From Pseudomonas mendocina (lineage in GTDB: Bacteria; Pseudomonadota; Gammaproteobacteria; Pseudomonadales; Pseudomonadaceae): a DNA stretch of 64,000 nucleotides. Positions within the stretch are counted from its first letter, which is position 1; each line of letters begins with the position of its first letter. Made by a program: the position numbers and the translations under genes. Below the pieces are notes generated by a model, which saw nothing but the letters and a program-made list of their open reading frames with translations, searched no databases and was not told the origin of the DNA. This document shows, in pieces, positions 1-64,000 of the stretch. Where the stretch lies: the NCBI RefSeq assembly GCF_900636545.1, contig NZ_LR134290.1, positions 3,534,001 to 3,598,000 of the forward strand, given 5' to 3'.

Positions 1-1
1 G

Positions 2-706
2 CGGTTCTGGGAACAACTGCGCCGGGGCGAATTCGTCGTCAACCGCTTCCGCCGCCTGGATAGCCACGGCCGCGACGTGTGGCTGGAGGCGTCCTACAAC
101 CCCATCACCGACGCCCACGACAAGCTGTACAAGGTGGTCAAGTTCGCCACGGTGATCACCGACCAGGTGCAGCGCGAGGAGGCCGTCGCCCAGGCTGCAG
201 GTATTGCTTTCGAGACCTCCAAGGGCACCGACGAAAGCGCGCGCAACGGCGCCTCGGTGGTGCAGCAGATGCTCGACGCCATGACCGAACTGGCCGCGCG
301 CATGCAGGAGGCTGCTCAGGGTATCGAAGCGCTGGACAAGCAATCGCAACTCATCGGCTCCATCGTCAAGAACATCAGCAGCATCGCCGACCAGACCAAC
401 CTGCTGGCCCTGAACGCGGCCATCGAGGCGGCGCGAGCGGGTGACCAGGGGCGTGGTTTCGCCGTAGTGGCCGACGAGGTTCGTCAGTTGGCGTCGCGCA
501 CCAGCGCGGCCACCGAGGAAATCACCTCGGTGGTCGGCCAGAACCAGCAACTGGCCGAACGCGCGGTGGAGATCATCGATCGCGGCAAGACCCAGGCCGA
601 GTTGGGCCTCGAACTGTCCGGCCAGGCTGGCCGGGTGATCGAGGAAATTCAGGATGGTGCGCGGCGCGTGGTCAAGGCGGTCGAGAGTTTCGCCACGCAG
701 TTGTAA
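2..706 (+). CDS. Methyl-accepting chemotaxis protein, PAS type, C-terminal part
   Basis: The reading frame is open from base 2, so the gene begins before the window. The visible part starts at the end of a PAS domain ([10 protein letters not shown], then [20 protein letters not shown]) and runs into a cytoplasmic signalling domain with the conserved hairpin tip [20 protein letters not shown]. No membrane segment is visible. The protein should act at the CheA/CheW array. It closely resembles the double-PAS chemoreceptor on the opposite strand 12.6 kb away, including the short FATQL ending, so the missing N-terminus is probably one or two PAS domains rather than a periplasmic sensor. A hairpin follows the stop. 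Identification as an MCP is firm; the ligand is unknown. Confidence 0.93.
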
Positions 707-711
707 CCCAG

Positions 712-739
712 GGGGCGTCGGTGCCTAAGGCACCGCCCC
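712..739 (+). terminator. Hairpin after the chemoreceptor gene
   Basis: CGGTGCC-taa-GGCACCG forms the upper stem, and flanking G and C runs can extend it. No U-run follows, so termination is inferred from position only. Confidence 0.5.
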
Positions 740-912
740 AGAACACGTCATCACACAACTCTATCTTCCATCTCTCCCCCTAATACCTGGCCAAAAGCCA
801 ATCCGTGCATATTCCCAATGCATTTGAATGCCACTATTTTCAATGTTGTCATACATCGTATAAGTTTCACGGGTCGCATCTGCGATCAACAAGAACAACA
901 AGGACCCTCACG

Positions 913-2004
913 ATGAATGACGAACAACGCCCCGACGGTTCACGCCGCCAATTTCTCAAGCAGTCGCTGGTCTATTCCGCTGCCGCCGCCAGCGCCGCCT
1001 CGCTGCTGCCGCAACTGGCCAATGCCACGCAGCCTCTCGACCTGCGCTACCCATCCGCTGCGGTCAAGCCGCTGGATGACAGCTTCCTGCAACTACGCCT
1101 GTTCAACGCCAGCGTGGAAAAACTCGCCGATGGCATCCGCTGGGCCGAAGGCCCTGTATGGTTCGGCGACGGTCGCTACCTGCTGGTCAGCGACATCCCC
1201 AACAACCGCATCATGCGCTGGGACGAAATCAGTCAGTCGCTGGCCGTCTACCGCCAGCCATCGAACTATGCCAACGGCCTGGTGCGCGACCGCCAGGGCC
1301 GGCTGATTGCCTGCGAGGGCTCGACCACACAGGATGTTGGCCGACGCATCACCCGCACCGAACACGACGGCAGCATCACCGTGCTGGCCGATACGTTTGA
1401 GGGCAAGCGCTTCAACTCGCCGAACGATCTGGTGGTCAAGCGCGACGGCTCGGTGTGGTTCACCGACCCGCCCTTCCAGACCGGCAACTTCTACGAGGGT
1501 TACAAGATCGAGCCGGAGCTGCCCCATGGCGTCTACCGCATCGACGGCGAAACGCAGCAGGTCACCCGAGTGATCGACGATCTGGCCGGCCCCAACGGCT
1601 TGTGCTTCTCGCCGGACGAGAAGACCCTGTACATCGTCGAGGGTCGTGCCAAGCCGCATCGCCTGGTGTGGGCTTATCAGGTAAACGACGACGGCAGCCT
1701 CGGGCAACGCCGCAAACACATCGAAGCCACCGACACCGGCGCGCTGGATGGGATCAAGTGCGACGAGTTCGGCAACCTGTGGTGCGGCTGGGGCAGCAAC
1801 GGTTCGGCCGAGAGCGATCCGGAAAAGCTCGATGGTGTGCGCGTGTTCAACCCGCAGGGCAAGGCCATCGGCCATATCGCACTGCCGGAGCGCTGCGCCA
1901 ACCTGTGCTTTGGCGGCGAGAAAGGTAATCGCCTGTTCATGGCCAGCAGCCATGGCATCTATTCCCTGTTCGTCAACGCACGCGGCGCCACCTTCATCAA
2001 CTAA
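913..2004 (+). CDS. Tat-exported SMP-30/gluconolactonase-family protein
   Basis: A predicted periplasmic six-bladed beta-propeller hydrolase of the SMP-30/gluconolactonase/LRE family, usually acting on sugar lactones or similar esters. The ATG at 913 follows an AAGGA ribosome site; the frame stays open upstream, but that stretch is not protein-like. The N-terminus carries a twin-arginine motif (SRRQFLKQS, residues 11-19), an Ala-rich h-region and a likely cleavage after LANA, so it should be exported folded. Family signatures in order are WAEGPVWFGDGRY, NSPNDLVVKRDGSVWFTDP, GPNGLCFSPDEKTLY and LDGIKCDEFGNLWCGWG, which contain the Glu, Asn and Asp metal ligands. The 363-residue length is normal for exported members. 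The substrate cannot be told from sequence. Confidence 0.9.
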   Translation: MNDEQRPDGSRRQFLKQSLVYSAAAASAASLLPQLANATQPLDLRYPSAAVKPLDDSFLQLRLFNASVEKLADGIRWAEGPVWFGDGRYLLVSDIPNNRIMRWDEISQSLAVYRQPSNYANGLVRDRQGRLIACEGSTTQDVGRRITRTEHDGSITVLADTFEGKRFNSPNDLVVKRDGSVWFTDPPFQTGNFYEGYKIEPELPHGVYRIDGETQQVTRVIDDLAGPNGLCFSPDEKTLYIVEGRAKPHRLVWAYQVNDDGSLGQRRKHIEATDTGALDGIKCDEFGNLWCGWGSNGSAESDPEKLDGVRVFNPQGKAIGHIALPERCANLCFGGEKGNRLFMASSHGIYSLFVNARGATFIN

Positions 2005-2012
2005 CCACTGCG

Positions 2013-2033
2013 CCACGGCCGCTCCGGCCGTGG
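2013..2033. terminator. GC hairpin after the SMP-30 gene
   Basis: A perfect 8-bp stem CCACGGCC/GGCCGTGG with a 5-base loop lies 9 bases after the stop. No U-run follows, so this is only a possible terminator. Confidence 0.45.
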
Positions 2034-2194
2034 CCTGCCGCGCCTTTCACAAGGCCTTGAGCGCTCTATTTAGGGCGTTTCAGCAAGCATCAGTGGCATC
2101 GATGTTCACCATCATGCCAATGAAGTTCTCTGAAAAAATCCAGTGCGTAACATCTGCTCCATACCCAACCACAACCCCGCTGGAGCAAAACACC

Positions 2195-2713
2195 ATGAAA
2201 CGCCAACTCGTCCTCAGCTTCGCTTTCTCCGTACTGGCAGCCAACGTATTCGCCGCGTCCTCTACCCAACCTGTCGTCGCCGAAGGTGGCTCTGATCGCC
2301 TGATCGAAAGCCGCATCGCCGAAGGTGGTTCCGACCGCCTGATCCAGAATCGCGTCGCTGAAGGTGGTTCCGATCGTCTGATTCAGAATCGCGTCGCCGA
2401 AGGTGGCTCCGACCGTCTGATTCAGAACCGCGTCGCCGAAGGTGGCTCCGACCGTCTGATTCAGAACCGCGTCGCCGAAGGTGGCTCTGATCGTCTGATT
2501 CAGAATCGCGTCGCTGAAGGTGGTTCCGATCGTCTGATTCAGAATCGCGTCGCTGAAGGTGGCTCTGATCGTCTGATTCAGAATCGCGTCGCTGAAGGTG
2601 GCTCCGACCGTCTGATTCAGAACCGCATCGCCGAAGGTGGCTCTGATCGTCTGATCCAGAACCGCGTCGCCGAAGGTGGCTCAGATCGTCTGATTCAGAA
2701 TCGCACCGCCTGA
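2195..2713 (+). CDS. Exported protein made of eleven 13-residue tandem repeats
   Basis: A 172-residue protein. Residues 1-20 or so are a typical Sec signal peptide (MKRQLVLSFAFSVLAANVFA), followed by a short linker. The rest is eleven uninterrupted copies of a 13-residue unit, consensus AEGGSDRLIQNRV, and the protein ends one residue after the last copy. The first copy has ESRI in place of QNRV, the ninth ends in I and the last in T. There are no cysteines, aromatic residues or recognisable domain in the mature part, whose charge pattern is E..D.R..R per repeat. The start follows a long non-coding leader, and a strong terminator follows, so it is a single-gene unit. I do not recognise a function. 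GGSD loosely recalls calcium-binding nonapeptides, but the period is 13, not 9. Confidence 0.88.
   Translation: MKRQLVLSFAFSVLAANVFAASSTQPVVAEGGSDRLIESRIAEGGSDRLIQNRVAEGGSDRLIQNRVAEGGSDRLIQNRVAEGGSDRLIQNRVAEGGSDRLIQNRVAEGGSDRLIQNRVAEGGSDRLIQNRVAEGGSDRLIQNRIAEGGSDRLIQNRVAEGGSDRLIQNRTA
2279..2707 (+). repeat. 39-bp tandem repeat, 11 copies, in frame
   Basis: Eleven 39-bp units encode the 13-residue repeats. Copies differ mainly at synonymous third positions (for example GGTTCC, GGCTCC or GGCTCT for Gly-Ser). This shows both recent homogenisation and selection on the protein sequence. The array spans 429 bp without interruption. Confidence 0.95.
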
Positions 2714-2772
2714 TTGGCCATTCACCCACTGATCGAGAACGTCGTATGACTCGATGGCAAGTGCAGCCCGAA

Positions 2773-2803
2773 AAGGCCGGCCTGATAAGCCGGCCTTGCT
2801 GTT
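2773..2803 (+). terminator. Rho-independent terminator of the repeat-protein gene
   Basis: A 9-bp perfect stem AAGGCCGGC/GCCGGCCTT with a 7-base loop, followed by GCTGTTT, 60 bases after the repeat-protein stop. Confidence 0.75.
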
Positions 2804-2927
2804 TGGGGCACTGAAAGGTCACCCGTACACAGCGCGAATGAATACCCCCGTGTCGCGCCCCGGCAACCAACCGCTGCCACCCCGCTCTATGGTGAAAGCT
2901 CTTTTTGACCGACACCGGAGCGCCAAA

Positions 2928-3275
2928 ATGGCCAACAAACCGATCACCGTTCTGCGCGATACCCAACCGATGCCCGTCGTCGATGCCTGCAAATGGGAGC
3001 GCATCGAAGGTGACCCGCACACCGTCAACCTCAACGCCTACACCTCCGACGACGGCAGCAAGATCATGGGAACCTGGATCTGCACCCCCGGCAAATGGCG
3101 TGTGGAATACGTGAAGTGGGAGTACTGCCACTTCCAGGAAGGTTACTGCATCATCACCCCGGACGGCATGGAGCCGATTCACCTCAAGGCTGGCGATATC
3201 TTCGTGGTCGAGCCTGGCATGAAAGGCACCTGGGAAGTGGTCGAGACCGTTCGCAAGTACTTCGTTTTCGCCTGA
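2928..3275 (+). CDS. Small cupin-fold protein (Cupin_3 / DUF861 type)
   Basis: A 115-residue cytoplasmic protein. The start at 2928 is the first ATG that gives a compact cupin. Its second half has the one-barrel pattern of the ureidoglycine-aminohydrolase-like cupins: GTWICTPGKWRV, then EYCHFQEGYCIITPDG, then LKAGDIFVVEPGMKGTWEV and a VRKYFVF ending. These proteins are usually stand-alone barrels, often near amino acid or opine genes, and mostly of unknown substrate. Here it sits alone between a terminator and a convergent membrane-protein gene. Fold assignment is good; no reaction is claimed. Confidence 0.85.
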   Translation: MANKPITVLRDTQPMPVVDACKWERIEGDPHTVNLNAYTSDDGSKIMGTWICTPGKWRVEYVKWEYCHFQEGYCIITPDGMEPIHLKAGDIFVVEPGMKGTWEVVETVRKYFVFA

Positions 3276-3294
3276 TCGCTGCCCCCTCATATCG

Positions 3295-3319
3295 GTGTGC
3301 GCCCTCTGCCGGCGCACAC
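3295..3319. terminator. Hairpin between convergent genes
   Basis: A 9-bp perfect stem GTGTGCGCC/GGCGCACAC with a 7-base loop lies between the cupin stop and the convergent DUF2798 stop. It could serve both directions. There is no clear U-run. Confidence 0.5.
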
Positions 3320-3396
3320 TCATGCGCCTCACTGGCGTTAGTCAAAGGCAGCACGCCCCGCCAAAGCTCCGAGTCTCCAGAGCTACCCAGGATGTC

Positions 3397-3666
3397 TCAG
3401 GGCGCCCTTACCGTCAGGCTCACCAGCTTGAGCACGATCGGTCGCACCAGCATCACGCAGACGAAAGCCACCGGCATCGCCAGGCTGTATGCACTCAGCA
3501 CCGCCTGTAGGTAACCCTCGCCAAGACCACGGTTTGCAGCCGTAATGACCAGCGACATGAGCATGGCCACGATGCCTGACATGAAAAAGGCAAAGGCCAC
3601 AGGCATGGCGCGCGCAGGCAATTTCCAGCTGCGCGTGACACCTGGCGCGAGGTCGAGATCGGACAT
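3397..3666 (-). CDS. DUF2798-like two-helix membrane protein
   Basis: An 89-residue inner-membrane protein with a short hydrophilic N-terminus, a charged KLPARAMP segment and two hydrophobic helices (about residues 22-43 and 53-78). The KLPAR start followed by two helices matches my memory of the DUF2798 family, which has no assigned function. It is transcribed divergently from the neighbouring LysR regulator across about 100 bp that contain a clear dyad, so LysR control is plausible but inferred. The ATG at 3666 is the only sensible start. Confidence 0.75.
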   Translation of the reverse strand: MSDLDLAPGVTRSWKLPARAMPVAFAFFMSGIVAMLMSLVITAANRGLGEGYLQAVLSAYSLAMPVAFVCVMLVRPIVLKLVSLTVRAP

Positions 3667-3739
3667 GTTCAGTTTTCCTGTTCGATGAAAGTGCCGGCAC
3701 TCTAGCGATGAAGGCGATTGCGACGGTAGAGGGCGGAAG

Positions 3740-3766
3740 GTAAGTTGAGTATCAAGCTTAACTTAC
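3740..3766. promoter_or_regulatory. Dyad in the lysR/DUF2798 divergent promoter
   Basis: GTAAGTTGAG and CTTAACTTAC form 10-bp arms with one mismatch, separated by 7 bases, ending 2 bases before the lysR ATG at 3769. The placement suggests an autoregulatory operator. It also argues that the TTG at 3745, which lies inside the dyad, is not the true start. Confidence 0.6.
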
Positions 3767-3768
3767 GA

Positions 3769-4746
3769 ATGGACATCCAATTGGAAAGCAAAAGCACGGA
3801 CACCCTGCGCGGCCTGGAGAGTTTCGTGAAGGCCGTCGAGAGCGGCAGCATCGCTGCTGGCGCACGCTTGCTGGGTATCAGCGCAGCGGCAGCGAGCCAG
3901 AACATTGCCCGCCTGGAGCAGAGCCTGGGGCTGCGCCTGCTCACCCGCACCACCCGCAGCCTGGCACTGACCGACGCCGGCGCGCTGTACTTCGAGCGCG
4001 TGCAAGCGGTGCTTCAGGAGCTGGAGCTGGCCCGCGCCGCCGTCGCCGATCTGCAGGACGAACCGCGCGGCCAGTTGCGCATCGCCGCCAGCGCCGCATT
4101 CGGCCGTCACGTACTGGCCCCGCTGATCCCCGGTTTCATGGCGCAGCACCCGCGCATCCGCTGCGAACTGCTGACGACCGACGCCGTGGTCGATCACATC
4201 CAGGAGGGTGTCGACCTCAGTATCCACATCGCCCAGCAGTTGCAGGACGGCCTGGTGGCCAGGCGCATCGCCACCGCGCAGACACGCTTCTGCGCGGCGC
4301 CAGCCTACCTGCAACGTGCCGGACGCCCCAGCGAGCCCGAACAACTGCGCGACCACGACTGCCTGCTGTTTCGCTTCGCCACCGACGGACGCTTCCTGCG
4401 CTGGGGCTTCGTTCGCGAAGGCGTGCATTTCGATGCCCAGGTCAGGGTTGGCATGAGCAGCAACGACATCGATGCCCTCGCCCAATGCGCCGCGGCAGGC
4501 GGAGGTATCACCCGGCTGGCGTCCTTCGTTGCCGATCCCTACCTGGCCCGCGGCGAGCTGGTCGAACTGTTCTCCTCGGCCACGCCCACCCATGGCCGGG
4601 CCACCAGCGCACCGCTAGACTACTACCTGTGCGTGCGTGATCGCTACGAGCTGACGCCCAAGGTGCGGCTGTTCATGGATTATCTGCAGCACGCCCTGCC
4701 CGCCAATTTGCAACCTTTTGCCGAAGCGCCCTGGCATGGCGTCTGA
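3769..4746 (+). CDS. LysR-family transcriptional regulator
   Basis: A 325-residue DNA-binding regulator of the LTTR family, CrgA/DsdC-like in layout. Residues about 12-70 form the winged helix-turn-helix (LESFVKAVESGSIAAGARLL, then AASQNIARLEQSLG and LLTRTTRSLALTDAG). Residues about 95-305 form the periplasmic-binding-like effector domain. I chose the ATG at 3769 over the upstream TTG because the TTG lies inside the intergenic dyad. The gene is divergent from the DUF2798 membrane protein, its likeliest target besides itself. The inducer is unknown. Confidence 0.92.
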   Translation: MDIQLESKSTDTLRGLESFVKAVESGSIAAGARLLGISAAAASQNIARLEQSLGLRLLTRTTRSLALTDAGALYFERVQAVLQELELARAAVADLQDEPRGQLRIAASAAFGRHVLAPLIPGFMAQHPRIRCELLTTDAVVDHIQEGVDLSIHIAQQLQDGLVARRIATAQTRFCAAPAYLQRAGRPSEPEQLRDHDCLLFRFATDGRFLRWGFVREGVHFDAQVRVGMSSNDIDALAQCAAAGGGITRLASFVADPYLARGELVELFSSATPTHGRATSAPLDYYLCVRDRYELTPKVRLFMDYLQHALPANLQPFAEAPWHGV

Positions 4747-4859
4747 AGCGGCTTGAAAGCGCGGGAACCTGGCCTATTGAAAACGGTCTGTGCTGCTCCG
4801 CCGACCCGGCGGTTTCCCACTCACGGATGGCTCAAAAGGCCCTTCAGCAAGGAATCATC

Positions 4860-5315
4860 ATGAACCGACTCAAGCTGCCGTTGTTCACCCTCGCCTGCGC
4901 CACCACGCCCGAGGCACTGAAACCCTACCCTGCAGCCGAGGCAGGCTACAGCCGCCATGTGATCGAGCTGCCGGCGCAAGCCAACGAAGCCGAATACAAG
5001 GTGGAAATCATCGCCGGCAAGACGCTGGAGGTGGACTGCAACCAGCAACGTCTGGGTGGCCAGTGGCAGGAAAAGACCGTGGAAGGCTGGGGCTACAGCT
5101 ACTACGAACTGGGCCAGGTAGGTCCGGCGGTGAGCACACTGATGGCCTGCCCGGACGGCAGCCGCAAGCAGGCATTCGTGCGCGTTGGCGGCGAGCCGCA
5201 CCTGGTGCGTTACAACAGCAAGCTGCCACTGGTGATCTACGCGCCGGACGATATCGAAGTGCGCTATCGCCTGTGGTCGGCCTTGGGCCAGAGCAGCGTG
5301 GCGCCGCGCCAGTAG
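4860..5315 (+). CDS. eco: Ecotin, periplasmic serine-protease inhibitor
   Basis: A dimeric periplasmic inhibitor of trypsin-fold serine proteases. The 151-residue product has the family start LKPYPAAEAGYSRHVIELPA, the reactive-site loop VSTLMACPDG with Met as P1 as in E. coli, the RYNSKLPLVIYAPDD segment and the two conserved cysteines (LEVDC and LMAC) that tie down the loop. The ATG at 4860 has an AAGGA site; another in-frame ATG at 4827 lacks one. The signal peptide is odd: only about a dozen residues (MNRLKLPLFTLACA) separate Met from mature-like sequence, so export may be weak or the leader partly deleted. The gene stands alone. Confidence 0.93.
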   Translation: MNRLKLPLFTLACATTPEALKPYPAAEAGYSRHVIELPAQANEAEYKVEIIAGKTLEVDCNQQRLGGQWQEKTVEGWGYSYYELGQVGPAVSTLMACPDGSRKQAFVRVGGEPHLVRYNSKLPLVIYAPDDIEVRYRLWSALGQSSVAPRQ

Positions 5316-5329
5316 CGTCGGGCTCTGCC

Positions 5330-5353
5330 GCACCGGCCATGGATGGCCGGTGC
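5330..5353 (+). terminator. Hairpin after ecotin
   Basis: GCACCGGCCAT and ATGGCCGGTGC form an 11-bp inverted repeat with a minimal loop, 14 bases after the stop. No U-run follows. Confidence 0.5.
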
Positions 5354-5499
5354 TTCGCGGCACTTGCCCGAGAGCGGGGTACGGGGAAAAAAGCTCTAGC
5401 AAGCGGCTGCGAGACTGGATGCGATGGCCGGCGCGGCTATGCTCAAAGAGCACCTTCTCACCGAGCGCCAGAGCTGCGCCCGTATCTATCGGAGCCAAC

Positions 5500-6321
5500 A
5501 TGGATATCGAAAGTCTCTTTGCCCAGCTGCACACCCTGCCCAGCATTCCGAAGGTCGCGCAGGAGCTGATCCAACAGTTCGACAACCCCTCCTCCAACCT
5601 GGAAAGCGTGGCGCGCAATATCGAGCGCGACCCGGTCATCGCTGCCAAGGTATTGCGCCTGGCCAACTCGCCGCGCTTTCGTGGTTCCCGCGAAGCGGTC
5701 AGCGTCGAGGACGCCGCCATGCGCCTGGGCATCAATACCCTGCGAACGCTGGTGCTGGCGTCGGCCATGACGGGCGCGTTCAAGCCCGATACCGGCTTCG
5801 ACCTCAAGGGTTTCTGGATTCGCAGCTTCCGCGTCGCCAGTATCTCCCGCTGCCTGGCCAAGCAGATGAAGCTGGACACCGACGCGGCTTTCACCTGCGG
5901 CATGATGCACAACATCGGCGAACTGCTGATCCAGACTGGCGCACCGGATTTCGCCCGGCGCATGAACCGCCACCCGAGACGCGAGGCCGCAGCCCACGCT
6001 GCCGAGGAAACCCTGCAACTGGGCTTCGGCTACCCGGAGGTGGGTGCCGAACTGGCGAGGCGCTGGCAATTGCCTATGCTGATCCAGCACGCGATTGCCT
6101 TCCAGGCTCGTCCAACCCAGGCGCCCGGTGACAATCGCTATGCACGCCTGGTCGCCCAGTCGGTGACCGTGGCGGAGTGCGTCGAGCTGGACGGTGTCAG
6201 CGAGCAGGCCAAGCAGAGCCTGGAAGGCCCGCTGTTCGAAGAAGTCGACCTGGACAAGCTGTTCGAAGCCCTGCCGGCGGTACTGGAGGCGGACAAGGCA
6301 TTTGCCGAGTTGCTCGGCTAA
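5500..6321 (+). CDS. HDOD-domain protein
   Basis: A 273-residue soluble protein made almost wholly of an HDOD domain, a degenerate HD-like fold used in signalling output (for example in GGDEF-linked or chemotaxis-linked proteins) and thought to act by protein contact rather than hydrolysis. Signatures are LPSIPKVAQELIQQF near residue 13, DPVIAAKVLRLANS near 47, AAMRLGINTLRTLVLASAM and FTCGMMHNIGELLI. The ATG at 5500 has GGAG upstream. It fits the signalling-rich neighbourhood of chemoreceptors and GGDEF proteins. The partner is unknown. Confidence 0.9.
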   Translation: MDIESLFAQLHTLPSIPKVAQELIQQFDNPSSNLESVARNIERDPVIAAKVLRLANSPRFRGSREAVSVEDAAMRLGINTLRTLVLASAMTGAFKPDTGFDLKGFWIRSFRVASISRCLAKQMKLDTDAAFTCGMMHNIGELLIQTGAPDFARRMNRHPRREAAAHAAEETLQLGFGYPEVGAELARRWQLPMLIQHAIAFQARPTQAPGDNRYARLVAQSVTVAECVELDGVSEQAKQSLEGPLFEEVDLDKLFEALPAVLEADKAFAELLG

Positions 6322-6407
6322 CCCCAGCACATTCCCATCGCGAAAACTGCTGCAAGCGGCTGGCTGAAGGATCGGGCTTCAGTCAGCCGGTGCAGGCAAG
6401 GATGGCA

Positions 6408-7052
6408 TCAGCGCATGCAGCACTGCTTGTACTTCTTGCCACTGCCGCAGGTACAGGGATCGTTGCGGCCGACCTTGGCCTCCTCGCGGCGTACCGGCAG
6501 CAGCGGGTCCAGATTCTGTTGCCAGTACTCGTAGAGTTCGACGGCGGCCGGCTCGATCATCGCCGTGCTGGCGTCATATTCCGCGTCGGACATGGCCTTG
6601 AGCGTCTCGGTACCGCTTTCGTCGCCGTGCAGGGTGATCAACGCCAGAGCTGCCGCCACCGAATCGGGCAGCGGCTCTTCCAGCCAACCAGCCACCGCAG
6701 CGCCACGCAGGTAACCGGCGCACCATTCGGAAACGATCAGTTTCTCGCCCTTGCCGTTGCCATCGGCGAGGAAGATCGCCTCATAGTCGTCCGGCTCTTC
6801 GCTGAGCATGTAGGTGGCCTCGCTCATCAGCTCCACCGCCAGCTTCATGAAGCGCTCGCCATCCTTGTCGCTCGGCCATTGCGGTGGCTGGTCGGCCCAG
6901 ATCGCCGCATACCAGACGGCAGGCGCGACCTGGCGCGGCGCGGAGACGATGGCGGCGAAATAGCCGTCCAGCTCGCTGGCAGAGAGGATCGAGTCATCGT
7001 TGCCGTACTTGAGCAGCCACTGATCGAGCTTCTCCAAGCCTCTGTTGTCCAT
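6408..7052 (-). CDS. UPF0149/YecA-family protein with C-terminal SEC-C motif
   Basis: A 214-residue cytoplasmic protein. The N-terminal two thirds is the helical YecA/UPF0149 domain ([25 protein letters not shown]). The last 20 residues are a zinc-binding SEC-C motif ([18 protein letters not shown]) with Cys-X-Cys and Cys-Cys, as at the C-terminus of SecA. Such proteins are suspected SecA or ribosome partners, but roles are not settled. I prefer the ATG at 7052 to the GTG at 7058, because GAGAGG lies 7 bases upstream of the ATG. It is downstream of leuA on the same strand but separated by a hairpin. Confidence 0.88.
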
Positions 7053-7112
7053 CGCCACGCCTCTCGCTGAAAAAAGGGCGCTACTGTCCCACAGTTGACC
7101 GCCGCGAAACAG

Positions 7113-7133
7113 CCTGACCGCCAGGCGGTCAGG
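7113..7133 (-). terminator. Terminator after leuA
   Basis: A perfect 10-bp stem CCTGACCGCC/GGCGGTCAGG lies just after the leuA stop and is followed on the minus strand by CTGTTT. It probably separates leuA from the YecA gene. Confidence 0.65.
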
Positions 7134-7142
7134 CCTTCCCTC

Positions 7143-8828
7143 TCACGCCTGCCGGGCGCGAAGCTGCTGCAGAGCCGGGGCGAAACGCGACACCGCCGCC
7201 AGCAGCGCCTGCAACGATGCGCGCAACAGGTTGCCATCGCGTCCTGCACCGAAGCGCGAGCCGGGCTGCCCCGGCCAGCTGACTTCCACCAGCGCCAGCG
7301 CGTTGGCCTCGCTGCCGCCGCCCAGGCTGTGCTCCTGGTAGTCGTCGATGCGCAGCGGCAGACCGAGCGCGGCCACCGCGGCGGCCAGGGGGCCGTTACC
7401 TTCGCCACGCAGACTCAGGCGCTGACCGACCACCTCGACCTCCAGTTCGATCACTTGACGCTCACCCACTTCCTGCAGGCGATGGCTGCGGTAGACCAGC
7501 TCGCCGCCCGGCCGCGCCGGAGCCAGGTAGGTGCGCTGGTACAACTGCCATAGCTCGGCGCTGGACAACTCGGTTTCGCTGCTGTCGGCCTGCTTCTGCA
7601 CGATGGCGCTGAACTCCACTTGTTGGCGGCGCGGCATCTGCACACCGTGGTCGCGCTGCAGCAGGTAGGCGATGCCGCCTTTGCCGGACTGGCTGTTGAC
7701 CCGCACGATACTGTCATAGGTGCGCCCCAGGTCCTGCGGGTCGATTGGCAGGTACGGCACCTGCCACAGGCCCTGCGGGTCCTGCGCGGCGAAGCCCTTG
7801 GCGATGGCGTCCTGGTGCGAGCCGGAGAACGCGGTGAACACCAGGTCGCCGACATAGGGATGACGCGGATGGATCGGCAAACCGGTGCAGGCCTCGGCCA
7901 CCCGCGCCACGCCGGCGATGTCGGAAAAATCCAGGCCCGGATCGATGCCCTGGGTGTAGAGGTTCAGCGCCAGGGTCACCAGATCGAGGTTGCCGCTGCG
8001 CTCGCCGTTGCCGAACAGGCAGCCCTCGACCCGCTGCGCACCGGCCAGCAGCGCCAGTTCGGCGCAGGCCACACCGGTGCCGCGGTCATTGTGCGGATGC
8101 ACCGACAGCAGCACATGCTCGCGGCGGGCCAGACGCCGGTGCATCCACTCGATCTGGTCGGCGAAGACATTGGCACTGCTCACCTCCACCGTGGTCGGCA
8201 GGTTGATGATGATCGGCCGTGCAGGGCCGGCATCCCAGGCCTCGATGGCGGCGTTGCAGATGCGCAGCGACACCTCCAGTTCGGCCATGCAGAAGGTTTC
8301 CGGCGAGTACTGCAGCACCCATTCAGTCTCGGGGTGGGCCTGGGTCAGCGTCTTGAACAACTGGATATGCTGCACCACCAGTGCCTCGACCTCATCCACC
8401 GAGAGCTTGAACACCACCTCGCGCCACAGCGGCGCGATGGCGTTGTACAGGTGCACGATCACCCGCCGCGCGCCAGCCACCGCCTGCACGGTGCGCTGCA
8501 GCAGGTCCTCGCGTAGCTGGGTCATCACCATGGGGGTGACGTCGTCGGGAATACCGCCCTCGTCGATCAACTGGCGGATGATGTCGAAATCGGTACTCGA
8601 TGCAGCGGGAAAGCCCACCTCGATTTCCTTGAAGCCCAGGCGCACCAGCTCGTCGAACAAGCGCAGCTTGCGCTCGCGGTTCATCGGCTCGAACAACGCC
8701 TGGTTGCCGTCGCGCAGGTCGGTGGAAAGCCAGATCGGCGCCTGCTGCAAACGCTGCTGCGGCCAGTGGCGATCAGCCAGGTCGACGGGGGGAAACGCGC
8801 GGTACTTGGTGTGCGGATTGCGCAACAT
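7143..8828 (-). CDS. leuA: 2-isopropylmalate synthase
   Basis: First committed enzyme of leucine synthesis, condensing 2-ketoisovalerate with acetyl-CoA. At 561 residues it is the long LeuA type. The catalytic HMG-CoA-lyase-like barrel shows STDLRDGNQALFEPM near residue 35, KEIEVGFPAASSTDFD, the metal-binding LSVHPHNDRGTGVACAELA, and VEGCLFGNGERSGNLDL. The C-terminal allosteric domain (about 430-561) carries the leucine-feedback fold (EHSLGGGSEANALALVEV). It is monocistronic. It is preceded by a leucine-rich leader reading frame and alternative RNA stems, which suggests attenuation on top of feedback inhibition. Confidence 0.97.
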   Translation of the reverse strand: MLRNPHTKYRAFPPVDLADRHWPQQRLQQAPIWLSTDLRDGNQALFEPMNRERKLRLFDELVRLGFKEIEVGFPAASSTDFDIIRQLIDEGGIPDDVTPMVMTQLREDLLQRTVQAVAGARRVIVHLYNAIAPLWREVVFKLSVDEVEALVVQHIQLFKTLTQAHPETEWVLQYSPETFCMAELEVSLRICNAAIEAWDAGPARPIIINLPTTVEVSSANVFADQIEWMHRRLARREHVLLSVHPHNDRGTGVACAELALLAGAQRVEGCLFGNGERSGNLDLVTLALNLYTQGIDPGLDFSDIAGVARVAEACTGLPIHPRHPYVGDLVFTAFSGSHQDAIAKGFAAQDPQGLWQVPYLPIDPQDLGRTYDSIVRVNSQSGKGGIAYLLQRDHGVQMPRRQQVEFSAIVQKQADSSETELSSAELWQLYQRTYLAPARPGGELVYRSHRLQEVGERQVIELEVEVVGQRLSLRGEGNGPLAAAVAALGLPLRIDDYQEHSLGGGSEANALALVEVSWPGQPGSRFGAGRDGNLLRASLQALLAAVSRFAPALQQLRARQA

Positions 8829-8996
8829 GGCAAAGCCTCGATGGGAGAACGGAGAACAACGCGATCTCCCTTGCCTGCATGGCAGGCTGTTCGAGGCCGG
8901 GATCGGGGGAGATCAGCGGCGCGTGGCGGTCACGCACCGGGGCTGATCCCGGCCTGGGCTCAGGCGTAGTGCGCGTAGGTCGGCAAGCGAGGTCAT
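8829..8996 (-). promoter_or_regulatory. leuA leader RNA with mutually exclusive stems
   Basis: On the minus-strand RNA, segment A (8955-8945, AGGCCGGGATC) pairs perfectly with B (8904-8894). C (8914-8907, GATCTCCC) pairs with D (8870-8863). D can instead pair with E (8848-8843, TCTCCC), which abuts the leuA ribosome site. A:B and C:D cross, so they cannot coexist. A follows directly after the Leu codons of the leader peptide. A stalled ribosome would cover A, allow C:D, and free the leuA start. This is inference from pairing only; no U-run marks a classic terminator. Confidence 0.55.
8913..8996 (-). CDS. Putative leuA leader peptide (27 residues)
   Basis: A short frame beginning ATG ACC TCG CTT encodes MTSLADLRALRLSPGRDQPR and seven further residues. 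Leucines sit at positions 4, 7, 10 and 12, encoded CTT, CTA, CTA and CTG; CTT and CTA are rare in GC-rich pseudomonads. The stop overlaps the start of stem segment C. A weak GGA lies 9 bases upstream of the ATG. The position 85 bases before leuA, the clustered rare Leu codons and the competing stems together support an attenuation leader. The frame is short and its translation is unproven. Confidence 0.55.
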   Translation of the reverse strand: MTSLADLRALRLSPGRDQPRCVTATRR

Positions 8997-9152
8997 GGCG
9001 GCATGTCCGTGAAGTGAGTGGTCAGAGTAATGCCTGCCGCACCGACCACCTTGCGCCAAATAGCCTACCGTTATCGCAAAATGGACAACCTACCGAGGCG
9101 GCGCTAGGGTGGCCGCCTGTCCTTTGCACAACCTGCCCTCGCCAAACCCGCC

Positions 9153-9917
9153 ATGGTCGATCACACCGCACTGCCCTACGAATCCCTGAGCATGCCGGTC
9201 ACCGGCGTGGCCATCGATTACCCCAGCGGTCACCAGGTGCCGTCGCACAGCCACCCACGCGCGCAGCTGATCTACGCCATCGAGGGCGTGCTGGTGGTCG
9301 ATACCCCCGCCGGGCGTTGGGTCACGCCGCCGACACGGGGCGTGTGGCTGCAGGCCGGCTGCGAGCACAGCCTGCAGATGCGCGGTGTCACCCGAGTGCG
9401 CAGCCTGTTCGTTAACCCCGATGCAGCGCCAGGCCTGCCCGCCGGCAACTGCGTGATCGACGTCAGCCCGCTGCTGCGCGAGCTGATTCAGGCCGCGACC
9501 CTGGTACCGGCGCACTACCCTGCCGACAGCCGCGACGGGCGGCTGATGCGCTTTCTGCTCGATGAGCTGAGCAGCCTGCCGGTGCTGCCGCTGCACCTGC
9601 CCTGGCCGGACGACGCGCGCATTGCCCGGGTCTGCCAGAGTCTGGCAGACAACCCGGCGCAGGCCGAACCGGCGGAATATTGGGCGAAGCAATTGGCGAT
9701 GAGCAGCAAGACCTTTCACCGCCATTTTCAGCGCAGCACCGGCATCACCTTCGGCCGCTGGCGCCAACAGGCGCGCCTACTACTCTCGCTAGAGGCGCTG
9801 GCCCAGGGCTTGCCGGTGCTGCAGGTGGCGCTGCAGCATGGCTACGACAGCCAGAGCGCCTTCGCCGCAGCCTTCCGCCGCCAGTTCGGCGTACCGCCCT
9901 CGGCCTTCTACCGCTGA
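9153..9917 (+). CDS. AraC-family regulator with N-terminal cupin
   Basis: A 254-residue regulator. Residues about 20-100 form a cupin-like sensor (YPSGHQVPSHSHPRAQLIYA, with His residues). Residues about 150-254 form a two-helix-turn-helix AraC domain (WAKQLAMSSKTFHRHFQRST, then LQVALQHGYDSQSAFAAAFR and FGVPPSAFYR). The layout matches the NimR/YdeO-like group that often controls a neighbouring efflux gene. It is divergent from leuA with the leader between them, but nothing shows that it controls leuA. The inducer is unknown. Confidence 0.92.
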   Translation: MVDHTALPYESLSMPVTGVAIDYPSGHQVPSHSHPRAQLIYAIEGVLVVDTPAGRWVTPPTRGVWLQAGCEHSLQMRGVTRVRSLFVNPDAAPGLPAGNCVIDVSPLLRELIQAATLVPAHYPADSRDGRLMRFLLDELSSLPVLPLHLPWPDDARIARVCQSLADNPAQAEPAEYWAKQLAMSSKTFHRHFQRSTGITFGRWRQQARLLLSLEALAQGLPVLQVALQHGYDSQSAFAAAFRRQFGVPPSAFYR

Positions 9918-10026
9918 GCCGACACTATCCTCCTGTGGCCTCACGCAGGATCAGCGGCGGATGCCGAAGTGGCGCCACGCCGGTACAATGCGCCCCTTGC
10001 CCGTGTCGCCTGATAAAGAAAAAACC

Positions 10027-12036
10027 ATGTCCTTGCCCAAGAACCACCTGGAACTGCTCAGCCCTGCCCGCGATGTCGAGATCGCCCGCGAGGCCATCCT
10101 GCATGGCGCCGACGCCGTCTACATCGGCGGCCCGAGTTTCGGTGCCCGGCACAACGCCTGCAACGAGGTGGCCGATATCGCCAGGCTGGTGGAGTTCGCC
10201 CGTCGCTATCACGCGCGCATCTTCACCACCATCAACACCATCCTGCATGACGACGAGCTGGAGCCGGCGCGCGCGCTGATCCACCAGCTCTACGACGCGG
10301 GCGTGGACGCGCTGATCGTGCAGGACTTGGGCGTGCTGGACCTGGACATCCCCCCCATCGAACTGCACGCCAGCACCCAGACGGATATCCGCACTCTGGC
10401 GCGTGCAAAATTTCTCGACCAGGCCGGCTTCTCCCAGCTGGTGCTGGCCCGCGAGCTGAACCTGCAGGAAATCCGCGCCATCGCCGACGAGACCGATGCT
10501 GCCATCGAGTTCTTCATCCATGGCGCGCTGTGCGTGGCCTTCTCCGGCCAGTGCAACATTTCCCACGCGCAAACCGGGCGCAGCGCCAACCGCGGCGACT
10601 GCTCGCAAGCCTGCCGCCTGCCCTACACCCTCAAAGATGAAAAAGGCGGCGTGATCGCCTACGAGAAACACCTGCTGTCCATGAAGGACAACAACCAGAG
10701 CGCCAACCTGCGCGCCCTGGTCGAGGCCGGCGTGCGCTCGTTCAAGATCGAGGGCCGCTACAAGGATGTGGCCTACGTGAAGAACATCACCGCCCATTAC
10801 CGCCGCGAGCTCGACACCATTCTCGAAGACCGCCCGGATCTAGCCCGCGCCTCCAGCGGCCGTACCGCGCACTTCTTCGTGCCCGACCCGGACAAGACCT
10901 TCCACCGCGGCAGCACCGATTACTTCGTCACCGAGCGCAAGGTGGATATCGGCGCCTTCGATTCGCCGACCTTCACCGGGCTTCCTGTCGGCCATGTGGA
11001 GAAGGTGAACAAACGCGACCTGATCGCCGTCACCCATGAGCCGCTGTCCAACGGCGACGGCCTCAACGTGCTGGTCAAGCGCGAGGTGGTGGGCTTTCGC
11101 GCCAACATCTGCGAACTCAAGGGCGAGTTCGAAGAGGATGGCGAGAAGCGCTATCGCTACCGCGTCGAGCCCAACGAGATGCCCGAAGGGCTGCTGCGTC
11201 TGCGCCCCAATCACCCGCTGTCGCGCAACCTCGACCACAACTGGCAGCAGGCGCTGCAGCGCACCAGCGCCGAACGCCGTATTGGTGTGAGCTGGAAGGC
11301 CGAGCTGCGCGAGGATGCCCTCAAACTCACCGCCACCAGCGAAGAAGGCATCAGCGTCGACGTCGCCCTTCCCGGCCCGTTCGGCGTGGCCAACAAGCCG
11401 GAACAGGCGCTCGAGGGCCTGCGCGATCTGCTGACCCAACTCGGCACCACCATCTACCACGCCCAGGGCGTGACGCTGGATGCGCCACAGGCGTTTTTCG
11501 TGCCCAACTCGCAGCTCAAGGCCCTGCGCCGCGACGCCATCGACAAGCTCACCGAGGCACGCGTCGCCGCTCATCCGCGAGGCCGCCGCAAGGCCGAAAG
11601 CAACCCACCGCCGGTGTATCCCGAGTCGCACCTGTCGTTCCTGGCCAATGTGTACAACCACAAGGCTCGTGAGTTCTACCATCGCCACGGCGTACAACTG
11701 ATCGACGCCGCCTACGAGGCGCACGAGGAAGCCGGCGAAGTGCCGGTGATGATCACCAAGCACTGCCTGCGCTTCTCCTTCAACCTGTGCCCGAAACAGG
11801 CCAAGGGCGTCACCGGAGTGAAGACCAAGGTCGCGCCGATGCAGCTGGTGCACGGTGACGAGGTGCTGACCCTGAAGTTCGACTGCAAGCCGTGCGAGAT
11901 GCACGTGATCGGCAAGATGAAGGGCCACATCCTCGACCTGCCGCAACCCGGTAGTGCGGCGGCCCAGGTGGTCGGTCATATCAGCCCGGACGACCTGCTC
12001 AAGACCATCCGCCAGAAGCCGGGCTACAGCCACTGA
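10027..12036 (+). CDS. rlhA: 23S rRNA C2501 hydroxylase RlhA (U32 peptidase family)
   Basis: A 669-residue member of the collagenase-like U32 family matching E. coli RlhA (YdcP), which makes 5-hydroxycytidine at 23S rRNA position 2501. Matches extend along the whole chain: LELLSPARDVEIAREAILHG, GADAVYIGGPSFGARHNA, ELHASTQTDIRTL, AFSGQCNISHAQTGRSANRG and GDCSQACRLPYTLKD. The C-terminal DUF3656-like part has HCLRFSFNLCPKQAKG and FDCKPCEMHVIGK. Conserved cysteines (GQC, DCSQAC, CPK, CKPC) suggest an iron-sulphur or zinc site. The ATG at 10027 follows an A-rich stretch. Length and the C-terminal domain distinguish it from TrhP/YegQ (about 450 residues). Confidence 0.93.
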   Translation: MSLPKNHLELLSPARDVEIAREAILHGADAVYIGGPSFGARHNACNEVADIARLVEFARRYHARIFTTINTILHDDELEPARALIHQLYDAGVDALIVQDLGVLDLDIPPIELHASTQTDIRTLARAKFLDQAGFSQLVLARELNLQEIRAIADETDAAIEFFIHGALCVAFSGQCNISHAQTGRSANRGDCSQACRLPYTLKDEKGGVIAYEKHLLSMKDNNQSANLRALVEAGVRSFKIEGRYKDVAYVKNITAHYRRELDTILEDRPDLARASSGRTAHFFVPDPDKTFHRGSTDYFVTERKVDIGAFDSPTFTGLPVGHVEKVNKRDLIAVTHEPLSNGDGLNVLVKREVVGFRANICELKGEFEEDGEKRYRYRVEPNEMPEGLLRLRPNHPLSRNLDHNWQQALQRTSAERRIGVSWKAELREDALKLTATSEEGISVDVALPGPFGVANKPEQALEGLRDLLTQLGTTIYHAQGVTLDAPQAFFVPNSQLKALRRDAIDKLTEARVAAHPRGRRKAESNPPPVYPESHLSFLANVYNHKAREFYHRHGVQLIDAAYEAHEEAGEVPVMITKHCLRFSFNLCPKQAKGVTGVKTKVAPMQLVHGDEVLTLKFDCKPCEMHVIGKMKGHILDLPQPGSAAAQVVGHISPDDLLKTIRQKPGYSH

Positions 12037-12043
12037 CACCTGC

Positions 12044-12063
12044 CCGGCCTGGCGATAGGCCGG
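12044..12063 (+). terminator. Hairpin after rlhA
   Basis: A perfect 7-bp stem CCGGCCT/AGGCCGG with a 6-base loop lies 7 bases after the stop. There is no U-run. Confidence 0.45.
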
Positions 12064-12067
12064 TGCT

Positions 12068-12120
12068 ACATCAGGTCATTAATACTGCAAAATGTCGGAT
12101 TGACATCAGGTCATAATGAC
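12068..12120. promoter_or_regulatory. Paired 12-bp direct repeats upstream of the CZB chemoreceptor
   Basis: ACATCAGGTCAT occurs at 12068-12079 and again at 12103-12114, 35 bp apart. The second copy runs into a perfect GTCAT-A-ATGAC palindrome (12110-12120), and the first into the near match GTCATTAATAC. The pair lies 100-150 bp upstream of the chemoreceptor start and looks like tandem regulator sites. The binding protein is unknown. Confidence 0.45.
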
Positions 12121-12216
12121 AGCGAAACGGTAAGTCACTGATTTGCAAGCCACCAGGCGCTGGCACGAAATCTGAAATGTCCTCAGGGACCTCTTCCTTT
12201 CGTGCCGGATACCGCC

Positions 12217-13350
12217 ATGTTTTTCGTCAGCGCCAAACGCCATCACAGCCTCGAAGCCGAGCATCACGCCCTACTCGCTCGCCTCACCGCCAGTGAGCAG
12301 GAAACCCAACATCTGCGCAGCGCGCTGCAGGCCAGCCAGGAGGACACCCGGCTGCAGAGCGACCTGAGCTTCTACCAGGGGCTGGCGGGTAACCTGCTCA
12401 AGTTCGGCCAATCCATCGAGCATGTCGGCGACTCCTTCAGTTACCTCAACGCGCGTCTCGATGAAAACAATCGCCGCGCCCAGGACGTGGCCCAGGCGGC
12501 GATCCAGAACAAACTCAAGTTCAGCCAGTTGCAAGAGGAGTCGCAACGCATGGAGGACGGCCTGGCCAGCCTCAATCAGCGCATCTCGGAACTGGTCAAG
12601 CGTGCCAGTGAGATCGACCGCATCGTCGGCCTGATCGGCAGCATCGCCAGCCAGACCAACCTGCTGGCACTCAATGCCGCCATCGAGGCGGCGCGCGCAG
12701 GGGAATCCGGTCGCGGCTTCGCCGTGGTCGCTGGTGAGATCCGCGATCTGGCGGAGAAGACCGCCAGCGCAACCCAGGACATCGTTCGCGAGACCGCAGA
12801 TATCCAGAACGTGATCCACGCCGCCCAGCAGGAAATCCAGCAACATACCGGCAGCGCCGGGCATTTCCATGCCATGACCACCGAAGCCAGCGGCGCCATG
12901 CTCAACGTCCACGGCCAGGCGCAGCGCATGCATCACGAGATCAGCCAGTCGTTCTTCCGCTCCGGCATCGAGCTGGCCAACCTCGCCGAGCTGTCGCTCA
13001 AGGCCTCGGTCTACCGGGCGATTCTGAACGACAAGGGCGATGCCCGCGACCTGCCCAGCGAAGAGCAGTGCCTTTTCGGTCGCTGGTATTACGGCGAAGG
13101 CAACGCGGCGCTGCAGGGCAACCGCGAATTCCGCCAGATCGAACATCCGCACGAGCAGGTCCACCGGTGCGGCGCGCAGGCCATCACCGCCTTCGCCAGC
13201 GGTCAGCTGCAGGAGACGCTGGACAACCTGGCCACCATGGAAGACGCCAACGTCGAGGTGATGCGCATCGTCAGGAAGGTGCTCGACGAGCACGACAAGG
13301 GCCTGACGGCGCCAGTGGAACGCCCGCGTCTACGGGCTGTACCGGCCTAG
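12217..13350 (+). CDS. Soluble chemoreceptor with C-terminal CZB domain
   Basis: A 377-residue cytoplasmic methyl-accepting protein without membrane segments. Residues about 10-75 are coiled coil, and the signalling hairpin carries [20 protein letters not shown] and [19 protein letters not shown]. The C-terminus (about 255-345) is a chemoreceptor zinc-binding (CZB) domain: [15 protein letters not shown] supplies the Cys, and IEHPHEQVH two His. The first ligand, normally His in a DHxxWK motif, appears replaced ([13 protein letters not shown]), so zinc binding may be altered. CZB proteins are linked to zinc, hypochlorite or c-di-GMP-related sensing. The ATG at 12217 is preferred over an upstream GTG. 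It is convergent with the double-PAS receptor. Confidence 0.92.
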
Positions 13351-14660
13351 TGCAACTGCCGGGCGAATCGCTCCACCGCGCCGAGCACCTGCTTGGCGCC
13401 CTGGCGAATCTCGACGATCACATCGCCGGCCTGGTTGGCCAGGGCCAACCCGGTCTCGGCCTGAGCGCGACTGCTGGCCATGTCACGCACCGCAGCGTCC
13501 ACCAGTTTCTGGTTGTCCTGCACCACCCCGACGATCTCCTCGGTGGCCTTGCTGGTGCGGCTGGCCAACTGACGCACCTCATCGGCCACCACGGCGAAGC
13601 CGCGTCCCTGCTCGCCCGCTCGCGCAGCCTCGATGGCGGCATTGAGCGCCAGCAGGTTGGTTTGCTGGGCGATGCCGCCGATGGTCTGCACCATGGTGCT
13701 GATCAGCACTGATTGCTTGCCGAGGGCTTCGATCCCTTCGGACGCCGACGTCATCTCCTGGGCAATACGTTGCATGGTCTGCACCGTCTCGGTCACCACC
13801 TGGGCGCCCTGCTGAGCGGTGGTGTCGGTACGCTGGGAGATGCCGTAGGCGGTGTCGGCGGCGTCGTTGACCTCCTCCTCACGGTTGACCTGCTCAGTGA
13901 TCACGGTGGCGAACTTGACCACCTTGTACAGGCGGTTCTGCGTGTCATGCACCGGGTTGTAGGTGGCCTCCAGCCAGACGGGGCGGCCATGACTGTCCAC
14001 TCGTTTGAAACGCCCGGCGACGAATTCGCCGCGATTGAGGCGCTCCCAGAATCGCGCATAGTCGGCCGACGCGGTCTCCTGCGGCTCGCAGAAGATGCGG
14101 TGGTGCTCGCCACGGATGCGCTCCAGGCTGTAGCCCATAGCGTCGAGAAACTGCTGGTTGGCATTGAGCACATGGCCCTGGAGATCAAACTCGATCACCG
14201 CAGTGGAGCGCAGCAGCGCGTTGATGAAATCCTCGTTCTCACGCGCCTTGTTCATGCTCTCGGTCACTTCGCTGCCGATGCATTGGATCTGGCGCACCAC
14301 GCCACGCTCGTCGGCCAGCGGCATCCAGGAGGCCTGCACCCACACCAGCGCACCATCGCTACGCAGGAAGCGATAACGATCACTGACCGAACTCCCGGTA
14401 CCGATCGCCGAACTGAGGTTCTTGAAACACGGCAGATCCTTGACGTAAGCCGGCACGATGTCGCTCAGCGGGCGCCCCTTCAACTGCTCGAGCGTATAGC
14501 CGACGAAACGGGCGAACTTGTCATTGAAGTCGACGATGCGCTTCTCGGGATCTATCGAGAGCATGATCTTCTGCGCCCGGATGCCTTCGTAGAGCTGCTT
14601 GTACAGCGCCAGCTCGGTTTCTTTCTCCCGCAACTCCTTCTTCAATCGATTAGCGAACAT
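13347..14660 (-). CDS. Double-PAS soluble chemoreceptor (BdlA-like)
   Basis: A 437-residue cytoplasmic chemoreceptor. A short coiled coil ([20 protein letters not shown]) leads to PAS 1 (about 25-125: [37 protein letters not shown]) and PAS 2 (about 145-245: [20 protein letters not shown]). A signalling domain follows with [20 protein letters not shown] and [19 protein letters not shown]. The layout matches BdlA-type proteins of pseudomonads, which tie biofilm dispersal to c-di-GMP; the role here is inferred. The ATG at 14660 has GGAGAAG upstream, and the 26 extra codons before it are not conserved-looking. Its stop overlaps the convergent CZB receptor by 4 bases. Confidence 0.92.
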
Positions 14661-14789
14661 GCGCCTTCTCCAAGCAGTCATTCTCCAGATCGTCTGGCTG
14701 TCCTCGGCATGCAGCCAGGCCAGTCTCAGCTCAAGCATAGAAGGCGTATGGAAAAGCGCGAAAGGCGCCCGCGTATCGGCGCCGCGGTA

Positions 14790-15086
14790 TCAGGCCGCAG
14801 GGCTGAGCATGAGTACTTCGCGAACATCGAAATCGCGGCGCAGGTAGTCCATGCGTCGCTCATGAAAGGCACGCATGTGCGGCAGCGCCATGTGCCCGGC
14901 CAGCGCCGCCTGCGACGCCCAGACTTCGTAGAAGATGAACAGTGTCGGGTCCTGGGCATCACGCAGCATGTGGTACTCGATGCAACCGGGCTCTGCACGG
15001 CTCGGTTCGACGTAGGCACGAAACAGCTGCTCGAAAGCCTCGGCCTGCTCGGGCCTGGCGTGAGCGTGAAGAATGAAGGCGTGCAT
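14790..15086 (-). CDS. ABM-domain quinol monooxygenase, YgiN-like
   Basis: A 98-residue dimeric alpha-beta-barrel protein of the antibiotic-biosynthesis-monooxygenase family. Typical signs are HARPEQAEAFEQLFRAYVEP, EPGCIEYHMLRD, TLFIFYEVWASQAALAGHM and the C-terminal beta strand. E. coli YgiN is a cofactor-free quinol monooxygenase whose gene lies beside mdaB. Here the MdaB gene is divergent, 150 bp away, so the pair likely forms a quinone reduction and re-oxidation cycle (inference). Confidence 0.88.
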   Translation of the reverse strand: MHAFILHAHARPEQAEAFEQLFRAYVEPSRAEPGCIEYHMLRDAQDPTLFIFYEVWASQAALAGHMALPHMRAFHERRMDYLRRDFDVREVLMLSPAA

Positions 15087-15237
15087 GAAAAGTCTCCTGA
15101 GGTCACAAGGAGTCTCACCTTAACGCAGGATTAACCCAACATTTCATGACTATCAGTCAACAATGATTTGATCGTTGCGGGGTGTTTCACCCGCGCGGGG
15201 CTCGATAACCTGCCGCCACACTTTCTGGAGAACCCCG

Positions 15238-15825
15238 ATGAAAAAGATCCTCCTGCTCAATGGCGGCAAAGCCTTCGCCCATTCCAACGGCCAGTACAAC
15301 GCCACCCTGCACGACGCTGCCGTGGCCTTCCTCGATCGTGCCGGCTTCGACATCAAGACCACCTTCATCGATGGCGGCTACGACATCGACGAAGAAGTGC
15401 AGAAAATCCTCTGGGCCGACGTGGTGATCTACCAGATGCCCGGCTGGTGGATGGGCGCCCCATGGACGGTGAAGAAGTACCTCGACGAGGTGTTCACCGC
15501 CGGTCACGGCAGCCTCTACGCCAACGACGGCCGTACGCGCTCCGATGCGTCGCAAAAATACGGCAGCGGCGGGCTGATCCAGGGCAAGCAGTACATGCTG
15601 TCGCTGACCTGGAACGCTCCGCTGCAAGCCTTCGAAGACCCCAGCGACTTCTTCGAGGGCAAGGGCGTCGACGCGGTGTACTTCCCCTTCCACAAGGCCA
15701 ACGAGTTCCTCGGCATGAGCGCCCTGCCCACCTTCCTGTGCAACGACGTGATGAAGGTGCCGAACGTCGAGCGTGACGTGGCACGCTACGAGCAGCACCT
15801 GGCCAGGGTATTCGGCGTCAGTTGA
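15238..15825 (+). CDS. mdaB: NAD(P)H:quinone oxidoreductase MdaB
   Basis: A 195-residue flavodoxin-fold enzyme that reduces quinones by two electrons using NADPH and FAD. The start at MKKILLLNGGKAFAHSNGQY is typical of MdaB. The flavin-binding and active-site stretches IYQMPGWWMGAPWTVKKYLD, GKQYMLSLTWNAPLQAF and ALPTFLCNDVMKVPN are intact. The ATG at 15238 is chosen because the upstream in-frame codons are unlike the family and GGAG lies 11 bases upstream. It is divergent from the YgiN-like monooxygenase, echoing the mdaB-ygiN pairing of enterobacteria. Confidence 0.95.
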   Translation: MKKILLLNGGKAFAHSNGQYNATLHDAAVAFLDRAGFDIKTTFIDGGYDIDEEVQKILWADVVIYQMPGWWMGAPWTVKKYLDEVFTAGHGSLYANDGRTRSDASQKYGSGGLIQGKQYMLSLTWNAPLQAFEDPSDFFEGKGVDAVYFPFHKANEFLGMSALPTFLCNDVMKVPNVERDVARYEQHLARVFGVS

Positions 15826-15834
15826 GCCACTACC

Positions 15835-16695
15835 TCACTGCCCACCGAACAAAGCCGTCCAGTAGATGCCGGCGTCGCTCTGCGGGTCATTGGCGTAGGC
15901 AGCGCCCAACTCGCTGAACTCCGGGTTCATGATGTTGGCGCAATGCCCCGGGCTGGCCAGCCAGCCCTCGACCACCTTGGCGGTGGTGTCCAGCGCGGCG
16001 GCGATATTCTCGCCCACCTTGGTGCCTCCGTAGCCTGCCAGCTCGGCACGATCACCCGGTGTCAGGCCATCACGGCCCTGATGGGCGAAGAAATTGCCGT
16101 TGGCCATGGCTCGACTGTGGCTCTCGGCAGCGCTGCCCAATTCGGCGTTCCACACCAGTGGCGCCGTCGCGGCGAACGCCTGGTCGCCGCATTGGCGGGC
16201 CTCGGCACGGGCCGAGTTGATCTGCAACAGCAGACTCTCGCCTTCGGTCTGCCAGGTTTGCAGGCGCCCACTGAGCAGCGGCCTGGCAAGCACGATGCGC
16301 CAGTCACGATCCTGCTGGCTAACGCCAATGTCGATGAATTGCGGATCGAGCAGTACCCGGCAGAAGCTCTCGCTCAACGCCTGCATCGCCGCTTGCGCAT
16401 TGCGTGGGCCAGAGAGGGTGATGGCCTGGACGTTGACCAGTGGGTAACCGGCGGCGCTGAGCAAATCCTGCAGGTCCCCGGTACCATTGGCGGGCAGTAT
16501 CAGGCGCGGGTCATTGGTCAGCGGCGGCAGCGGTTCGGAAGCCTGCACGCCGCAACGCTGCACTTCGCTGCGATAGGCATTGATCGTCTCGATCAGCGCC
16601 AGATCCTCGCTGGCCTGGGCCGAGCCCAGCCCACCCATCAACAGCAGCGCCAGCAGGCAGCGCCGCCATCCCCATTTGTCCATTGTTGTTGTCAT
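15835..16695 (-). CDS. Secreted CAP-domain (SCP/PR-1) protein
   Basis: A 286-residue exported protein. A signal peptide (CLLALLLMGGLGSAQA) precedes two related segments. The C-terminal half (about 145-286) is a full CAP domain: INSARAEARQCG, then LGSAAESHSRAMANGNFFAH, KVGENIAA and GWLASPGHCANIMNP, with the His, Glu and His residues usual in this fold. The N-terminal half begins with the matching TINAYRSEVQRCG and PLTNDPRL but lacks the later motifs, so it looks like a degenerate duplicate. I chose the ATG at 16695, preceded by GGGAGAGG, over a TTG at 16710. Function is unknown. Confidence 0.87.
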   Translation of the reverse strand: MTTTMDKWGWRRCLLALLLMGGLGSAQASEDLALIETINAYRSEVQRCGVQASEPLPPLTNDPRLILPANGTGDLQDLLSAAGYPLVNVQAITLSGPRNAQAAMQALSESFCRVLLDPQFIDIGVSQQDRDWRIVLARPLLSGRLQTWQTEGESLLLQINSARAEARQCGDQAFAATAPLVWNAELGSAAESHSRAMANGNFFAHQGRDGLTPGDRAELAGYGGTKVGENIAAALDTTAKVVEGWLASPGHCANIMNPEFSELGAAYANDPQSDAGIYWTALFGGQ

Positions 16696-16880
16696 ACAGC
16701 CCTCTCCCAACTAACGTCGTAATTCTGACGTATTTCCCGGCGCACCATCATGGCCGGTTTCCTCGTCCCTTCGAATGCCCGCGAACACTGGACTCTCCAG
16801 GCTCGGCAGGGTTCCTGCATGACGCCACTTGCCGCCATCGCACCACTGACGCAAATGCCTCACTCCGCTCGAGAACACTG

Positions 16881-17930
16881 ATGCCCGCTTACTTCACCAA
16901 GAACGAGCAACATCGACGTCTGGTCCTCAAAGCCTTGCTATGGATCACTTTGTGCGGCGGTTTGTTCTTCTCAGTGGTCAATCTGCTGCACGATAACTGG
17001 CTGCTGGCGGGCCTGGAGATAGGCTACGCCGCCGTATCGCTGTATCTGCTGACCATCCTCGAGCGAACCCGCAACCTGCAACTATTGACCGCGGCATACC
17101 TGCTGCCGTTCTTCAGCATCATGATCGTGGCGCTGGCTCAGACCCACACCACCTTCGCGGTGTTCGCCTGGATACAGTCAATTCCGATCATTTGCTATCT
17201 GCTGCTCGGTTTGCGCCTGGGCATGTATGGCTCGGTGCTGTTCGTCGGCATCGGCCTGTTCGTCTTCAGCCGGCGATTTTCATCCGAGAGTCTGCTGCAG
17301 AACGTCGAGATCATCGCCAATCTCGGCCTGGCCAGCCTGGCGGTGATGATCTTCGCCCACATCTACGAGCGCAGCCGCATTCTCAATGAAAAGCGTCTGA
17401 CCGAGCAGGCCACCACGGATGCCCTGACCGGCCTGCCGAACCGGCTTAAACTGGCCGAGGTATTCGAACGCGAACGCGCCCATGCGCTGCGCAATGGCAC
17501 CTCGCTTTCGCTGGTGTTTCTCGATATCGATCACTTCAAGCAGATCAACGATCGCTTCGGCCACGAGATCGGCGACCGTGCCCTGGCTCACTTCGCCACG
17601 GTGCTGGCGCAACGGCTGCGCATCAATGATCTGTTCTGTCGCCTGGGCGGTGAGGAATTTGCCGTGCTGCTGCCCGGCAGCACCGCGGAGCAGGCCCGCG
17701 ACATCGCGGAAAGCCTGCGCGAGCGCCTGGCAGCGGAGCCATTGGCATTCGATGACATCGCCCTGCCCATGACGCTAAGCGCCGGCGTGGCGAGCTTCAA
17801 GGCAGACGGGCAGTCCCTGCATGAGCTGATGCTGGCGGCTGACAGGCGTACCTACGCCGCCAAGCGTGCCGGTCGCAACCGGGTCATCAGCCGTGAAGGC
17901 GCCGGCGACAGCCAAGCGGCACTGGGTTGA
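16881..17930 (+). CDS. Membrane diguanylate cyclase
   Basis: A 349-residue inner-membrane enzyme making c-di-GMP. About five hydrophobic helices occupy residues 15-165, followed by a GGDEF domain (about 185-340): TTDALTGLPNRLKLAEVFE, LVFLDIDHFKQINDRFGHEI, and an intact GGEEF. An RxxD product-inhibition site (RIND) lies five residues before GGEEF, so feedback control is expected. The ATG at 16881 lies in a divergent region with the CAP-domain gene. Its stop abuts the convergent hypothetical gene with no spacing. No extracellular sensor domain is visible. Confidence 0.93.
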   Translation: MPAYFTKNEQHRRLVLKALLWITLCGGLFFSVVNLLHDNWLLAGLEIGYAAVSLYLLTILERTRNLQLLTAAYLLPFFSIMIVALAQTHTTFAVFAWIQSIPIICYLLLGLRLGMYGSVLFVGIGLFVFSRRFSSESLLQNVEIIANLGLASLAVMIFAHIYERSRILNEKRLTEQATTDALTGLPNRLKLAEVFERERAHALRNGTSLSLVFLDIDHFKQINDRFGHEIGDRALAHFATVLAQRLRINDLFCRLGGEEFAVLLPGSTAEQARDIAESLRERLAAEPLAFDDIALPMTLSAGVASFKADGQSLHELMLAADRRTYAAKRAGRNRVISREGAGDSQAALG

Positions 17931-18380
17931 TCAGGCGTAGACGCTGAGCCCGCCCTTCTCCTGCAGCCACTGGCGGTAGGTTTCCAGCGAGTCGGTCTGC
18001 TTGTCGCCATTGTGGCCGGCGATGCGCACGCTACCGTCCAGGCCGGCGTCGACCATCTTCTGTACCTGCTGCAGCAGCTTGGCAGCGTCATCGCGATCGA
18101 GCTGCGTCACGTCAGGCAACTGAATCACCGAGGGTGCGGCAGCCTGATTGCCGGCACTGCGCTGCACGGCATTGCTGGCCGGTGCCGAGCCGCCGTTCAT
18201 CGCACGCAGCAGTCCACCCTCACTACGCGCGACCACCTGCTTGGCAAAACGCCGCAGATCACCCAGCGGGTCCTGGCTGGCCTGGCTGTCGGTTTCGCCA
18301 CTGGCGGTGCTGGAACGATTGTTTGCCTGGCTGCCGTAGTAGCTGAGCATGGCAGGTATGCTGTTGTTGATGCTGGTCAT
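17931..18380 (-). CDS. Hypothetical protein, 149 residues
   Basis: I do not recognise this protein. It has no signal peptide or membrane segment. The N-terminal half is low-complexity and rich in Ser, Ala, Asn and Gln (residues about 15-80). The C-terminal third looks helical and ordered (LDRDDAAKLLQQVQKMVDAG, then DSLETYRQWLQEKGGLSVYA). Such a layout is seen in surface- or flagellum-associated small proteins, but nothing here proves that. The ATG at 18380 has GGAGGC upstream, a strong ribosome site, which supports translation. Confidence 0.7.
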   Translation of the reverse strand: MTSINNSIPAMLSYYGSQANNRSSTASGETDSQASQDPLGDLRRFAKQVVARSEGGLLRAMNGGSAPASNAVQRSAGNQAAAPSVIQLPDVTQLDRDDAAKLLQQVQKMVDAGLDGSVRIAGHNGDKQTDSLETYRQWLQEKGGLSVYA

Positions 18381-18479
18381 ATGGCCTCCCGCCAAATGCA
18401 TTCGCCACAGGCAAAGCAGGTTTCGGGCCAGCCTTGCAAGCCAGTGATCATGGGTTCTTCAGCATTCTCGGCGGCACTT

Positions 18480-18500
18480 GCTTGCCAGCTTGAGGCAAGC
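18480..18500. other. Hairpin in a 277-bp gap
   Basis: A 7-bp perfect stem GCTTGCC/GGCAAGC with a 7-base loop, followed on the plus strand by TTTTGCC. Related GCCAGGCAAGC and CTTGCAAGCC words flank it. No gene is seen in 18381-18657; the hairpin may be a terminator-like or repeat remnant. Confidence 0.4.
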
Positions 18501-18657
18501 TTTTGCCAGGCAAGCTGTGATCGCCATCATTCCAACGATGGCTGCTTGACGCTAACATGCCGCCGCGCCGAAGGATGGCAAGGGATAGCGCTCAGGCGGA
18601 AACCAGCGACCACCGACGGATATCCGCTTTTTCAGCAATACGCCAAGGATGCTCCAG

Positions 18658-19260
18658 ATGTTCAAAGCACACTTTCTCGCAGCCGGCCTTGTCAGCATGG
18701 CGCTGACCGGCTGCGTCTCGTTCACCCCGGCGGGGCCAATCTCCCCTCCCAGTCAGATCGTCGAGCGGTCCTTGCCAGGCAGCGCCATGATCAAGGACGT
18801 GAAAGTCACCGACCAACGTCTCGACGAACAGACCCGCCGCAACATCGGCAATCAGCTGACCGCCCAGATCAGCCAGCACGTCGAGAAAGGCGAATACTTC
18901 CGGCGCGTGATCAGCTTCCCGGCCAAGCTGAATGAGCAGGACGTTCAACTGCAGTTCGACTTTTCCTCTCTGCAGGGCAAGCGTACGCCTCACCCCGGCT
19001 ACTTCCCGGGCGCACTGCTGACGCTGACGATCTGGATCTGGGTCAACGGGCCGATCTACGTCGACAAGTATGACCTGGCTGCCGAACTGCAGATTCTCGA
19101 CAGCGAGGGCAAGCAACTGGCCCTTTCCCAGAAGAAGCTGGTAGTAGACAAGAACACCGGCCTCTGGGACTACGACTACATGTTCCCCTCTGGCGGACAG
19201 CAGTTGACCGAGCTGGTCGAGCAACTGCTGCAGGACGGCACCGCACAACTGACTCACTGA
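18658..19260 (+). CDS. Putative lipoprotein, first of a tandem pair
   Basis: A 200-residue predicted lipoprotein. The lipobox LTGC ends a signal peptide of 17 residues, so Cys18 should be acylated. The mature part mixes charged strands with one hydrophobic stretch (PGALLTLTIWIWVNGPIY, about residues 120-137). I recognise no named family. The ATG at 18658 is chosen over 18649 because AAGGA lies 8 bases upstream. The next gene starts 13 bases after its stop and also encodes a lipoprotein with a similar mid-chain hydrophobic patch, so the two likely form one operon and perhaps one complex. Confidence 0.82.
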   Translation: MFKAHFLAAGLVSMALTGCVSFTPAGPISPPSQIVERSLPGSAMIKDVKVTDQRLDEQTRRNIGNQLTAQISQHVEKGEYFRRVISFPAKLNEQDVQLQFDFSSLQGKRTPHPGYFPGALLTLTIWIWVNGPIYVDKYDLAAELQILDSEGKQLALSQKKLVVDKNTGLWDYDYMFPSGGQQLTELVEQLLQDGTAQLTH

Positions 19261-19273
19261 AAAGGACTTTCCC

Positions 19274-19852
19274 ATGAAGAAACTCTTCACACTGATGCTG
19301 CTGATCGCATCGGCCAGCCTGCAGGGCTGCATGACCTACTCGCACAACTCGTTGCAGAAGGTCGATCAATGGCCGCTGGCCTCACCGGAACAGGACAAAC
19401 CGAGCGTTTATCTCAAGGTTCACGGTGAATATCAGGTCAACGACAACCCGCGCGTGAGCAATGCCGACGTGGCCAAGCTGGAGCAGGTCATCGCCAAGAC
19501 CCTCAGCGAGAGCGGGCGCTTTTCACGCGTGACCACCGAACAGGAAGAATCCGACCTGTATATGACGGTGACCCTGCGCAATCACGAAACCGGCAACATG
19601 GGCCTGGCCATGCTGACCGGGGCAACCTTGTTCCTGATCCCCGGTGCCTTCGACAACACCCTGACGATGGACATGGTCGTGCGTGACCAAGACGGCAACA
19701 AACGTGGCGTCGCCCAGCGCCAGGAGTCCCTGACGACCTGGATGCACCTGTTGCTGATCTTCGCCGTGCCCTTCCAGGACCGCAGCGACAAACTGCTCAC
19801 CGAGCTGACGCAGAGCACGCTGCAGCAAGCCGTCGACAAGCAGTTGCTTTGA
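19274..19852 (+). CDS. Putative lipoprotein, second of a tandem pair
   Basis: A 192-residue predicted lipoprotein with signal peptide MKKLFTLMLLIASASLQGC; the lipobox is LQGC. After a polar N-terminal part it has two hydrophobic segments (LAMLTGATLFLIPGAF and MHLLLIFAVPF), unusual for a soluble periplasmic protein and suggestive of membrane insertion or oligomer contact. Its ribosome site AAAGGA overlaps the stop region of the preceding lipoprotein gene, so translation is probably coupled. No named family is recognised. Confidence 0.82.
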   Translation: MKKLFTLMLLIASASLQGCMTYSHNSLQKVDQWPLASPEQDKPSVYLKVHGEYQVNDNPRVSNADVAKLEQVIAKTLSESGRFSRVTTEQEESDLYMTVTLRNHETGNMGLAMLTGATLFLIPGAFDNTLTMDMVVRDQDGNKRGVAQRQESLTTWMHLLLIFAVPFQDRSDKLLTELTQSTLQQAVDKQLL

Positions 19853-19949
19853 GCGACCAGCGCGCGTGGCGCACCCTGCGTCGCGCGCCCGTTTGATTGT
19901 CGAAGCGATTGCGCTAGGCTCTGCACCTCTATCGATAGGAGGTACTCCC

Positions 19950-20231
19950 ATGGCCCGCGCCACTGCCCGCCACATCCTGGTTGCCAGCGAAGACAAGTGC
20001 AACGAACTGAAATCCGCCATCGAGGGCGGTGCCGATTTCGCCCAACTGGCCAAAGACAACTCCACCTGCCCGTCCGGCCGTAGCGGCGGCGACCTGGGTT
20101 CCTTCGGCCCGGGTCAGATGGTCAAGGAATTCGACACCGTGGTATTCAGCGCACCGGTCGGCGTGGTGCAAGGCCCGGTCAAGACCCAGTTCGGCTATCA
20201 CCTGCTGGAAGTCACCAGCCGCCAGGACTGA
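19950..20231 (+). CDS. ppiC: Parvulin-type peptidyl-prolyl isomerase PpiC
   Basis: A 93-residue single-domain cytoplasmic parvulin catalysing Xaa-Pro isomerisation. The sequence matches PpiC end to end: ARHILVASEDKCNELKSAIE, the STCPSGRSGGDLGSFGPGQM core, and TQFGYHLLEVTSR. The conserved active-site His, Cys (STCPSG) and C-terminal His are present. The start at 19950 has a perfect AGGAGG site. It appears monocistronic and is closed by a hairpin. Confidence 0.96.
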   Translation: MARATARHILVASEDKCNELKSAIEGGADFAQLAKDNSTCPSGRSGGDLGSFGPGQMVKEFDTVVFSAPVGVVQGPVKTQFGYHLLEVTSRQD

Positions 20232-20243
20232 CCCTCAGCAATG

Positions 20244-20268
20244 GAGGAGCCAGCGACTGAGGCTCCTC
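20244..20268 (+). terminator. Terminator after ppiC
   Basis: An 8-bp perfect stem GAGGAGCC/GGCTCCTC with a 9-base loop, followed by TCTTGCC. Confidence 0.65.
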
Positions 20269-20314
20269 TCTTGCCCCAAGCCTTTTCAGTCCACCGTAGT
20301 AGGGCTCTGGGTTT

Positions 20315-21844
20315 ATGAAACGCGGCACTCGGCTCACTTCCATCCTGCTGGTGTTCATCTGCCTCTCGCTGGCCTTACTGACGGCCTGGCAGATCTGGTT
20401 TTCCCGCGAGCGCGCGCTACACGAACTGAACGTGGCCAACCTCAACCTGGCCCAAGCCCTGGACAACTACAGCGAAGGGGTCATTCGCCAATCCGAGCTG
20501 GTACTGGTGGATCTGGCGGAGCGCCTGGAACAGGAAGGCAAGGGTCGGGCACACCTCGACCGCCTGCAGAAGGTCGTACAGGAACAAAGCCGCGTCCTCA
20601 AACTGGCCAGCACCATCATCATCTATGACGCTCAGGGCGACCGTTTGCTGGTATCCCGGGGTGACATCAACGCACGTCCCAACGCCGCCGACCGCGTGTT
20701 CTTCATCCATCACCGCGACAATCCCTCTACCGAGACCTTCATCGGCCCCACCATCAATAGCCGACTGGCGCACGAATGGGTATTCACCGTCAGCCGGCGC
20801 CTGAACGACGCCGACGGCAATTTCTCCGGCGTGGTCGCCATCACGCTGAGCGTGGAGCATTTCCTCCATCTGTTCGGCAGCCTCGACCTGGGCAAGCAAG
20901 GGGCGATGAGCCTGTCCACCAGCGACGGCATCCTATTGTTTCGCCAGCCCTTCCGCGAGCAGGACGTGGGGCTGGACTGGTCGAACTCACCGATCTTCCA
21001 GCAACTGCGCGAACGCAACCATACGATTGCCTCGCAGACCTCGCGCCTGGATGGCGTCGAACGCCTGTACGCCTTCCGGCGCAACAGCAATCTGCCGCTG
21101 ATCACCGTGGTCGCCCTCGGCCGCGATGAAGCGCTGACGGCCTGGCGCCGTGACGCCCGGCTGTTCGCCACGGTGGTCCTGATCCTGCTGCTCGCCGTCA
21201 GCATCATCGGGCAGCGTCTGCTGGTCGATGTTCGCCGCCGTTCACGTGCCGAACGCCAGCTGCTCAGTGCTCGGGAAGAGCTGCTCGATGCCAACGCACG
21301 CCTGGAAGTACTGGCCTCGCAGGATGCCTTGACCGGCCTGGCTAACCGCCGCAGTTTCGACCAGGCGCTGGAAGTGGAGATTCGCCGCGCGCAGCGACGC
21401 GGCTCGTGCCTGGCGCTGATGCTGCTCGATGTCGACCTGTTCAAGCGCTACAACGATCACTACGGCCACCTGGCCGGCGACGAATGCCTGCGCAGCGTCG
21501 CCGAAGTCCTCAAGCGATGCGTGCGGCGCCCCGGCGATCTGGCGGCGCGCTACGGCGGCGAAGAGCTGGTGGTGATCCTGCCGAATACCGATGGCGAAGG
21601 CGCCGAAGCCGTCGCCATCGGCTTCATGGAAAGCCTCGCTCAGTGCAACCTGCCGCATCAGGGCAGCCCATTTCAGAGGATCACGGCGAGTGTCGGTGTG
21701 GCCATCCTGATGCCCGACACGCAAGACAGTGCCAAGCTGGCCATGAAGCTGATCGAGGCCGCGGACCAGGCTCTCTATCGGGCCAAGGCCAATGGCCGTA
21801 ACCGTCTGGAACGAGCCGAGCTGCAATGCGCTGAGCAAGGGTGA
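20315..21844 (+). CDS. Membrane diguanylate cyclase with periplasmic Cache-like sensor
   Basis: A 509-residue inner-membrane protein. Transmembrane helices near residues 8-28 and 288-308 bracket a periplasmic double-Cache-like region (IIIYDAQGDRLLVSRGDI, EWVFTVSRRLNDADGNFSGV). A coiled linker and a GGDEF domain (about 335-500) follow: SQDALTGLANRRSFDQAL, LMLLDVDLFKRYNDHYGHLA. The signature reads GGEEL rather than GGEEF, with an upstream RPGD inhibition site. Other catalytic residues look intact, so activity is likely but less certain than for its neighbours. The ligand is unknown. Confidence 0.92.
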   Translation: MKRGTRLTSILLVFICLSLALLTAWQIWFSRERALHELNVANLNLAQALDNYSEGVIRQSELVLVDLAERLEQEGKGRAHLDRLQKVVQEQSRVLKLASTIIIYDAQGDRLLVSRGDINARPNAADRVFFIHHRDNPSTETFIGPTINSRLAHEWVFTVSRRLNDADGNFSGVVAITLSVEHFLHLFGSLDLGKQGAMSLSTSDGILLFRQPFREQDVGLDWSNSPIFQQLRERNHTIASQTSRLDGVERLYAFRRNSNLPLITVVALGRDEALTAWRRDARLFATVVLILLLAVSIIGQRLLVDVRRRSRAERQLLSAREELLDANARLEVLASQDALTGLANRRSFDQALEVEIRRAQRRGSCLALMLLDVDLFKRYNDHYGHLAGDECLRSVAEVLKRCVRRPGDLAARYGGEELVVILPNTDGEGAEAVAIGFMESLAQCNLPHQGSPFQRITASVGVAILMPDTQDSAKLAMKLIEAADQALYRAKANGRNRLERAELQCAEQG

Positions 21845-21904
21845 CAAGTCCGCCGAAGCGGTTCAGCATCACCATGAACTGTCAGCCCTGGATGATCGGT
21901 CACA

Positions 21905-22444
21905 ATGAGCAACGGTACCCCACACCCTTTGCAGCAACTCGCCCAGAACCTGCTTGGCAAACCCCTGCATGAACTGGAGCCGGAAGAAACCCACGTTCTC
22001 GAGCGAATCCGCCAGCGCCGCCCCATCAGCCGTGATGCCGCCGACGCGTCGGATGAAGAGTCGAGCTTCGGCGAACGCCTGTCGGACAAGGTCGCTGCGG
22101 TCGGCGGTTCCTGGACTTTCATCATCTGCTTCTCGCTGACCATGCTCGGCTGGATGCTGATCAACACCGACGTGCTGTCGCACTTCGGCATGGCCTTCGA
22201 CCCCTACCCCTACATCTTCCTCAACCTGATGCTATCGACCCTGGCAGCGATCCAGGCGCCGATCATCATGATGAGCCAGAACCGCCAGGCGGCGAAGGAC
22301 CGCCTCGCAGCGCGACTGGACTTCGAAGTGAACCTGCGTGCGGAGCTGGAAATCATGCGCCTGCATGAAAAGATCGATCAGAAAATCCAGCAGCGCCTGG
22401 ATCAGATCCTCGAGCGCCTGCCAGAGAAACGCCCGGAAGCCTGA
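21905..22444 (+). CDS. DUF1003 membrane protein
   Basis: A 179-residue inner-membrane protein of the DUF1003 family, with the signature FDPYPYIFLNLMLSTLAAIQ, APIIMMSQNRQAAKDR and a charged C-terminal helix. Two hydrophobic helices lie at about residues 70-88 and 103-125, and both termini are predicted cytoplasmic. Family function is not established. It is 60 bp downstream of the GGEEL diguanylate cyclase on the same strand and could be co-transcribed. Confidence 0.9.
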   Translation: MSNGTPHPLQQLAQNLLGKPLHELEPEETHVLERIRQRRPISRDAADASDEESSFGERLSDKVAAVGGSWTFIICFSLTMLGWMLINTDVLSHFGMAFDPYPYIFLNLMLSTLAAIQAPIIMMSQNRQAAKDRLAARLDFEVNLRAELEIMRLHEKIDQKIQQRLDQILERLPEKRPEA

Positions 22445-22456
22445 CCCTGACTCGCG

Positions 22457-23350
22457 TCAGACCGCGCCCGGCGTACGCTGGCGCCAGCTGTCGAGCAGGC
22501 GCCCGCCCCACACGTTGATCAGCAGCCCGGCCATCACCAGTGCTGCACCGACCATCTGCAGAGCGCCAAGACGTTCGCCCAGCAGTAACGCCGAGGAACT
22601 GATGCCCACCACCGGCACCAGCAGCGAGAACGGCGCCACCTGGCTGGCCGGGTAGCGCGACAGCAGCCGGCTCCACAAGCCATAACCGAGAATGGTCGCG
22701 CCGAATGCCAGGTAGGCCAGCACCAGCATCGAATCCAGGCCTAGCGTGCGCAACGACTGGCTGATCAACTCCGGCCCCTCCAGCCACAGCGACAGGGCCA
22801 GGAACGGCAAAGGCGGAATCAGGCTGCCCCAGACCACCAGGCCGACCAGATTGACCTTGCCCAATTTGCGCGTCACCACGTTGCCCAGCGCCCACATCGA
22901 CGCCGCCGCGATGGTCAGGGCAAAACCGGCCAGGGTCATCGCCTGCCCACCCTGCAGACCGATCAGAACCAGGCCACTGGCCGCCACCAGCAAGCCGAAC
23001 AGGTTGCTGCCTCGCAGCCGCTCGCCGAGAAACAGCGCGGCGAAGAACAGGGTGAAGAAGGCTTGCGACTGCAGCACCAGCGACGCCAGGCCCGCCGGCA
23101 TGCCAACGTACATGGCATAGAACAGGAAGGCGAACTGCCCCAGCGAGATGGTCATGCCGTAGGCCAGCATCCAGCGCAGCGGCACCTGCGGCCGACGCAC
23201 GAAGAGAATCGCCGGAAAGGCCGCGAGGAGAAAACGCAGGGCGCCCATCAGCATCGGCGGCATGCCATGCAGGCCGACCTTGATCACCACGAAGTTCAGC
23301 CCCCAGACGACGATCACCAGCAGCGCCAGCAGTAGATCCTTGGGTGTCAT
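22457..23350 (-). CDS. eamA: EamA-type cysteine/O-acetylserine exporter
   Basis: A 297-residue ten-helix drug/metabolite transporter. It tracks E. coli EamA (YdeD) closely along its length: LLVIVVWGLNFVVIKVGLHG, YGMTISLGQFAFLFYAMYVG, MPAGLASLVLQSQAFFTLFF, and APFSLLVPVVGISSSALLLG. EamA exports O-acetylserine and cysteine; that substrate is inferred from similarity. The ATG at 23350 starts the typical MTPKDLLLALLVIV; earlier in-frame codons are not conserved-looking. It is divergent from the TSUP permease. Confidence 0.9.
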   Translation of the reverse strand: MTPKDLLLALLVIVVWGLNFVVIKVGLHGMPPMLMGALRFLLAAFPAILFVRRPQVPLRWMLAYGMTISLGQFAFLFYAMYVGMPAGLASLVLQSQAFFTLFFAALFLGERLRGSNLFGLLVAASGLVLIGLQGGQAMTLAGFALTIAAASMWALGNVVTRKLGKVNLVGLVVWGSLIPPLPFLALSLWLEGPELISQSLRTLGLDSMLVLAYLAFGATILGYGLWSRLLSRYPASQVAPFSLLVPVVGISSSALLLGERLGALQMVGAALVMAGLLINVWGGRLLDSWRQRTPGAV

Positions 23351-23490
23351 GGGGTACGAGCCTCGCCTTGAATGAGCAGGCATTAGAGCAGCCTCGCTCA
23401 AACGCAGACAGACACAGAGGCCGTGGAAAAAAGCCACACAGCCACACGCGGCTGCTACCCTGCGCGCTTCAGTGCCGTTACGCCAAGCCC

Positions 23491-24225
23491 ATGACCCTGC
23501 ACGATTTCCTCTTGTTCGCCCTGCCGGCGGTGTTTCTCACTGGCCTGTCAAAGGGCGGTTTCGGCGGTGCCCTGGGCGGCATCGCCGTACCGCTGCTGGC
23601 ACTGGCCACTTCGCCGAAACAGGCCGTGGCGGTGATGCTGCCGATTCTCTGCCTGGCCGATGTAGTCGGACTGAAGGCCTACTGGGGCAAGTGGGATATA
23701 GCCAACCTCAAGGTCATGCTACCGGGTGCCGTGATCGGTATCGGCATCGGTTCGCTGACCTTCGGCTTCTTCGACGAACGTGCCATTGGCCTGCTGATCG
23801 GCGCCATCGCCATCGTTTTCGTCGGTCTTGGGTTTCTGGCTAGCAACCAGGCGCCACGCCCACTGCACAAGGGGCGCGGCACGTTGCTGTCGAGCCTGGC
23901 GGGCTTCACCAGCTTCGTTGCCCATGCGGGCGGGCCGCCGGTGATGATGCACCTGTTGCCACAGCAGTTGGACAAGGTGCGCTTCGTCGCCACCATCAAC
24001 CTGTTCTTCCTGCTGACCAACGCCGCCAAACTGGTCCCCTACGCCGCGCTGGGTCAGTTCACTGGTGAGAACCTTCTGCTCAGCCTGATGCTCGCACCCA
24101 TCGTACCGCTGGGGGTATGGAGCGGGCTGTGGCTGCAGTCACGCGTCAACCACCTGTGGTTCTACCGCATCGCACGGCTGGGCATTCTGCTGGCTGGGGT
24201 GCAACTGATCTGGCGCTACCTGTAA
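23491..24225 (+). CDS. TSUP-family permease (TauE/SafE)
   Basis: A 244-residue inner-membrane protein with about seven or eight helices. It has the TSUP start LTGLSKGGFGGALGGIAVPL and the second-repeat motif FTSFVAHAGGPPVMMHLLPQ. Members export sulfite, sulfoacetate or related organosulfur anions. Divergence from EamA, a sulfur-metabolite exporter, makes a sulfur role attractive but unproven. The ATG at 23491 is the first that yields the conserved N-terminus. Confidence 0.9.
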   Translation: MTLHDFLLFALPAVFLTGLSKGGFGGALGGIAVPLLALATSPKQAVAVMLPILCLADVVGLKAYWGKWDIANLKVMLPGAVIGIGIGSLTFGFFDERAIGLLIGAIAIVFVGLGFLASNQAPRPLHKGRGTLLSSLAGFTSFVAHAGGPPVMMHLLPQQLDKVRFVATINLFFLLTNAAKLVPYAALGQFTGENLLLSLMLAPIVPLGVWSGLWLQSRVNHLWFYRIARLGILLAGVQLIWRYL

Positions 24226-24277
24226 ACACCACTTCGTAGAGTGCACCATGCGCACCGGCACTTCCTGACACGCCAGA

Positions 24278-25318
24278 TCAGGGCTCGGCCACGCGCCATA
24301 ACTCGGGCCACTCGCCCGGATTGCGCGCGGCACAGCGGCCAAGAAAATTGAGCGAGGCCAGTTGAAAACGCTCACCATCGAAGCGCCAGCTGCCCGATTC
24401 ACCGCAATCGGCAATCCCTCGTCCCTTGTACAGGTAACCCAGCTCGCCGGTGTCGGGGTTGTAGCTCACCCAGCCAGACAACGCGCCAAGGTCCAGCGGC
24501 GGCGGCTCGAGCTGCAGATCACGCTCGGCGTACGGCGCCTGGCGGCCAACGCGATACACCGCAAAATCGCAGTTGTAGGCGGCACACCAGGTTCGGATGA
24601 TGACCAGCGCCTCGCGATCATTGAGCGCAAAGGCTTCGGCCTCGGGCTCGCTGCTCATGTCTTCTTCGAACCACTGGCTACGAGTCGCGGCCATCACCTG
24701 CTCAGCGATATCACGCTGCTCCACTTCGCTCAGCGGGGTGACGCCAGGATAGGCACGCAGACGCGGCGCCTGTGGCACAGCGGGCACCTCGCTGTCCGGT
24801 CGTGAGCCGGGACGATAAAGGGCGCTGCGGCTGTCCACCCGCCCCTGCACGGCATCCATCAGCAGCAAGGCCGCGGAAAGACCGCTGAGCGAAACCACCG
24901 CCTCGTAATCGCGCTCCCCTTCCATACGCAACTGCACGCCGTTACGCAACTCGGCCAGCACGGCCTGAGCATCGGTGCCCTCGGCCACCAGCGTGGTTTC
25001 ACCCTGGTTTTCTATCGGGTGCAGGCGATCGGCAGTGGACAGAGCTCGGCCATCGAGCCGCAGCGGCGCATAGCCGTCTTGCTCGGCATCGTGCAGTGAC
25101 AGTCTTAGCGGCGCCTGAGCACCGGCCGCACGCTCGAGCTGAAGGCTGAAAGACGAGTAACCGAAACTTTCCGGGGCGCTCAATGCCTGGCATCCGCGCA
25201 GGTTGTCGCAAGCAACGACCCAATCCTTGATTTCCCGGTACAGCGGCACCTGCTCGGGCGCCGCCTGAGTGATTCCCGCAACCAGCAGCAGAGCGCTAAG
25301 CAAGACCCGACGCGACAT
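24278..25318 (-). CDS. DUF1176-family exported protein
   Basis: A 346-residue periplasmic protein with signal peptide LLSALLLVAGITQA. It matches my memory of DUF1176: the mature start YREIKDWVVACDNLRGCQAL with paired Cys, the middle VMAATRSQWFEEDM, and the C-terminal GELGYLYKGRGIADCGESGS and FLGRCAARNPGEWPELW. Multiple cysteines suggest disulfides. Family function is unknown. The ATG at 25318 has AAAGGAG upstream. It appears monocistronic. Confidence 0.85.
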   Translation of the reverse strand: MSRRVLLSALLLVAGITQAAPEQVPLYREIKDWVVACDNLRGCQALSAPESFGYSSFSLQLERAAGAQAPLRLSLHDAEQDGYAPLRLDGRALSTADRLHPIENQGETTLVAEGTDAQAVLAELRNGVQLRMEGERDYEAVVSLSGLSAALLLMDAVQGRVDSRSALYRPGSRPDSEVPAVPQAPRLRAYPGVTPLSEVEQRDIAEQVMAATRSQWFEEDMSSEPEAEAFALNDREALVIIRTWCAAYNCDFAVYRVGRQAPYAERDLQLEPPPLDLGALSGWVSYNPDTGELGYLYKGRGIADCGESGSWRFDGERFQLASLNFLGRCAARNPGEWPELWRVAEP

Positions 25319-25556
25319 GAACAACTCCTTTTGATGATTGCGCAGGGCCGCCATGTTGCTTCGCCCGGGCAAGCCAGGCAAGCGTCGTCGTAGCCCCGGC
25401 AACTGACACGATCCGCCGGCCGTCGACATGCGTACTCGTACCTTCGGGAAATTGCAGGTGCCGACAACCGCGCAAGGCACTAGAATCCGCAGCCTATCCG
25501 ATCGTCACGCCCAGATTCGCGCGACGCCGTCTCACCTATCGGCCAGGAGACCCCAG

Positions 25557-26258
25557 ATGGGCGCCCAGTGGAAAGCCAAACCCAAAGAAGCCGCCGCCAA
25601 TGCCCGAGGCAAGATCTTCGGCAAGCTGGTGAAGGAAATCATGATCGCCGCGCGCAACGGCGCCGACCCGGACATGAACCCCAAGCTGCGCCTGGCCGTG
25701 CATCAGGCCAAGAAAGCCTCGATGCCCAAGGACACCCTGGAGCGCGCCATCAAGAAAGGCGCCGGCCTGTCCGGTGAAGTGATCAACTACGAGCGCACCC
25801 TGTACGAAGGCTTCGCCCCGCACCAGGTGCCGGTGATCGTCGAGTGCCTGACCGATAACGTCAACCGCACCGTCGCCGAGATTCGCGTGCTGTTCCGCAA
25901 GGGCCAGCTCGGTGCCTCCGGCTCGGTTAGCTGGGACTTCGACCACGTTGGCCTGATCGAAGCCAGCACCGAAGAAGGCGCAGACCCGGAACTGGCCGCC
26001 ATCGAAGCTGGCGCGCAGGACTTCGTGCCCGATGACGAAGGCTCGACCCTGTTCATCACCGACCCGACCGACCTCGACGCCGTATGCAAGGCGCTGCCGG
26101 AGCAGGGCTTCACCGTCAACTCGGCCAAGCTCGGCTACCGCCCGAAGAACCCGGTAACCAGCCTGACACCGGAACAGATGGAAGAAGTCGAGGCCTTCCT
26201 CGAAGCCATCGACGGCCATGACGACGTGCAGAACGTCTATGTCGGCCTTGCTGGCTGA
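25557..26258 (+). CDS. YebC/PmpR-family protein (YeeN-like paralogue)
   Basis: A 233-residue three-domain protein of the YebC family, whose members act as transcriptional regulators or help ribosomes through difficult stretches. Signatures are [20 protein letters not shown], the [20 protein letters not shown] basic patch and [17 protein letters not shown]. The short N-terminus ([15 protein letters not shown]) resembles the YeeN-type paralogue more than canonical YebC, which in pseudomonads lies in the ruvC region. The ATG at 25557 follows CAGGAGA. A hairpin follows the stop. Confidence 0.92.
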
Positions 26259-26266
26259 GGCCCGCC

Positions 26267-26287
26267 GGGCGCCCTGATCGGGCGCCC
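26267..26287 (+). terminator. Hairpin after the YebC-family gene
   Basis: GGGCGCCC-tgatc-GGGCGCCC forms an 8-bp GC stem in the 41-bp gap before the Nudix gene. There is no U-run. Confidence 0.5.
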
Positions 26288-26299
26288 GCTGCTTATCCC

Positions 26300-26701
26300 A
26301 TGAACAACACCCTACAGATCGCCGCCGCCTGCCTGTTCGACGAACGCGGCCGCCTGCTGCTCGTGCGCAAGCGCAATACCCGTTTCTTCATGCTGCCTGG
26401 CGGCAAGCGCGAGCCGGGCGAAGATGCACTGTCTGCGCTCAAGCGTGAACTGCTCGAGGAGCTGGAACTGCAACTGGACAGCACAGCACTGCAACCACTC
26501 GGCCAGTTCCACGCCCCCGCCGCCAACGAAGCCAATACCTGGGTGCAGGCCGACATCTATCGCGCCGCCCTGCCCCATAGCGTTCAAGCGGCAGCAGAGC
26601 TGGAAGAACTGCGCTGGCTCGATACCGCCCAGCCCCTGCCGGATGACCTGGCGCCGCTGCTTCGCGAGCAGGTATTGCCGGCCCTGCAACGGCTTCCTTG
26701 A
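26300..26701 (+). CDS. Nudix hydrolase
   Basis: A 133-residue single-domain Nudix enzyme of the MutT-like group, expected to cleave nucleoside diphosphates linked to another moiety. The Nudix box is near residues 35-57 (GGKREPGEDALSALKRE then LLEELEL). All catalytic Glu residues are present, but the usual Gly of EExGU is Glu. The domain start IAAACLFDERGRLLLVRKRN is normal. It may be co-transcribed with the upstream YebC-family gene across a 41-bp gap with a hairpin. The substrate is unknown. Confidence 0.92.
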   Translation: MNNTLQIAAACLFDERGRLLLVRKRNTRFFMLPGGKREPGEDALSALKRELLEELELQLDSTALQPLGQFHAPAANEANTWVQADIYRAALPHSVQAAAELEELRWLDTAQPLPDDLAPLLREQVLPALQRLP

Positions 26702-26798
26702 TCCACGGCAACGGCAGCCAGCGGTTCAGGCGTTAGGCTGCGCCGATAAACAGAACCATTCGCCTTGCCTGCAGACCCCATAGGAAACGAGGTTTGCC

Positions 26799-27128
26799 AT
26801 GAGTATCACGTCCGCCCAGATCTGCGAGGCCGCCGACCAGTTGCAGGGTTTCGTCGGCTTCAACGCCAAGACCGGCCAGTACCTGCTGCGTTTTTCCGAA
26901 GACAGCTTCGGCCTCGACGTGCCCGCCGAGACCATCACTCCGACCTGTGAATACGTCTGGCACGCTGACCAAGGCGAGTTGATGCGCCTGGATCGCCAGC
27001 GCCTGGCCTGGCTGCAGGAGCAGCGTATCGATGACCGAGTGAATCTCAGCGAGCCACTGCGCGTCTACCTGCGCCGCAACGACCTGCCGGAAATCCGCGC
27101 CGAACGCCGTCGACTGGCGCCAGCCTGA
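26799..27128 (+). CDS. Conserved-looking hypothetical protein, 109 residues
   Basis: I do not recognise a family. The protein is soluble, with no signal or membrane segment. It has an N-terminal helix (SAQICEAADQLQGF), a beta-rich middle (GQYLLRFSEDSFGLDVPAET) and an Arg-rich C-terminus. GAGG lies 8 bases before the ATG at 26799. Codon use matches the neighbours, which supports a real gene. It stands between a Nudix and a GNAT gene without clear operon links. Confidence 0.75.
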   Translation: MSITSAQICEAADQLQGFVGFNAKTGQYLLRFSEDSFGLDVPAETITPTCEYVWHADQGELMRLDRQRLAWLQEQRIDDRVNLSEPLRVYLRRNDLPEIRAERRRLAPA

Positions 27129-27238
27129 ATCGACGGCGACCGTGCCGTGCGCAGCGAGCATCCAGAACCTCGGCGTGCACGGCCCCTTAACCCGCCTGGT
27201 TCTGCTTAAATGGCCCATCGCCCCCGTTACCTGTATCG

Positions 27239-27649
27239 ATGAGTTCACCCCACTACCGCCAACTGCCGCCCCCGCTACGCCCACTGGTCGACAAGTTCTA
27301 CCGCAGCCATCGCTCGCCGATGCGTAGCCAGGCGGGCGACGAGGTCTGGGCCGCCGAGCATGCGGGGAACATCATCGCGGCCCTCAGCTTGCGAGCCGTG
27401 ACAGGTGGGCAGTGGCTCACCGGCCTGTTCGTCGCGCCTGCACTGCGTCGCCAGGGAGTGGCCGCGACCTTGCTCGATAAGGCCCTGGCAGAGCACCCGG
27501 AGGCGGTGTGGCTGTTCTGCCATCCCGACCTGCAGGGTTTCTATCAGTGCCGAGGCTTCGTGGCCGGCCAGCCCCTGCCCGCCGAACTAGCCGAACGGCT
27601 GGCCCGCTATCAGCGCAGCAAGTCGTTAGTATCACTGCGCGCCCACTAG
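27239..27649 (+). CDS. GNAT-family N-acetyltransferase
   Basis: A 136-residue acetyl-CoA-dependent acyltransferase. The core shows EVWAAEHAGNIIAALSLRAV, the acetyl-CoA-binding loop GLFVAPALRRQGVAATLLDK (the Q/RxxGxG/A pattern) and the late strand VWLFCHPDLQGFYQCRGF. The N-terminal strand is short, as in minimal GNATs. The substrate cannot be predicted. Confidence 0.9.
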   Translation: MSSPHYRQLPPPLRPLVDKFYRSHRSPMRSQAGDEVWAAEHAGNIIAALSLRAVTGGQWLTGLFVAPALRRQGVAATLLDKALAEHPEAVWLFCHPDLQGFYQCRGFVAGQPLPAELAERLARYQRSKSLVSLRAH

Positions 27650-27909
27650 ATTCGGCACGCCAAATCATCTGGCAATGCTCAGGCTGGAGCTTCAAGGGCG
27701 GGTGAAGAAGCGGCGTTCACAAGCGGTAGGTGAGGCAGGCATTCCTGCGCGTTTCCAACGAAGCATCATCGAGCCCAGGCTCTTTTCAGCGAGACCCCGG
27801 AGACAACCTGTCGCCCGGGCAAAAATACTGGCACTTTGCTCAGGAATGCCCCTTGCCATTAGCGGTCAAAGCTCTGCATGCTTGTTCCATAACAACGAAA
27901 AGAAACGCT

Positions 27910-28944
27910 ATGGCTACCCAGACCGCTCGTTTGCTGAAGCGCCTGCGCAACGACTTCCAGCTGTCGATCATCACCCTGATGGGACTTTTCGGCGTGATCG
28001 GCATCTCGCCCTATGCCGTCTACCGCCTGCTCCATGGCAACTATCTGGTCGGTATCGCCGACACCATCATCGTCCTCTCCACGCTGTTCGCCGTGCTCTA
28101 CGCCTGGGTCACGCGCGATACGATCAAGCCCGGCATCTATCTGGCTGCAGTATTTTCTGTCGGTGCCACGCTGATCGCCATCAACCTGGGGGTCAACGGG
28201 TTGTTCTGGATCTATCCGCTGATCCTCTTCAATTTCTTCATGGTTTCCCCCGGCAAGGCGCTACTGGCCACCGCACTGGTGCTGGTCAGCCTGGTCAGTC
28301 ACGCCCTGCTGGTACCTGGCAGCGTATTCGAAAGCCATTACCAGATGGTCTCGTTTCTGGTCACCTCCATGATGGCCAGCGTGCTCAGCTTCATCTTCGC
28401 TTTCCGCACGCGAACCCAACGCGACCAGCTGCAGCTGCTGGCAATCCATGATCCGCTCACCGGCGCGCGCAACCGCCGGGCGATGAACGAGGAGTTGAAG
28501 ATCGCCATGGCCAGCCATCGCCGGCACAGCGACAGCTATGGGCTGCTGGTGATGGACCTGGATCACTTCAAGCAGATCAACGATCGCTTCGGCCACCACG
28601 TCGGCGACCAGGTGCTGGTGGCGTTCGTCGAGCTGATCAAACGTTACTGTCGCAAGGAGGATCGCCTGTTCCGCTTCGGTGGCGAGGAGTTTCTGCTATT
28701 GCTGCCCAGCACCGAGGCCGAAGGCCTGCGCTCCGCGGCACAGAACCTGCTGGGCAAGGTCGCCAACGAGCTACAAAGCCCGGCCGGTGCGGTAACCGTC
28801 TCCATAGGCGGCGCGATCCTGCATGGTGGTGAGCACTGGGAAAGCTGGTTGCAGCGTGCCGACGAGTGCCTGTACCGGGCCAAGAGCGAAGGACGCAACC
28901 GCGCGGTGATCGCCGACGCGCCGGAAACGACCGCCCGTCACTGA
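27910..28944 (+). CDS. Membrane diguanylate cyclase
   Basis: A 344-residue inner-membrane GGDEF protein. Five or six helices fill residues about 20-165, followed by a linker and a GGDEF domain (about 180-335): IHDPLTGARNRRAMNEELK, LVMDLDHFKQINDRFGHHVG and an intact GGEEF. An RKED inhibition site sits five residues before it. The overall layout resembles the enzyme at 16881. A 260-bp untranslated stretch precedes it (27650-27909); I see no gene or confident promoter there. Confidence 0.93.
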   Translation: MATQTARLLKRLRNDFQLSIITLMGLFGVIGISPYAVYRLLHGNYLVGIADTIIVLSTLFAVLYAWVTRDTIKPGIYLAAVFSVGATLIAINLGVNGLFWIYPLILFNFFMVSPGKALLATALVLVSLVSHALLVPGSVFESHYQMVSFLVTSMMASVLSFIFAFRTRTQRDQLQLLAIHDPLTGARNRRAMNEELKIAMASHRRHSDSYGLLVMDLDHFKQINDRFGHHVGDQVLVAFVELIKRYCRKEDRLFRFGGEEFLLLLPSTEAEGLRSAAQNLLGKVANELQSPAGAVTVSIGGAILHGGEHWESWLQRADECLYRAKSEGRNRAVIADAPETTARH

Positions 28945-28948
28945 CGAG

Positions 28949-29275
28949 TCAGCGACTGCGTTGCTGCTGGTAACTGCCGCTGCCGGGCTGACGCTCGATG
29001 ATCAACCCACCGGGATACTCGGTACTCTGCCGAATCCCGCCACGCGTCTCGACAGACTGGCTACCGTAGCGGCTTTCCTGGCGCACGCTGCCCTGCGGCA
29101 GGCGCTGGCCGCCATAGAGATTGTGCTGTTGGTAGCTCGACGAGCCCGAGACGCTGCCGCTGGCACCCGGGCTGACGTAACTCTTGGGAATGACCCGAAT
29201 GGTCTGCGGCTGATCGGCGAAAGCCGCACTGGCCAACACTGCAGTCAGGATCAATACAAGCGAACGAATGAGCAT
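28949..29275 (-). CDS. Small exported hypothetical protein, 108 residues
   Basis: The signal peptide MLIRSLVLILTAVLASAAFA precedes a mature part of about 88 residues rich in Ser, Gly, Gln and Arg (GSGSYQQQRSR at the end), probably disordered. I know no named function; similar small Ser/Gly/Gln-rich exported proteins occur in pseudomonads. The ATG at 29275 has GGGAG upstream. The longer frame through the tRNA gene is an artefact. Confidence 0.72.
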   Translation of the reverse strand: MLIRSLVLILTAVLASAAFADQPQTIRVIPKSYVSPGASGSVSGSSSYQQHNLYGGQRLPQGSVRQESRYGSQSVETRGGIRQSTEYPGGLIIERQPGSGSYQQQRSR

Positions 29276-29382
29276 GAGCAACTCCCACTGAGCCAGGGTC
29301 AGGCTGCACATGCCTGACCACCGAAAATCATCATCACACCGGGTTGGACAACAGCGCGAGGGAATTTTCCGCCTGAAACGAC

Positions 29383-29416
29383 AGAGGGTCAGCCGCAGCT
29401 GACCCTCTGATTTTTT
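29383..29416. terminator. Strong terminator beside tRNA-Thr
   Basis: AGAGGGTCAGC and GCTGACCCTCT form an 11-bp perfect stem with a 4-base loop. On the plus strand it is followed by GA and six T. On the minus strand, the tRNA direction, GTCGTTT follows. It most likely ends the tRNA transcript but is stronger in the plus direction. Confidence 0.8.
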
Positions 29417-29491
29417 GGTGCCGGAGATAGGAATCGAACCTACGACCTTCGCGTTACGAGTGCGCTGCTCTACCGACTGAGCTACACCGGC
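29416..29491 (-). tRNA. tRNA-Thr (anticodon CGU)
   Basis: A 76-nucleotide cloverleaf with encoded CCA. The acceptor stem is GCCGGTG paired near the end CCGGCACCA. The D arm is AGCTCAGTCGGTAGAGC, the anticodon loop is CTCGTAA (anticodon CGT, read as Thr ACG codons), and the T arm is GTAGGTTCGAATCCTAT. Positions 27-43 and 31-39 in the anticodon stem appear unpaired (G-A and A-C); G-A at 27-43 also occurs in the E. coli gene as I recall it. It stands alone. Confidence 0.96.
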
Positions 29492-29545
29492 GGGAAACGC
29501 GGGCATTATGCGAGTTGCCGCGACAACGCTCAAGTCACCGTTGGT

Positions 29546-30388
29546 TCAGTTGTCGAGCAGTTCGATACGGTCATCGTGGATGCGGATCAGCCCTTGCTTG
29601 TAGAGCCCGCCGATAGCCTTCTTGAAGTTGCCCTTGCTGACCCGAAACTGTTCGGCGATCAGCTCGGGCGGGCTCTTGTCACCCAATGCCAGCACACCGC
29701 CCTGATCACGCAGGCGCTCGATGATCTGCTCGGCCAGACCACTGGCGGCCTCGTGACCGATGGGCTGCAGGCTCAGGCTGATCTTGCCATCGGCACGCAG
29801 CTCCTTGATGTAGCCCTTCTCGCGCATGCCGCTGCGGATGAACTTGAACAGCTCGTTCTTGTGGATCAGGCCCCAATGCTTGCCATCGATGATGGCCTTG
29901 AAGCCGAGGTCGGTACGCTCGACCACCAGCAGATCGACTTCCTGGCCAACCTGGTAGTTGGCAGGCACCTTGTCCAGATGACGATCCAGGCGCGCGGTGG
30001 CGGTGAGGCGGCGAGTACGCTTGTCCAGGTAGAGGTAGACCACGCAGTAGTCACCGATCTGCAGCGGGCGCTTCTCTTCGGAATGCGGCAGCAACAGGTC
30101 CTTGGGCAGCCCCCAGTCGAAGAACAGGCCAACGCGGTTGATATCCACCACCTTGAGGCTGGCGAACTCGCCCAGCTGGATCTTCGGCTTGAGCGTGGTG
30201 GCGATCAGCTTGTCTTCGCTGTCGAGATAGATGAAGACGTTGAGCCAGTCCTCGACTTCGCTCGGCGTGTCTTTGGGGATGTAACGCTTGGGCAGGAGGA
30301 TTTCGCCATCGGCACCACCGTCCAGATACAGACCGAAGTCGGTGTGCTTGACTACCTGCAAAGAATTCATCCGTCCAATAACGGCCAT
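29546..30388 (-). CDS. cvfB: CvfB-family RNA-binding S1 protein
   Basis: A 280-residue cytoplasmic protein with successive S1-like domains and a C-terminal winged helix. Signatures are RMNSLQVVKHTDFGLYLDGG, DGEILLPKRYIP, GLFFDWGLPKDLLLPHSEEK and LGFKAIIDGKHWGLIHKNEL. The winged helix at the end reads QFRVSKGNFKKAIGGLYKQG. Relatives (YitL, CvfB) bind RNA and influence virulence or stress gene expression in Gram-positives; the role here is inferred from the family. The ATG at 30388 has GAGG upstream. Confidence 0.9.
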   Translation of the reverse strand: MAVIGRMNSLQVVKHTDFGLYLDGGADGEILLPKRYIPKDTPSEVEDWLNVFIYLDSEDKLIATTLKPKIQLGEFASLKVVDINRVGLFFDWGLPKDLLLPHSEEKRPLQIGDYCVVYLYLDKRTRRLTATARLDRHLDKVPANYQVGQEVDLLVVERTDLGFKAIIDGKHWGLIHKNELFKFIRSGMREKGYIKELRADGKISLSLQPIGHEAASGLAEQIIERLRDQGGVLALGDKSPPELIAEQFRVSKGNFKKAIGGLYKQGLIRIHDDRIELLDN

Positions 30389-30628
30389 CGTGTTCCACCT
30401 CGCCAAAACAGCCAGCCATTCTACCCGAGTTCCGAGGCATCAGGGCTGGCTGCGCGATCAATCGACAGCCGGTCACCAGACCGCATAAGTATCTGGAAAA
30501 CAAGCGATAAAGTGTCGCGAAAAACCACTCATGCGCAGCGTTGTGGTAGCTAAAGGGGCGATTACCCAAGCAAGAACAGGCGGGTTGAGGCATAATGGCC
30601 GGCCGCCCATCTGAAAGAGATCAAGGTC

Positions 30629-30820
30629 ATGGCCACCCTTCGCGTCAAGTCGTCCGCCAGCAAAGTCAGCAAACCCGCACCTGCCGTGGAAACCCGCGAG
30701 TCCATCGAGGCGCAGATCGCTGCCTTCCTCCAGGGTGGTGGCGAGATTCAGCAGATCGCCAAGGGCGTCAGCGGCCAGACTTATGGCGGCACTCGTCAGA
30801 TCACCATCAGCAAGAAGTGA
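30629..30820 (+). CDS. Small basic hypothetical protein, 63 residues
   Basis: A short protein with a Lys/Ser-rich N-terminus (TLRVKSSASKVSKPAPA) and an ordered-looking C-terminus (ESIEAQIAAFLQGGGEIQQI, then KGVSGQTYGGTRQITISKK). I do not recognise a characterised family. Divergence from cvfB, normal codon use and a hairpin just after its stop support a real gene. A basic tail plus a short helical core could suit nucleic-acid binding, but that is a guess. Confidence 0.72.
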   Translation: MATLRVKSSASKVSKPAPAVETRESIEAQIAAFLQGGGEIQQIAKGVSGQTYGGTRQITISKK

Positions 30821-30827
30821 TCGCCTC

Positions 30828-30846
30828 GGGTGCGCATCGCGCACCC
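30828..30846. terminator. Hairpin between convergent genes
   Basis: GGGTGCG-catcg-CGCACCC gives a 7-bp GC stem in the 39-bp gap between the small basic protein gene and the sugar dehydrogenase gene. It could act in both directions. Confidence 0.5.
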
Positions 30847-30859
30847 AGCCCCTCCCGCG

Positions 30860-32005
30860 TTACTCGCTCGCCAGCCCCAGGCGCAGCAACTGCCCCTTCG
30901 GCGCATCCGTCAACACGTAGACATAGCCGTCCGGCCCCTGCCGAACATCGCGTATCCGTGCCTTCAGTGGTTCCAGCAGACGTTCCTCATGCACGATCCT
31001 GTCGCCGTCGAGCTGCAGACGAATCAGTGCCTGGCCGGCCAGTGCTCCGATGAACAGGTTATGCTGCCAGGCTGGAAAGCGCTTCGCATCATAGAAGGCC
31101 ATACCGCTGATGGCTGGTGACTTTTCCCAGACATGATGCGGCGCCTCGGTGCCCTCGACCATTTTGCCCTTGGCTTCGGGGATCGGCAGCATCGAGTAGT
31201 TGATGCCGTGAGTCGCCAGCGGCCAACCGTAGTTCTTGCCGGCTTCGGGAATGTTGATTTCATCACCACCGCGCGGGCCGTGCTCATGCGTCCACAGGCG
31301 GCCGCTCCAGGGGTTAAGCGCTGCCCCCTGCTGGTTGCGATGGCCATAGGACCAGATTTCGTCACGCGCGCCATCACGGGAAACGAAAGGGTTGTCCTCG
31401 GGGATACGCCCATCCGGGAGGATACGCACCAGCTTGCCCTGGAGCTTGTCCAATTCCTGCGCAGTTGGACGGTCGTTGTTGTCACCCAGGGCGATGAACA
31501 GATGCCCGTCACGGTCGAACACCAGGCGCGAGCCGAAGTGCGTGCCGCTGGACAGCTTGGGCTGCTGGCGGAAGATTACCTCGAAGTTTTCCAGCGCCGA
31601 CGCATCGGCAGACAGCTTGCCGCGCCCCACCGCCGTTCCGGCAGCGCCGTCGCCCTCTTCGGCGTAGGACAGGTAGACCAGGCGGTCCTCGGCGAAATCA
31701 GGCGACAGCACCACATCGAGCAAACCGCCCTGACCGACGGCGAAGACTTCAGGCAGCCCACGCAATGGCGCGGACACCTCACCCTCGGCACTTACCCGAC
31801 GCAACGCGCCCGGCCGCTCACTGACCAGATACCCCTGGCCATCCGGTAGGAAAGCCACAGCCCATGGGTTGGCCAGCCCTTCGGCGACGGTATGAACGTT
31901 CAGCGGGCCCAGCTCTGAAGAAAGCTGCCGGTCTTCGGCGAGGCTGTACTGGGCAGCGAACAGGGCGGTCAGGCCGAGGGCTGCGAGGGGTTTCAGGCGC
32001 GGCAT
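30860..32005 (-). CDS. PQQ-dependent sugar dehydrogenase, YliI-like
   Basis: A 381-residue periplasmic six-bladed beta-propeller of the soluble aldose-sugar-dehydrogenase family (E. coli YliI), which oxidises sugars with pyrroloquinoline quinone. The signal peptide ends near AAQYSLA. Family motifs are GLANPWAVAFLPDGQGYLVS, the SGTHFGSRLVFDRDGHLFIA calcium region, WSYGHRNQQGAALNPWSG, and LWTHEHGPRGGDEINIPEAG with KNYGWP. The ATG at 32005 has GGAG upstream, and the extra codons before it are not signal-like. Which sugar it oxidises is unknown, and no PQQ genes are in the window. Confidence 0.93.
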   Translation of the reverse strand: MPRLKPLAALGLTALFAAQYSLAEDRQLSSELGPLNVHTVAEGLANPWAVAFLPDGQGYLVSERPGALRRVSAEGEVSAPLRGLPEVFAVGQGGLLDVVLSPDFAEDRLVYLSYAEEGDGAAGTAVGRGKLSADASALENFEVIFRQQPKLSSGTHFGSRLVFDRDGHLFIALGDNNDRPTAQELDKLQGKLVRILPDGRIPEDNPFVSRDGARDEIWSYGHRNQQGAALNPWSGRLWTHEHGPRGGDEINIPEAGKNYGWPLATHGINYSMLPIPEAKGKMVEGTEAPHHVWEKSPAISGMAFYDAKRFPAWQHNLFIGALAGQALIRLQLDGDRIVHEERLLEPLKARIRDVRQGPDGYVYVLTDAPKGQLLRLGLASE

Positions 32006-32087
32006 GGGGCGTCTCCAGTCGTCAGACAAGCCGGCATAGTGCAACAGGCTTGCGGCCGTGGCAGCCCTACAAAAGTTTCCTCAGGTT

Positions 32088-32813
32088 TCAGTCCGTCAGA
32101 TAGCGCTGTTCGATGCGCTGGTAGTCGCCAGACTCGCGCAGCATGCGCAATCCTTCATCGAAGCGCAGCCGCTGCTCGTCCTGGCGAAAGCCGAGGCGGT
32201 AAGGCGTTGGAGGGAAGATATCGAACCAGTCGAGTGACTGGGTGATGTCGACCTGATCGTTCACTTCACGATCGAAGTAACGAATGATCCGCTTGTCGCC
32301 CACCACCACATCGGTACGACCGCTGTAGAGCAGGCGGTTGCGGTTGATCTGCAGCGCCTCTTCGCGATAGCGCGGGTTGTTCATGGCCATGCGTTCGAAT
32401 TCAGGCCCGAGCAGCACTCGCGCGCGCTGAAAGGCACTGACGGCATAGTTGCCGAGATCGGCGACCTGTTCGATGCGATAGCCGCGCTTGGCCAGAGCAA
32501 CGGCGACATTATGGTAGTGGATGTAAACGTCCGAATAGTAAGCCACCACGCCACTACGCTCGTGAGTAGTGGTAATAGCGTCGATCTCGCCACGACGCAG
32601 CATCAGATGCAGACGCTCGATCGGCGCGTAGTAGGCGGTCAGTTCGAAGCCGGCATTGTGCGCCGCCCGCTCGACGATCTCGTACTCCAGACCCCGTGGT
32701 TCACCTTCGTACACATAAGGCGGCTTGTGCGTACCGAAGCCGACGTGCAGCACCTCTGCTGCAGCCGTCGCGCTCTGGCACGCCAACATCAAGCCCAGCC
32801 ACCATCTGAACAT
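32088..32813 (-). CDS. Periplasmic solute-binding-like protein
   Basis: A 241-residue exported protein of the amino-acid-type extracellular solute-binding fold (SBP_bac_3). Signal peptide WWLGLMLACQSATAAA; mature start EVLHVGFGTHKPPYVYEGEP with GLEYEIVERAAHNAGF; ligand-site region LRRGEIDAITTTHERSG. No permease or ATPase gene is adjacent, so it is an orphan binding protein, perhaps a sensor or a partner of a distant transporter. It belongs to the same broad group as the protein at 52329-53078. Confidence 0.87.
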   Translation of the reverse strand: MFRWWLGLMLACQSATAAAEVLHVGFGTHKPPYVYEGEPRGLEYEIVERAAHNAGFELTAYYAPIERLHLMLRRGEIDAITTTHERSGVVAYYSDVYIHYHNVAVALAKRGYRIEQVADLGNYAVSAFQRARVLLGPEFERMAMNNPRYREEALQINRNRLLYSGRTDVVVGDKRIIRYFDREVNDQVDITQSLDWFDIFPPTPYRLGFRQDEQRLRFDEGLRMLRESGDYQRIEQRYLTD

Positions 32814-32959
32814 CGTCTACCCCGCTATCGGACCTGCCAGAGCATAGACGGCCGGCCGCCTTCATAACCAGAGTGGATGCCGGCCGATTCATTCCGCTTT
32901 GCCCTATCGCGGCTAGACTGGCTGCACGCATTTTGCGCCCGACTTCAGGAGATCAGACC

Positions 32960-33937
32960 ATGCTCAAAGCCGAATACCAGCATCGCGGCCCGGTGCCCCA
33001 GGACGTCATCAGCGCAGTGCCCTTGCAACTACCGGAGCCCGCCGCCGGACAAGTGCGGGTCAAGGTCTTGGCTGCACCGATCAACCCGTCCGACGTGCTG
33101 ACCCTGACCGGCGCCTACGGCATGCTGCCGCCGCTGCCCGCCATCGGCGGCAATGAAGGCGTCGGCAAGGTCGAGGCACTCGGCGAAGGCGTCAGCAATT
33201 TCAAGGTCGGGCAGAACGTGCTGCTGCCCGTGGGCTGTGGTACCTGGGTCAGCGCCATGAACGCCGCGGCAGACAAGCTCATCCCGCTGCCGGATGCAGA
33301 CCCGCAACAACTGGCCATGCTCACCGTCAACCCACCGACCGCCTCGCTACTGCTCAGCGAGTTCGTCGACCTCAAACCGGGCGACTGGGTGATCCAGAAC
33401 GCCGCCAACTCCGGGGTGGGCAGCTATCTGATCCAACTGGCCAAGCTGCGCGGCTTCAAGACCATCAACGTAGTGCGCCGCGAATCGGCGGTCGCCGCTG
33501 TCGAGGCCGAAGGCGGTGATCTGGTGTTGGTGGATGGCCCGGACCTGGCCAAGCGGGTTCGTGCTGCCACGGGCGGTGCCGACGTACGCCTGGGGATCGA
33601 CGCGGTCGGCGGGGTCAGCACCGACAACCTGGCTGCGGTCCTGGCCAACGGTGGTGTGCTGGTGAACTACGGCATGATGAGCGGCCAGGCCTGCCAGGTT
33701 TCGCCGGCCTCGTTCGTGTTCCGCGACGTCACTCTGCGTGGTTTCTGGCTGGCCAAGTGGTTCCAGCAGGCCAGCCCGGCGCAGCAGATGAAGGTGTTCG
33801 GCGAATTGGTGCAGTTGATCGCCAGCGGCAAGCTGAAGACGCGCGTTGCGGCCACCTACGACCTGGCGCACATCAAGGATGCCGTGGCGGCAGCCGCCAG
33901 TGGCGAACGTGACGGCAAGATTCTGCTGGTGCCCTAA
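32960..33937 (+). CDS. MDR-family zinc-independent reductase (enoyl-thioester reductase-like)
   Basis: A 325-residue NAD(P)H-dependent oxidoreductase of the medium-chain group. The N-terminal catalytic domain has APINPSDVLTLTGAYGMLPP and GNEGVGKVEALGEGVSNFKV. The Rossmann part has WVIQNAANSGVGSYLIQLAK with an AxSGVG variant of the nucleotide loop, as in mitochondrial 2-enoyl thioester reductases. Typical zinc-ligand cysteines are absent. The ATG at 32960 has CAGGAGA upstream. It is monocistronic, with a bidirectional terminator downstream. The natural substrate is unknown. Confidence 0.9.
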   Translation: MLKAEYQHRGPVPQDVISAVPLQLPEPAAGQVRVKVLAAPINPSDVLTLTGAYGMLPPLPAIGGNEGVGKVEALGEGVSNFKVGQNVLLPVGCGTWVSAMNAAADKLIPLPDADPQQLAMLTVNPPTASLLLSEFVDLKPGDWVIQNAANSGVGSYLIQLAKLRGFKTINVVRRESAVAAVEAEGGDLVLVDGPDLAKRVRAATGGADVRLGIDAVGGVSTDNLAAVLANGGVLVNYGMMSGQACQVSPASFVFRDVTLRGFWLAKWFQQASPAQQMKVFGELVQLIASGKLKTRVAATYDLAHIKDAVAAAASGERDGKILLVP

Positions 33938-33981
33938 CTCACAGTGATTGGTGCGCACCGCGCCCCCTAGCTCAGAGGTTC

Positions 33982-34010
33982 ACGGCGCCCCTACTCCCCA
34001 GGGGCGCCGT
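33982..34010. terminator. Bidirectional terminator
   Basis: ACGGCGCCCCT and AGGGGCGCCGT make an 11-bp perfect stem with a 7-base loop between convergent MDR and MFS genes. Confidence 0.7.
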
Positions 34011-34025
34011 TCGCACTCCCCGCCA

Positions 34026-35354
34026 TCAGGCCACCGCAGCCGCGGCCAAATCCTCACGCATACGCAAAGCATCGCTCTGGAAGCAACGCGCCGCCTGCAA
34101 TAGGGCAAGCAATGTGAGCAGCAGCGCCACGGGGATCAGCAGCATGGCGTCATGCAAACCGGTGGCCTTGAACGCCTCGGTCATTTCACTGGCGCCGGCG
34201 GCATGCATCGCAGCCTGCGCGTAATGATCCGACAGCCAACCCACCGCAAGCGGGCCGAGCCCCCCACCCAGCAGATACAAACCGGCGAAGAACAGCGCCA
34301 TGGCGGTAGCCCGCAGACGTGGCTCGATCACATCCTGGATCGCCGTGTAGACGCAGGTATAGAAGTTGTATGAGAACAGCCAGCCCAGGCTGAACACGGT
34401 GATGAACAGCGCCGTATCGATCCGTCCCGCACCCAGCGCCCAGCCGGTGCAGGCACAGGCTACCAGCATGCTGAACGCAGCAAACAGCAGCCGGCCATTG
34501 CCCCAGCGCTGGTGCACCTTGTCGGCGATCCAGCCGCCCAGGGTCAGGCCGACCAGGCCGGTAAGCCCGACGATCACCCCGGTAGCCATCGCCGCATTCT
34601 GCAATCCCAAGCCGAAGTAACGCTGCAGCATCGGCACCATGAAGGAGTTGCAGGCGTAAGAAGCAAAGTTGAATGCCAGCCCCGCCAATACCAGCCACCA
34701 GAAGGTCCGAATCGCCAACACCTTGCGTAGCGGCCTGGCCACCGGCTCGCTGCTGACCTGCATGGTCTCTGCAGCGCCCCGAGCCGGCTCGCGGATGAAA
34801 AAGAGGAACAGCGCCAGAACCAGCCCCGGCACGGCCGCGATCAGAAACGGCGCGCGCCAACTGCCGAATGCCTGAACCATGGCGCCTATGGTGAAGAATG
34901 CCAGCAGCAACCCCAGCGGCAGACCGAGCATGAAGATGCCCATCGCCCGCGAGCGTTTGTGCGCAGGGAACAGATCGCCGATCAGCGAGTTCGCCGCCGG
35001 TGCGTAACTGGCCTCGCCGATACCGACGCCCATGCGAATCAGCAGGAAGCTCCAGAAATTCCAGGCCAGGCCATTGAGCGCCGTCAGGCCGCTCCAGGCT
35101 GCCAGGCCCCAACCCATGATCTTGCGTCGCGCGCCGGTGTCGGCCATGCGCCCGAGCGGGATGCCGGCCAATGCGTAGACGATGGTGAAGGCCGTACCGA
35201 TCAGGCCGAGCTGCAGATCGCTCAGGCTCCATTCAAGGCGAATCGGCTCGATGATGATGGCGGGGATGGTGCGATCGAAGAAGTTGAACAGGTTGGCCAG
35301 AAAGAGCAGGAAAAGAATGCGCCAGGCATTCGCGGCTTGCTGATTGGGCTGCAC
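34026..35354 (-). CDS. MFS transporter, spinster-like
   Basis: A 442-residue twelve-helix major facilitator. The pattern FNFFDRTIPAIIIEPIRLEW and GLIGTAFTIVYALAGIPLGR, with a loop GRMADTGARRK, resembles the bacterial spinster-like branch, which carries varied organic anions or lipids. I chose the GTG at 35354 because AAGGGAG lies about 8 bases upstream and the protein then begins MQPNQQAANAWRILFLLFLA. Longer versions include non-conserved-looking sequence. The substrate is unknown. Confidence 0.85.
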   Translation of the reverse strand: MQPNQQAANAWRILFLLFLANLFNFFDRTIPAIIIEPIRLEWSLSDLQLGLIGTAFTIVYALAGIPLGRMADTGARRKIMGWGLAAWSGLTALNGLAWNFWSFLLIRMGVGIGEASYAPAANSLIGDLFPAHKRSRAMGIFMLGLPLGLLLAFFTIGAMVQAFGSWRAPFLIAAVPGLVLALFLFFIREPARGAAETMQVSSEPVARPLRKVLAIRTFWWLVLAGLAFNFASYACNSFMVPMLQRYFGLGLQNAAMATGVIVGLTGLVGLTLGGWIADKVHQRWGNGRLLFAAFSMLVACACTGWALGAGRIDTALFITVFSLGWLFSYNFYTCVYTAIQDVIEPRLRATAMALFFAGLYLLGGGLGPLAVGWLSDHYAQAAMHAAGASEMTEAFKATGLHDAMLLIPVALLLTLLALLQAARCFQSDALRMREDLAAAAVA

Positions 35355-35675
35355 GACAAGGTCTCCCTTTACTGTTGTCCACATCCGGCCTACTGCAGTG
35401 GCGCCTACCTTGGCAGCACTGGTCGAACGTTGGTTGAAGCGCAATCTAGAGCCTTTGCCCAAACATGTCTGCGACCATTCGCTTGGTTTATGCAGGGCAA
35501 TGACGGCAGATACCAATCTGCCTCATATCCTGAAGGAATAAGGCAAAGTGCTTCTTTCCGTGCTAAACCAATGAAGTTGGTCATTTTCTGGCCAATGCCC
35601 CACTGACTCGCTAGGTAGTAAGGAGCACGCCTGTTCTTTCCTGATCAGGCGCTCACACCGCCGCACGGCGGGGGG
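35355..35675. other. 321-bp intergenic region
   Basis: Between the divergent MFS and MHYT genes I see no reading frame with a ribosome site and no strong dyad. The words TTGGTCA and TGGCCAA near 35577-35595 are too weak to call an operator. Confidence 0.4.
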
Positions 35676-37862
35676 ATGACTATGGAAGGACTCTCGATCC
35701 GCTTTCTTGTCGACCTGCCCGAACAGGGACGACTCCTGCTCGATTGCCAACACGATCCCTGGCTCGTGGCCCTCTCGTACGTCATCGCCAGCGTCGGCAG
35801 CCTGAGCACGCTGACCATCGCCCGCCACCTGGATCAGGTGCAAAGACGCAGCATGCGTCTGGTCTGGGGGCTGCTTGGCGGGCTGTGTCTGGCGGGTGCG
35901 ATCTGGTCCATGCATTTCATCGGCATGCTGGCGTTCCAAGCCCCCGTCGCCATTCGCTACGACCTCGCCATCACCATTCTGTCGCTGCTGGTGGCGCTGG
36001 CTGCTGCCCTCCTGGCTCTCTACTACATGGCCATGCCGCGTCCCGGCCTGAGCCGCCAGTTGCTGGCGGCCGTGATCATCGGCCTGGGCATCAGCGCCAT
36101 GCACTACAGCGGCATGGCCGCGATCCGCTCCCCGGCACAGGCTTACTACCACAGCGGCCTGTTTACCCTGTCCATCGCCATTGCCATCAGCGCCAGCTTC
36201 GCCGCGCTGTTGCTCAACCGCTACGTACGCCATGGCTCGCAGAAGCGCCAACGCTGGATGATGGTTTCCGCGGCGCTGGTGATGGGCGCCGCGATCGCCT
36301 CCATGCACTACACCGGCATGGCTGCACTCAATCTGGTGGTGCCGGAAGGCACGCCGCTGCAACTGCGCAGCGCCGACAACAGTGTACAGCTGGTACTGAT
36401 CGTCGCCTCCATCACCCTGCTCATCCTCAGCCTGAGCCTGGCAGCGGCCTGGATCGGTAGAAAGCTCGATGACAAGGAGCGCGACCTCCAACGGGTCAAT
36501 ACCCTGCTGGTACAGCTCGACCAGGCCAAGGCCTCGCTGGAACAGGTGGCGCATTTCGACCCACTGACCGAGTTGCTTAACCGCCGTGGATTCAATCGGG
36601 TTTTCGCCGCCACGCTGGAAGAACACGCGGTGACCGGGCGCACCCTGGCGGTGATGTTTCTCGATATCGACCACTTCAAGCGCATCAATGACAGCCTTGG
36701 CCACGATGCCGGTGACGAGCTACTGCGTGTCGTCGCGCAGCGCATTCGCGCGGCACTGCGTGAACGCGACATCATCGCGCGCTTTGGCGGCGACGAGTTC
36801 TGCGTGGTCGCCAGCCTCGACAGCAACGCTGACCCGCGCGGGCTGGCTGCGCGCATGCTCGAACAGATGAAGGAGCCGATCAGCCTGGCCGGCCGCAAGA
36901 TCGTGATGACCACCAGCGTCGGCATCAGCCTGTTCCCGCAGGACGGCAGCAGCGCCGATGAGTTGCTCAAGCATGCCGACCTGGCGCTCTATCAGTCCAA
37001 AGGCAGCGGGCGCAACGTGGTGCATTTCTTCAATCCGTACCTGAAGCAGAAAGCCTCGTTCGAGCTGCAACTGGAAGAAGATCTGCGCCAAACCCTGCTG
37101 CAGGACAACGGCCTGGTTCTCTACTACCAGCCGATCATCGACCTGCGCAGCGGTGCCCTGAGCAAGCTGGAGGCCCTGGTGCGCTGGAATCATCCACAGC
37201 ACGGTCTGCTCACACCGGAACGCTTCATTGCCATCGCCGAGGCCAACGGCTTCATCGACCAGCTCGACAACTGGGTGCTGCGCCGTGCCTGTCTCGATCT
37301 CAACAGCCTGGAACAGATGGGGTATCCGGGGTTGAAGATCGCGGTCAATTGCTCGGCGCTCAACCTCGCCAATGACCAGTTGCCGGGCCGCATCGAACAA
37401 CTGCTGAACGCGACCCGCTGCCCCGCTCATTGCCTGGAGCTGGAGGTAACCGAAAGCGCGCTGCTGAGCAACATCAACCGCGCGATCGGCCTGCTGGAAA
37501 ACATCCGCGCGCTGGGGGTGAGCCTGTCCATCGACGATTTCGGCACCGGTTATTCATCCCTCGCCTATCTGCGTCGCTTGCCACTGGATACGCTGAAGGT
37601 GGACCGCTCCTTCATACAGGATGTGGCCAACTCCAGTCAGGACCGCGAGATCGTCCATGCCATCATCGCCATGGCTCATGCCCTGCATCTGAAAGTCGTC
37701 GCCGAAGGCGTGGAGACCACTGCGCAGCTGGCGTTCCTGCAGGAGCGCGGTTGCGATCAGGTGCAGGGTTACCTGTTCAGCAAACCAGTGCCGCTGGAGG
37801 AAATCGTGACCCTCTTTCCGCCACACTTCCGGCCGCTGGAACGGGTGGCGGCAAGGTTTTGA
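35676..37862 (+). CDS. MHYT-GGDEF-EAL c-di-GMP protein
   Basis: A 728-residue inner-membrane protein. Residues about 20-260 are an MHYT sensor with seven helices and three motif copies (SMHFIGM near 79, AMHYSGM near 140, SMHYTGM near 208), thought to sense oxygen, CO or NO through copper. A GGDEF domain (intact GGDEF near 369, RERD inhibition site five residues earlier) is followed by an EAL domain: LEALVRWNHP near 497, EVTES, DDFGTGYSSL, KVDRSFI, VVAEGVET. Both catalytic sites look complete, so it may make and degrade c-di-GMP. The start could be the ATG at 35676 or 35682. Confidence 0.95.
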   Translation: MTMEGLSIRFLVDLPEQGRLLLDCQHDPWLVALSYVIASVGSLSTLTIARHLDQVQRRSMRLVWGLLGGLCLAGAIWSMHFIGMLAFQAPVAIRYDLAITILSLLVALAAALLALYYMAMPRPGLSRQLLAAVIIGLGISAMHYSGMAAIRSPAQAYYHSGLFTLSIAIAISASFAALLLNRYVRHGSQKRQRWMMVSAALVMGAAIASMHYTGMAALNLVVPEGTPLQLRSADNSVQLVLIVASITLLILSLSLAAAWIGRKLDDKERDLQRVNTLLVQLDQAKASLEQVAHFDPLTELLNRRGFNRVFAATLEEHAVTGRTLAVMFLDIDHFKRINDSLGHDAGDELLRVVAQRIRAALRERDIIARFGGDEFCVVASLDSNADPRGLAARMLEQMKEPISLAGRKIVMTTSVGISLFPQDGSSADELLKHADLALYQSKGSGRNVVHFFNPYLKQKASFELQLEEDLRQTLLQDNGLVLYYQPIIDLRSGALSKLEALVRWNHPQHGLLTPERFIAIAEANGFIDQLDNWVLRRACLDLNSLEQMGYPGLKIAVNCSALNLANDQLPGRIEQLLNATRCPAHCLELEVTESALLSNINRAIGLLENIRALGVSLSIDDFGTGYSSLAYLRRLPLDTLKVDRSFIQDVANSSQDREIVHAIIAMAHALHLKVVAEGVETTAQLAFLQERGCDQVQGYLFSKPVPLEEIVTLFPPHFRPLERVAARF

Positions 37863-37884
37863 GCCTTCGCCCCAGAGCAAAGGC

Positions 37885-37946
37885 TCGCCGCTGAAGCGCC
37901 TCCTACAAGCAGCTGTGCAGCCCCTGTGGGAGGGCTTCAGCCGCGA
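37885..37946. repeat. REP-type doublet
   Basis: Two inverted copies of a Pseudomonas-style REP unit. TCGCCGCTGAAGCG then CCTCCTACAA occupies 37885-37908, and CCTGTGGGAGGGCTTC then AGCCGCGA occupies 37923-37946. They lie in the gap between convergent genes, the usual REP position. The family consensus is recalled, not computed. Confidence 0.75.
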
Positions 37947-37964
37947 CTCAGGCACGTCTCCCAC

Positions 37965-38744
37965 TCAAGCCCTGAACGCCTGCAACCAGCCCAGACTCGC
38001 CTGCGTGCCCGCCTCGCCGGGCTTGTATTCAGCCCCCAGCCAGCCGCTGTAACCGCTGTCACGTAAAGCACCGAGCAGCGCCGGGAACGCCAACTCGCCC
38101 GTACCTGGCGCGCCACGCCCCGGCACGTCGGCGAACTGCACATGACCAATGCGCCCCGCCAGCAGGCGGATGCCGGCAGCCACGTCCAGCCCCTGGCGCG
38201 CCATATGGTAGAGGTCGTATTGCGCCGCCAGATTGGGATGATCGACCGCACGCAACAGCTCATCGAGATGCTCCGGCGTGTTGATCAGAAAACCCGGCAT
38301 ATCGATGGGGTTGATCGCCTCGACCAGCACGCGGATGCCGAGTGCGGCGAATGCCTCGGCACTCTTGCGCAGGTTGGCAACCAGGCAGTCCAGCGCTTGC
38401 TCCCGGCTGACACCTTCGGCCAGGCGCCCTGGCAGAACGTTGACGCAGGCCGGGCGCACCATGGCGGCATAGGTCAGCGCCTCCTGCAAAGCGGCATCGA
38501 ACTCGGCCTGACGCCCCGGCACGGCGGCCAGGCCAGGGCCGCCACTCATCAGGTCGCCAGCCGGCACGTTGATCAGCACCAGCGGCAGGCCGCTGAGCTC
38601 CAGCACTTCCTTCAGGGCGATGGACGGCAACTCGTAAGGGAACTGGATTTCCACACCCTCGAACCCCGCGCGCATCGCCGCCAGCACGCGCTCGCGCAGC
38701 GGCAGCTCGGTGAACAGCATGGACAGATTGGCGGCGATCTTCAT
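37965..38744 (-). CDS. Hydroxypyruvate isomerase / 2-oxo-tetronate isomerase family
   Basis: A 259-residue TIM-barrel sugar-phosphate-isomerase-like protein. The start MKIAANLSMLFTELPLRERV, VNVLPGRLAEGVSREQALDC, VLVEAINPIDMPGFLINTPE and YDLYHMARQG fit Hyi and OtnI. Metal-binding Glu, Asp, His and Glu positions are present (EAIN, YDLYH, GHVQFADVPGR, GAEYKP). It interconverts hydroxypyruvate and tartronate semialdehyde, or the C4 equivalent. Its start overlaps the stop of the upstream dehydrogenase gene by 4 bases, so the two are translationally coupled. No gcl gene or tetronate kinase is nearby. Confidence 0.88.
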   Translation of the reverse strand: MKIAANLSMLFTELPLRERVLAAMRAGFEGVEIQFPYELPSIALKEVLELSGLPLVLINVPAGDLMSGGPGLAAVPGRQAEFDAALQEALTYAAMVRPACVNVLPGRLAEGVSREQALDCLVANLRKSAEAFAALGIRVLVEAINPIDMPGFLINTPEHLDELLRAVDHPNLAAQYDLYHMARQGLDVAAGIRLLAGRIGHVQFADVPGRGAPGTGELAFPALLGALRDSGYSGWLGAEYKPGEAGTQASLGWLQAFRA

Positions 38745-39631
38745 GGACGCTGCTCCCGCAGCAGTTCCACCAGCGTGGCGGGGTCACGCTCCAGATTGCC
38801 CTGGCTGCCGTGCAGGCGCATCAGCTGGGCAGCCAGGCCGCTCATGGGGGTGGCGCTGCCTTGCTCGCGCGACAGTTTCACCGCCGTGTCGAGATCCTTG
38901 AGCAAGGTGCGCACGTGCCACTTGATCGGCTCGAACTGGCTAGCGGCCATTTGCGGCGCCAGGATCTGCAGCGGCTTGGAGTCGGCGAAACCGCCGGCAA
39001 GCGCGGGGGCGATCAGGCTGGCATTGACACCGGCGCGCTCGGCCAGCGCCACCACTTCGGCAATCACCAACGCGTTGCAGGCGACGATCATCTGGTTGCA
39101 CACCTTGGTCACCTGCCCGGCACCCACTTCGCCCATGCGCGTCAGACGCTGCCCCAGGTGCGCGAGCACCGGGCGCACACGCTCCACATCCTCTGCTCGG
39201 CCGCCGGCCATGATCGCCAGCGTGCCGGCTTCGGCACCCGGCGTACCGCCGGAAACCGGTGCATCAACCCAGCGCATACCGGTGCGTGCCTCCAGCTCCG
39301 CCGCCATCTCACGTGTGGCAGCCGGTTCCAGGCTGGAGAAGTCCACCAACAACTGCCCCGGACGCGCGCCTTCGATGATCCCGCCCGGGCCGAACACCAC
39401 CTCGCGCACCACCTCGGTATTGGCCAGGCAAAGCATCACCACATTGGCATCGCGACACAGCTCGGCGGGGGTTTCCACGCGATGCGCGCCCTGCTCCAGC
39501 AGTGCAGTGCACTTGTCCGGAGTGCGATTCCAGAGCGTCAGCGGGTAGCCTGCAGCGAGCAGGCGGCGGGTCATCGGCAGGCCCATCAGACCAATCCCGG
39601 CGAAGGCCAGGGCGGGTAGCGTTGCAGTCAT
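38741..39631 (-). CDS. 3-hydroxyisobutyrate-dehydrogenase-family reductase (GlxR/LtnD-like)
   Basis: A 296-residue NAD(P)-dependent beta-hydroxyacid dehydrogenase. The N-terminal nucleotide loop is FAGIGLMGLPMTRRLLAAGY. The signature VDAPVSGGTPGAEAGTLAIM and the catalytic-Lys region GAGQVTKVCNQMIVACN are intact. Coupled downstream with a hydroxypyruvate-isomerase family gene, it probably reduces tartronate semialdehyde to glycerate or oxidises a C4 hydroxyacid. Context without gcl leaves both open. Confidence 0.9.
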   Translation of the reverse strand: MTATLPALAFAGIGLMGLPMTRRLLAAGYPLTLWNRTPDKCTALLEQGAHRVETPAELCRDANVVMLCLANTEVVREVVFGPGGIIEGARPGQLLVDFSSLEPAATREMAAELEARTGMRWVDAPVSGGTPGAEAGTLAIMAGGRAEDVERVRPVLAHLGQRLTRMGEVGAGQVTKVCNQMIVACNALVIAEVVALAERAGVNASLIAPALAGGFADSKPLQILAPQMAASQFEPIKWHVRTLLKDLDTAVKLSREQGSATPMSGLAAQLMRLHGSQGNLERDPATLVELLREQRP

Positions 39632-39759
39632 CGATCAACTCCAGGCAGTTCGTATCCAGCGTGCATATTAACCCCGGAGTCAATGCGTCGTGCTGCAAGC
39701 ACGGCGTACGGCCACTATACTTCGCGCGCCTTCCCCGCTATTGAACCGGAGAATCCGAC

Positions 39760-40611
39760 ATGTTCAAGAACACCCTGGCTCTCGCCGCTGGCATCGCTCT
39801 GTCCGTATCCGCCGTATTCGCGCAAGCCGCCGATGTCCTCAAGGTCTCGGCCATCCCCGACGAAGCCCCCACCGAGCTGCTGCGCAAGTTCAAGCCGCTG
39901 GGCGCGTACCTGGAGCAGGAGCTGGGCATGAAGGTTGAGTTCGTGCCGGTGGCCGACTACGCCGCCGTGGTCGAGGCCCTGGCCGCCGACCGCATAGACA
40001 TGGCCTGGCTGGGCGGCTTCACCTTCGTCCAGGCACGCCTGAAGACCGGCAATGCCGTACCGCTGGTACAGCGCGAACAGGATGCCGAATTCACCAGCAA
40101 GTTCATCACCTCCGATCCGGCGGTGAAATCGCTGCAGGACCTCAAGGGCAAGACCTTCGCCTTCGGCTCGGTGTCTTCCACCTCCGGCAGCCTGATGCCG
40201 CGCTACTTCATGCTGCAGGACGGCATCAAACCGGAAGAGTTCTTCAGCCGCGTGGCCTATTCCGGCGCACACGATGCGACTGTCGCCTGGGTGCAGGCCG
40301 GCAAGGCCGATGGCGGCGTGCTCAATGCCTCGGTGTGGCAGAAGCTGGTCGATGCCAAGAAGGTCGACACCGACAAGGTCAAGGTGATCGCCACCACCCC
40401 CACCTACTACGACTACAACTGGACCGTACGCGGCAACCTCGACGCCGATCTGCAGGCGAAGATCAAGGCTGCCTTCCTCGCCCTCGACCCGGCCAAGCCC
40501 GAGCAGAAGGCGATTCTCGACCTGCAGGCCGCGAGCCGCTTCATCGACACCAAGCCTGAGAACTACGAAGGGATCGAGGAAGCCGCTCGCGCCGCCGGCC
40601 TGTTGAAGTGA
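39760..40611 (+). CDS. PhnD/PtxB-type substrate-binding protein (oxyanion importer)
   Basis: A 283-residue periplasmic binding protein of the phosphonate/phosphite family, first of a four-gene ABC operon. Signal peptide [18 protein letters not shown]; mature start [20 protein letters not shown]. Ligand-region motifs include [39 protein letters not shown] and [20 protein letters not shown]. From memory, close relatives in Pseudomonas carry the label putative selenate transporter binding protein; phosphite or phosphonate is the alternative. A TATACT-like -10 box lies about 45 bp upstream of the ATG. Confidence 0.9.
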
Positions 40612-41408
40612 GCGTCGCCCTGCGTGGCGTGAGCCTGGCCCACGCCAACGGCAAGGTCGCGCTCGAGGGTATCGATCTGACCCTTGCTCCCGGCGAGCGG
40701 GTGGCCATCATCGGCCCCTCAGGCGCCGGCAAGACCACCTTGCTGCGCCTGTTGGCCACCAGCCTGCAACCCTCACGTGGCGAGATCGACCTGCTGCAGC
40801 ACAACCCCTGGCGCCTGCCTGCTGGTAAGCGCCAGCGCCTGCGTGCACGCATCGGCCTGGTTCACCAGGCGCCGCCGCTGCCGCCGCGCCAGCGCGTCGT
40901 CACCGCCGTACTGGCTGGCAAGCTCGGCCAGTGGCCTGTGGTCAAGGGCCTGATCAACCTGCTGCATCCGCTGGATGCCACTGGCGCGCAGGCTGCTCTG
41001 GCCCGCCTGGATATCGCCGACAAACTCTACCAACGCTGCGACCAGCTCTCCGGCGGCCAGTTGCAACGCGTTGGCATTGCCCGCGTGTTGTACCAGGCGC
41101 CGGAGCTGATCCTCGCCGACGAGCCTGTTTCCGCCATGGACCCGGTACTGGCCGGCCATACCCTGGCCGTACTCAACCGCGAGGCCGCCGAACGCGGTAT
41201 GACCCTGGTCGCCAGCCTGCATGCCGTCGACCTGGCCCTGGCGCATTTTCCCCGCGTCATCGGCATACGCGACGGACGCATCGCCTTCGATCTGCCAGCC
41301 GGTGCGGTGCAGCCGGCGCAACTGGATGCGCTGTATGCCAACGAGCAATTGCAGGCCACGCCCGGTTCACCCGCGCAGCCGCAACCGGTGCATATCCCGC
41401 GATGCTGA
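40608..41408 (+). CDS. PhnC-like ABC ATPase
   Basis: A 266-residue ATP-binding subunit of the importer. Walker [17 protein letters not shown] near residue 37, Q-loop [12 protein letters not shown], signature [19 protein letters not shown], Walker B LILADEP, and an H-loop [10 protein letters not shown] are all intact. It starts at a GTG whose last two bases are shared with the stop of the binding-protein gene (GTGA), so translation is coupled. It ends 7 bases inside the first permease gene. Confidence 0.93.
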
Positions 41409-42229
41409 AGCGCGCACCACGCGATCCCGCCGCCTTACCGCGACTGCTCATAACCGTGCTGGCGTTGTTGCTGTTGTGGCCAGGTGTCAACCTCAGCGAG
41501 CTGGATTTGGCGGTACTGGTGGATGGCGACAACACCCGCGCCATGGGAAACTTCCTCGCCGGTTTCTGGCCGCCTGCACATGACGGCGAGTTCCTCGCAC
41601 TGCTCGGCCGCGCCACTCTGGAAACCTTGGCCATCGCCACCGCCGGCATGAGCCTGGCCCTGCTGATCGCCCTCCCCGCTGCGCTCCTGGCGACACGCGC
41701 ACTGTCGTTGTCGGCTGTTCATCGTGGCGGCCGCCCGGCCTGGTGGGCGCAACTGGCACGCTGGCCGGTACGCGGCTTGCTGATTTTCCTGCGCAGCGTG
41801 CCGGAGATCGTCTGGGCGCTGCTGTTCGTGCGCGCCGTCGGCCTCGGCCCCACTGCCGGCGTGCTGGCCATCGCCATCACCTACGCCGGCATGCTCGGCA
41901 AGGTTTACGCAGAAATCTTCGAGTCGGTGGATGCCCGCCCTACTCGTGCGCTACTGGAGGCCGGCAGCAGCCGCCTGGCAGCCTTCGCCTACGGTGTGTT
42001 GCCCAACTCGGCCGGGGAGATGCTGTCCTACACCGTGTACCGCTGGGAATGCGCCATCCGCGCTTCGGTGGTGATGGGCTTCGTCGGTGCCGGCGGGCTG
42101 GGGCAGCAGATCGACCTGTCGCTGCGCATGTTCGCTGGCGGCGAAGTGGCGAGCATGTTGCTCACCTTCCTGCTGCTGGTGCTGCTCGCCGATCAGCTCA
42201 GCCGCCTGCTGCGTGCGAGGCTGACATGA
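41402..42229 (+). CDS. PhnE-like ABC permease 1
   Basis: A 275-residue inner-membrane permease with about six helices. The cytoplasmic coupling loop reads [20 protein letters not shown], followed by [19 protein letters not shown], both typical of PhnE-like subunits. The ATG at 41402 overlaps the ATPase gene by 7 bases; the longer frame upstream is a shadow of that gene. It overlaps permease 2 by 4 bases. Confidence 0.92.
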
Positions 42230-42990
42230 GAGCCGGCAACCTGATTTTGTTCGCCGCCCTTATCGCCGCGGTGATCGCCTCGTTCCTCTATCTGGGCATC
42301 GACCTCGGTGCGCTGGTCGCCGGCGATAGCCTGGCGCAGATGGGCAAGTACGCCAGCGGTTTCCTGCAGCCGGATTTCTCTGCCACGCACCTGCACGCCA
42401 TCGGCCGCGGCGCCCTGGAAACCCTGGCCATGTCCGCCATCGGCACGCTGCTTGCCGCGCTGCTCGGCCTGGCCCTGGCGCTACCGGCCGCCGGGCGTTT
42501 CGGCGGACTCGCCCTGCATGCCACCCGCCTGCTGCTCAACGCCCTGCGCGCCATCCCGGAACTCGTCTGGGCTGCACTGATGGTTCTGGCCGCCGGGCTG
42601 GGCCCCAATGCCGGTACCCTGGCACTGGCCCTGCACACCGCTGGCGTGCTCGGTCGCCTGTTCGCCGAGGCCCTGGAGAACACCCCGCGCGAGCCGGCCG
42701 AGGCCATCCGCGAAAGCGGCGGCGGCCGCCTGGTTGCCTTCTGCTACGGCACCTTGCCCGGCGTATGGCCACAACTGGTGGCGTACACGCTGTATCGCTG
42801 GGAAAACAACATCCGCATGGCCAGCGTGCTCGGCTTCGTCGGTGCCGGCGGACTGGGACAGATGCTCTACATGAGCCTCAGTCTGTTCCAGGAAGCCCAG
42901 GCCGCTACGGTGATCCTGGCCATGTTGCTGCTGGTGCTGGCAGTCGACGCCTTGAGTGGTTGGGCGCGACAGCGTTGGGTGAGTGGCTGA
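42226..42990 (+). CDS. PhnE-like ABC permease 2
   Basis: A 254-residue permease paralogous to the preceding one, with coupling loop RESGGGRLVAFCYGTLPGVW and [19 protein letters not shown]. Two adjacent PhnE-type subunits suggest a heterodimeric channel. It starts within the ATGA overlap of permease 1. The operon ends here; no lyase or dehydrogenase for phosphonate or phosphite follows, so the cargo must be used elsewhere. Confidence 0.92.
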   Translation: MRAGNLILFAALIAAVIASFLYLGIDLGALVAGDSLAQMGKYASGFLQPDFSATHLHAIGRGALETLAMSAIGTLLAALLGLALALPAAGRFGGLALHATRLLLNALRAIPELVWAALMVLAAGLGPNAGTLALALHTAGVLGRLFAEALENTPREPAEAIRESGGGRLVAFCYGTLPGVWPQLVAYTLYRWENNIRMASVLGFVGAGGLGQMLYMSLSLFQEAQAATVILAMLLLVLAVDALSGWARQRWVSG

Positions 42991-43115
42991 ACCCGCTGTG
43001 CGCTGAGCGACCAGGCTCGGCAGTCGCGAGCTCGCCTTCGCTCCCGCTCGCAACACGCAAATTCGGTCGCAACTGCTTAGCGGGCTTGGCCCAGACATGC
43101 TGAGGATTTAGCGCA

Positions 43116-43143
43116 TTGACATATCGGTAAATACCGATATTAT
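43116..43143 (+). promoter_or_regulatory. arsR-type promoter with operator O1
   Basis: TTGACA at 43116 and TATTAT at 43138 are 16 bp apart. Between and over them lies the palindrome ATATCGGTAAATACCGATAT (43121-43140; 9-bp arms, AA centre). A repressor bound here would block RNA polymerase. The regulator gene begins 7 bases downstream of the -10 box. Confidence 0.8.
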
Positions 43144-43149
43144 CGCGCC

Positions 43150-43452
43150 ATGGAACTGATCGAAATCTTCAAAGCCCTCTCGAACCGTACGCGCCTTGAA
43201 ATTCTCAAGGGGCTGAAGGATCCCGCGAAGAACTTCCCTCCACAGGATGAAGGAGACGTTCACGAGGTGGGGGTCTGCGTCAGTAGCATCCAGGAAGGCG
43301 TCGGGTTGTCGCAATCGACGGTGTCCGACTACCTAGCCACTCTGCACCGAGCGGGTCTGGTCAAAGTCAGGCGTATCGGGCAGTGGACGTACTACAAGCG
43401 CAATGAAGAAACCATCAGTGCCCTGGCCGAGCGGATAGGGAAAGAGCTGTAA
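43150..43452 (+). CDS. ArsR-family repressor
   Basis: A 100-residue winged-helix repressor. It has the family N-terminus IEIFKALSNRTRLEILKGL, recognition helix region VGLSQSTVSDYLATLHRAGL and wing VRRIGQWTYYKRNEE. There is no CxC metal box, although one Cys (VGVCVSSIQ) lies before the recognition helices, so it may sense a thiol-reactive compound rather than a metal. Three near-identical palindromes in its promoter and downstream point to autoregulation and control of the following oxidoreductase and monooxygenase genes. Confidence 0.92.
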   Translation: MELIEIFKALSNRTRLEILKGLKDPAKNFPPQDEGDVHEVGVCVSSIQEGVGLSQSTVSDYLATLHRAGLVKVRRIGQWTYYKRNEETISALAERIGKEL

Positions 43453-43467
43453 TCGCTTTAACTTTTT

Positions 43468-43487
43468 ATATCGAAAAATCCCGATAT
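43468..43487. promoter_or_regulatory. Operator O2 (ArsR type)
   Basis: ATATCGAAAAATCCCGATAT, a variant of the arsR promoter palindrome, lies 16 bp after the arsR stop. Confidence 0.7.
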
Positions 43488-43558
43488 TTCTTTTCGATCA
43501 ACAGGTTTGCGGCGAGTCAGGCGCATAGGGAAAGAGCTGCGAGTTTTTCCACCACAAT

Positions 43559-43578
43559 ATATCGAAAAATACCGATAT
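43559..43578. promoter_or_regulatory. Operator O3 (ArsR type)
   Basis: ATATCGAAAAATACCGATAT lies 28 bp before the MDR oxidoreductase start. It differs from O2 by one base. Confidence 0.75.
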
Positions 43579-43606
43579 CCCTTTTTAGCGAAACGAGGAA
43601 CACGAC

Positions 43607-44590
43607 ATGAAAGCGCAAGTACTGGACTCATTTGGCGGCCCGGAATCATTCGAGCTTCGCGAGGTACCCAAGCCGGTGCCACAGGCAGGGCAGGTGCTGG
43701 TCCGCGTTCACGCCACCTCCATCAACCCGCTGGATTACCAGGTGCGTCGCGGCGACTATGTCGACTACGTCCCCCTTCCCGCCATCACCGGGCATGACGT
43801 ATCCGGCGTGGTCGAAGCGGTCGGTCCGGGTGTGACCAGCTTCGTGCCGGGCGACGAGGTCTGGTACACCCCGCAGATCTTCGACGGCCCCGGCAGCTAC
43901 GCCGAGTATCACATTGCAGCGGAAAGCATCATCGGCAAGAAACCTGCCTCACTGAGCCACCTCGAAGCGGCCACCCTGACCCTGGTGGGCGGCACGGCCT
44001 GGGAAGCGCTGGTGGTACGTGCCGAGCTCAAGGTGGGCGAGAGCATCCTGATACATGGCGGTGCCGGAGGCGTCGGCCATGTGGCGATCCAACTGGCAAA
44101 AGCAATGGGCGCCCGAGTGTTCACCACCGTGCGCGAAGCGAACTTCGAGTTCGCGCGGAGCCTGGGCGCCGACGTCGCCATCGACTACGAGCAGGAGGAC
44201 TACGTCGACGCCATCCTGCGGGAAACCGATGGCCACGGCGTCGACGTGATATTCGACACCATCGGCGGCGACACCTTGTCACGTAGCCCCGACGCCCTCG
44301 CGCAACTGGGTCGCGTGGTCTCGATCGTGGACATCGCCAAGCCGCAGAACCTCATCCAGGCCTGGGGCAAGAACGCGAGCTACCACTTCGTCTTCACCCG
44401 CCAGAACCGCGGCAAGCTCGATGAGCTGAGTGCACTGGTCGAGCGTGGCCAACTGCGGCCACACGTCGGCGCCGTCTATTCGCTTGCGGATATTTCTCGC
44501 GCCCATGCGCTGCTGGAGAGCCCCAACAACGGCCTGCGAGGAAAGATCGCGATTGCCGTCGAGCCACAGACTCATCTCGCCAGTGCCTGA
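43607..44590 (+). CDS. MDR-family quinone oxidoreductase-like enzyme
   Basis: A 327-residue zinc-independent medium-chain reductase. The N-terminal domain has [20 protein letters not shown] and [20 protein letters not shown]. The NADPH site is [20 protein letters not shown], typical of quinone oxidoreductases. It sits behind two ArsR-type operators and 28 bp ahead of an ABM monooxygenase gene on the same strand. The three genes look like one stress-induced unit against an electrophilic or quinone compound (inference). GAGGAA precedes the ATG. Confidence 0.92.
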
Positions 44591-44618
44591 CCAACCAACT
44601 CAACCCGAGGAATCACAC

Positions 44619-44984
44619 ATGATCTATGAAATCGCCCTGCTACCCGTGCATCAGGAACGCATTGAACCGTTCAGGCAGGCATTCGCCGACGTCGCCCCAT
44701 TGCTCCGCCGCGCCAAGGGGTACCGTGGTCATATGCTGGCGCAAGGTATCGAAACGCCAGAACGGTTCAACCTGATAGTCCGTTGGCAAACCCTTGAGGA
44801 TCACACGCCGGGCTTCGAGGCGAGTGAAGACCACCGGCAATTCATGATGGCGCTGGAAGATTACTTTTCAGACGAACCGCAGGTTTACCACATCGAAGGA
44901 GCAGCCTTTGCTGCAAGTGAGCCGGCGAGTCAGCACGGTTTCTTCGACATGCTAGAGTCACCACCTCAGGAGCTTCGTCGATAA
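44619..44984 (+). CDS. ABM-domain monooxygenase-like protein
   Basis: A 121-residue antibiotic-biosynthesis-monooxygenase fold protein: IALLPVHQERIEPFRQAFAD, AKGYRGHMLAQGIETPERFN and IVRWQTLEDHTPGFEASEDH. The ATG at 44619 has CGAGGA upstream; the longer frame overlaps the oxidoreductase gene. It is the second gene after the ArsR-controlled promoter and probably handles the same compound as its neighbour. Such proteins oxidise quinols or similar aromatics without a cofactor, or simply bind them. Confidence 0.87.
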   Translation: MIYEIALLPVHQERIEPFRQAFADVAPLLRRAKGYRGHMLAQGIETPERFNLIVRWQTLEDHTPGFEASEDHRQFMMALEDYFSDEPQVYHIEGAAFAASEPASQHGFFDMLESPPQELRR

Positions 44985-45082
44985 CCTGCTGTGATTGTGC
45001 CTGGACGTCGCGTGCCCGATGACCTTCGCTTGTCGCGACGAATCATCGGCACGCGCATCCGCCCAAAGGAGAAATACCCGAG

Positions 45083-45880
45083 ATGGACCGTTTTCAGCGC
45101 TTCGCTCCCCTATTGGCCCTTTGCCTGCTCCCCCTCTACGCCGAGGCTCGCCAGCAGCAACCCTGTGACGGCGCAATGCTGGAGGCACTCGCCAAGCAGC
45201 TGGGGCAGCAGGATTGGGCCGTTCCCGATAATAGAGGCGATGGTCCATTGGTAGCTGCTGCCTGCAAGCCCTGGCCGGATGCCCCGAACCTGTCGGTGGT
45301 GACCCTGGCCTACCGCAGTGCAGCGGATACAACGCCAGCCGGCGAGCGCAACCTGCATTGGCTGACGGCGAAGGTGGAGAAGCGAACCGGGCAGTTGCGC
45401 GAGCGCTATGACGCTTACCTTGGCGAAGATGCCGAACTGGAAATCGATGCCAACAGCCTCTGGCTGGATACGGCCCGTTATCACCTGGCGCCAGGGGTTC
45501 GCGCCTTCGGTGTGGTGGTTAGCAGCGTGGCGCGCGGCGCAAGCTGCCCGGATGCCGGTTTCAATGACCTGCTGACGCTGATGGCGCCGGACGGCCCCCA
45601 GTTACGCCCCGTGCTCTCCACCTACCTGAGTTCCTGGTCGACGGTGAAAGGCACATCCTGCGTGATGGACAGCGATTTCCAATCGGAACAGGCCGACCTG
45701 ACACTCGCCATCGCCTCCACGCAATCCCATGGTTATGCCGATCTACTGGTGAGCGCACGCGTTCGCGACGCGCGCGGCGGAAACACCCTGCGCACGGTGA
45801 ACACGACTGTCCGCTACGACGGCAAACAGTACCCCTTCAAACAGTATCCGACCTTCTGGACGAGAGACGCGCAGCCGTAA
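45083..45880 (+). CDS. Exported hypothetical protein, 265 residues
   Basis: Signal peptide FAPLLALCLLPLYAEA, mature start RQQQPCDGAMLEALAKQLGQ. Four cysteines (QPCDG, AACKP, ASCPD, TSCVM) suggest two disulfides in the periplasm. No membrane segment or named domain is recognised. The ATG at 45083 has AAAGGAGA upstream. Codon use matches the neighbours. The gene is alone between the ArsR unit and a decayed porin tail. Confidence 0.78.
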   Translation: MDRFQRFAPLLALCLLPLYAEARQQQPCDGAMLEALAKQLGQQDWAVPDNRGDGPLVAAACKPWPDAPNLSVVTLAYRSAADTTPAGERNLHWLTAKVEKRTGQLRERYDAYLGEDAELEIDANSLWLDTARYHLAPGVRAFGVVVSSVARGASCPDAGFNDLLTLMAPDGPQLRPVLSTYLSSWSTVKGTSCVMDSDFQSEQADLTLAIASTQSHGYADLLVSARVRDARGGNTLRTVNTTVRYDGKQYPFKQYPTFWTRDAQP

Positions 45881-45953
45881 CGCCGTCGTACTCCTGAGCG
45901 GTACGCAAGGCTCCCCCCAGGCTTAGCGGGAGTCTTTGAATACCGGTGCAGAA

Positions 45954-46043
45954 TCAGAACGTGGTTTGCACACGTACGTAGAACGTATGGTAGGTGCCTT
46001 CATCGGTCAGGCCATTCTTAGCGCCTTCGCCCGTTATTGGCTC
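45954..46043 (-). pseudogene. C-terminal remnant of an outer-membrane channel gene
   Basis: A 29-codon open stretch on the minus strand ends GTYHTFYVRVQTTF and a stop. Alternating polar and hydrophobic residues with a terminal Phe are the hallmark of the last strand of a beta-barrel porin recognised by BamA. Immediately upstream the frame meets a stop, and no start or signal peptide exists, so only the tail survives. The parent family cannot be named. Confidence 0.6.
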
Positions 46044-46135
46044 TCACCTTGCAGCGCGACGTATCGCTTACACGGCTGCCTTGCCATTGCCCGTCTAGAC
46101 TGCTGAATCCATCCACACCACCGAGGGGACTCAGC

Positions 46136-46615
46136 ATGACCAGCAAGAACACCATCTGCCTCTGGTACGACCGCGACGCGCTGGAAGCTGCGACCTTCTA
46201 TGCCGCAACCTTCCCTGACAGCGCGGTGCTGGCGGTGCATCACGCCCCTGGTGACTACCCATCGGGACAGCAGGGTGATGTGGTGACGGTAGAGTTCACC
46301 GTCATGGGAATCCCCTGCCTCGGCCTCAATGGCGGCCCGGCGTTCCAGCACAACGAGGCGTTCTCGTTTCAGGTTGCGACCGACGATCAGGCCGAGACGG
46401 ATCGCTTATGGCACGCGATCATCGACAACGGCGGACAGGCCAGTGAATGCGGCTGGTGCAAGGACAGGTGGGGCATCTCATGGCAGATCACGCCGCGCAT
46501 CCTCAGCGCCGCCATCGCCAACCCTGACCGCGCGGCAGCCAAGCGTGCCTTCGAGGCGATGATGACCATGAGCAAGATCGAGATCGCCGTTATCGAGGCT
46601 GCGCTGAAGGGCTGA
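46136..46615 (+). CDS. VOC-superfamily protein, PhnB / 3-dmu-9_3-mt type
   Basis: A 159-residue glyoxalase-fold protein: NTICLWYDRDALEAATFYAA, TFPDSAV, VEFTVMGIPCLGLNGGPAFQ, WHAIIDNGGQASECGWCKDR and WGISWQITPRIL. This matches the PhnB-like group once mislabelled 3-demethylubiquinone methyltransferase. These are small metal-site proteins of uncertain reaction. The ATG at 46136 fits the family start. Confidence 0.88.
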   Translation: MTSKNTICLWYDRDALEAATFYAATFPDSAVLAVHHAPGDYPSGQQGDVVTVEFTVMGIPCLGLNGGPAFQHNEAFSFQVATDDQAETDRLWHAIIDNGGQASECGWCKDRWGISWQITPRILSAAIANPDRAAAKRAFEAMMTMSKIEIAVIEAALKG

Positions 46616-46628
46616 CTGCCGAGATGAA

Positions 46629-47114
46629 TCAGGCGCGGGCGTTCTTCTTCTGCAGGATCAACGAGGCTTCGTTGTAGGCGCTCTGGAAGGCGTCGCTGCC
46701 GATCCAGGCCACTGCGGCGTCTTCGTCCTCTTCATGGAATATGGCTCGATAGACGATCAACAGGCCCATCATGAAATCGGTGGCGGCCTCCTGCGACTCT
46801 TCCGCGACTACCAGTTCCAGCACGGGGTACTGCAGGAATACCAGGCACATGGCGAGCAGGCTGATAGCTTCACCGGCCTTCATCGCCTGGAACAGGTCAT
46901 CGAAATGCGCGGGGTCGAAACCGTTCTCCTCGATGTCCTTGAAGTCAAAAGTGGCGAGGTCGATCTCGACATCATCGAACGGTTCGTTGATAAAGGGATT
47001 GGTCAGAATCGGATGGACGACATTGGCTTGCGGCCTGGCCTTGCCCATGCGGTTCTGCCTGGCTTTGCTCTTGGCCCGCTGGGCGCGCTTCTTCTGTTTG
47101 TCTGCGGATGCCAT
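46629..47114 (-). CDS. Hypothetical protein with basic N-terminus, 161 residues
   Basis: The first 35 residues are strongly basic and probably disordered (KQKKRAQRAKSKARQNRMGK). The rest is acidic and helical, with two moderately hydrophobic helices (ISLLAMCLVFLQYPVLELVV and FMMGLLIVYRAIFH). I recognise no family. A nucleic-acid- or ribosome-associated role would fit the basic tail, but this is a guess. The ATG at 47114 has GAGGA upstream. Confidence 0.75.
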   Translation of the reverse strand: MASADKQKKRAQRAKSKARQNRMGKARPQANVVHPILTNPFINEPFDDVEIDLATFDFKDIEENGFDPAHFDDLFQAMKAGEAISLLAMCLVFLQYPVLELVVAEESQEAATDFMMGLLIVYRAIFHEEDEDAAVAWIGSDAFQSAYNEASLILQKKNARA

Positions 47115-47293
47115 GGGGCGGTCCTCGTTTGGTACAGCCATATCCATGGCGCGGAAAGTTCAGGCGCCATTGTATTCAGTCTTCGATAGCCTGCGGCTGA
47201 TTTTGCAGACGGAGAGTCACGCCTTGAGAACAGGCTTGCCTCTTTGGCCTTCAGCTGTTTTCTTCGAGCCACATGGATGACGGGAACCTGACC

Positions 47294-47974
47294 ATGACTG
47301 ACCGCGAACAACTGCACCGCGATGGCTATGCATTGCTGCGCCAGGCGGTTCCTGCCGAGTGGCTGGATGAGTTGCGCACCCTGTTCGACGCGCGCATTAC
47401 ACCCTCGCATCAGTGGCCGGTACCGCGCGGCGCTGACTGGCATCACTCGCGGCTGGATGACCACGCCATGATTCAGGCCGTATGTCGCCTGCCGCAACTG
47501 CTGGCAGTGATCGGCGAGCTGATCGGCGAACGCTTCTTCCTGGCCCAGGTGGAAGGTCGCGAGCCACTGGCTGGAGGCGGTCATCAGCAACTGCACCGCG
47601 ATCTCTCGATACAGCGCCCAGGTGATATCGCCAATGCCATGGTCTTCTTCGACGACTATGGCCCGGACAACGGCGCTACGCGTATCGTCCCGGGCAGCCA
47701 CCGTCCGTATGCCGACGAGCCGCCATTCGACTTCAACGACGAGTCCCGCTCAGTGCAACTTGCGGGTGCGGCCGGCGACATCCTGGTGTTCGATGTGGAC
47801 CTAATACACGCCGGCAGCCTGAACCGGCTCGGCACACGTCGCCGCTCGATCCTGATCAGCTACTTCGCCGAGCCACTGTATGCGTCCTATCTGGAAACGC
47901 GCAGCCTGCGAGGGATTCGCATGGACGCGAGCGAACGCTTCGAACCTGCGAATTTCTCATTGAGCCCAGCGTGA
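47294..47974 (+). CDS. PhyH-family Fe(II)/2-oxoglutarate dioxygenase
   Basis: A 226-residue phytanoyl-CoA-dioxygenase-like enzyme. The iron triad is visible: HRD (in QQLHRDLSIQRPGDIAN) and the distal His (DLIHAGSLN), followed by the 2-oxoglutarate-binding Arg (GTRRRSILISYF). The motif DNGATRIVPGSHRP is also typical. It should hydroxylate a small molecule; which one is unknown. The start MTDREQLHRDGYALLRQAVP matches family members, so I chose the ATG at 47294 rather than 47273. Confidence 0.92.
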   Translation: MTDREQLHRDGYALLRQAVPAEWLDELRTLFDARITPSHQWPVPRGADWHHSRLDDHAMIQAVCRLPQLLAVIGELIGERFFLAQVEGREPLAGGGHQQLHRDLSIQRPGDIANAMVFFDDYGPDNGATRIVPGSHRPYADEPPFDFNDESRSVQLAGAAGDILVFDVDLIHAGSLNRLGTRRRSILISYFAEPLYASYLETRSLRGIRMDASERFEPANFSLSPA

Positions 47975-47992
47975 GCAAGGCGGTTGCCCGTT

Positions 47993-48865
47993 TCAGCAGA
48001 CGGTACTGACATCCCTTGCCGGCGGCAGGCCGAACAGCCGGCGGTATTCGCGGCTGAACTGAGACACGCTTTCGTAACCCACCGCGAACGCTGCACTGCT
48101 GGCGCTGGCGCCCTCCCCTGTCATCAGGCGTCGTGCTTCGATCAGACGCAGCTGTTTCTGAAATTGCAGCGGCGTCAATGATGTCTGGTTGCGAAAGTGG
48201 TGATGAAAAGATGACGGGCTCATACCCGCCACGGACGCCAGATGCTCCACCGGCAGAAGCCGGGTGAATTCGGTACGCAGCACCTTCACCGCCCGGGCGA
48301 TACGCTGTGCATGGCCGTCCGGCCAGCCCAGGCGACTGATTGCCGAGCCATGTCGACCAGCCAGCAACCAGTAATGCAGTTCGCGCACACGCGAAGCATG
48401 CAGCACTGCCGCCGAAGCTGGGCGCTCGAGCAGTCGCATCAGACGTAGCGCCGCTTCGGCGACTTCGCTATCGGTCGGTTCGATGCGGATGGGCTCCACC
48501 TCCGCACTCGGCACCGCCTTCATTTCCTCCATCAATTCGGTGAGCAGTGCAGGGTCGAGGTCGATCACCAGCGAGATATACGGAGCCTCGTGGCTCGCCT
48601 CAATGATCTGGCTCACCGTCGGTACGTCAGCGGTGATCAACAGCGAATCACCGGCGCTGAAGTTGAAGGTTCGGGTGCCCATCATGACGCGCTTGCAGCC
48701 CTGCAAGACCAGGCAGGCCAAGGGCCGGGTAATGGCGTAATCCAGCCCACTGGGTTCTGACGTGCGAATGATGGTCAAGCCGGGAATGGGGGCTTGGGCA
48801 AGCCCTCCGAAGTTCTCACTTTTATCCAGATAATCGCGGACGACTTCCAGCAAGGCTGCGCTCAT
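47993..48865 (-). CDS. AraC-family regulator (AraC_N type)
   Basis: A 290-residue regulator. The N-terminal effector domain shows the AraC_N pattern PLACLVLQGCKRVMMGTRTF and SAGDSLLITADVPTVSQIIE. The C-terminal DNA-binding domain has LLPVEHLASVAGMSPSSFHH, FQKQLRLIEARRLM and FAVGYESVSQFSREYRRLFG. It is divergent from an SDR gene 139 bp away, which it probably controls; this is a common pairing in pseudomonads. Confidence 0.93.
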   Translation of the reverse strand: MSAALLEVVRDYLDKSENFGGLAQAPIPGLTIIRTSEPSGLDYAITRPLACLVLQGCKRVMMGTRTFNFSAGDSLLITADVPTVSQIIEASHEAPYISLVIDLDPALLTELMEEMKAVPSAEVEPIRIEPTDSEVAEAALRLMRLLERPASAAVLHASRVRELHYWLLAGRHGSAISRLGWPDGHAQRIARAVKVLRTEFTRLLPVEHLASVAGMSPSSFHHHFRNQTSLTPLQFQKQLRLIEARRLMTGEGASASSAAFAVGYESVSQFSREYRRLFGLPPARDVSTVC

Positions 48866-49004
48866 TGAGGGCTCCTGAAGCTGATCCCGGGCATGTCATC
48901 CCCCTTTGGAGAAATAGGCAAAAAGCGTTGAGGTTTCGGTAAGGACGGGGTCGCACCACGAGCCACACAATGAAATCCCGTTCACCCATCAGAGGATTTT
49001 TACC

Positions 49005-49760
49005 ATGACCAAGATCGCCATCGTAACCGGCTCCAGCCGTGGCCTCGGCCACAATACTGCGCTGAACATCGCGCGTCAGGGAATCGACGTCGTCGTCACC
49101 TATCACAGCCAGGCCGACACCGCACAGGCCGTGGTTGCCGAAATCCAGGCTCTGGGACGCAAGGCGGTCGCCCTGCAACTCGACGCTGGCGACGTCAGCA
49201 CCTTTTCAGCCTTCGTACAACGCCTGCGCCAGGCGCTGAACGAGACCTGGCATCGCGACAGCTTCGACCACCTGATCAACAACGCCGGCCATGGCGATAT
49301 GGCGTCGATTACCAACACCACTGAAGCACAGTTCGATGCCCTGGTGAACGTGCACTTCAAAGGAGTGTTCTTCCTGACCCAGGCGTTGTTGCCGCTGATG
49401 GCCGACGGTGGTCGTATCGTCAATATCTCGTCCGGGCTGACCCGCGTGTCCTATCCCGGTTTCTCGGCCTACTCGGCGGTCAAGGGCGCAGTGGAAGTGC
49501 TGAGCCTGTACATGGCCAAGGAGCTGGGCAGCCGGGGTATAGCAGTCAACACGGTGGCGCCCGGTGCCATCGAAACGGATTTCCTCGGTGGCGCCGTACG
49601 CGACATGCCGGATCTGAACAAGGTGTTCGCGGAGATGACGGCGCTGGGGCGGGTCGGTGTGCCGGACGATATCGGCCCGATGATCGCCAACCTGCTCGGC
49701 GAGCAGAATCGCTGGATCAACGCCCAGCGCATCGAGGTATCCGGCGGTCAGGCGATCTGA
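49005..49760 (+). CDS. Short-chain dehydrogenase/reductase
   Basis: A 251-residue classical SDR. The cofactor loop is VTGSSRGLGHNTALNIARQG, structural NNAGHGD, catalytic Ser in IVNISSGLTR and the YSAVKG active-site Tyr/Lys. The C-terminus RWINAQRIEVSGGQAI is typical of beta-ketoacyl-reductase-like SDRs. The ATG has AGAGGA upstream. It is divergent from the AraC regulator, its likely controller. The substrate is unknown. Confidence 0.93.
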   Translation: MTKIAIVTGSSRGLGHNTALNIARQGIDVVVTYHSQADTAQAVVAEIQALGRKAVALQLDAGDVSTFSAFVQRLRQALNETWHRDSFDHLINNAGHGDMASITNTTEAQFDALVNVHFKGVFFLTQALLPLMADGGRIVNISSGLTRVSYPGFSAYSAVKGAVEVLSLYMAKELGSRGIAVNTVAPGAIETDFLGGAVRDMPDLNKVFAEMTALGRVGVPDDIGPMIANLLGEQNRWINAQRIEVSGGQAI

Positions 49761-49808
49761 TCCCCCCACTGCGACCGGATAACCCGGTCGCAGTGATGTC
49801 CACATACC

Positions 49809-50696
49809 CTAGCCGCGCGCCGGCTGCTCCGCCATGCGCTGACGTATCAGTTCCAGGTAGCGTCGAGCGCCCAGCCCAAGTGGCCGGCTGCTGCTCCAGA
49901 CGATATCCACCCACAGCCTCAGTTGGCTGGCCATGTTGTCGAAGGCCACGGTCTGCAAGTTGCCCGAGTCGATCAGGGCGGCGACCAACGGATGCGGCAG
50001 GTAGGCCCAGCCGAGCCCGGCCTGCACCAGGTTGAGCGTGGCCAGGTCGCTGTCGGTGAGCCACAGGTGATGGGACAAAATCATCTGTGGCTCGGTCGCC
50101 GACGCAGAACCGGCCGCGACTATGATCTGCCGCGCCTCGACCATCCCCTGCTCGGCCATCTGCCTGAGGTAGCCCGGCGCCGCGACTGCCGTCAGTAGCT
50201 GGCTGCCGGCTTCGAGAAAGTGTTCCCGCTCATCGATGCCGGGGCGCTCGAACACCAGTGCCAGGTGGACGCTGCCTTCATGCATCAGACGCACCGCCTC
50301 CGCCTGCGAGGCCGAGCGCACCTCGACCTGCAGCAGAGGAAATTCGTTCGCCAGGTCGATCAGGGGCTGACTCCACAGGCCGCTCTGCAACTCCGGCGCC
50401 ATGGCGATTACCAGCCGCCGTTCCAGGCCCTGGTGCATTTGCAGGGTCTGAGCGTCGAGCCGGTTGAGTTGCCGCGCGGCCTGACGTGCCTGAGGCTCCA
50501 GTGCCAACGCAGCCTGGGTCGGCAGGGCCTTGCGCGTGCTGCGATCGAACAGCTCCAGATCCAGCTCCGCTTCGAGCTGGGCAATGGCCATGCTCACAGC
50601 GGAAGGCACGCGCCCGAGCTGACGTGCAGCGGAAGAGAAGGAACCGCCGTCCAGCACCGCGAGGAAGACGCGCAGGGTTTCGCTGTTGAATGCCAT
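49809..50696 (-). CDS. LysR-family regulator
   Basis: A 295-residue LTTR. The DNA-binding head is [20 protein letters not shown] and [20 protein letters not shown] with [14 protein letters not shown]. The effector domain fills the rest ([36 protein letters not shown]). The ATG at 50696 gives the family-like start; a TTG four codons upstream is possible because AGGGA lies near it. It is divergent from a two-gene SDR operon, its probable target. Confidence 0.92.
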
Positions 50697-50788
50697 GGTC
50701 GTTGTCAATTTCCCTGATGACTATCGTCTTTTTTTATCAGCTTACTCCTTCTAACTTCCAGCCATCGACAACCCGATGGGAGCCTTGC

Positions 50789-51565
50789 ATGAAACAGGAC
50801 TGGAAAGACCAGGTTGCACTGGTCAGCGGTGCCGGCAGCGAACACGGCATCGGCATGGCCATCGCCCGGCGCCTGGGCGCGGCTGGCGCGAAGCTGATCG
50901 TCACCGCCAGCAGTGCGCGCATCGCCGAACGCGTCGCAGAACTGCGCGCCGAAGGCTTCGAGGCCGAGGGCCGGGCCGTCGACCTCACCGACGAAGCCGG
51001 GGTGCTGGCATTCGCCGCCTGGGCCGAAGGGCTGTGGGGGCACGTCGACATTCTGGTGAACAATGCCGGCATGACCATGCAGGGCAGCCCCGAGACGTTC
51101 GAAGAGGTATCCAGCATGAGCCTGGAGACCTGGAACCTGACGATCGCACGTAACCTGACCACCGCCTTCCTGCTCACCCGCGCCGTGTTGCCGGGCATGC
51201 AGGCGCGCGGCTACGGGCGCATCATCCATATCAGCTCTACCACCGGCACCAAGGCCGGCCACCCAGGCGAAGCGGCCTATAGCGCAGCCAAGGCCGGCAT
51301 GGTGGGATTGAACATGGGCCTGGCGCTGGAAGTGGCCCGCCAGGGCATCACGGTCAACTCAGTGGCGCCAGGCTGGATCGCCACGGGCTCGAGCACGCCA
51401 CATGAACAGCGCGCCGCAGCCTACGTGCCGATCGGCCGCGCCGGCCGCCCCGAGGAAGTGGCATCAGCCGTGGCCTTCCTCGCCTCCCCGGAAGCCAGCT
51501 ACATCACCGGCGAAGTGCTGGTGGTCGATGGCGGCAACTGCCTGATCGAGGACAAGGCCCCATGA
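50789..51565 (+). CDS. SDR oxidoreductase, first of a pair
   Basis: A 258-residue classical SDR: cofactor loop [20 protein letters not shown] (a GxxxGIG variant with insertion), [20 protein letters not shown], and [14 protein letters not shown] as active site. The C-terminal [20 protein letters not shown] is typical. GGGAG lies before the ATG at 50789. The next gene, another SDR, starts within its stop (ATGA), so the two are coupled and may catalyse successive steps. Confidence 0.92.
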
Positions 51566-52335
51566 CTACCGAACCCAAAACCCGCCCCGTGGTACTGATC
51601 ACCGGCGCCGCTGGCGGCGTGGGCAGTGCGCTGGTGGCGCGCTTCCTCGCAAGTGATTGGCAGGTGTTCGCCACCGACGCCAACGCTGACGGTCTGGCTG
51701 AGCTGGGCCAGCGCCATGCGCTGGTCGGCAGCCTGGCGACGGATATCCGCAAGCCCGCCCATTGCAACGCGGTGGTGGCAGCCGCAATAGAAGCAGCTGG
51801 CAGACTGGATGCATTGATCAACGCAGCAGGGGTATGGCGCGAAGGGCCGGTGGAAGCCTTCAGCGAGGAGGATTTCGACCTGGTATTGGACGTCAACCTC
51901 AAGGCCAGCTTCTTCATGTGCGCGGCGGCCATTGCTCACCTGCGCCAGACACGGGGTGCCATCGTCAATATTTCCAGCGACGCCGGGCGCCAGGGCAACC
52001 CGAACGCAGCCGCCTATTGCGCCAGCAAGGGCGGCCTGAGCATTTTCACCAAGGCCCTGGCGCTGGATCTGGCGCCCTACGGCGTGCGTTGCAACGCTGT
52101 TTCGCCCGGCGACATCGAAACACCGATGCTCAAGTTCCAGGCCGAGCATTACGGCAACGGCGACCCGCAGGCTTACTATCGGGAGTTGCTGGGGAAATAT
52201 CCGCAGGGCGATCAGGCGCGCTTCATCCAGCCGCAGGAAGTGGCGGAGCTGGCGTTCTTCCTCTGCCAGCCCGGCGCCCGCTCGATCACTGGCGCCGACA
52301 TGGCCATCGATCAGGGCGTGTCAGCCGGTCACTGA
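51562..52335 (+). CDS. SDR oxidoreductase, second of a pair
   Basis: A 257-residue SDR with [42 protein letters not shown] and [17 protein letters not shown] Cys precedes the ASK of the active site, as in some glucose-dehydrogenase-like SDRs. It overlaps the upstream SDR by 4 bases. The two, next to a divergent LysR gene, look like a small catabolic or detoxification operon of unknown substrate. Confidence 0.92.
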
Positions 52336-53078
52336 TCGTCCTGCCGTTCATAGCGGCGCTGGATACGTGTCAGCTCCCCCGAGCGGCGCAACGTGGCCAG
52401 GGCAGCAGCCCAGGCCGCGACCAGCGCATCATCGCTGTCACGGCTGAAGGCGATGTACAGCGAGGAGCGGTACAGCTCGATGGGCACCCGCCTGAGGGTG
52501 CCGGGGGCGATGCCCAGTTGGCGGCTGTAATAGGCCACACCGGCGTCGGTATCGCCGACGATCAGTACGGTGCGCCCGGCCAGGAGCATGCGATAGAGCT
52601 GATGGCTCTCGGCTGCACTCTTGTCGAGATTCCCGAACCCCAGCGATTCGAGCATTCTCGGTACCAGGCCGGCGTGACGCGTGGTGATCTGCGGCGCGTG
52701 CATCAGTTGCTCAAGGGAGGTGATCGGCGTGGCCGTGCTGGCCAACTGATAAGGATGGATGGACTCTTCCACGATCGGCCCGACCCACTTGTAAAGCGGC
52801 TCACGCTCGGGCGTACGAAACATCGAATACATGATGGTTCTGGGACGGTTCTGCAGCGCATAGGTAGCGCGCATGGTCGGCAACAGGTCGATCTCGAAGT
52901 CATCCCCGGTGAGCACCATGATGGCCCGCACGACCTCCGTCGACATACCGGTGAGCTGGCCGTTGTCCGTATAGTTGTACGGTGCCCACTCCTCGGTGAC
53001 GAGCTGATAGGGCTCGGCACTGGCAAAGTTACCGAGCAGCAGAACGAACACAGCGGCTGCAAGTGGCAAATGCGTCAC
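52329..53078 (-). CDS. Periplasmic solute-binding-like protein
   Basis: A 249-residue exported binding-fold protein. The signal peptide LPLAAAVFVLLLGNFASA precedes EPYQLVTEEWAPYNYTDNGQ, LTGMSTEVVRAIMVLTG and a binding region PRTIMYSMFRTPEREPLYKW. The start at a GTG (53078) is chosen because it directly precedes the signal peptide; upstream codons run into non-coding sequence. No transporter subunits are adjacent. It ends 7 bases inside the convergent SDR gene. Confidence 0.82.
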   Translation of the reverse strand: MTHLPLAAAVFVLLLGNFASAEPYQLVTEEWAPYNYTDNGQLTGMSTEVVRAIMVLTGDDFEIDLLPTMRATYALQNRPRTIMYSMFRTPEREPLYKWVGPIVEESIHPYQLASTATPITSLEQLMHAPQITTRHAGLVPRMLESLGFGNLDKSAAESHQLYRMLLAGRTVLIVGDTDAGVAYYSRQLGIAPGTLRRVPIELYRSSLYIAFSRDSDDALVAAWAAALATLRRSGELTRIQRRYERQDDQ

Positions 53079-53243
53079 GAAATAGCCTGGAAGTGAGGGA
53101 GTGGTTACAGCGAGAGTTGGAGCGTGCGTTCGTCCAGCATAGCGCTTAACCGGCGTGAATGACTGAGCACCAGCGCTCGGCAGGCCAAACGCATGCAAAT
53201 GGTTAAAGTCTGGCTCCTCTTCGTTTCGCGCCGGGCATTCCCC

Positions 53244-53565
53244 ATGAAGATTGGCGAACTGGCGCAGCGCACAGGCTTGGCGGCCTCGCGCACTCACTTC
53301 TACGAAAGCATCGGCCTGCTCAGGCTGGTGGAGCGCCAGGCTAACGCTGCTCGATACCCTGCAGGCCAAGGTGAGCGACATCGAGGCGCTGGAACAGCGC
53401 CTCGCGCAGAGCAAGACGCACCTGCTAGCGTTGATCGACGAGAGCGAAAGCAAACCGGCCGATCTCGACTGCGCCGCCAACGCCAGGCGGGTGCCATCGA
53501 AGATGAATCTGGGTGAGCCGAGCGAGGCACCCAAGCGCGCTGGCAAGAACAGCAAGCACGTCTAA
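53244..53565 (+). pseudogene. merR-family regulator with central deletion and frameshift
   Basis: The frame from 53244 gives a normal MerR head (MKIGELAQRTGLAASRTHFY, then ESIGLLRLVERQAN). Near 53340-53350 the protein-like sequence switches to the +1 frame and resumes with LLDTLQAKVSDIEALEQRLA and a CAANARRV tail. That is the dimerisation helix of the same kind of regulator. About 50 residues between the head and the long helix (second half of the DNA-binding domain) are missing, so the protein should be inactive. It lies convergent to an MDR gene. Confidence 0.85.
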
Positions 53566-53643
53566 GGTGCCCTTAGTAGGGTGCGCCACGCGCACCGCCT
53601 CCGGTGGTGAAAGGCCGCTACGCGGCTTCAGCCTGCACCAGGC

Positions 53644-54645
53644 TTATCGCACCCTGACCACCACCTTGCCCTTCGCTCGACCGCTGTCGACATAGGCCAA
53701 CGCCTCGTCGGTGGCTTCGAACGGGAAGACCTTGTCAACCACCGGACGAATCACACCGCTGTCGATCAACTCAGCCAACCTGGCCAACTGCTCGCCACTG
53801 CCGCGCATGAACAGAAAGGCATAGCTGACCTGGCGCTGTGCAGCCCGCTTGCGAATCTTGCGACTGAGCAGCCCCACGATCAGTTGCAGCAGCTTGGGCA
53901 TGCCGGCGCTCCTGGCGAACGCGGGGTCAGGCGGGCCGGACAGCGTGATCAGCTGGCCACCGGGCCTGAGCACGCTCACGGACTGTGCCAGTTCCTCGTC
54001 GCCCAGGCTGTGCAGCACCAGGTCGTAGTCACGCAGCGTCTTGGCGAAATCGTCCTTCCTGTAGTCGATGACGAGATCCGCGCCGAGGCTTTTCACCAGC
54101 GCGACATTGGCGCTGCTGGTGGTAGTCGCGACATACGCGCCCAGGTGCTTGGCCAACTGGATCGCCAGCGTGCCGACACCGCCAGAGCCAGCATGGATGA
54201 AAACTTTCTGCCCTTTGCGCAGCTGGCCCTTCTCCACCAGCGCCTGCCATGCGGTCAGGCCGACCAGGGGGATCGAGGCGGCCTCCTCCATGCTCAAACT
54301 GGCCGGTTTCAAGGCGAGGTTGGATTCGGCCACCGCGATGAATTCGGCGAAGGTGCCGATGCGACGGGTATCTGTGCGGGCATAGACCTCATCACCCGGC
54401 TTGAAGCCCTGCACCTTGGCGCCAACCCGCGTCACCACCCCGGCCAGATCGTTACCCAGTACCAATGGCAGGCGCAGCGGCAGGATCCGCTTGAGCGCGC
54501 CGCTGCGAATTTTCAGGTCCAGCGGATTGATACTGGCTGCGTGAATCTGCACCAGCACGTCCTGCTCGCCCAGAGTCGGCTCCGGCACGTCGACCAGTCG
54601 CAAGGGCTCCTGCTTTGAATATCGTTCGATGACAAAGGCTTTCAT
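53644..54645 (-). CDS. MDR-family NADP-dependent oxidoreductase
   Basis: A 333-residue zinc-independent medium-chain reductase: MKAFVIERYSKQEPLRLVDV, SINPLDLKIRSGALKRILPL, GNDLAGVVTRVGAKVQGFKP, and NADPH loop KVFIHAGSGGVGTLAIQLAK. The ATG at 54645 has AGGTGA upstream. It lies downstream of the DUF1329 gene after a hairpin, and its stop faces the merR pseudogene, so it may have lost its regulator. Similar enzymes reduce quinones or enones. Confidence 0.92.
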   Translation of the reverse strand: MKAFVIERYSKQEPLRLVDVPEPTLGEQDVLVQIHAASINPLDLKIRSGALKRILPLRLPLVLGNDLAGVVTRVGAKVQGFKPGDEVYARTDTRRIGTFAEFIAVAESNLALKPASLSMEEAASIPLVGLTAWQALVEKGQLRKGQKVFIHAGSGGVGTLAIQLAKHLGAYVATTTSSANVALVKSLGADLVIDYRKDDFAKTLRDYDLVLHSLGDEELAQSVSVLRPGGQLITLSGPPDPAFARSAGMPKLLQLIVGLLSRKIRKRAAQRQVSYAFLFMRGSGEQLARLAELIDSGVIRPVVDKVFPFEATDEALAYVDSGRAKGKVVVRVR

Positions 54646-54672
54646 TGAAATCACCTGGGTTCATTGCGTGAA

Positions 54673-54696
54673 CGGTGGCGCAGAACAACGCCACCG
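54673..54696 (-). terminator. Hairpin between DUF1329 and MDR genes
   Basis: CGGTGGCG-cagaacaa-CGCCACCG gives an 8-bp perfect stem just after the DUF1329 stop. No U-run follows, so read-through into the MDR gene is possible. Confidence 0.5.
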
Positions 54697-54717
54697 AATG
54701 ATCGGATGCGGCCAAGC

Positions 54718-56049
54718 TCAGCGAATCCCCTGAGCCCTGAGCGCAGCCGGCACGAACTCCGACTTGCTCGCCTTGAAACCGAAGGTGATGGGCTGCGCGC
54801 TGTTGTAGGTCAGGCCGAACACCAGATAGCGACCGTTGCTGAAGTCGTAGATGGCCTCCCCCGCGTACCAGGGCGTGTCGGCGTAGTCGTACTGCACGTG
54901 GAAGCCTTCGGAGAATCGCCACAGCACACCACGGCTGTCGTAGTGCTCGGCCAGGGCGATCTGCCAGGTGTCCTCATCGACATAGAACACGCGCTTGGCG
55001 TAGATATGGCGCGTGCCCGGCTTGAGGGTGCCGACCACCTTCCACACGCGGTGCTTCTCGTAGCGCAGGTAGTTCGGGTTGAGGTGACCCTTCTCGATCA
55101 GTTTGGCCGAGGTCAACTCACGACTGGTCAGGCGGTAGTTGTTGTAGGGGATGTAGATTTCCTGCTTGCCATCGAGCTTCCAGTCGTAGCGATCCGGCGA
55201 GCCGGTGTACATGTCGTAGTTGTCGGAGGTACGCAGGCCGTCGGCAGCGGTGCCGGGGCCGTCATAGGCGACCTGCGGGGCTCGCCGCACACGACGCTGT
55301 CCGGCGTTGTAGAGCCAGGCCAGGCGCGGTTCCTTGACCTGATCGATAGTTTCCTGGACCAGCAGGATATTGCCTGCCAGGCGCGCCGGAGCGGTCACCT
55401 TCTGTGTCGAGAAGATCATGATGTTGGCGTCGCTGACCGGGTCGAAGCCGTTGAGGTTTTCCGGCCAGGCCGCGCGGTCTTCGAGCTGGACTTCACTGAA
55501 GGAACCGCTCGGCTGAGTGATTACCTGAGTATGGGTGCGCAGCAGGCTTCCGCCGCGATAGCGCATGAAGTGGTTCCACAGTACCTCCACCCCGCTCTTG
55601 GGATGGATGAAGGGGTAATAGCCCTGATAATCGAGCACGCCATTGCCGCCGGGCACCAACCTGGCCGTATCCGCATTCTTTTGCGCAGCCGCGTAAACGT
55701 GCTCGGGATACTTGGCTGTGCGCCGGGTCTCGTAAACGTTCAGGCGATAGCCCTCCGGATTGCGGCGCAATTGTTCGATCTGCCCCGGGGTGAGGTTGTC
55801 CCGGTAGGTCTCGAGGTTGCTGGCGTCGATGGAGAACTTCACCCGGTCATCGGCGAACGGATCGACGAACTGCTTGCCGATATCGCTCCAGGTCACGCCG
55901 CGGTTGAAGCCACCGGTCCAGGCCGGAATGGAACCGTCGGCATTGGCGCCTGCCTCAGCGCCCAGCGGCGTGAACGTGTCTGCTAACGCGAGGTTGGCAG
56001 TGACAGCCATGGTGGTCAGCAACATCGATGTCACGATGGACTTAGTCAT
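54718..56049 (-). CDS. DUF1329-family exported protein
   Basis: A 443-residue periplasmic protein with signal peptide MLLTTMAVTANLALA. It follows DUF1329 closely: GAEAGANADGSIPAWTGGF, YRDNLTPGQIEQLRRNPEGY, YNAGQRRVRRAPQVAYDGPG, YIPYNNYRLTSREL and EDTWQIALAEHYDSRGVLWR. The fold resembles the lipoprotein carrier LolB. Members often sit beside DUF1302 outer-membrane proteins and RND exporters in lipid, sterol or siderophore export. Here no DUF1302 gene is present. It overlaps the upstream 98-residue protein gene by 8 bases. Confidence 0.92.
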   Translation of the reverse strand: MTKSIVTSMLLTTMAVTANLALADTFTPLGAEAGANADGSIPAWTGGFNRGVTWSDIGKQFVDPFADDRVKFSIDASNLETYRDNLTPGQIEQLRRNPEGYRLNVYETRRTAKYPEHVYAAAQKNADTARLVPGGNGVLDYQGYYPFIHPKSGVEVLWNHFMRYRGGSLLRTHTQVITQPSGSFSEVQLEDRAAWPENLNGFDPVSDANIMIFSTQKVTAPARLAGNILLVQETIDQVKEPRLAWLYNAGQRRVRRAPQVAYDGPGTAADGLRTSDNYDMYTGSPDRYDWKLDGKQEIYIPYNNYRLTSRELTSAKLIEKGHLNPNYLRYEKHRVWKVVGTLKPGTRHIYAKRVFYVDEDTWQIALAEHYDSRGVLWRFSEGFHVQYDYADTPWYAGEAIYDFSNGRYLVFGLTYNSAQPITFGFKASKSEFVPAALRAQGIR

Positions 56050-56338
56050 GAGCCTGCCCTGCCTGCGCCAGTTTGTTCTCGACCAGATCCAACCCCCGGC
56101 GAGCCTGGCTGGAGCCCAGCGCTTGCGCCTGAAGGAACCAGCTGTGGGCGTATTCCAACGCTGTCACAGCCTGGCTTTCCTCACTGGCGCGGGCCAGGTA
56201 GCAATTGCCTACAGCGACCGCGAGATCCGCCGTGATCAGGCGGTCTTCCAGTTCATTGGTGACGCAGTTGCCGTGGGGTTCGGCCTGCGCAGTAGCGACA
56301 ACGAAAAAAGCCGTCGCAGTCAGGAGCTGCTTGATCAT
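56042..56338 (-). CDS. Small exported protein upstream of DUF1329 gene
   Basis: A 98-residue protein with signal peptide MIKQLLTATAFFVVATAQA. The mature part has two Cys (HGNCVTN and VGNCYLAR) that could form a disulfide, then helical sequence ALEYAHSWFLQAQALGSSQA and RRGLDLVENKLAQAG, like a single Sel1/TPR-type helical repeat. It is the first gene of the DUF1329 transcript and overlaps it by 8 bases, suggesting a shared complex. The ATG at 56338 has GAGGT upstream. Confidence 0.75.
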   Translation of the reverse strand: MIKQLLTATAFFVVATAQAEPHGNCVTNELEDRLITADLAVAVGNCYLARASEESQAVTALEYAHSWFLQAQALGSSQARRGLDLVENKLAQAGQAHD

Positions 56339-56366
56339 GGGATAGACCTCGATAGGACATTCGTTA

Positions 56367-56389
56367 CAAGGTTCTATTACAGAACCTTG
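56367..56389. promoter_or_regulatory. HxlR-type operator
   Basis: CAAGGTTCT-ATTAC-AGAACCTTG is a perfect 9-bp inverted repeat with a 5-bp spacer in the divergent promoter between hxlR and the DUF1329 transcript. It lies 22 bp before the ATG at 56412 and 28 bp before the small exported gene, so one bound dimer could control both. Confidence 0.75.
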
Positions 56390-56411
56390 CAGCGAGAAAT
56401 TAGGTGCTATC

Positions 56412-56984
56412 ATGAAACCTGTCAACCGCTTTCTTGTCGGCAACTGCAAACTGCCCCTAACCGGAGACCCGCACGTGGAACGAGTTACCTTCGAGGATCG
56501 CAATTGTTCGGTGGCCCGCTCGGTGGATGTACTGGGCGACTGGTGGAACCTGCTGATCGTCCGCGAACTGCTCTGGGGCACGAGCAAGTTCGATGAATTC
56601 CAGCGCAATCTGGAGATTTCCAAGGGCATCCTGTCCAAGCGTCTGAAGCTGCTGCAGGACTACGGCATCGTGGTGAAGCACACCGTCGGCAGCGGCACCG
56701 AATACGCCCTGACCGAGAAAGGCCGGGCCCTGCACGTGATCATCATCGCCATGATGCAGTGGGGGGATAAGTGGAACCCGCTGGCCGAGGGCGCGCCGCT
56801 GATCCCTGTCAACCGCAAGACCGGAGCGCCACTGGCCCCGGTACAACTGGCCGATGTCAACGGCGAGCCACTCGAACTGAAAGACCTCGGCCTAATCGTC
56901 GGCCCGGGTGCGGATGAGACGACACGTGAGCGCCTGGACAAGCTGCGCCAGACCGCTCAGCAGAAGGCAGCGGCCAGCCGCTGA
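56412..56984 (+). CDS. HxlR-family transcriptional regulator
   Basis: A 190-residue (or 169-residue) winged-helix regulator: FEDRNCSVARSVDVLGDWWN, LLIVRELLWGTSKFDEFQRN, EISKGILSKRLKLLQDYGIV and YALTEKGRALHVIIIAMMQW. The lone Cys in DRNCSVAR is the redox or electrophile sensor residue in several relatives. Two starts have good ribosome sites: ATG 56412 (AGGTG) and GTG 56475 (GGAG), the latter giving the usual family length. The DNA between this gene and the DUF1329 transcript holds a perfect dyad. The stop abuts the convergent MFS gene. Confidence 0.92.
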   Translation: MKPVNRFLVGNCKLPLTGDPHVERVTFEDRNCSVARSVDVLGDWWNLLIVRELLWGTSKFDEFQRNLEISKGILSKRLKLLQDYGIVVKHTVGSGTEYALTEKGRALHVIIIAMMQWGDKWNPLAEGAPLIPVNRKTGAPLAPVQLADVNGEPLELKDLGLIVGPGADETTRERLDKLRQTAQQKAAASR

Positions 56985-58175
56985 TCAGCTCAACCCCGGT
57001 GCGACCACCTGTACACGAGCACGCCACTCCGAAACCCGCAGGCTGACGAAAGCCAGCAGCAGAAACAGCAGCGAAGCCAGCAGCAGGCCCTTGTAGCCGA
57101 CAACGGGATAGAGCCAGGCGGCGACCCCTGAGCCGGAGCCGATGCCGGCGAACATGAACGACGCGGTCAGGGCGAGGGCGATGCCGCGTTGCTCGGGCAT
57201 CAGCTCGACAATACGCCGCTGCTGCGACGGCCAGACGATATCGGTGGCCAGCGCCCAGATCACCAGGGCCAGCAACAGCCCGCCGAACAGCCTTGGCATG
57301 GCGGCAAGGCCCAGCAGATCCAGCGCCAGCAGGCCGATGCCGATCAGCAGCAAACGCTCGGCACTGACCCGCAGCGCCAGGCGCGTGACCAGCAGATTGC
57401 CCAGGACGCCGGCCACGCCCAACACGGTCAGCGCCAGGGTGGTGTCGTCGGCGCTGCCGTGGAAATCGTTGCCGATGATCGGCGCCAGAAAGGCATAGGT
57501 GGCGAACACACTTGTGGTGACGAAGAACACCACCAGAAACGCGCTCAGCGAAGTGGCACGGGTCAGCAACGTAATGACCTCAATCGGCGCGACACGCTGG
57601 CCCGCCACACGATCTGGCACCCACGCCAGAATCATCACCGCAATGAGCAGACCACTGGCGCCGATCCCGAAGAACAGGCTGCGCGCTCCGAACTCATGGG
57701 CGATCCAGGCACTGACCGGCATGCCGGCCAGCCCCGCGACACTCAGCCCGAGCAGCACAATGGCGATGGCGCTACCCTGCTGCTCACGCGTCACCAGGTT
57801 CGAGCCCAGGGCGCCAAGCACCGGGCCGATGAAGCCCGCGCCCAACCCCATCAGTACACGGGACAGCAGCAGCGTCTGGTAATCCGGCGCCGCCGCGAAC
57901 AGCAGCGCGGCGGCGCTGAATATCGACAGCCCCAGCAGCACCTGGGCACGCCGGCGCAGATGGCCCAGGGTCATCTGCAACAGCGGTGCGGCGAGCGCGA
58001 AGGTGATGCCGAACACGGTGATCAACAGCGCGCTCTGCGCACTGCTCAAGGCCCAGGCGGCGGAGATCGCCTCCAGGCTGCCGACCACCGAAAGTGCACC
58101 GACCGCCTGGACGAAATAGGCCAGGCTGAGCAGGCGTAGAGCGAGGCGATCCGGTGCAGTAATAGGGCTGTGCAT
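56985..58175 (-). CDS. MFS transporter (drug-efflux type)
   Basis: A 396-residue twelve-helix carrier of the DHA1-like group: ALLITVFGITFALAAPLLQM, the loop-2/3 motif GHLRRRAQVLLGLSIFSAAA and RVLMGLGAGFIGPVLGALGS. It is the last gene of a three-gene minus-strand unit (SDR, SDR, MFS) with 56 bp before it. Export of a compound handled by the two reductases is a reasonable inference. The ATG at 58175 has GGAG upstream. Confidence 0.88.
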   Translation of the reverse strand: MHSPITAPDRLALRLLSLAYFVQAVGALSVVGSLEAISAAWALSSAQSALLITVFGITFALAAPLLQMTLGHLRRRAQVLLGLSIFSAAALLFAAAPDYQTLLLSRVLMGLGAGFIGPVLGALGSNLVTREQQGSAIAIVLLGLSVAGLAGMPVSAWIAHEFGARSLFFGIGASGLLIAVMILAWVPDRVAGQRVAPIEVITLLTRATSLSAFLVVFFVTTSVFATYAFLAPIIGNDFHGSADDTTLALTVLGVAGVLGNLLVTRLALRVSAERLLLIGIGLLALDLLGLAAMPRLFGGLLLALVIWALATDIVWPSQQRRIVELMPEQRGIALALTASFMFAGIGSGSGVAAWLYPVVGYKGLLLASLLFLLLAFVSLRVSEWRARVQVVAPGLS

Positions 58176-58231
58176 GGGGCTCTCCAGGGGGGGCACGAAC
58201 GCCCGACCTCGTGATGAGGTCGGGCGCCGGC

Positions 58232-58996
58232 TCAGGCAACGGGGATGAGGTTGTCGATGATCGACTGGTTGAACTGGTTAACCAGTGCGTGCTCGCTCGG
58301 CCCGACGTTGGCGCGCAGTGCCGTGATGCCGTCGACGATCACCTCGGTGGTCGCCGTCTCCAGCTTGGCCAGGGTCTCGGCGATGAAGGCGTCCAGCGGC
58401 ATGGCGCGCGCATCGCCGCTCTTGTGGATCAGGTCGGTGTCGACCCATGGCGGCGCGATCTCCAGCACCTTGACGCTGGTGTCGCGCAGCATGAAGCGCT
58501 GCGACAGGCTGTAGGAATGGATGGCCGCCTTGGTCGCCGAGTACAGCGCGGTGACCGCAATCGGGATGAACGCCAGCACCGAGCTGTTGTTGATGATGGT
58601 GGCATCCGGCTGGCGCTTGAGGTGCTCGACGAAGGCCGCGCTGACCCGCACCGGGCCGAGCAGGTTGGTGGTCACCAGGCCGACCGCCTGTTCATCGTCG
58701 AGGTCGCCCGAGGCGGCATCGTCGAACGGCATGATGCCGGCGTTGTTGATCACCACGTTGAGAGCCGGGTGACGTTCGATCACCTGCTGCGCCACCTGCT
58801 TGATCTGCTGCGCGTCGTTGATGTCCAGCACCACGGTGTCGATGCCGGGGTTGGCGCGGGCGATCTCGTCGAGCAGCGCCTGGCGGCGGCCGGCGATGAT
58901 CACCTTGTTGCCGCGTTGATGGAAGGCTTCGGCCAGGCCGCGACCGATGCCCGAGGTGCCGCCGGTAATGAAGATGGTATTGCCGCTGAGTTTCAT
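58232..58996 (-). CDS. SDR oxidoreductase (DltE-like)
   Basis: A 254-residue SDR: IFITGGTSGIGRGLAEAFHQ, INNAGIMPFD, IINNSSVLAFIP and YSATKAAIHSYSLS. It resembles the DltE-type group of uncharacterised SDRs common in regulator-linked clusters. It is the middle gene of the operon, 27 bp after the first SDR. Confidence 0.92.
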   Translation of the reverse strand: MKLSGNTIFITGGTSGIGRGLAEAFHQRGNKVIIAGRRQALLDEIARANPGIDTVVLDINDAQQIKQVAQQVIERHPALNVVINNAGIMPFDDAASGDLDDEQAVGLVTTNLLGPVRVSAAFVEHLKRQPDATIINNSSVLAFIPIAVTALYSATKAAIHSYSLSQRFMLRDTSVKVLEIAPPWVDTDLIHKSGDARAMPLDAFIAETLAKLETATTEVIVDGITALRANVGPSEHALVNQFNQSIIDNLIPVA

Positions 58997-59023
58997 GATG
59001 CTGCTCCTGTTATCAAGGGTCGG

Positions 59024-59824
59024 TTAACGCTGAACGCTGTAGCGCGGTGCGGGCTGGTTGGTGGAAAGCTGGTTGAACATGGCCTTGCGCGCCGCCTCGT
59101 AGGCGTGCCACTGGCTGGCGTCGTGCAGCGAGGGAATGGAGATCAGTTCGCCGCGATCAAAGTCGATCAGAGCGGCGTCGACCAGGGCACTGGCCGGCAT
59201 CACAATGGCTGGGTCGAGGTGCTCAAGCGGCAGGCCGCCGTTGTCCCAGAACTCGGTGGCAGTGGCGCCCGGCAGTACCGCCTGAACGCGCACGCCCTTG
59301 TCGGCCAGCTCGTGGTGCAGCGACTGGCTGAAGGCGGTGACGAACGCCTTGCTGCCGCCGTACACGCCGTTGAGCACTTCCGGGGTGATGCTGACGATGG
59401 ACGAGATATTGATGATGGCGCCGTTGCCACGCTCGACGAAGCCGGGGATGGCCGCGTAGCTCAGGCGCATCAGCGCGGTCACGTTGAGGTCGATCATCCG
59501 CGTCATCAGGCCGACATCGCTGGCCAGCAGTGGCGTATGGGTGCCGATGCCGGCGTTGTTGACCAGCAGAGTGATGCTCGCGTCCTGCTTGAGCTTGGCC
59601 TCCACGGTAGCCAGGCTGGCGGCGTCGCCCAGATCGGCCTGCAGCACCTCGACCACGCGCTGGGTATCGTCGGTGATGCGGCGGGCCAGGTCGTTGAGGC
59701 GGTCACGGTTGCGGGCGACCAGAATCAGGTCGTAGCCGCGCTGGGCCAGGCGTTCGGCGTACAACGCGCCGATGCCGGAAGATGCGCCAGTGACCAGTGC
59801 GGTGCCTTTCGATGCGGTATTCAT
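59024..59824 (-). CDS. SDR oxidoreductase (YqjQ/DhrS7-like)
   Basis: A 266-residue SDR: TALVTGASSGIGALYAERLA, LLVNNAGIGTHTPLL, IINISSIVSITPEVLNGVYG and YGGSKAFVTAFSQSL with a conserved Tyr/Lys. The start MNTASKGTALVTGASS at 59824 has GGAGA upstream. It is the first gene of the SDR-SDR-MFS operon and is divergent from a GlxA-type regulator across about 110 bp containing a dyad. Confidence 0.92.
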   Translation of the reverse strand: MNTASKGTALVTGASSGIGALYAERLAQRGYDLILVARNRDRLNDLARRITDDTQRVVEVLQADLGDAASLATVEAKLKQDASITLLVNNAGIGTHTPLLASDVGLMTRMIDLNVTALMRLSYAAIPGFVERGNGAIINISSIVSITPEVLNGVYGGSKAFVTAFSQSLHHELADKGVRVQAVLPGATATEFWDNGGLPLEHLDPAIVMPASALVDAALIDFDRGELISIPSLHDASQWHAYEAARKAMFNQLSTNQPAPRYSVQR

Positions 59825-59880
59825 GGTGTGTCTCCAAGTGCGTTGGGCTTGGAACACATCATGGCGAGGATGGGCAAAGA

Positions 59881-59910
59881 CCTAAATGACGTATACAGTC
59901 ATGTTTTAGG
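59881..59910. promoter_or_regulatory. Composite dyad between SDR operon and GlxA-type regulator
   Basis: CCTAAA (59881-59886) mirrors TTTAGG (59905-59910), and within it ATGAC (59886-59890) mirrors GTCAT (59898-59902), though the two halves are not exactly co-centred. It lies 23 bp before the regulator start at 59934 and 56 bp before the SDR start. It is a likely binding site for the regulator. Confidence 0.55.
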
Positions 59911-59933
59911 ACATGCCTGATGCGAGACCCACC

Positions 59934-60884
59934 ATGCACAGAATCGGCTACCTGCTCTCCGACGACTGCCAGGTGCTGTCGCTCGCCACCCAGACCGTCT
60001 TCGAGTACGCCAACATCGTGGCCGAGGCGCCCTTCTACTCCATCGAGTTCTTTTCCATCGCTGGCGGCATCGTGCGCTCGTCCCTGGGTCTGGGCATCGA
60101 AACCCGCGCGCTGAACAATCCCGGCCTGGCCGACACCTGGATGATCGCCGGGGTCAACCAGCCGCTGGAAACGCCGCCGAGCGAGGCCGCCCTGGCCTTC
60201 GTGCGCCAGGCTGGGCAACAGGCACGCCGTGTCGCCGGTATCTGCACCGGCGGTTTCGTGCTGGCCCAGGCCGGCCTGCTCGATGGCCGCCGCGCGACCA
60301 CCCACTGGGCCTACGGCGCCGCCCTGCAGCGTCTGTACCCACAGATCAGCGTCGAGGACGATCGCATCTTCATCATCGATGGCAACGTGTGGACATCCGC
60401 CGGCATGACCGCCGGCCTGGATCTGGCACTAGGCATGGTGGAAAAGGATCTCGGCCCCGACGTGGCGCGCTCGGTGGCGCACAAGCTGGTCATGCACCAG
60501 CGCCGTTCCGGCGGGCAGTCGCAGCACTCGCAGATGCTCACCCTGGCGCCGAAGTCCGACCGCATCCAGAACGCGCTGAACTACGCCCGACAGAACCTGC
60601 ACAAGCCGCTCAGCGTCGAGGAACTGGCCGAGGCCGTGCATCTCAGCCCGCGTCAGTTCACCCGTGTGTTCACCGCTGAGACCGGACAATCCCCGGCCAA
60701 GGCCATCGAGCGCCTGCGCCTGGAAGCGGCGCGGGTGATGATCGAGCAGAGCCGCCATTCCCTGGACGTGATCGCCAAGGAAACCGGCTTTCGCGACCGC
60801 CGCCACATGCGCGAAGTGTTCATTCGCGGCTTCGGCATCCCACCCCAGGCGATACGCCGCGACGTGCGGGGCGTGAGGGCCTGA
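59934..60884 (+). CDS. GlxA-type transcriptional regulator (DJ-1/PfpI + AraC)
   Basis: A 316-residue regulator. Residues about 1-170 are a DJ-1/PfpI-like domain (GYLLSDDCQVLSLATQTVFE, VAGICTGGFVLAQAGLLDGR with the elbow Cys). Residues about 205-310 are an AraC DNA-binding domain (HKPLSVEELAEAVHLSPRQF, DVIAKETGFRDRRHMREVFI). The ATG at 59934 has GAGA upstream; the one at 59913 has AGGA too close to be used. It probably controls the divergent SDR-SDR-MFS operon. Confidence 0.93.
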   Translation: MHRIGYLLSDDCQVLSLATQTVFEYANIVAEAPFYSIEFFSIAGGIVRSSLGLGIETRALNNPGLADTWMIAGVNQPLETPPSEAALAFVRQAGQQARRVAGICTGGFVLAQAGLLDGRRATTHWAYGAALQRLYPQISVEDDRIFIIDGNVWTSAGMTAGLDLALGMVEKDLGPDVARSVAHKLVMHQRRSGGQSQHSQMLTLAPKSDRIQNALNYARQNLHKPLSVEELAEAVHLSPRQFTRVFTAETGQSPAKAIERLRLEAARVMIEQSRHSLDVIAKETGFRDRRHMREVFIRGFGIPPQAIRRDVRGVRA

Positions 60885-60904
60885 GCGAGCCAGGCGAACC
60901 GCCA

Positions 60905-60935
60905 TTGAAATTGAAGTGAACTTCAACGCTAGGGT
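60905..60935 (+). promoter_or_regulatory. MerR-type promoter with 19-bp spacer
   Basis: A -35 TTGAAA (60905-60910) and -10 TAGGGT (60930-60935) are separated by 19 bp. That spacer contains the dyad TTGAAGT-GA-ACTTCAA (60911-60926). Over-long spacers filled by a dyad are the hallmark of promoters twisted open by MerR-family activators. It drives a decayed flavin oxidoreductase gene. Confidence 0.75.
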
Positions 60936-60964
60936 TGCTGCACCTCCAATCGAGAAAGCCCCCC

Positions 60965-61282
60965 ATGAACCTGTTCGATCCCCTTGGCTCGACCCTTTCC
61001 AATCGCCTCGCCAAGGCGGCAATAGAAGAGAACATGGTCGACGGCCGCGCCATGACCGGCCCCGGCGGCGTGGTATTGAAAGGCGACGCGCAGCTCGCCA
61101 GGTTCGAACGCTGGGCTTCTGTCGGTCGTGCCAAAGGCGCGCAGTTCTGGCTGCAGATCAACCATCTCGGCCGGCAGATGCAAGCCAACCTCGGCGCGCC
61201 GACCTGAGCACTGTTGACCCAGCAAGTGCAGGACATCTTCAGTACTCGCCGATATCGGCGCTGGATGCAGGGGTGCCACTGA
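60965..61282 (+). pseudogene. Old-yellow-enzyme-type NADH:flavin oxidoreductase remnant
   Basis: The first 80 codons (to a TGA at 61205) read MNLFDPLGSTLSNRLAKAAI then EENMVDGRAMTGPGGVVLKG and FWLQINHLGRQMQANLGAPT. These are three conserved N-terminal OYE segments. Roughly 35 residues normally found between EENM and GRAMTGPGG are missing, and some 250 C-terminal residues are absent. The same frame continues past the stop with LLTQQVQDIFSTRRYRRWMQ, possibly the fused C-terminal tip. The enzyme cannot be functional. Confidence 0.8.
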
Positions 61283-61285
61283 TAC

Positions 61286-62053
61286 TCAGAACGCGAGCAC
61301 CTCACCATCCTCTGGAATCAGCAGCTTGACCTGTGCGCTGGCAGCGGCTTCGGCCAGCGCCATGCGGCTGACCGGACAGTGACTGATGGCTTCCAGATGA
61401 TTGGCCACCACCGCCGCACCGCTCAACCGGGTGAACTCGATCACCTCGTCGATCCCCATGATGATGTCGCCGCCCAGGTCGAAGCGCGCACCACCTGCCG
61501 GCACCACACTGACCGCCGGCCGGTGCTCGCGGACGCAGGCGCGCACCTCGTCCGTGAGCAGGGTATCGCCGGCCAAGTACAGGCTCGGCTCACCCGGTAT
61601 CTCGATCAGAAACCCGACACCGTGCTCCATCAGACGCCCGACCACTCCCCGACCATGAATGCAGCGGACGGTACGGATGTGTCCGCCAAGAAAGGGACCG
61701 GGGAGATTATGTTCCGGCAATAATGGCTGGACATTCAGGCCACGCTGGCGCAGATGATTGGCATCGTGCGGGGCGCAGATCACCGGGATCTGCCGCTCGC
61801 GCAGCCACTGGGTGCCGGCGCGATCCAGGTGATCGAAATGACCTTTCTGGCAATGGGTGATCAGGCAGTGAGTGACCGACTCCAGCGCGGCGCGAGCACC
61901 GACTGGCAACTCGACTAGTGGATTGCGCTGGCGAGCGCCGAACAATCGCAGCGGTGGTAACGCGCCCTGCCGGGACAGCATGGGGTCGACCAGAACGCGG
62001 TGCTGGCCGAATTCGACGATGATTGTGGCGTTGCGCAGCTGCTGAATCTTCAT
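61286..62053 (-). CDS. Metallo-beta-lactamase-fold hydrolase
   Basis: A 255-residue MBL-fold protein of the UlaG/Lactamase_B_2 group. N-terminal MKIQQLRNATIIVEFGQHRV and LVDPMLSRQG; metal motif LITHCQKGHFDHLD; later GDTLLTDEV and a distal VVANHLEAISHCPVSR. The first motif has four residues between its His positions (HCQKGHFDH) instead of the usual single residue, so the metal site may be unusual. It is divergent from an AraC/GlxA-type regulator. The ATG at 62053 gives the family start. The substrate is unknown. Confidence 0.88.
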   Translation of the reverse strand: MKIQQLRNATIIVEFGQHRVLVDPMLSRQGALPPLRLFGARQRNPLVELPVGARAALESVTHCLITHCQKGHFDHLDRAGTQWLRERQIPVICAPHDANHLRQRGLNVQPLLPEHNLPGPFLGGHIRTVRCIHGRGVVGRLMEHGVGFLIEIPGEPSLYLAGDTLLTDEVRACVREHRPAVSVVPAGGARFDLGGDIIMGIDEVIEFTRLSGAAVVANHLEAISHCPVSRMALAEAAASAQVKLLIPEDGEVLAF

Positions 62054-62149
62054 GAAAAGCCCTCGAGTTCTGAGAGCTCCATGCTGCCTATCCGCACCAT
62101 GAACAATAATGGCAGTATTGGACACCTTCGATTCATTTTAGGCCACTCC

Positions 62150-63106
62150 ATGCGCATTGGTTTGCTGCTGTTTCCCGAGTGCATGCCCGCCGGGCTACTG
62201 GCTTTCGCCGATTTGCTGCATGCCGCCAATCGCCGGAGCGCATCAGCACTGTTCGAGATTCGCTATGTCGCCGAGCAGGCCGGACCGGTGCAATGCGCCC
62301 ATGGACTCGTGCTGCAAGCGCACTCCAACCTCGACCCACGCGCGCTGGATGCCTTGCTGATCCCTGGTTTCTGGGCGGAGTCGGCAGAGCAGGTCGATAC
62401 GCTGCTAACGCGCAATGCCACGCTGATTAAGGCGCTTTCGGCCGCCGGCAAGCGCATTCAACTATGGAGTTACTGCACGGGAGTCGGCCTGCTCGCGGCC
62501 AGCGGCCGGCTCAACGATCAGGCAGCGACGGTGACCTGGTGGCTGGCAGACGTGATGCAGGAGCGCTTCCCACGAGTTTGCTGGCAAAGCGAGAGCAGCT
62601 GCGTGTTCACCCAACGTGTGGCCACCGCCTCCGGGGTGAGCGGTTACCTGCCCATCGCCCAAGGCGTGATCGAGCGTCGTGTTAGCGAGGACGTCTTCAA
62701 GGACCTCAGCCAGTTGATGGTGCTACCCCGCCCTGCCGTGCCCCATAGTGCATTTCAAGGCGCCAGCTTGATGCAGCAACCGACGGGGCTGTTGCGGCGC
62801 CTGCATAGGTTGATCGAGCAGACGCCTGCCGAACAGCTGACCGTGCAGGCACTGGCCGACAGGCTGGCAATGTCCGGGCGCACTCTGGCGCGCAAGGTAC
62901 GGGCGGAAACAGGCGAGGCCGTAGCGAGCTACGCCAGGCGCATCAAGCTCTATCAACTCAGTGAACGACTGGCCATGACCTCGACGCCACTCAGTACCCT
63001 GAGCGCCGACCTGGGTTTCAGTAGCCCGGCCAATCTGCGGCGCATGTTCAAGGCACTGACCGGGCTGACACCTGCGCAATATCGCCAGCAGTATGGGCGT
63101 CAGTAA
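62150..63106 (+). CDS. GlxA-type transcriptional regulator
   Basis: A 318-residue regulator with an N-terminal DJ-1/PfpI-like domain (MRIGLLLFPECMPAGLLAFA, LWSYCTGVGLLAASGRLNDQ with elbow Cys) and a C-terminal AraC domain (LTVQALADRLAMSGRTLARK, LSTLSADLGFSSPANLRRMF, LTGLTPAQYRQQYG). The ATG at 62150 begins the conserved part. It is divergent from the MBL-fold gene, its likely target, 96 bp away. Confidence 0.92.
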   Translation: MRIGLLLFPECMPAGLLAFADLLHAANRRSASALFEIRYVAEQAGPVQCAHGLVLQAHSNLDPRALDALLIPGFWAESAEQVDTLLTRNATLIKALSAAGKRIQLWSYCTGVGLLAASGRLNDQAATVTWWLADVMQERFPRVCWQSESSCVFTQRVATASGVSGYLPIAQGVIERRVSEDVFKDLSQLMVLPRPAVPHSAFQGASLMQQPTGLLRRLHRLIEQTPAEQLTVQALADRLAMSGRTLARKVRAETGEAVASYARRIKLYQLSERLAMTSTPLSTLSADLGFSSPANLRRMFKALTGLTPAQYRQQYGRQ

Positions 63107-63325
63107 CTCAGGCTGACCGGAAACAGTGTTTTCGGTGCCTGATCACAGCAAAATATTTCAAGACAATTCAAAACGTCCCCCACAGGAAACGACAAAACAA
63201 AAATTGCATTGTTCGTTGCACAAGAGGAACAGTTCTTTGCCAAATCTCCGGTTTAATGCGCTTGCTAACGAGGCGTATAAACGAACTGCGACATTTAGCC
63301 GCATCCGTATTACGAGGAGACAAGC
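63107..63325 (+). other. AT-rich intergenic leader
   Basis: This 219-bp stretch is clearly richer in A and T than its surroundings (runs such as AAAACAAAAATTGCATTG). I see no gene and no confident -35/-10 pair. It probably holds the promoter of the following small gene. Confidence 0.45.
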
Positions 63326-63499
63326 ATGAACGTGATCGTGCATGAACGTGACAACGAACATCTTTCCCGTGAAGCCCGTGCCATGGGGATAGTGGCCTGG
63401 GATGTAATTCAGAATGGAGAGCTAGTGGGTATCTTCCCGTCGCAGGACGAAGCCGATGCCTACCGCAAAGCGCTGGAAGACGCGCAACCGCAAGGATAA
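63326..63499 (+). CDS. Small protein, 57 residues
   Basis: An ATG at 63326 with GAGGAGA 6 bases upstream opens a 57-codon frame reading MNVIVHERDNEHLSREARAM, then GIVAWDVIQNGELVGIFPSQ and DEADAYRKALEDAQPQG. The second half (W-V-x5-G-x5-F-x3-EA-x-AY) resembles DUF2188-like small folds with a strand-strand-helix pattern. The strong ribosome site, codon bias and a large hairpin directly after the stop support a real gene. No function is known to me. Confidence 0.75.
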   Translation: MNVIVHERDNEHLSREARAMGIVAWDVIQNGELVGIFPSQDEADAYRKALEDAQPQG

Positions 63500-63798
63500 G
63501 CAGAGGCTGTTGCCGTTTCGAACGAAACGGCAACAGCCTCACGGCGGCGTTTGCAGCGCCCAGCAACACGTCCAGCCAGCGATATCGCCAGCACGCCAAC
63601 TTCCCCCGCAAAAGCACAAAGCCTCCGCCAGAGCCCGACGTCGCCTGGACTGCCCATCGGCACCTCACATCCCTGCAACAGTTGCAACGTCAAATAGCCC
63701 GGTTCGATTTCCAGGTGGCCATGCGCCCCGAGGGCGATGCGCGAATCACTGGATTCGACATCAGGCCAGGTGTAACGGGTGTAGAGTTGAGTGCTCAT
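63460..63798 (-). CDS. Hypothetical protein downstream of the ferredoxin-domain gene
   Basis: A 112-codon frame starting with a good ribosome site (AAGAGGA, 7 bases before the ATG), 14 bp after the upstream gene. The first 50 residues look protein-like (MSTQLYTRYTWPDVESSDSR, LEIEPGYLTLQLLQGCEVPM). The rest is Arg/Ala-rich, reads straight through an 18-bp hairpin and overlaps the convergent small gene by 40 bp. The 3' part may therefore be read-through after a truncation. I do not recognise a family. Confidence 0.45.
   Translation of the reverse strand: MSTQLYTRYTWPDVESSDSRIALGAHGHLEIEPGYLTLQLLQGCEVPMGSPGDVGLWRRLCAFAGEVGVLAISLAGRVAGRCKRRREAVAVSFETATASAYPCGCASSSALR
63503..63540. terminator. 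Perfect 18-bp inverted repeat
   Basis: GAGGCTGTTGCCGTTTCG and its exact complement CGAAACGGCAACAGCCTC are separated by two bases, directly after the small-protein stop. It may end transcription. It is far longer and more perfect than the other hairpins here and lacks a U-run. Confidence 0.6.
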
Positions 63799-63812
63799 TT
63801 CCCAGTCCTCTT

Positions 63813-64000
63813 ACAGATCAAGCACCAGCGGTTGCACACCATCCTCACCCTGTGCCGGCACCACGCAGCAGATCAACACACCGCCGTCCTGCGGCAATTC
63901 GGCCGGAGGGTTCGGATAATGCACCTGACCACTGAGCAGACGCGTCTTGCAGGTGCCGCAGGAACCACCCCGACAACTGAACTCGGGCGTAAGACCGCGA
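63813..64000 (-). CDS. 2Fe-2S ferredoxin-domain protein, C-terminal part
   Basis: The frame is open to the window edge, so the gene starts beyond it. The visible 61 residues carry the plant-type ferredoxin cluster motif FSCRGGSCGTCKTRLLSG and the fourth cysteine in VLICCVVP, then a VLDL ending. Such a tail is usual in multi-domain oxidoreductases (reductase or PPOX modules fused to a C-terminal ferredoxin). The partner domains are outside the window. A hypothetical gene follows 14 bp downstream. Confidence 0.85.

Follow-up and report, generated by a model that had tools for sequence, protein, structure and literature searches.

A Pseudomonas gene for an exported 13-residue tandem-repeat protein with an upstream MexT-type site, in a family that apparently includes PA4881

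Background

Among described proteins, the closest to the one studied here is PA4881 of Pseudomonas aeruginosa, which a passage of PMC3557286 (crediting Fargier 2012 and Tian 2009) presents as a tandem-repeat protein under MexT control, its function unknown. In the parts of the published tables available, PA4881 fills the first row with a log2 change of -6.5 in a mexT mutant (PMC12607905) and has values of -10.68 and -9.13 in parS and parR mutants, respectively (PMC3848899). Passages of PMC3557286 also report binding of PA2206, an oxidative-stress regulator, to the PA4881 promoter, and a PA4881 mutant whose peroxide sensitivity in disk assays was not increased; none of the literature passages naming PA4881 gives it a function. 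MexT itself is described, in the excerpts available, as a responder to redox, nitrosative and aldehyde stress, and has been studied chiefly as an antibiotic-efflux regulator, with PA4881 among its most dependent genes. Its consensus is given as ATCA(N7)CGAT in an excerpt of PMC11144800 and as ATYA(N7)YGAT(N4) in one of PMC11432991.

A second described protein that bears on this locus is PtrA, which the available literature passages characterize as periplasmic, induced by Cu and Zn, and regulated by CopRS/CzcRS. Literature searches with the repeat peptide sequence, or joining "phage infection protein" (a name carried by some homologues, see below) with copper or mexE, returned nothing relevant, and among passages retrieved for tandem or 13-residue repeats together with MexT only those of PMC3557286 were relevant. 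Here, we describe a gene from the window (the whole 64-kb stretch of Pseudomonas mendocina DNA analysed) that is a new member of the published but uncharacterised kind to which PA4881 apparently belongs.

Results and discussion

The gene, its product and its repeat array

The window gene encodes a 172-residue, exported-type tandem-repeat protein laid out as a leader, an 8-residue linker (ASSTQPVV) and 11 units of 13 residues. The features of the locus are as follows:

2089..2112, + strand: MexT-type LysR operator-like site ATCAGTGGCATCGATGTTCACCAT, from its fit to the published consensus
2126..2153, + strand: candidate -35/-10 elements (TTCTCT ... TAACAT, 16 bp apart), proposed by inference
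2181..2187, + strand: ribosome-binding site TGGAGCA, from its position in the sequence
2195..2713, + strand: gene for the exported tandem-repeat protein, 172 aa, from the open reading frame, an NCBIfam match and relatives
2195..2254, + strand: Sec-type signal peptide, about residues 1-20, MKRQLVLSFAFSVLAANVFA, read from the sequence, with an AlphaFold2 helix at residues 4-16
2279..2707, + strand: array of 11 units of 39 bp (13 aa), AEGGSDRLIQNRV, from Tandem Repeats Finder and unit analysis
2773..2797, + strand: G+C-rich, terminator-like hairpin with a weak T-tract, from folding

The units start at 2279 and every 39 bp thereafter up to 2669, and Tandem Repeats Finder returned the array with a period of 39, 11.0 copies, 90% matches and a score of 636, compared to 56 and 58 for the two remaining arrays in the window. 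The open reading frame, the array and the unit analysis thus confirm the preliminary description of eleven 13-residue repeats behind a Sec-type leader, and the hydrophobic leader, as read from the sequence, agrees with its view of the protein as exported. Its further statement that the whole mature protein consists of repeats was right about the 11 units and not about the linker, which sits directly before the array; in addition, the exact unit AEGGSDRLIQNRV is found in eight of the 11, while unit 1 reads AEGGSDRLIESRI, unit 9 has a C-terminal I and unit 11 a C-terminal T. Between units, pS is 0.347 against a pN of 0.034 (pN/pS about 0.10, from all 55 unit pairs, which are not independent), and therefore the units differ chiefly at silent sites, as had been proposed together with constraint on the protein.

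Just upstream of the gene, the sequence GGAGCA is found directly before the start codon in 66 of 66 MKRQ-type family genes, and TTCTC and TAACAT are present in 66 and 52, respectively, of the same 66 upstream regions; a sigma-70 scan around the candidate promoter gave nothing up to threshold. Downstream, the segment 2755-2815 that contains the hairpin folds at -30.3 kcal/mol (z -2.9), and a terminator scan lists nothing for the hairpin itself. Of the earlier claim that the gene is isolated with its own terminator, the isolation stands, as the SMP-30 gene ends at 2004 and the cupin gene starts at 2928, and the terminator is no more than plausible, the hairpin being strong but its T-tract weak and the scan empty. 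Rfam gave no match at 1900-3000.

Several other features were noted near the locus. An antisense ORF of 356 aa (2262-3332, - strand) spans the repeats and the cupin gene and is probably an artefact of repeat codon usage. Genes for a DUF2798 protein (3397-3666, - strand), a LysR regulator (3763-4746, + strand) and an ecotin-type protease inhibitor (4860-5315, + strand) follow, and no link to the repeat gene was seen for any of the three.

A repeat-protein family of the Pseudomonadaceae

The preliminary description was incomplete in that it overlooked a genus-wide family membership, an NCBIfam match and an upstream MexT-type site. A protein search found 417 relatives at E <= 0.001 among the 8000 best-scored candidates, and in a genus sample the family was found in 143 of 149 genomes (the window's own included), with between 1 and 10 matches in each of them. 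All 61 named loci from a genome-collection scan, whose patterns were derived from the window protein and so capture close relatives only, belong to Pseudomonas. With a paralogue from the window genome (L002) as query, a family-level sample gave matches in 41 of 119 genomes and 10 of 19 genera. At the order level, matches at E <= 0.001 were found in 15 of 244 genomes; six of these lie outside the Pseudomonadaceae at low identity and were rejected as members, since the best match (8.1e-18) had only 27% identity and both strands were matched. Two fetched order-level loci from outside the family (L164 and L168) contained no family ORF, and in a class-level sample of 369 genomes only the window's own matched at E <= 1e-8. 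Judged from these matches, the family is one of the Pseudomonadaceae, with no credible member beyond it in the order and class samples.

To compare units across 114 distinct family proteins, we used a search expression with one fixed Gly that admits only D/E/S and R/H/K/Q two and three residues on. At the free positions of the core, A occurs in 97%, E in 84%, and S or A in 97%; at the restricted positions, D makes up 95% and R 97% of the allowed letters. A clear period was detected in 95 of the 114 proteins (13 residues in 81, 26 in 10, and 12, 14, 16 and 27 once each), and unit lengths of 12, 13, 14, 16 and 18 residues were seen in relatives, the last in a group of genomes termed g9. Past residue 28, 113 of the 114 proteins are free of Cys and 113 of Trp, with a median of 15% Gly and 14% Arg and a net charge of about zero.

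The window genome itself carries two paralogues: L002, with units of AE(G/D)GADRVG(L/P)NRV, and L003, with 16-residue units and, as read by eye, a desaturase-like gene adjoining it. The stretch outside the AEGGSDR core differs between paralogues. Elsewhere in the genus, five tandem family matches were seen within 4.5 kb (G023:C1:5435429-5439917). A second, MFNF-type subfamily, many members of which end in VAENRAEFGSKYQRY, is without the MexT box and shares another conserved element upstream (loci L073, L076, L080, L081, L087-L089, L092, L095 and L096, at about 4000-5000 in each); in 10 of 20 loci, the MFNF-type member has a gene for an OmpR-type response regulator close by (domains PF00072 and PF00486, as checked in L087).

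Among the matches listed (the best 120 of 417), several Pseudomonas homologues bear the names "hypothetical protein" or "phage infection protein". No phage record matched the family, and the latter name looks like annotation drift. Mobility was also considered and is not supported, with one plasmid record and no phage record matched.

The MexT-type site upstream of the window gene

The site at 2089-2112 fits both published forms of the MexT consensus. Compared to a longer form, ATCAN5GTCGATN4ACYAT, it has one mismatch; such one-mismatch sites are expected 0.11 times per 64 kb and occurred at least once in 10 of 100 shuffles. When the form is widened to RTCGAT (the R variant, chosen after seeing 2089-2112), this is the sole zero-mismatch site in the 5.19-Mb genome, where 49 sites are found at two or fewer mismatches (2 in the reversed control) and six at one or fewer, two of them ahead of family genes. 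The paralogues L002 and L003 have sites with one and two mismatches, respectively, and in all three genes the site begins 106-108 bp before the start codon, within the stretch of about 103-116 bp where MexT-type sites of this kind are expected in the family. From this fit and spacing, we infer that 2089-2112 serves as a MexT-controlled operator of the repeat gene.

Alignment of upstream regions from the 66 MKRQ-type genes, read from 40 of the 66 rows, revealed a conserved element, and exact ATCA(N7)CGAT is present in 39 of the 66. Across the 114 family genes, which were gathered independently of the box (leaving out any whose protein contains X or whose upstream sequence is shorter than 150 bp), the box ATYR-N7-YGAT-N4-ACYA was found within 160 bp upstream of 58, at 103-114 bp, compared to none of 114 with the reversed pattern and none of 2280 mononucleotide shuffles; the ATYR of this box is a loosening made in the light of paralogue L002, and its ACYA end derives in part from the alignment. 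MexT control is not family-wide, because 56 of the 114 genes are without the exact box, and the 20 MFNF-type members, none of which has it, carry a different upstream element.

In seven whole genomes, picked for carrying family genes, the pattern ATYAN7YGATN4ACYAT gave 34 sites and its reversed control none. Family genes follow 13 of the 34: for 12 of the 30 sites with fetched loci, a family gene starts 105-109 bp further on, and one of the four without (G049, 4122993) lies 105 bp before a family match by coordinates. Ahead of the remaining 18 of the 30 we see luciferase-like monooxygenase genes (2), genes for assorted small proteins, further genes or no evident gene. Because the ACYAT end derives in part from the alignment, its contribution to the enrichment is not independent. 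In our searches of open literature, we found no description of the family's scale or of its share of predicted MexT sites.

The window genome also encodes the regulator. A 304-aa LysR protein (L219, 1501-2415) has MexT (6l33) as its best PDB match at 1.2e-104, far above other LysR structures, and is named MexT on the basis of this match; no above-cut-off NCBIfam model names either it or a second MexT-like LysR in the genome (L220) as MexT. A divergent 340-aa quinone-oxidoreductase-like gene adjoins the MexT gene and is taken for MexS. Considered jointly, family membership and MexT control of the window gene are highly probable.

Further sites and regulators were noted in other genomes. Family genes have a MexT-like LysR gene no further than about 3 kb away in L053 (8484-9542), L054 (6802-7800) and L064 (7507-8634, - strand), and a fragment of one lies near the family gene in L061. 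In two genomes (L105 and L244, both at 1501), a MexT-type site stands 94-97 bp before a luciferase-like monooxygenase gene (PF00296, L105), which may be a conserved MexT target. In three genomes (L233, L239 and L241), a MexT-type site lies ahead of the gene for a small protein whose start region reads T(L)..SVSFPVFG; the L241 protein has no Pfam match.

The apparent counterpart of PA4881

Four g9 genomes (G156, G258, G220 and G171) carry a family gene with mostly 18-residue units, whose box stands 110-111 bp before the start. This gene comes after a ferritin-like gene (PF00210) in G156 and G258, where the surroundings also include a fatty-acid desaturase gene (confirmed with Pfam in G156); the former is presumably PA4880 and the latter presumably desB (PA4888). 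With these neighbours, we take the g9 family gene to be, apparently, the counterpart of PA4881, and the family of the window gene thus apparently includes PA4881. These counterparts resemble the window protein in being exported, in having a tandem A-E-N-G-S ... D-R core and in their MexT-type box; the window protein, with tandem A-E-x-G-(S/A)-(D/E)-R units behind its Sec signal, is of the PA4881 type. They differ from it in unit length and in following a ferritin-like gene, whereas the window gene has 13-residue units and SMP-30 and cupin flanks. The genomic place of PA4881 is not that of the window gene, and these flanks therefore suggest paralogy to PA4881 rather than speaking against family membership. 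By position, the counterpart of PA4881 in the window genome is rather paralogue L003, beside its desaturase-like gene. Our results indicate that PA4881 is part of a genus-wide family, which would make this orphan a testable component of the MexT response.

As a check, the R variant at one or fewer mismatches gave four sites in G156: one belongs to the PA4881-like gene, one to a gene for a glutathione S-transferase and one to a gene for a porin of the OprD family, while the setting of the fourth is unclear. The available part of PMC3848899 places PA2813, a "probable glutathione S-transferase", together with MexEF-OprN and PA4881 in its list of genes activated by ParS/ParR, and that of PMC10848761 has it among genes raised together with MexEF-OprN. 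One-mismatch MexT-type sites were also seen in two g9 genomes before genes for one type of porin (L213 and L217; PF03573, the OprD family, in L213).

Array length varies in frame

At the orthologous locus in relatives, the array has 11 (here), 13, 13, 6, 6, 4 and at least 9 units. The cupin side is 88-92% identical in seven loci, and the SMP-30 side is common to three only (L048, L050 and L082); the unit count of L082 was dropped for a 285-base N run, and L049 runs off the edge of its contig. Repeats may be collapsed in draft assemblies, and among the counted loci only G000 (11 units) and G078 (13 units) are on whole-chromosome contigs. The proposal that copy number can change is supported, with 4 to 13 units at one locus. 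In G078 and G063, all 13 units contain IEN, compared to IQN in 10 of 11 units of the window array, and therefore each array has been homogenised separately. Since 39 bp is a multiple of 3, gain or loss of units keeps the reading frame and changes length, not on/off state; phase variation as an on/off switch, which had also been suggested, is not supported on these grounds. With their different lengths, the arrays of this locus form a natural series in which the importance of unit number can be examined.

Predicted structure and known repeat classes

Given an alignment of 46 rows (the window protein and 45 others), AlphaFold2 returned a mean pLDDT of 41.2 and a pTM of 0.11, with no secondary structure in the repeats and only the signal helix. 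Run on the single sequence, its five models ranged from pLDDT 29 to 61 (the second at 58, three near 30), and the best (pTM 0.47) had one strand per unit; compared to PDB folds, this model matched none at E <= 0.001, an absence that says little for a model of such low confidence. By composition, disorder is borderline (Uversky H 0.41). Going by these models, the repeats are most likely disordered or conditionally folded, though they may instead adopt a beta arrangement. His, Cys and Met are absent from the repeat region, and therefore direct thiol or soft-metal chemistry is unlikely.

The original view that the units belong to no standard repeat family was upheld, as Pfam gave only a sub-threshold chance match to the window protein; a PDB sequence search likewise returned only a chance match (E 0.69). 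TIGR03620 and other NCBIfam enzyme matches did not come near their cut-offs and were dismissed as compositional. The unit shares a Gly-Gly ... Asp turn-like element with RTX proteins and is without their nonapeptide GGxGxDxUx, and no Pfam model was above cut-off. Hydrophilins are defined by more than 6% Gly and a mean hydrophilicity above 1; at 15% Gly the protein passes the first, and its GRAVY of -0.79 falls short of -1.

A possible role and its alternatives

We propose that MexT would activate the repeat gene, such that the protein is made alongside MexEF-OprN, and that the product, exported by Sec, would stay in the periplasm. It would then act by the number of its units and not via a single active site, each unit presenting the conserved A-E-(G/D/N)-G-(S/A)-(D/E)-R on a hydrophilic, charge-balanced, cysteine-free chain that may bind or shield something many times over, as a stress-protecting or ligand-buffering polyampholyte. 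Recombination would alter the number of units in frame, and arrays are homogenised. The unchanged peroxide sensitivity of the PA4881 mutant counts against this proposal, though paralogues may mask the loss of a single gene and could thereby account for that result. The buffering role is possible, if doubtful; for the combined statement, a periplasmic MexT-linked stress protein acting as a multivalent binder or shield, the chances seem slightly short of even. A broader idea, that the redox and electrophile response of MexT has, in addition to efflux and detoxification enzymes, a large periplasmic arm of fast-evolving, cysteine-free repeat proteins (up to 10 per genome) forming a length-tunable buffer or shield, is tentative and somewhat unlikely; if true, it would represent a stress-protein class not described as such.

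These proposals must be weighed against a PtrA-type function in periplasmic Cu/Zn tolerance, with repeats of the PtrA N-terminal motif binding metal. The window protein matches NCBIfam NF041599 (PtrA/PA2808) at 3.7e-31, with 106.8 bits against a cut-off of 31, and PtrA-like proteins of family genomes bear a single copy of (A)EGG(G/A/S)DR, or of a motif close to it, where the mature protein begins, just past the signal peptide, the periplasmic location and Cu/Zn induction of PtrA (as given in the passages available) adding to the appeal. However, the score is high because it sums 11 copies of one short stretch, the best single copy reaching 17 bits. PtrA-like proteins also differ from the window protein in having a single motif, a different C-terminal part, CopRS/CzcRS regulation and, in G156, a copper-gene setting, where the short PtrA-like ORF (ADGGGDITF...) adjoins cupredoxin, multicopper oxidase and response-regulator genes. 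The window protein instead has 11 units without His, Cys or Met and a MexT-type upstream site, and none of its five scanned neighbours is a copper gene. We therefore rank a copper-regulon reading lower than MexT control, consider the PtrA-type function unlikely, and treat the resemblance as no more than a shared motif.

A beta-rich structural fibre, solenoid or surface matrix protein, as first suggested, would suit the strict repetition and the one strand per unit of the best single-sequence model, but the homologue-based model has no structure in the repeats, the single-sequence model is of low confidence and without a matching PDB fold, paralogues with the same core differ in unit length, and none of the five scanned neighbours is a secretion or anchoring partner, which together make it quite improbable. 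Near-identical units, arginines at fixed places and within-array homogenisation could alternatively point to a precursor cut after its arginines into many identical short peptides, serving as signals or binding a partner; no dedicated protease or exporter was found among the same five genes and the stretch outside the core varies between paralogues, and we regard such a precursor as very improbable. Wide variation in unit number is also what neutral repeat expansion in an unimportant exported protein would produce, but this is very unlikely in view of the low pN/pS, the presence of the family in nearly all sampled genomes of the genus and the conserved upstream site.

A side effect on annotation was apparent as well: NF041599 passes its cut-off on some EGGSDR repeat proteins because the motif is repeated, and "PtrA-like" names given to such proteins may be wrong.
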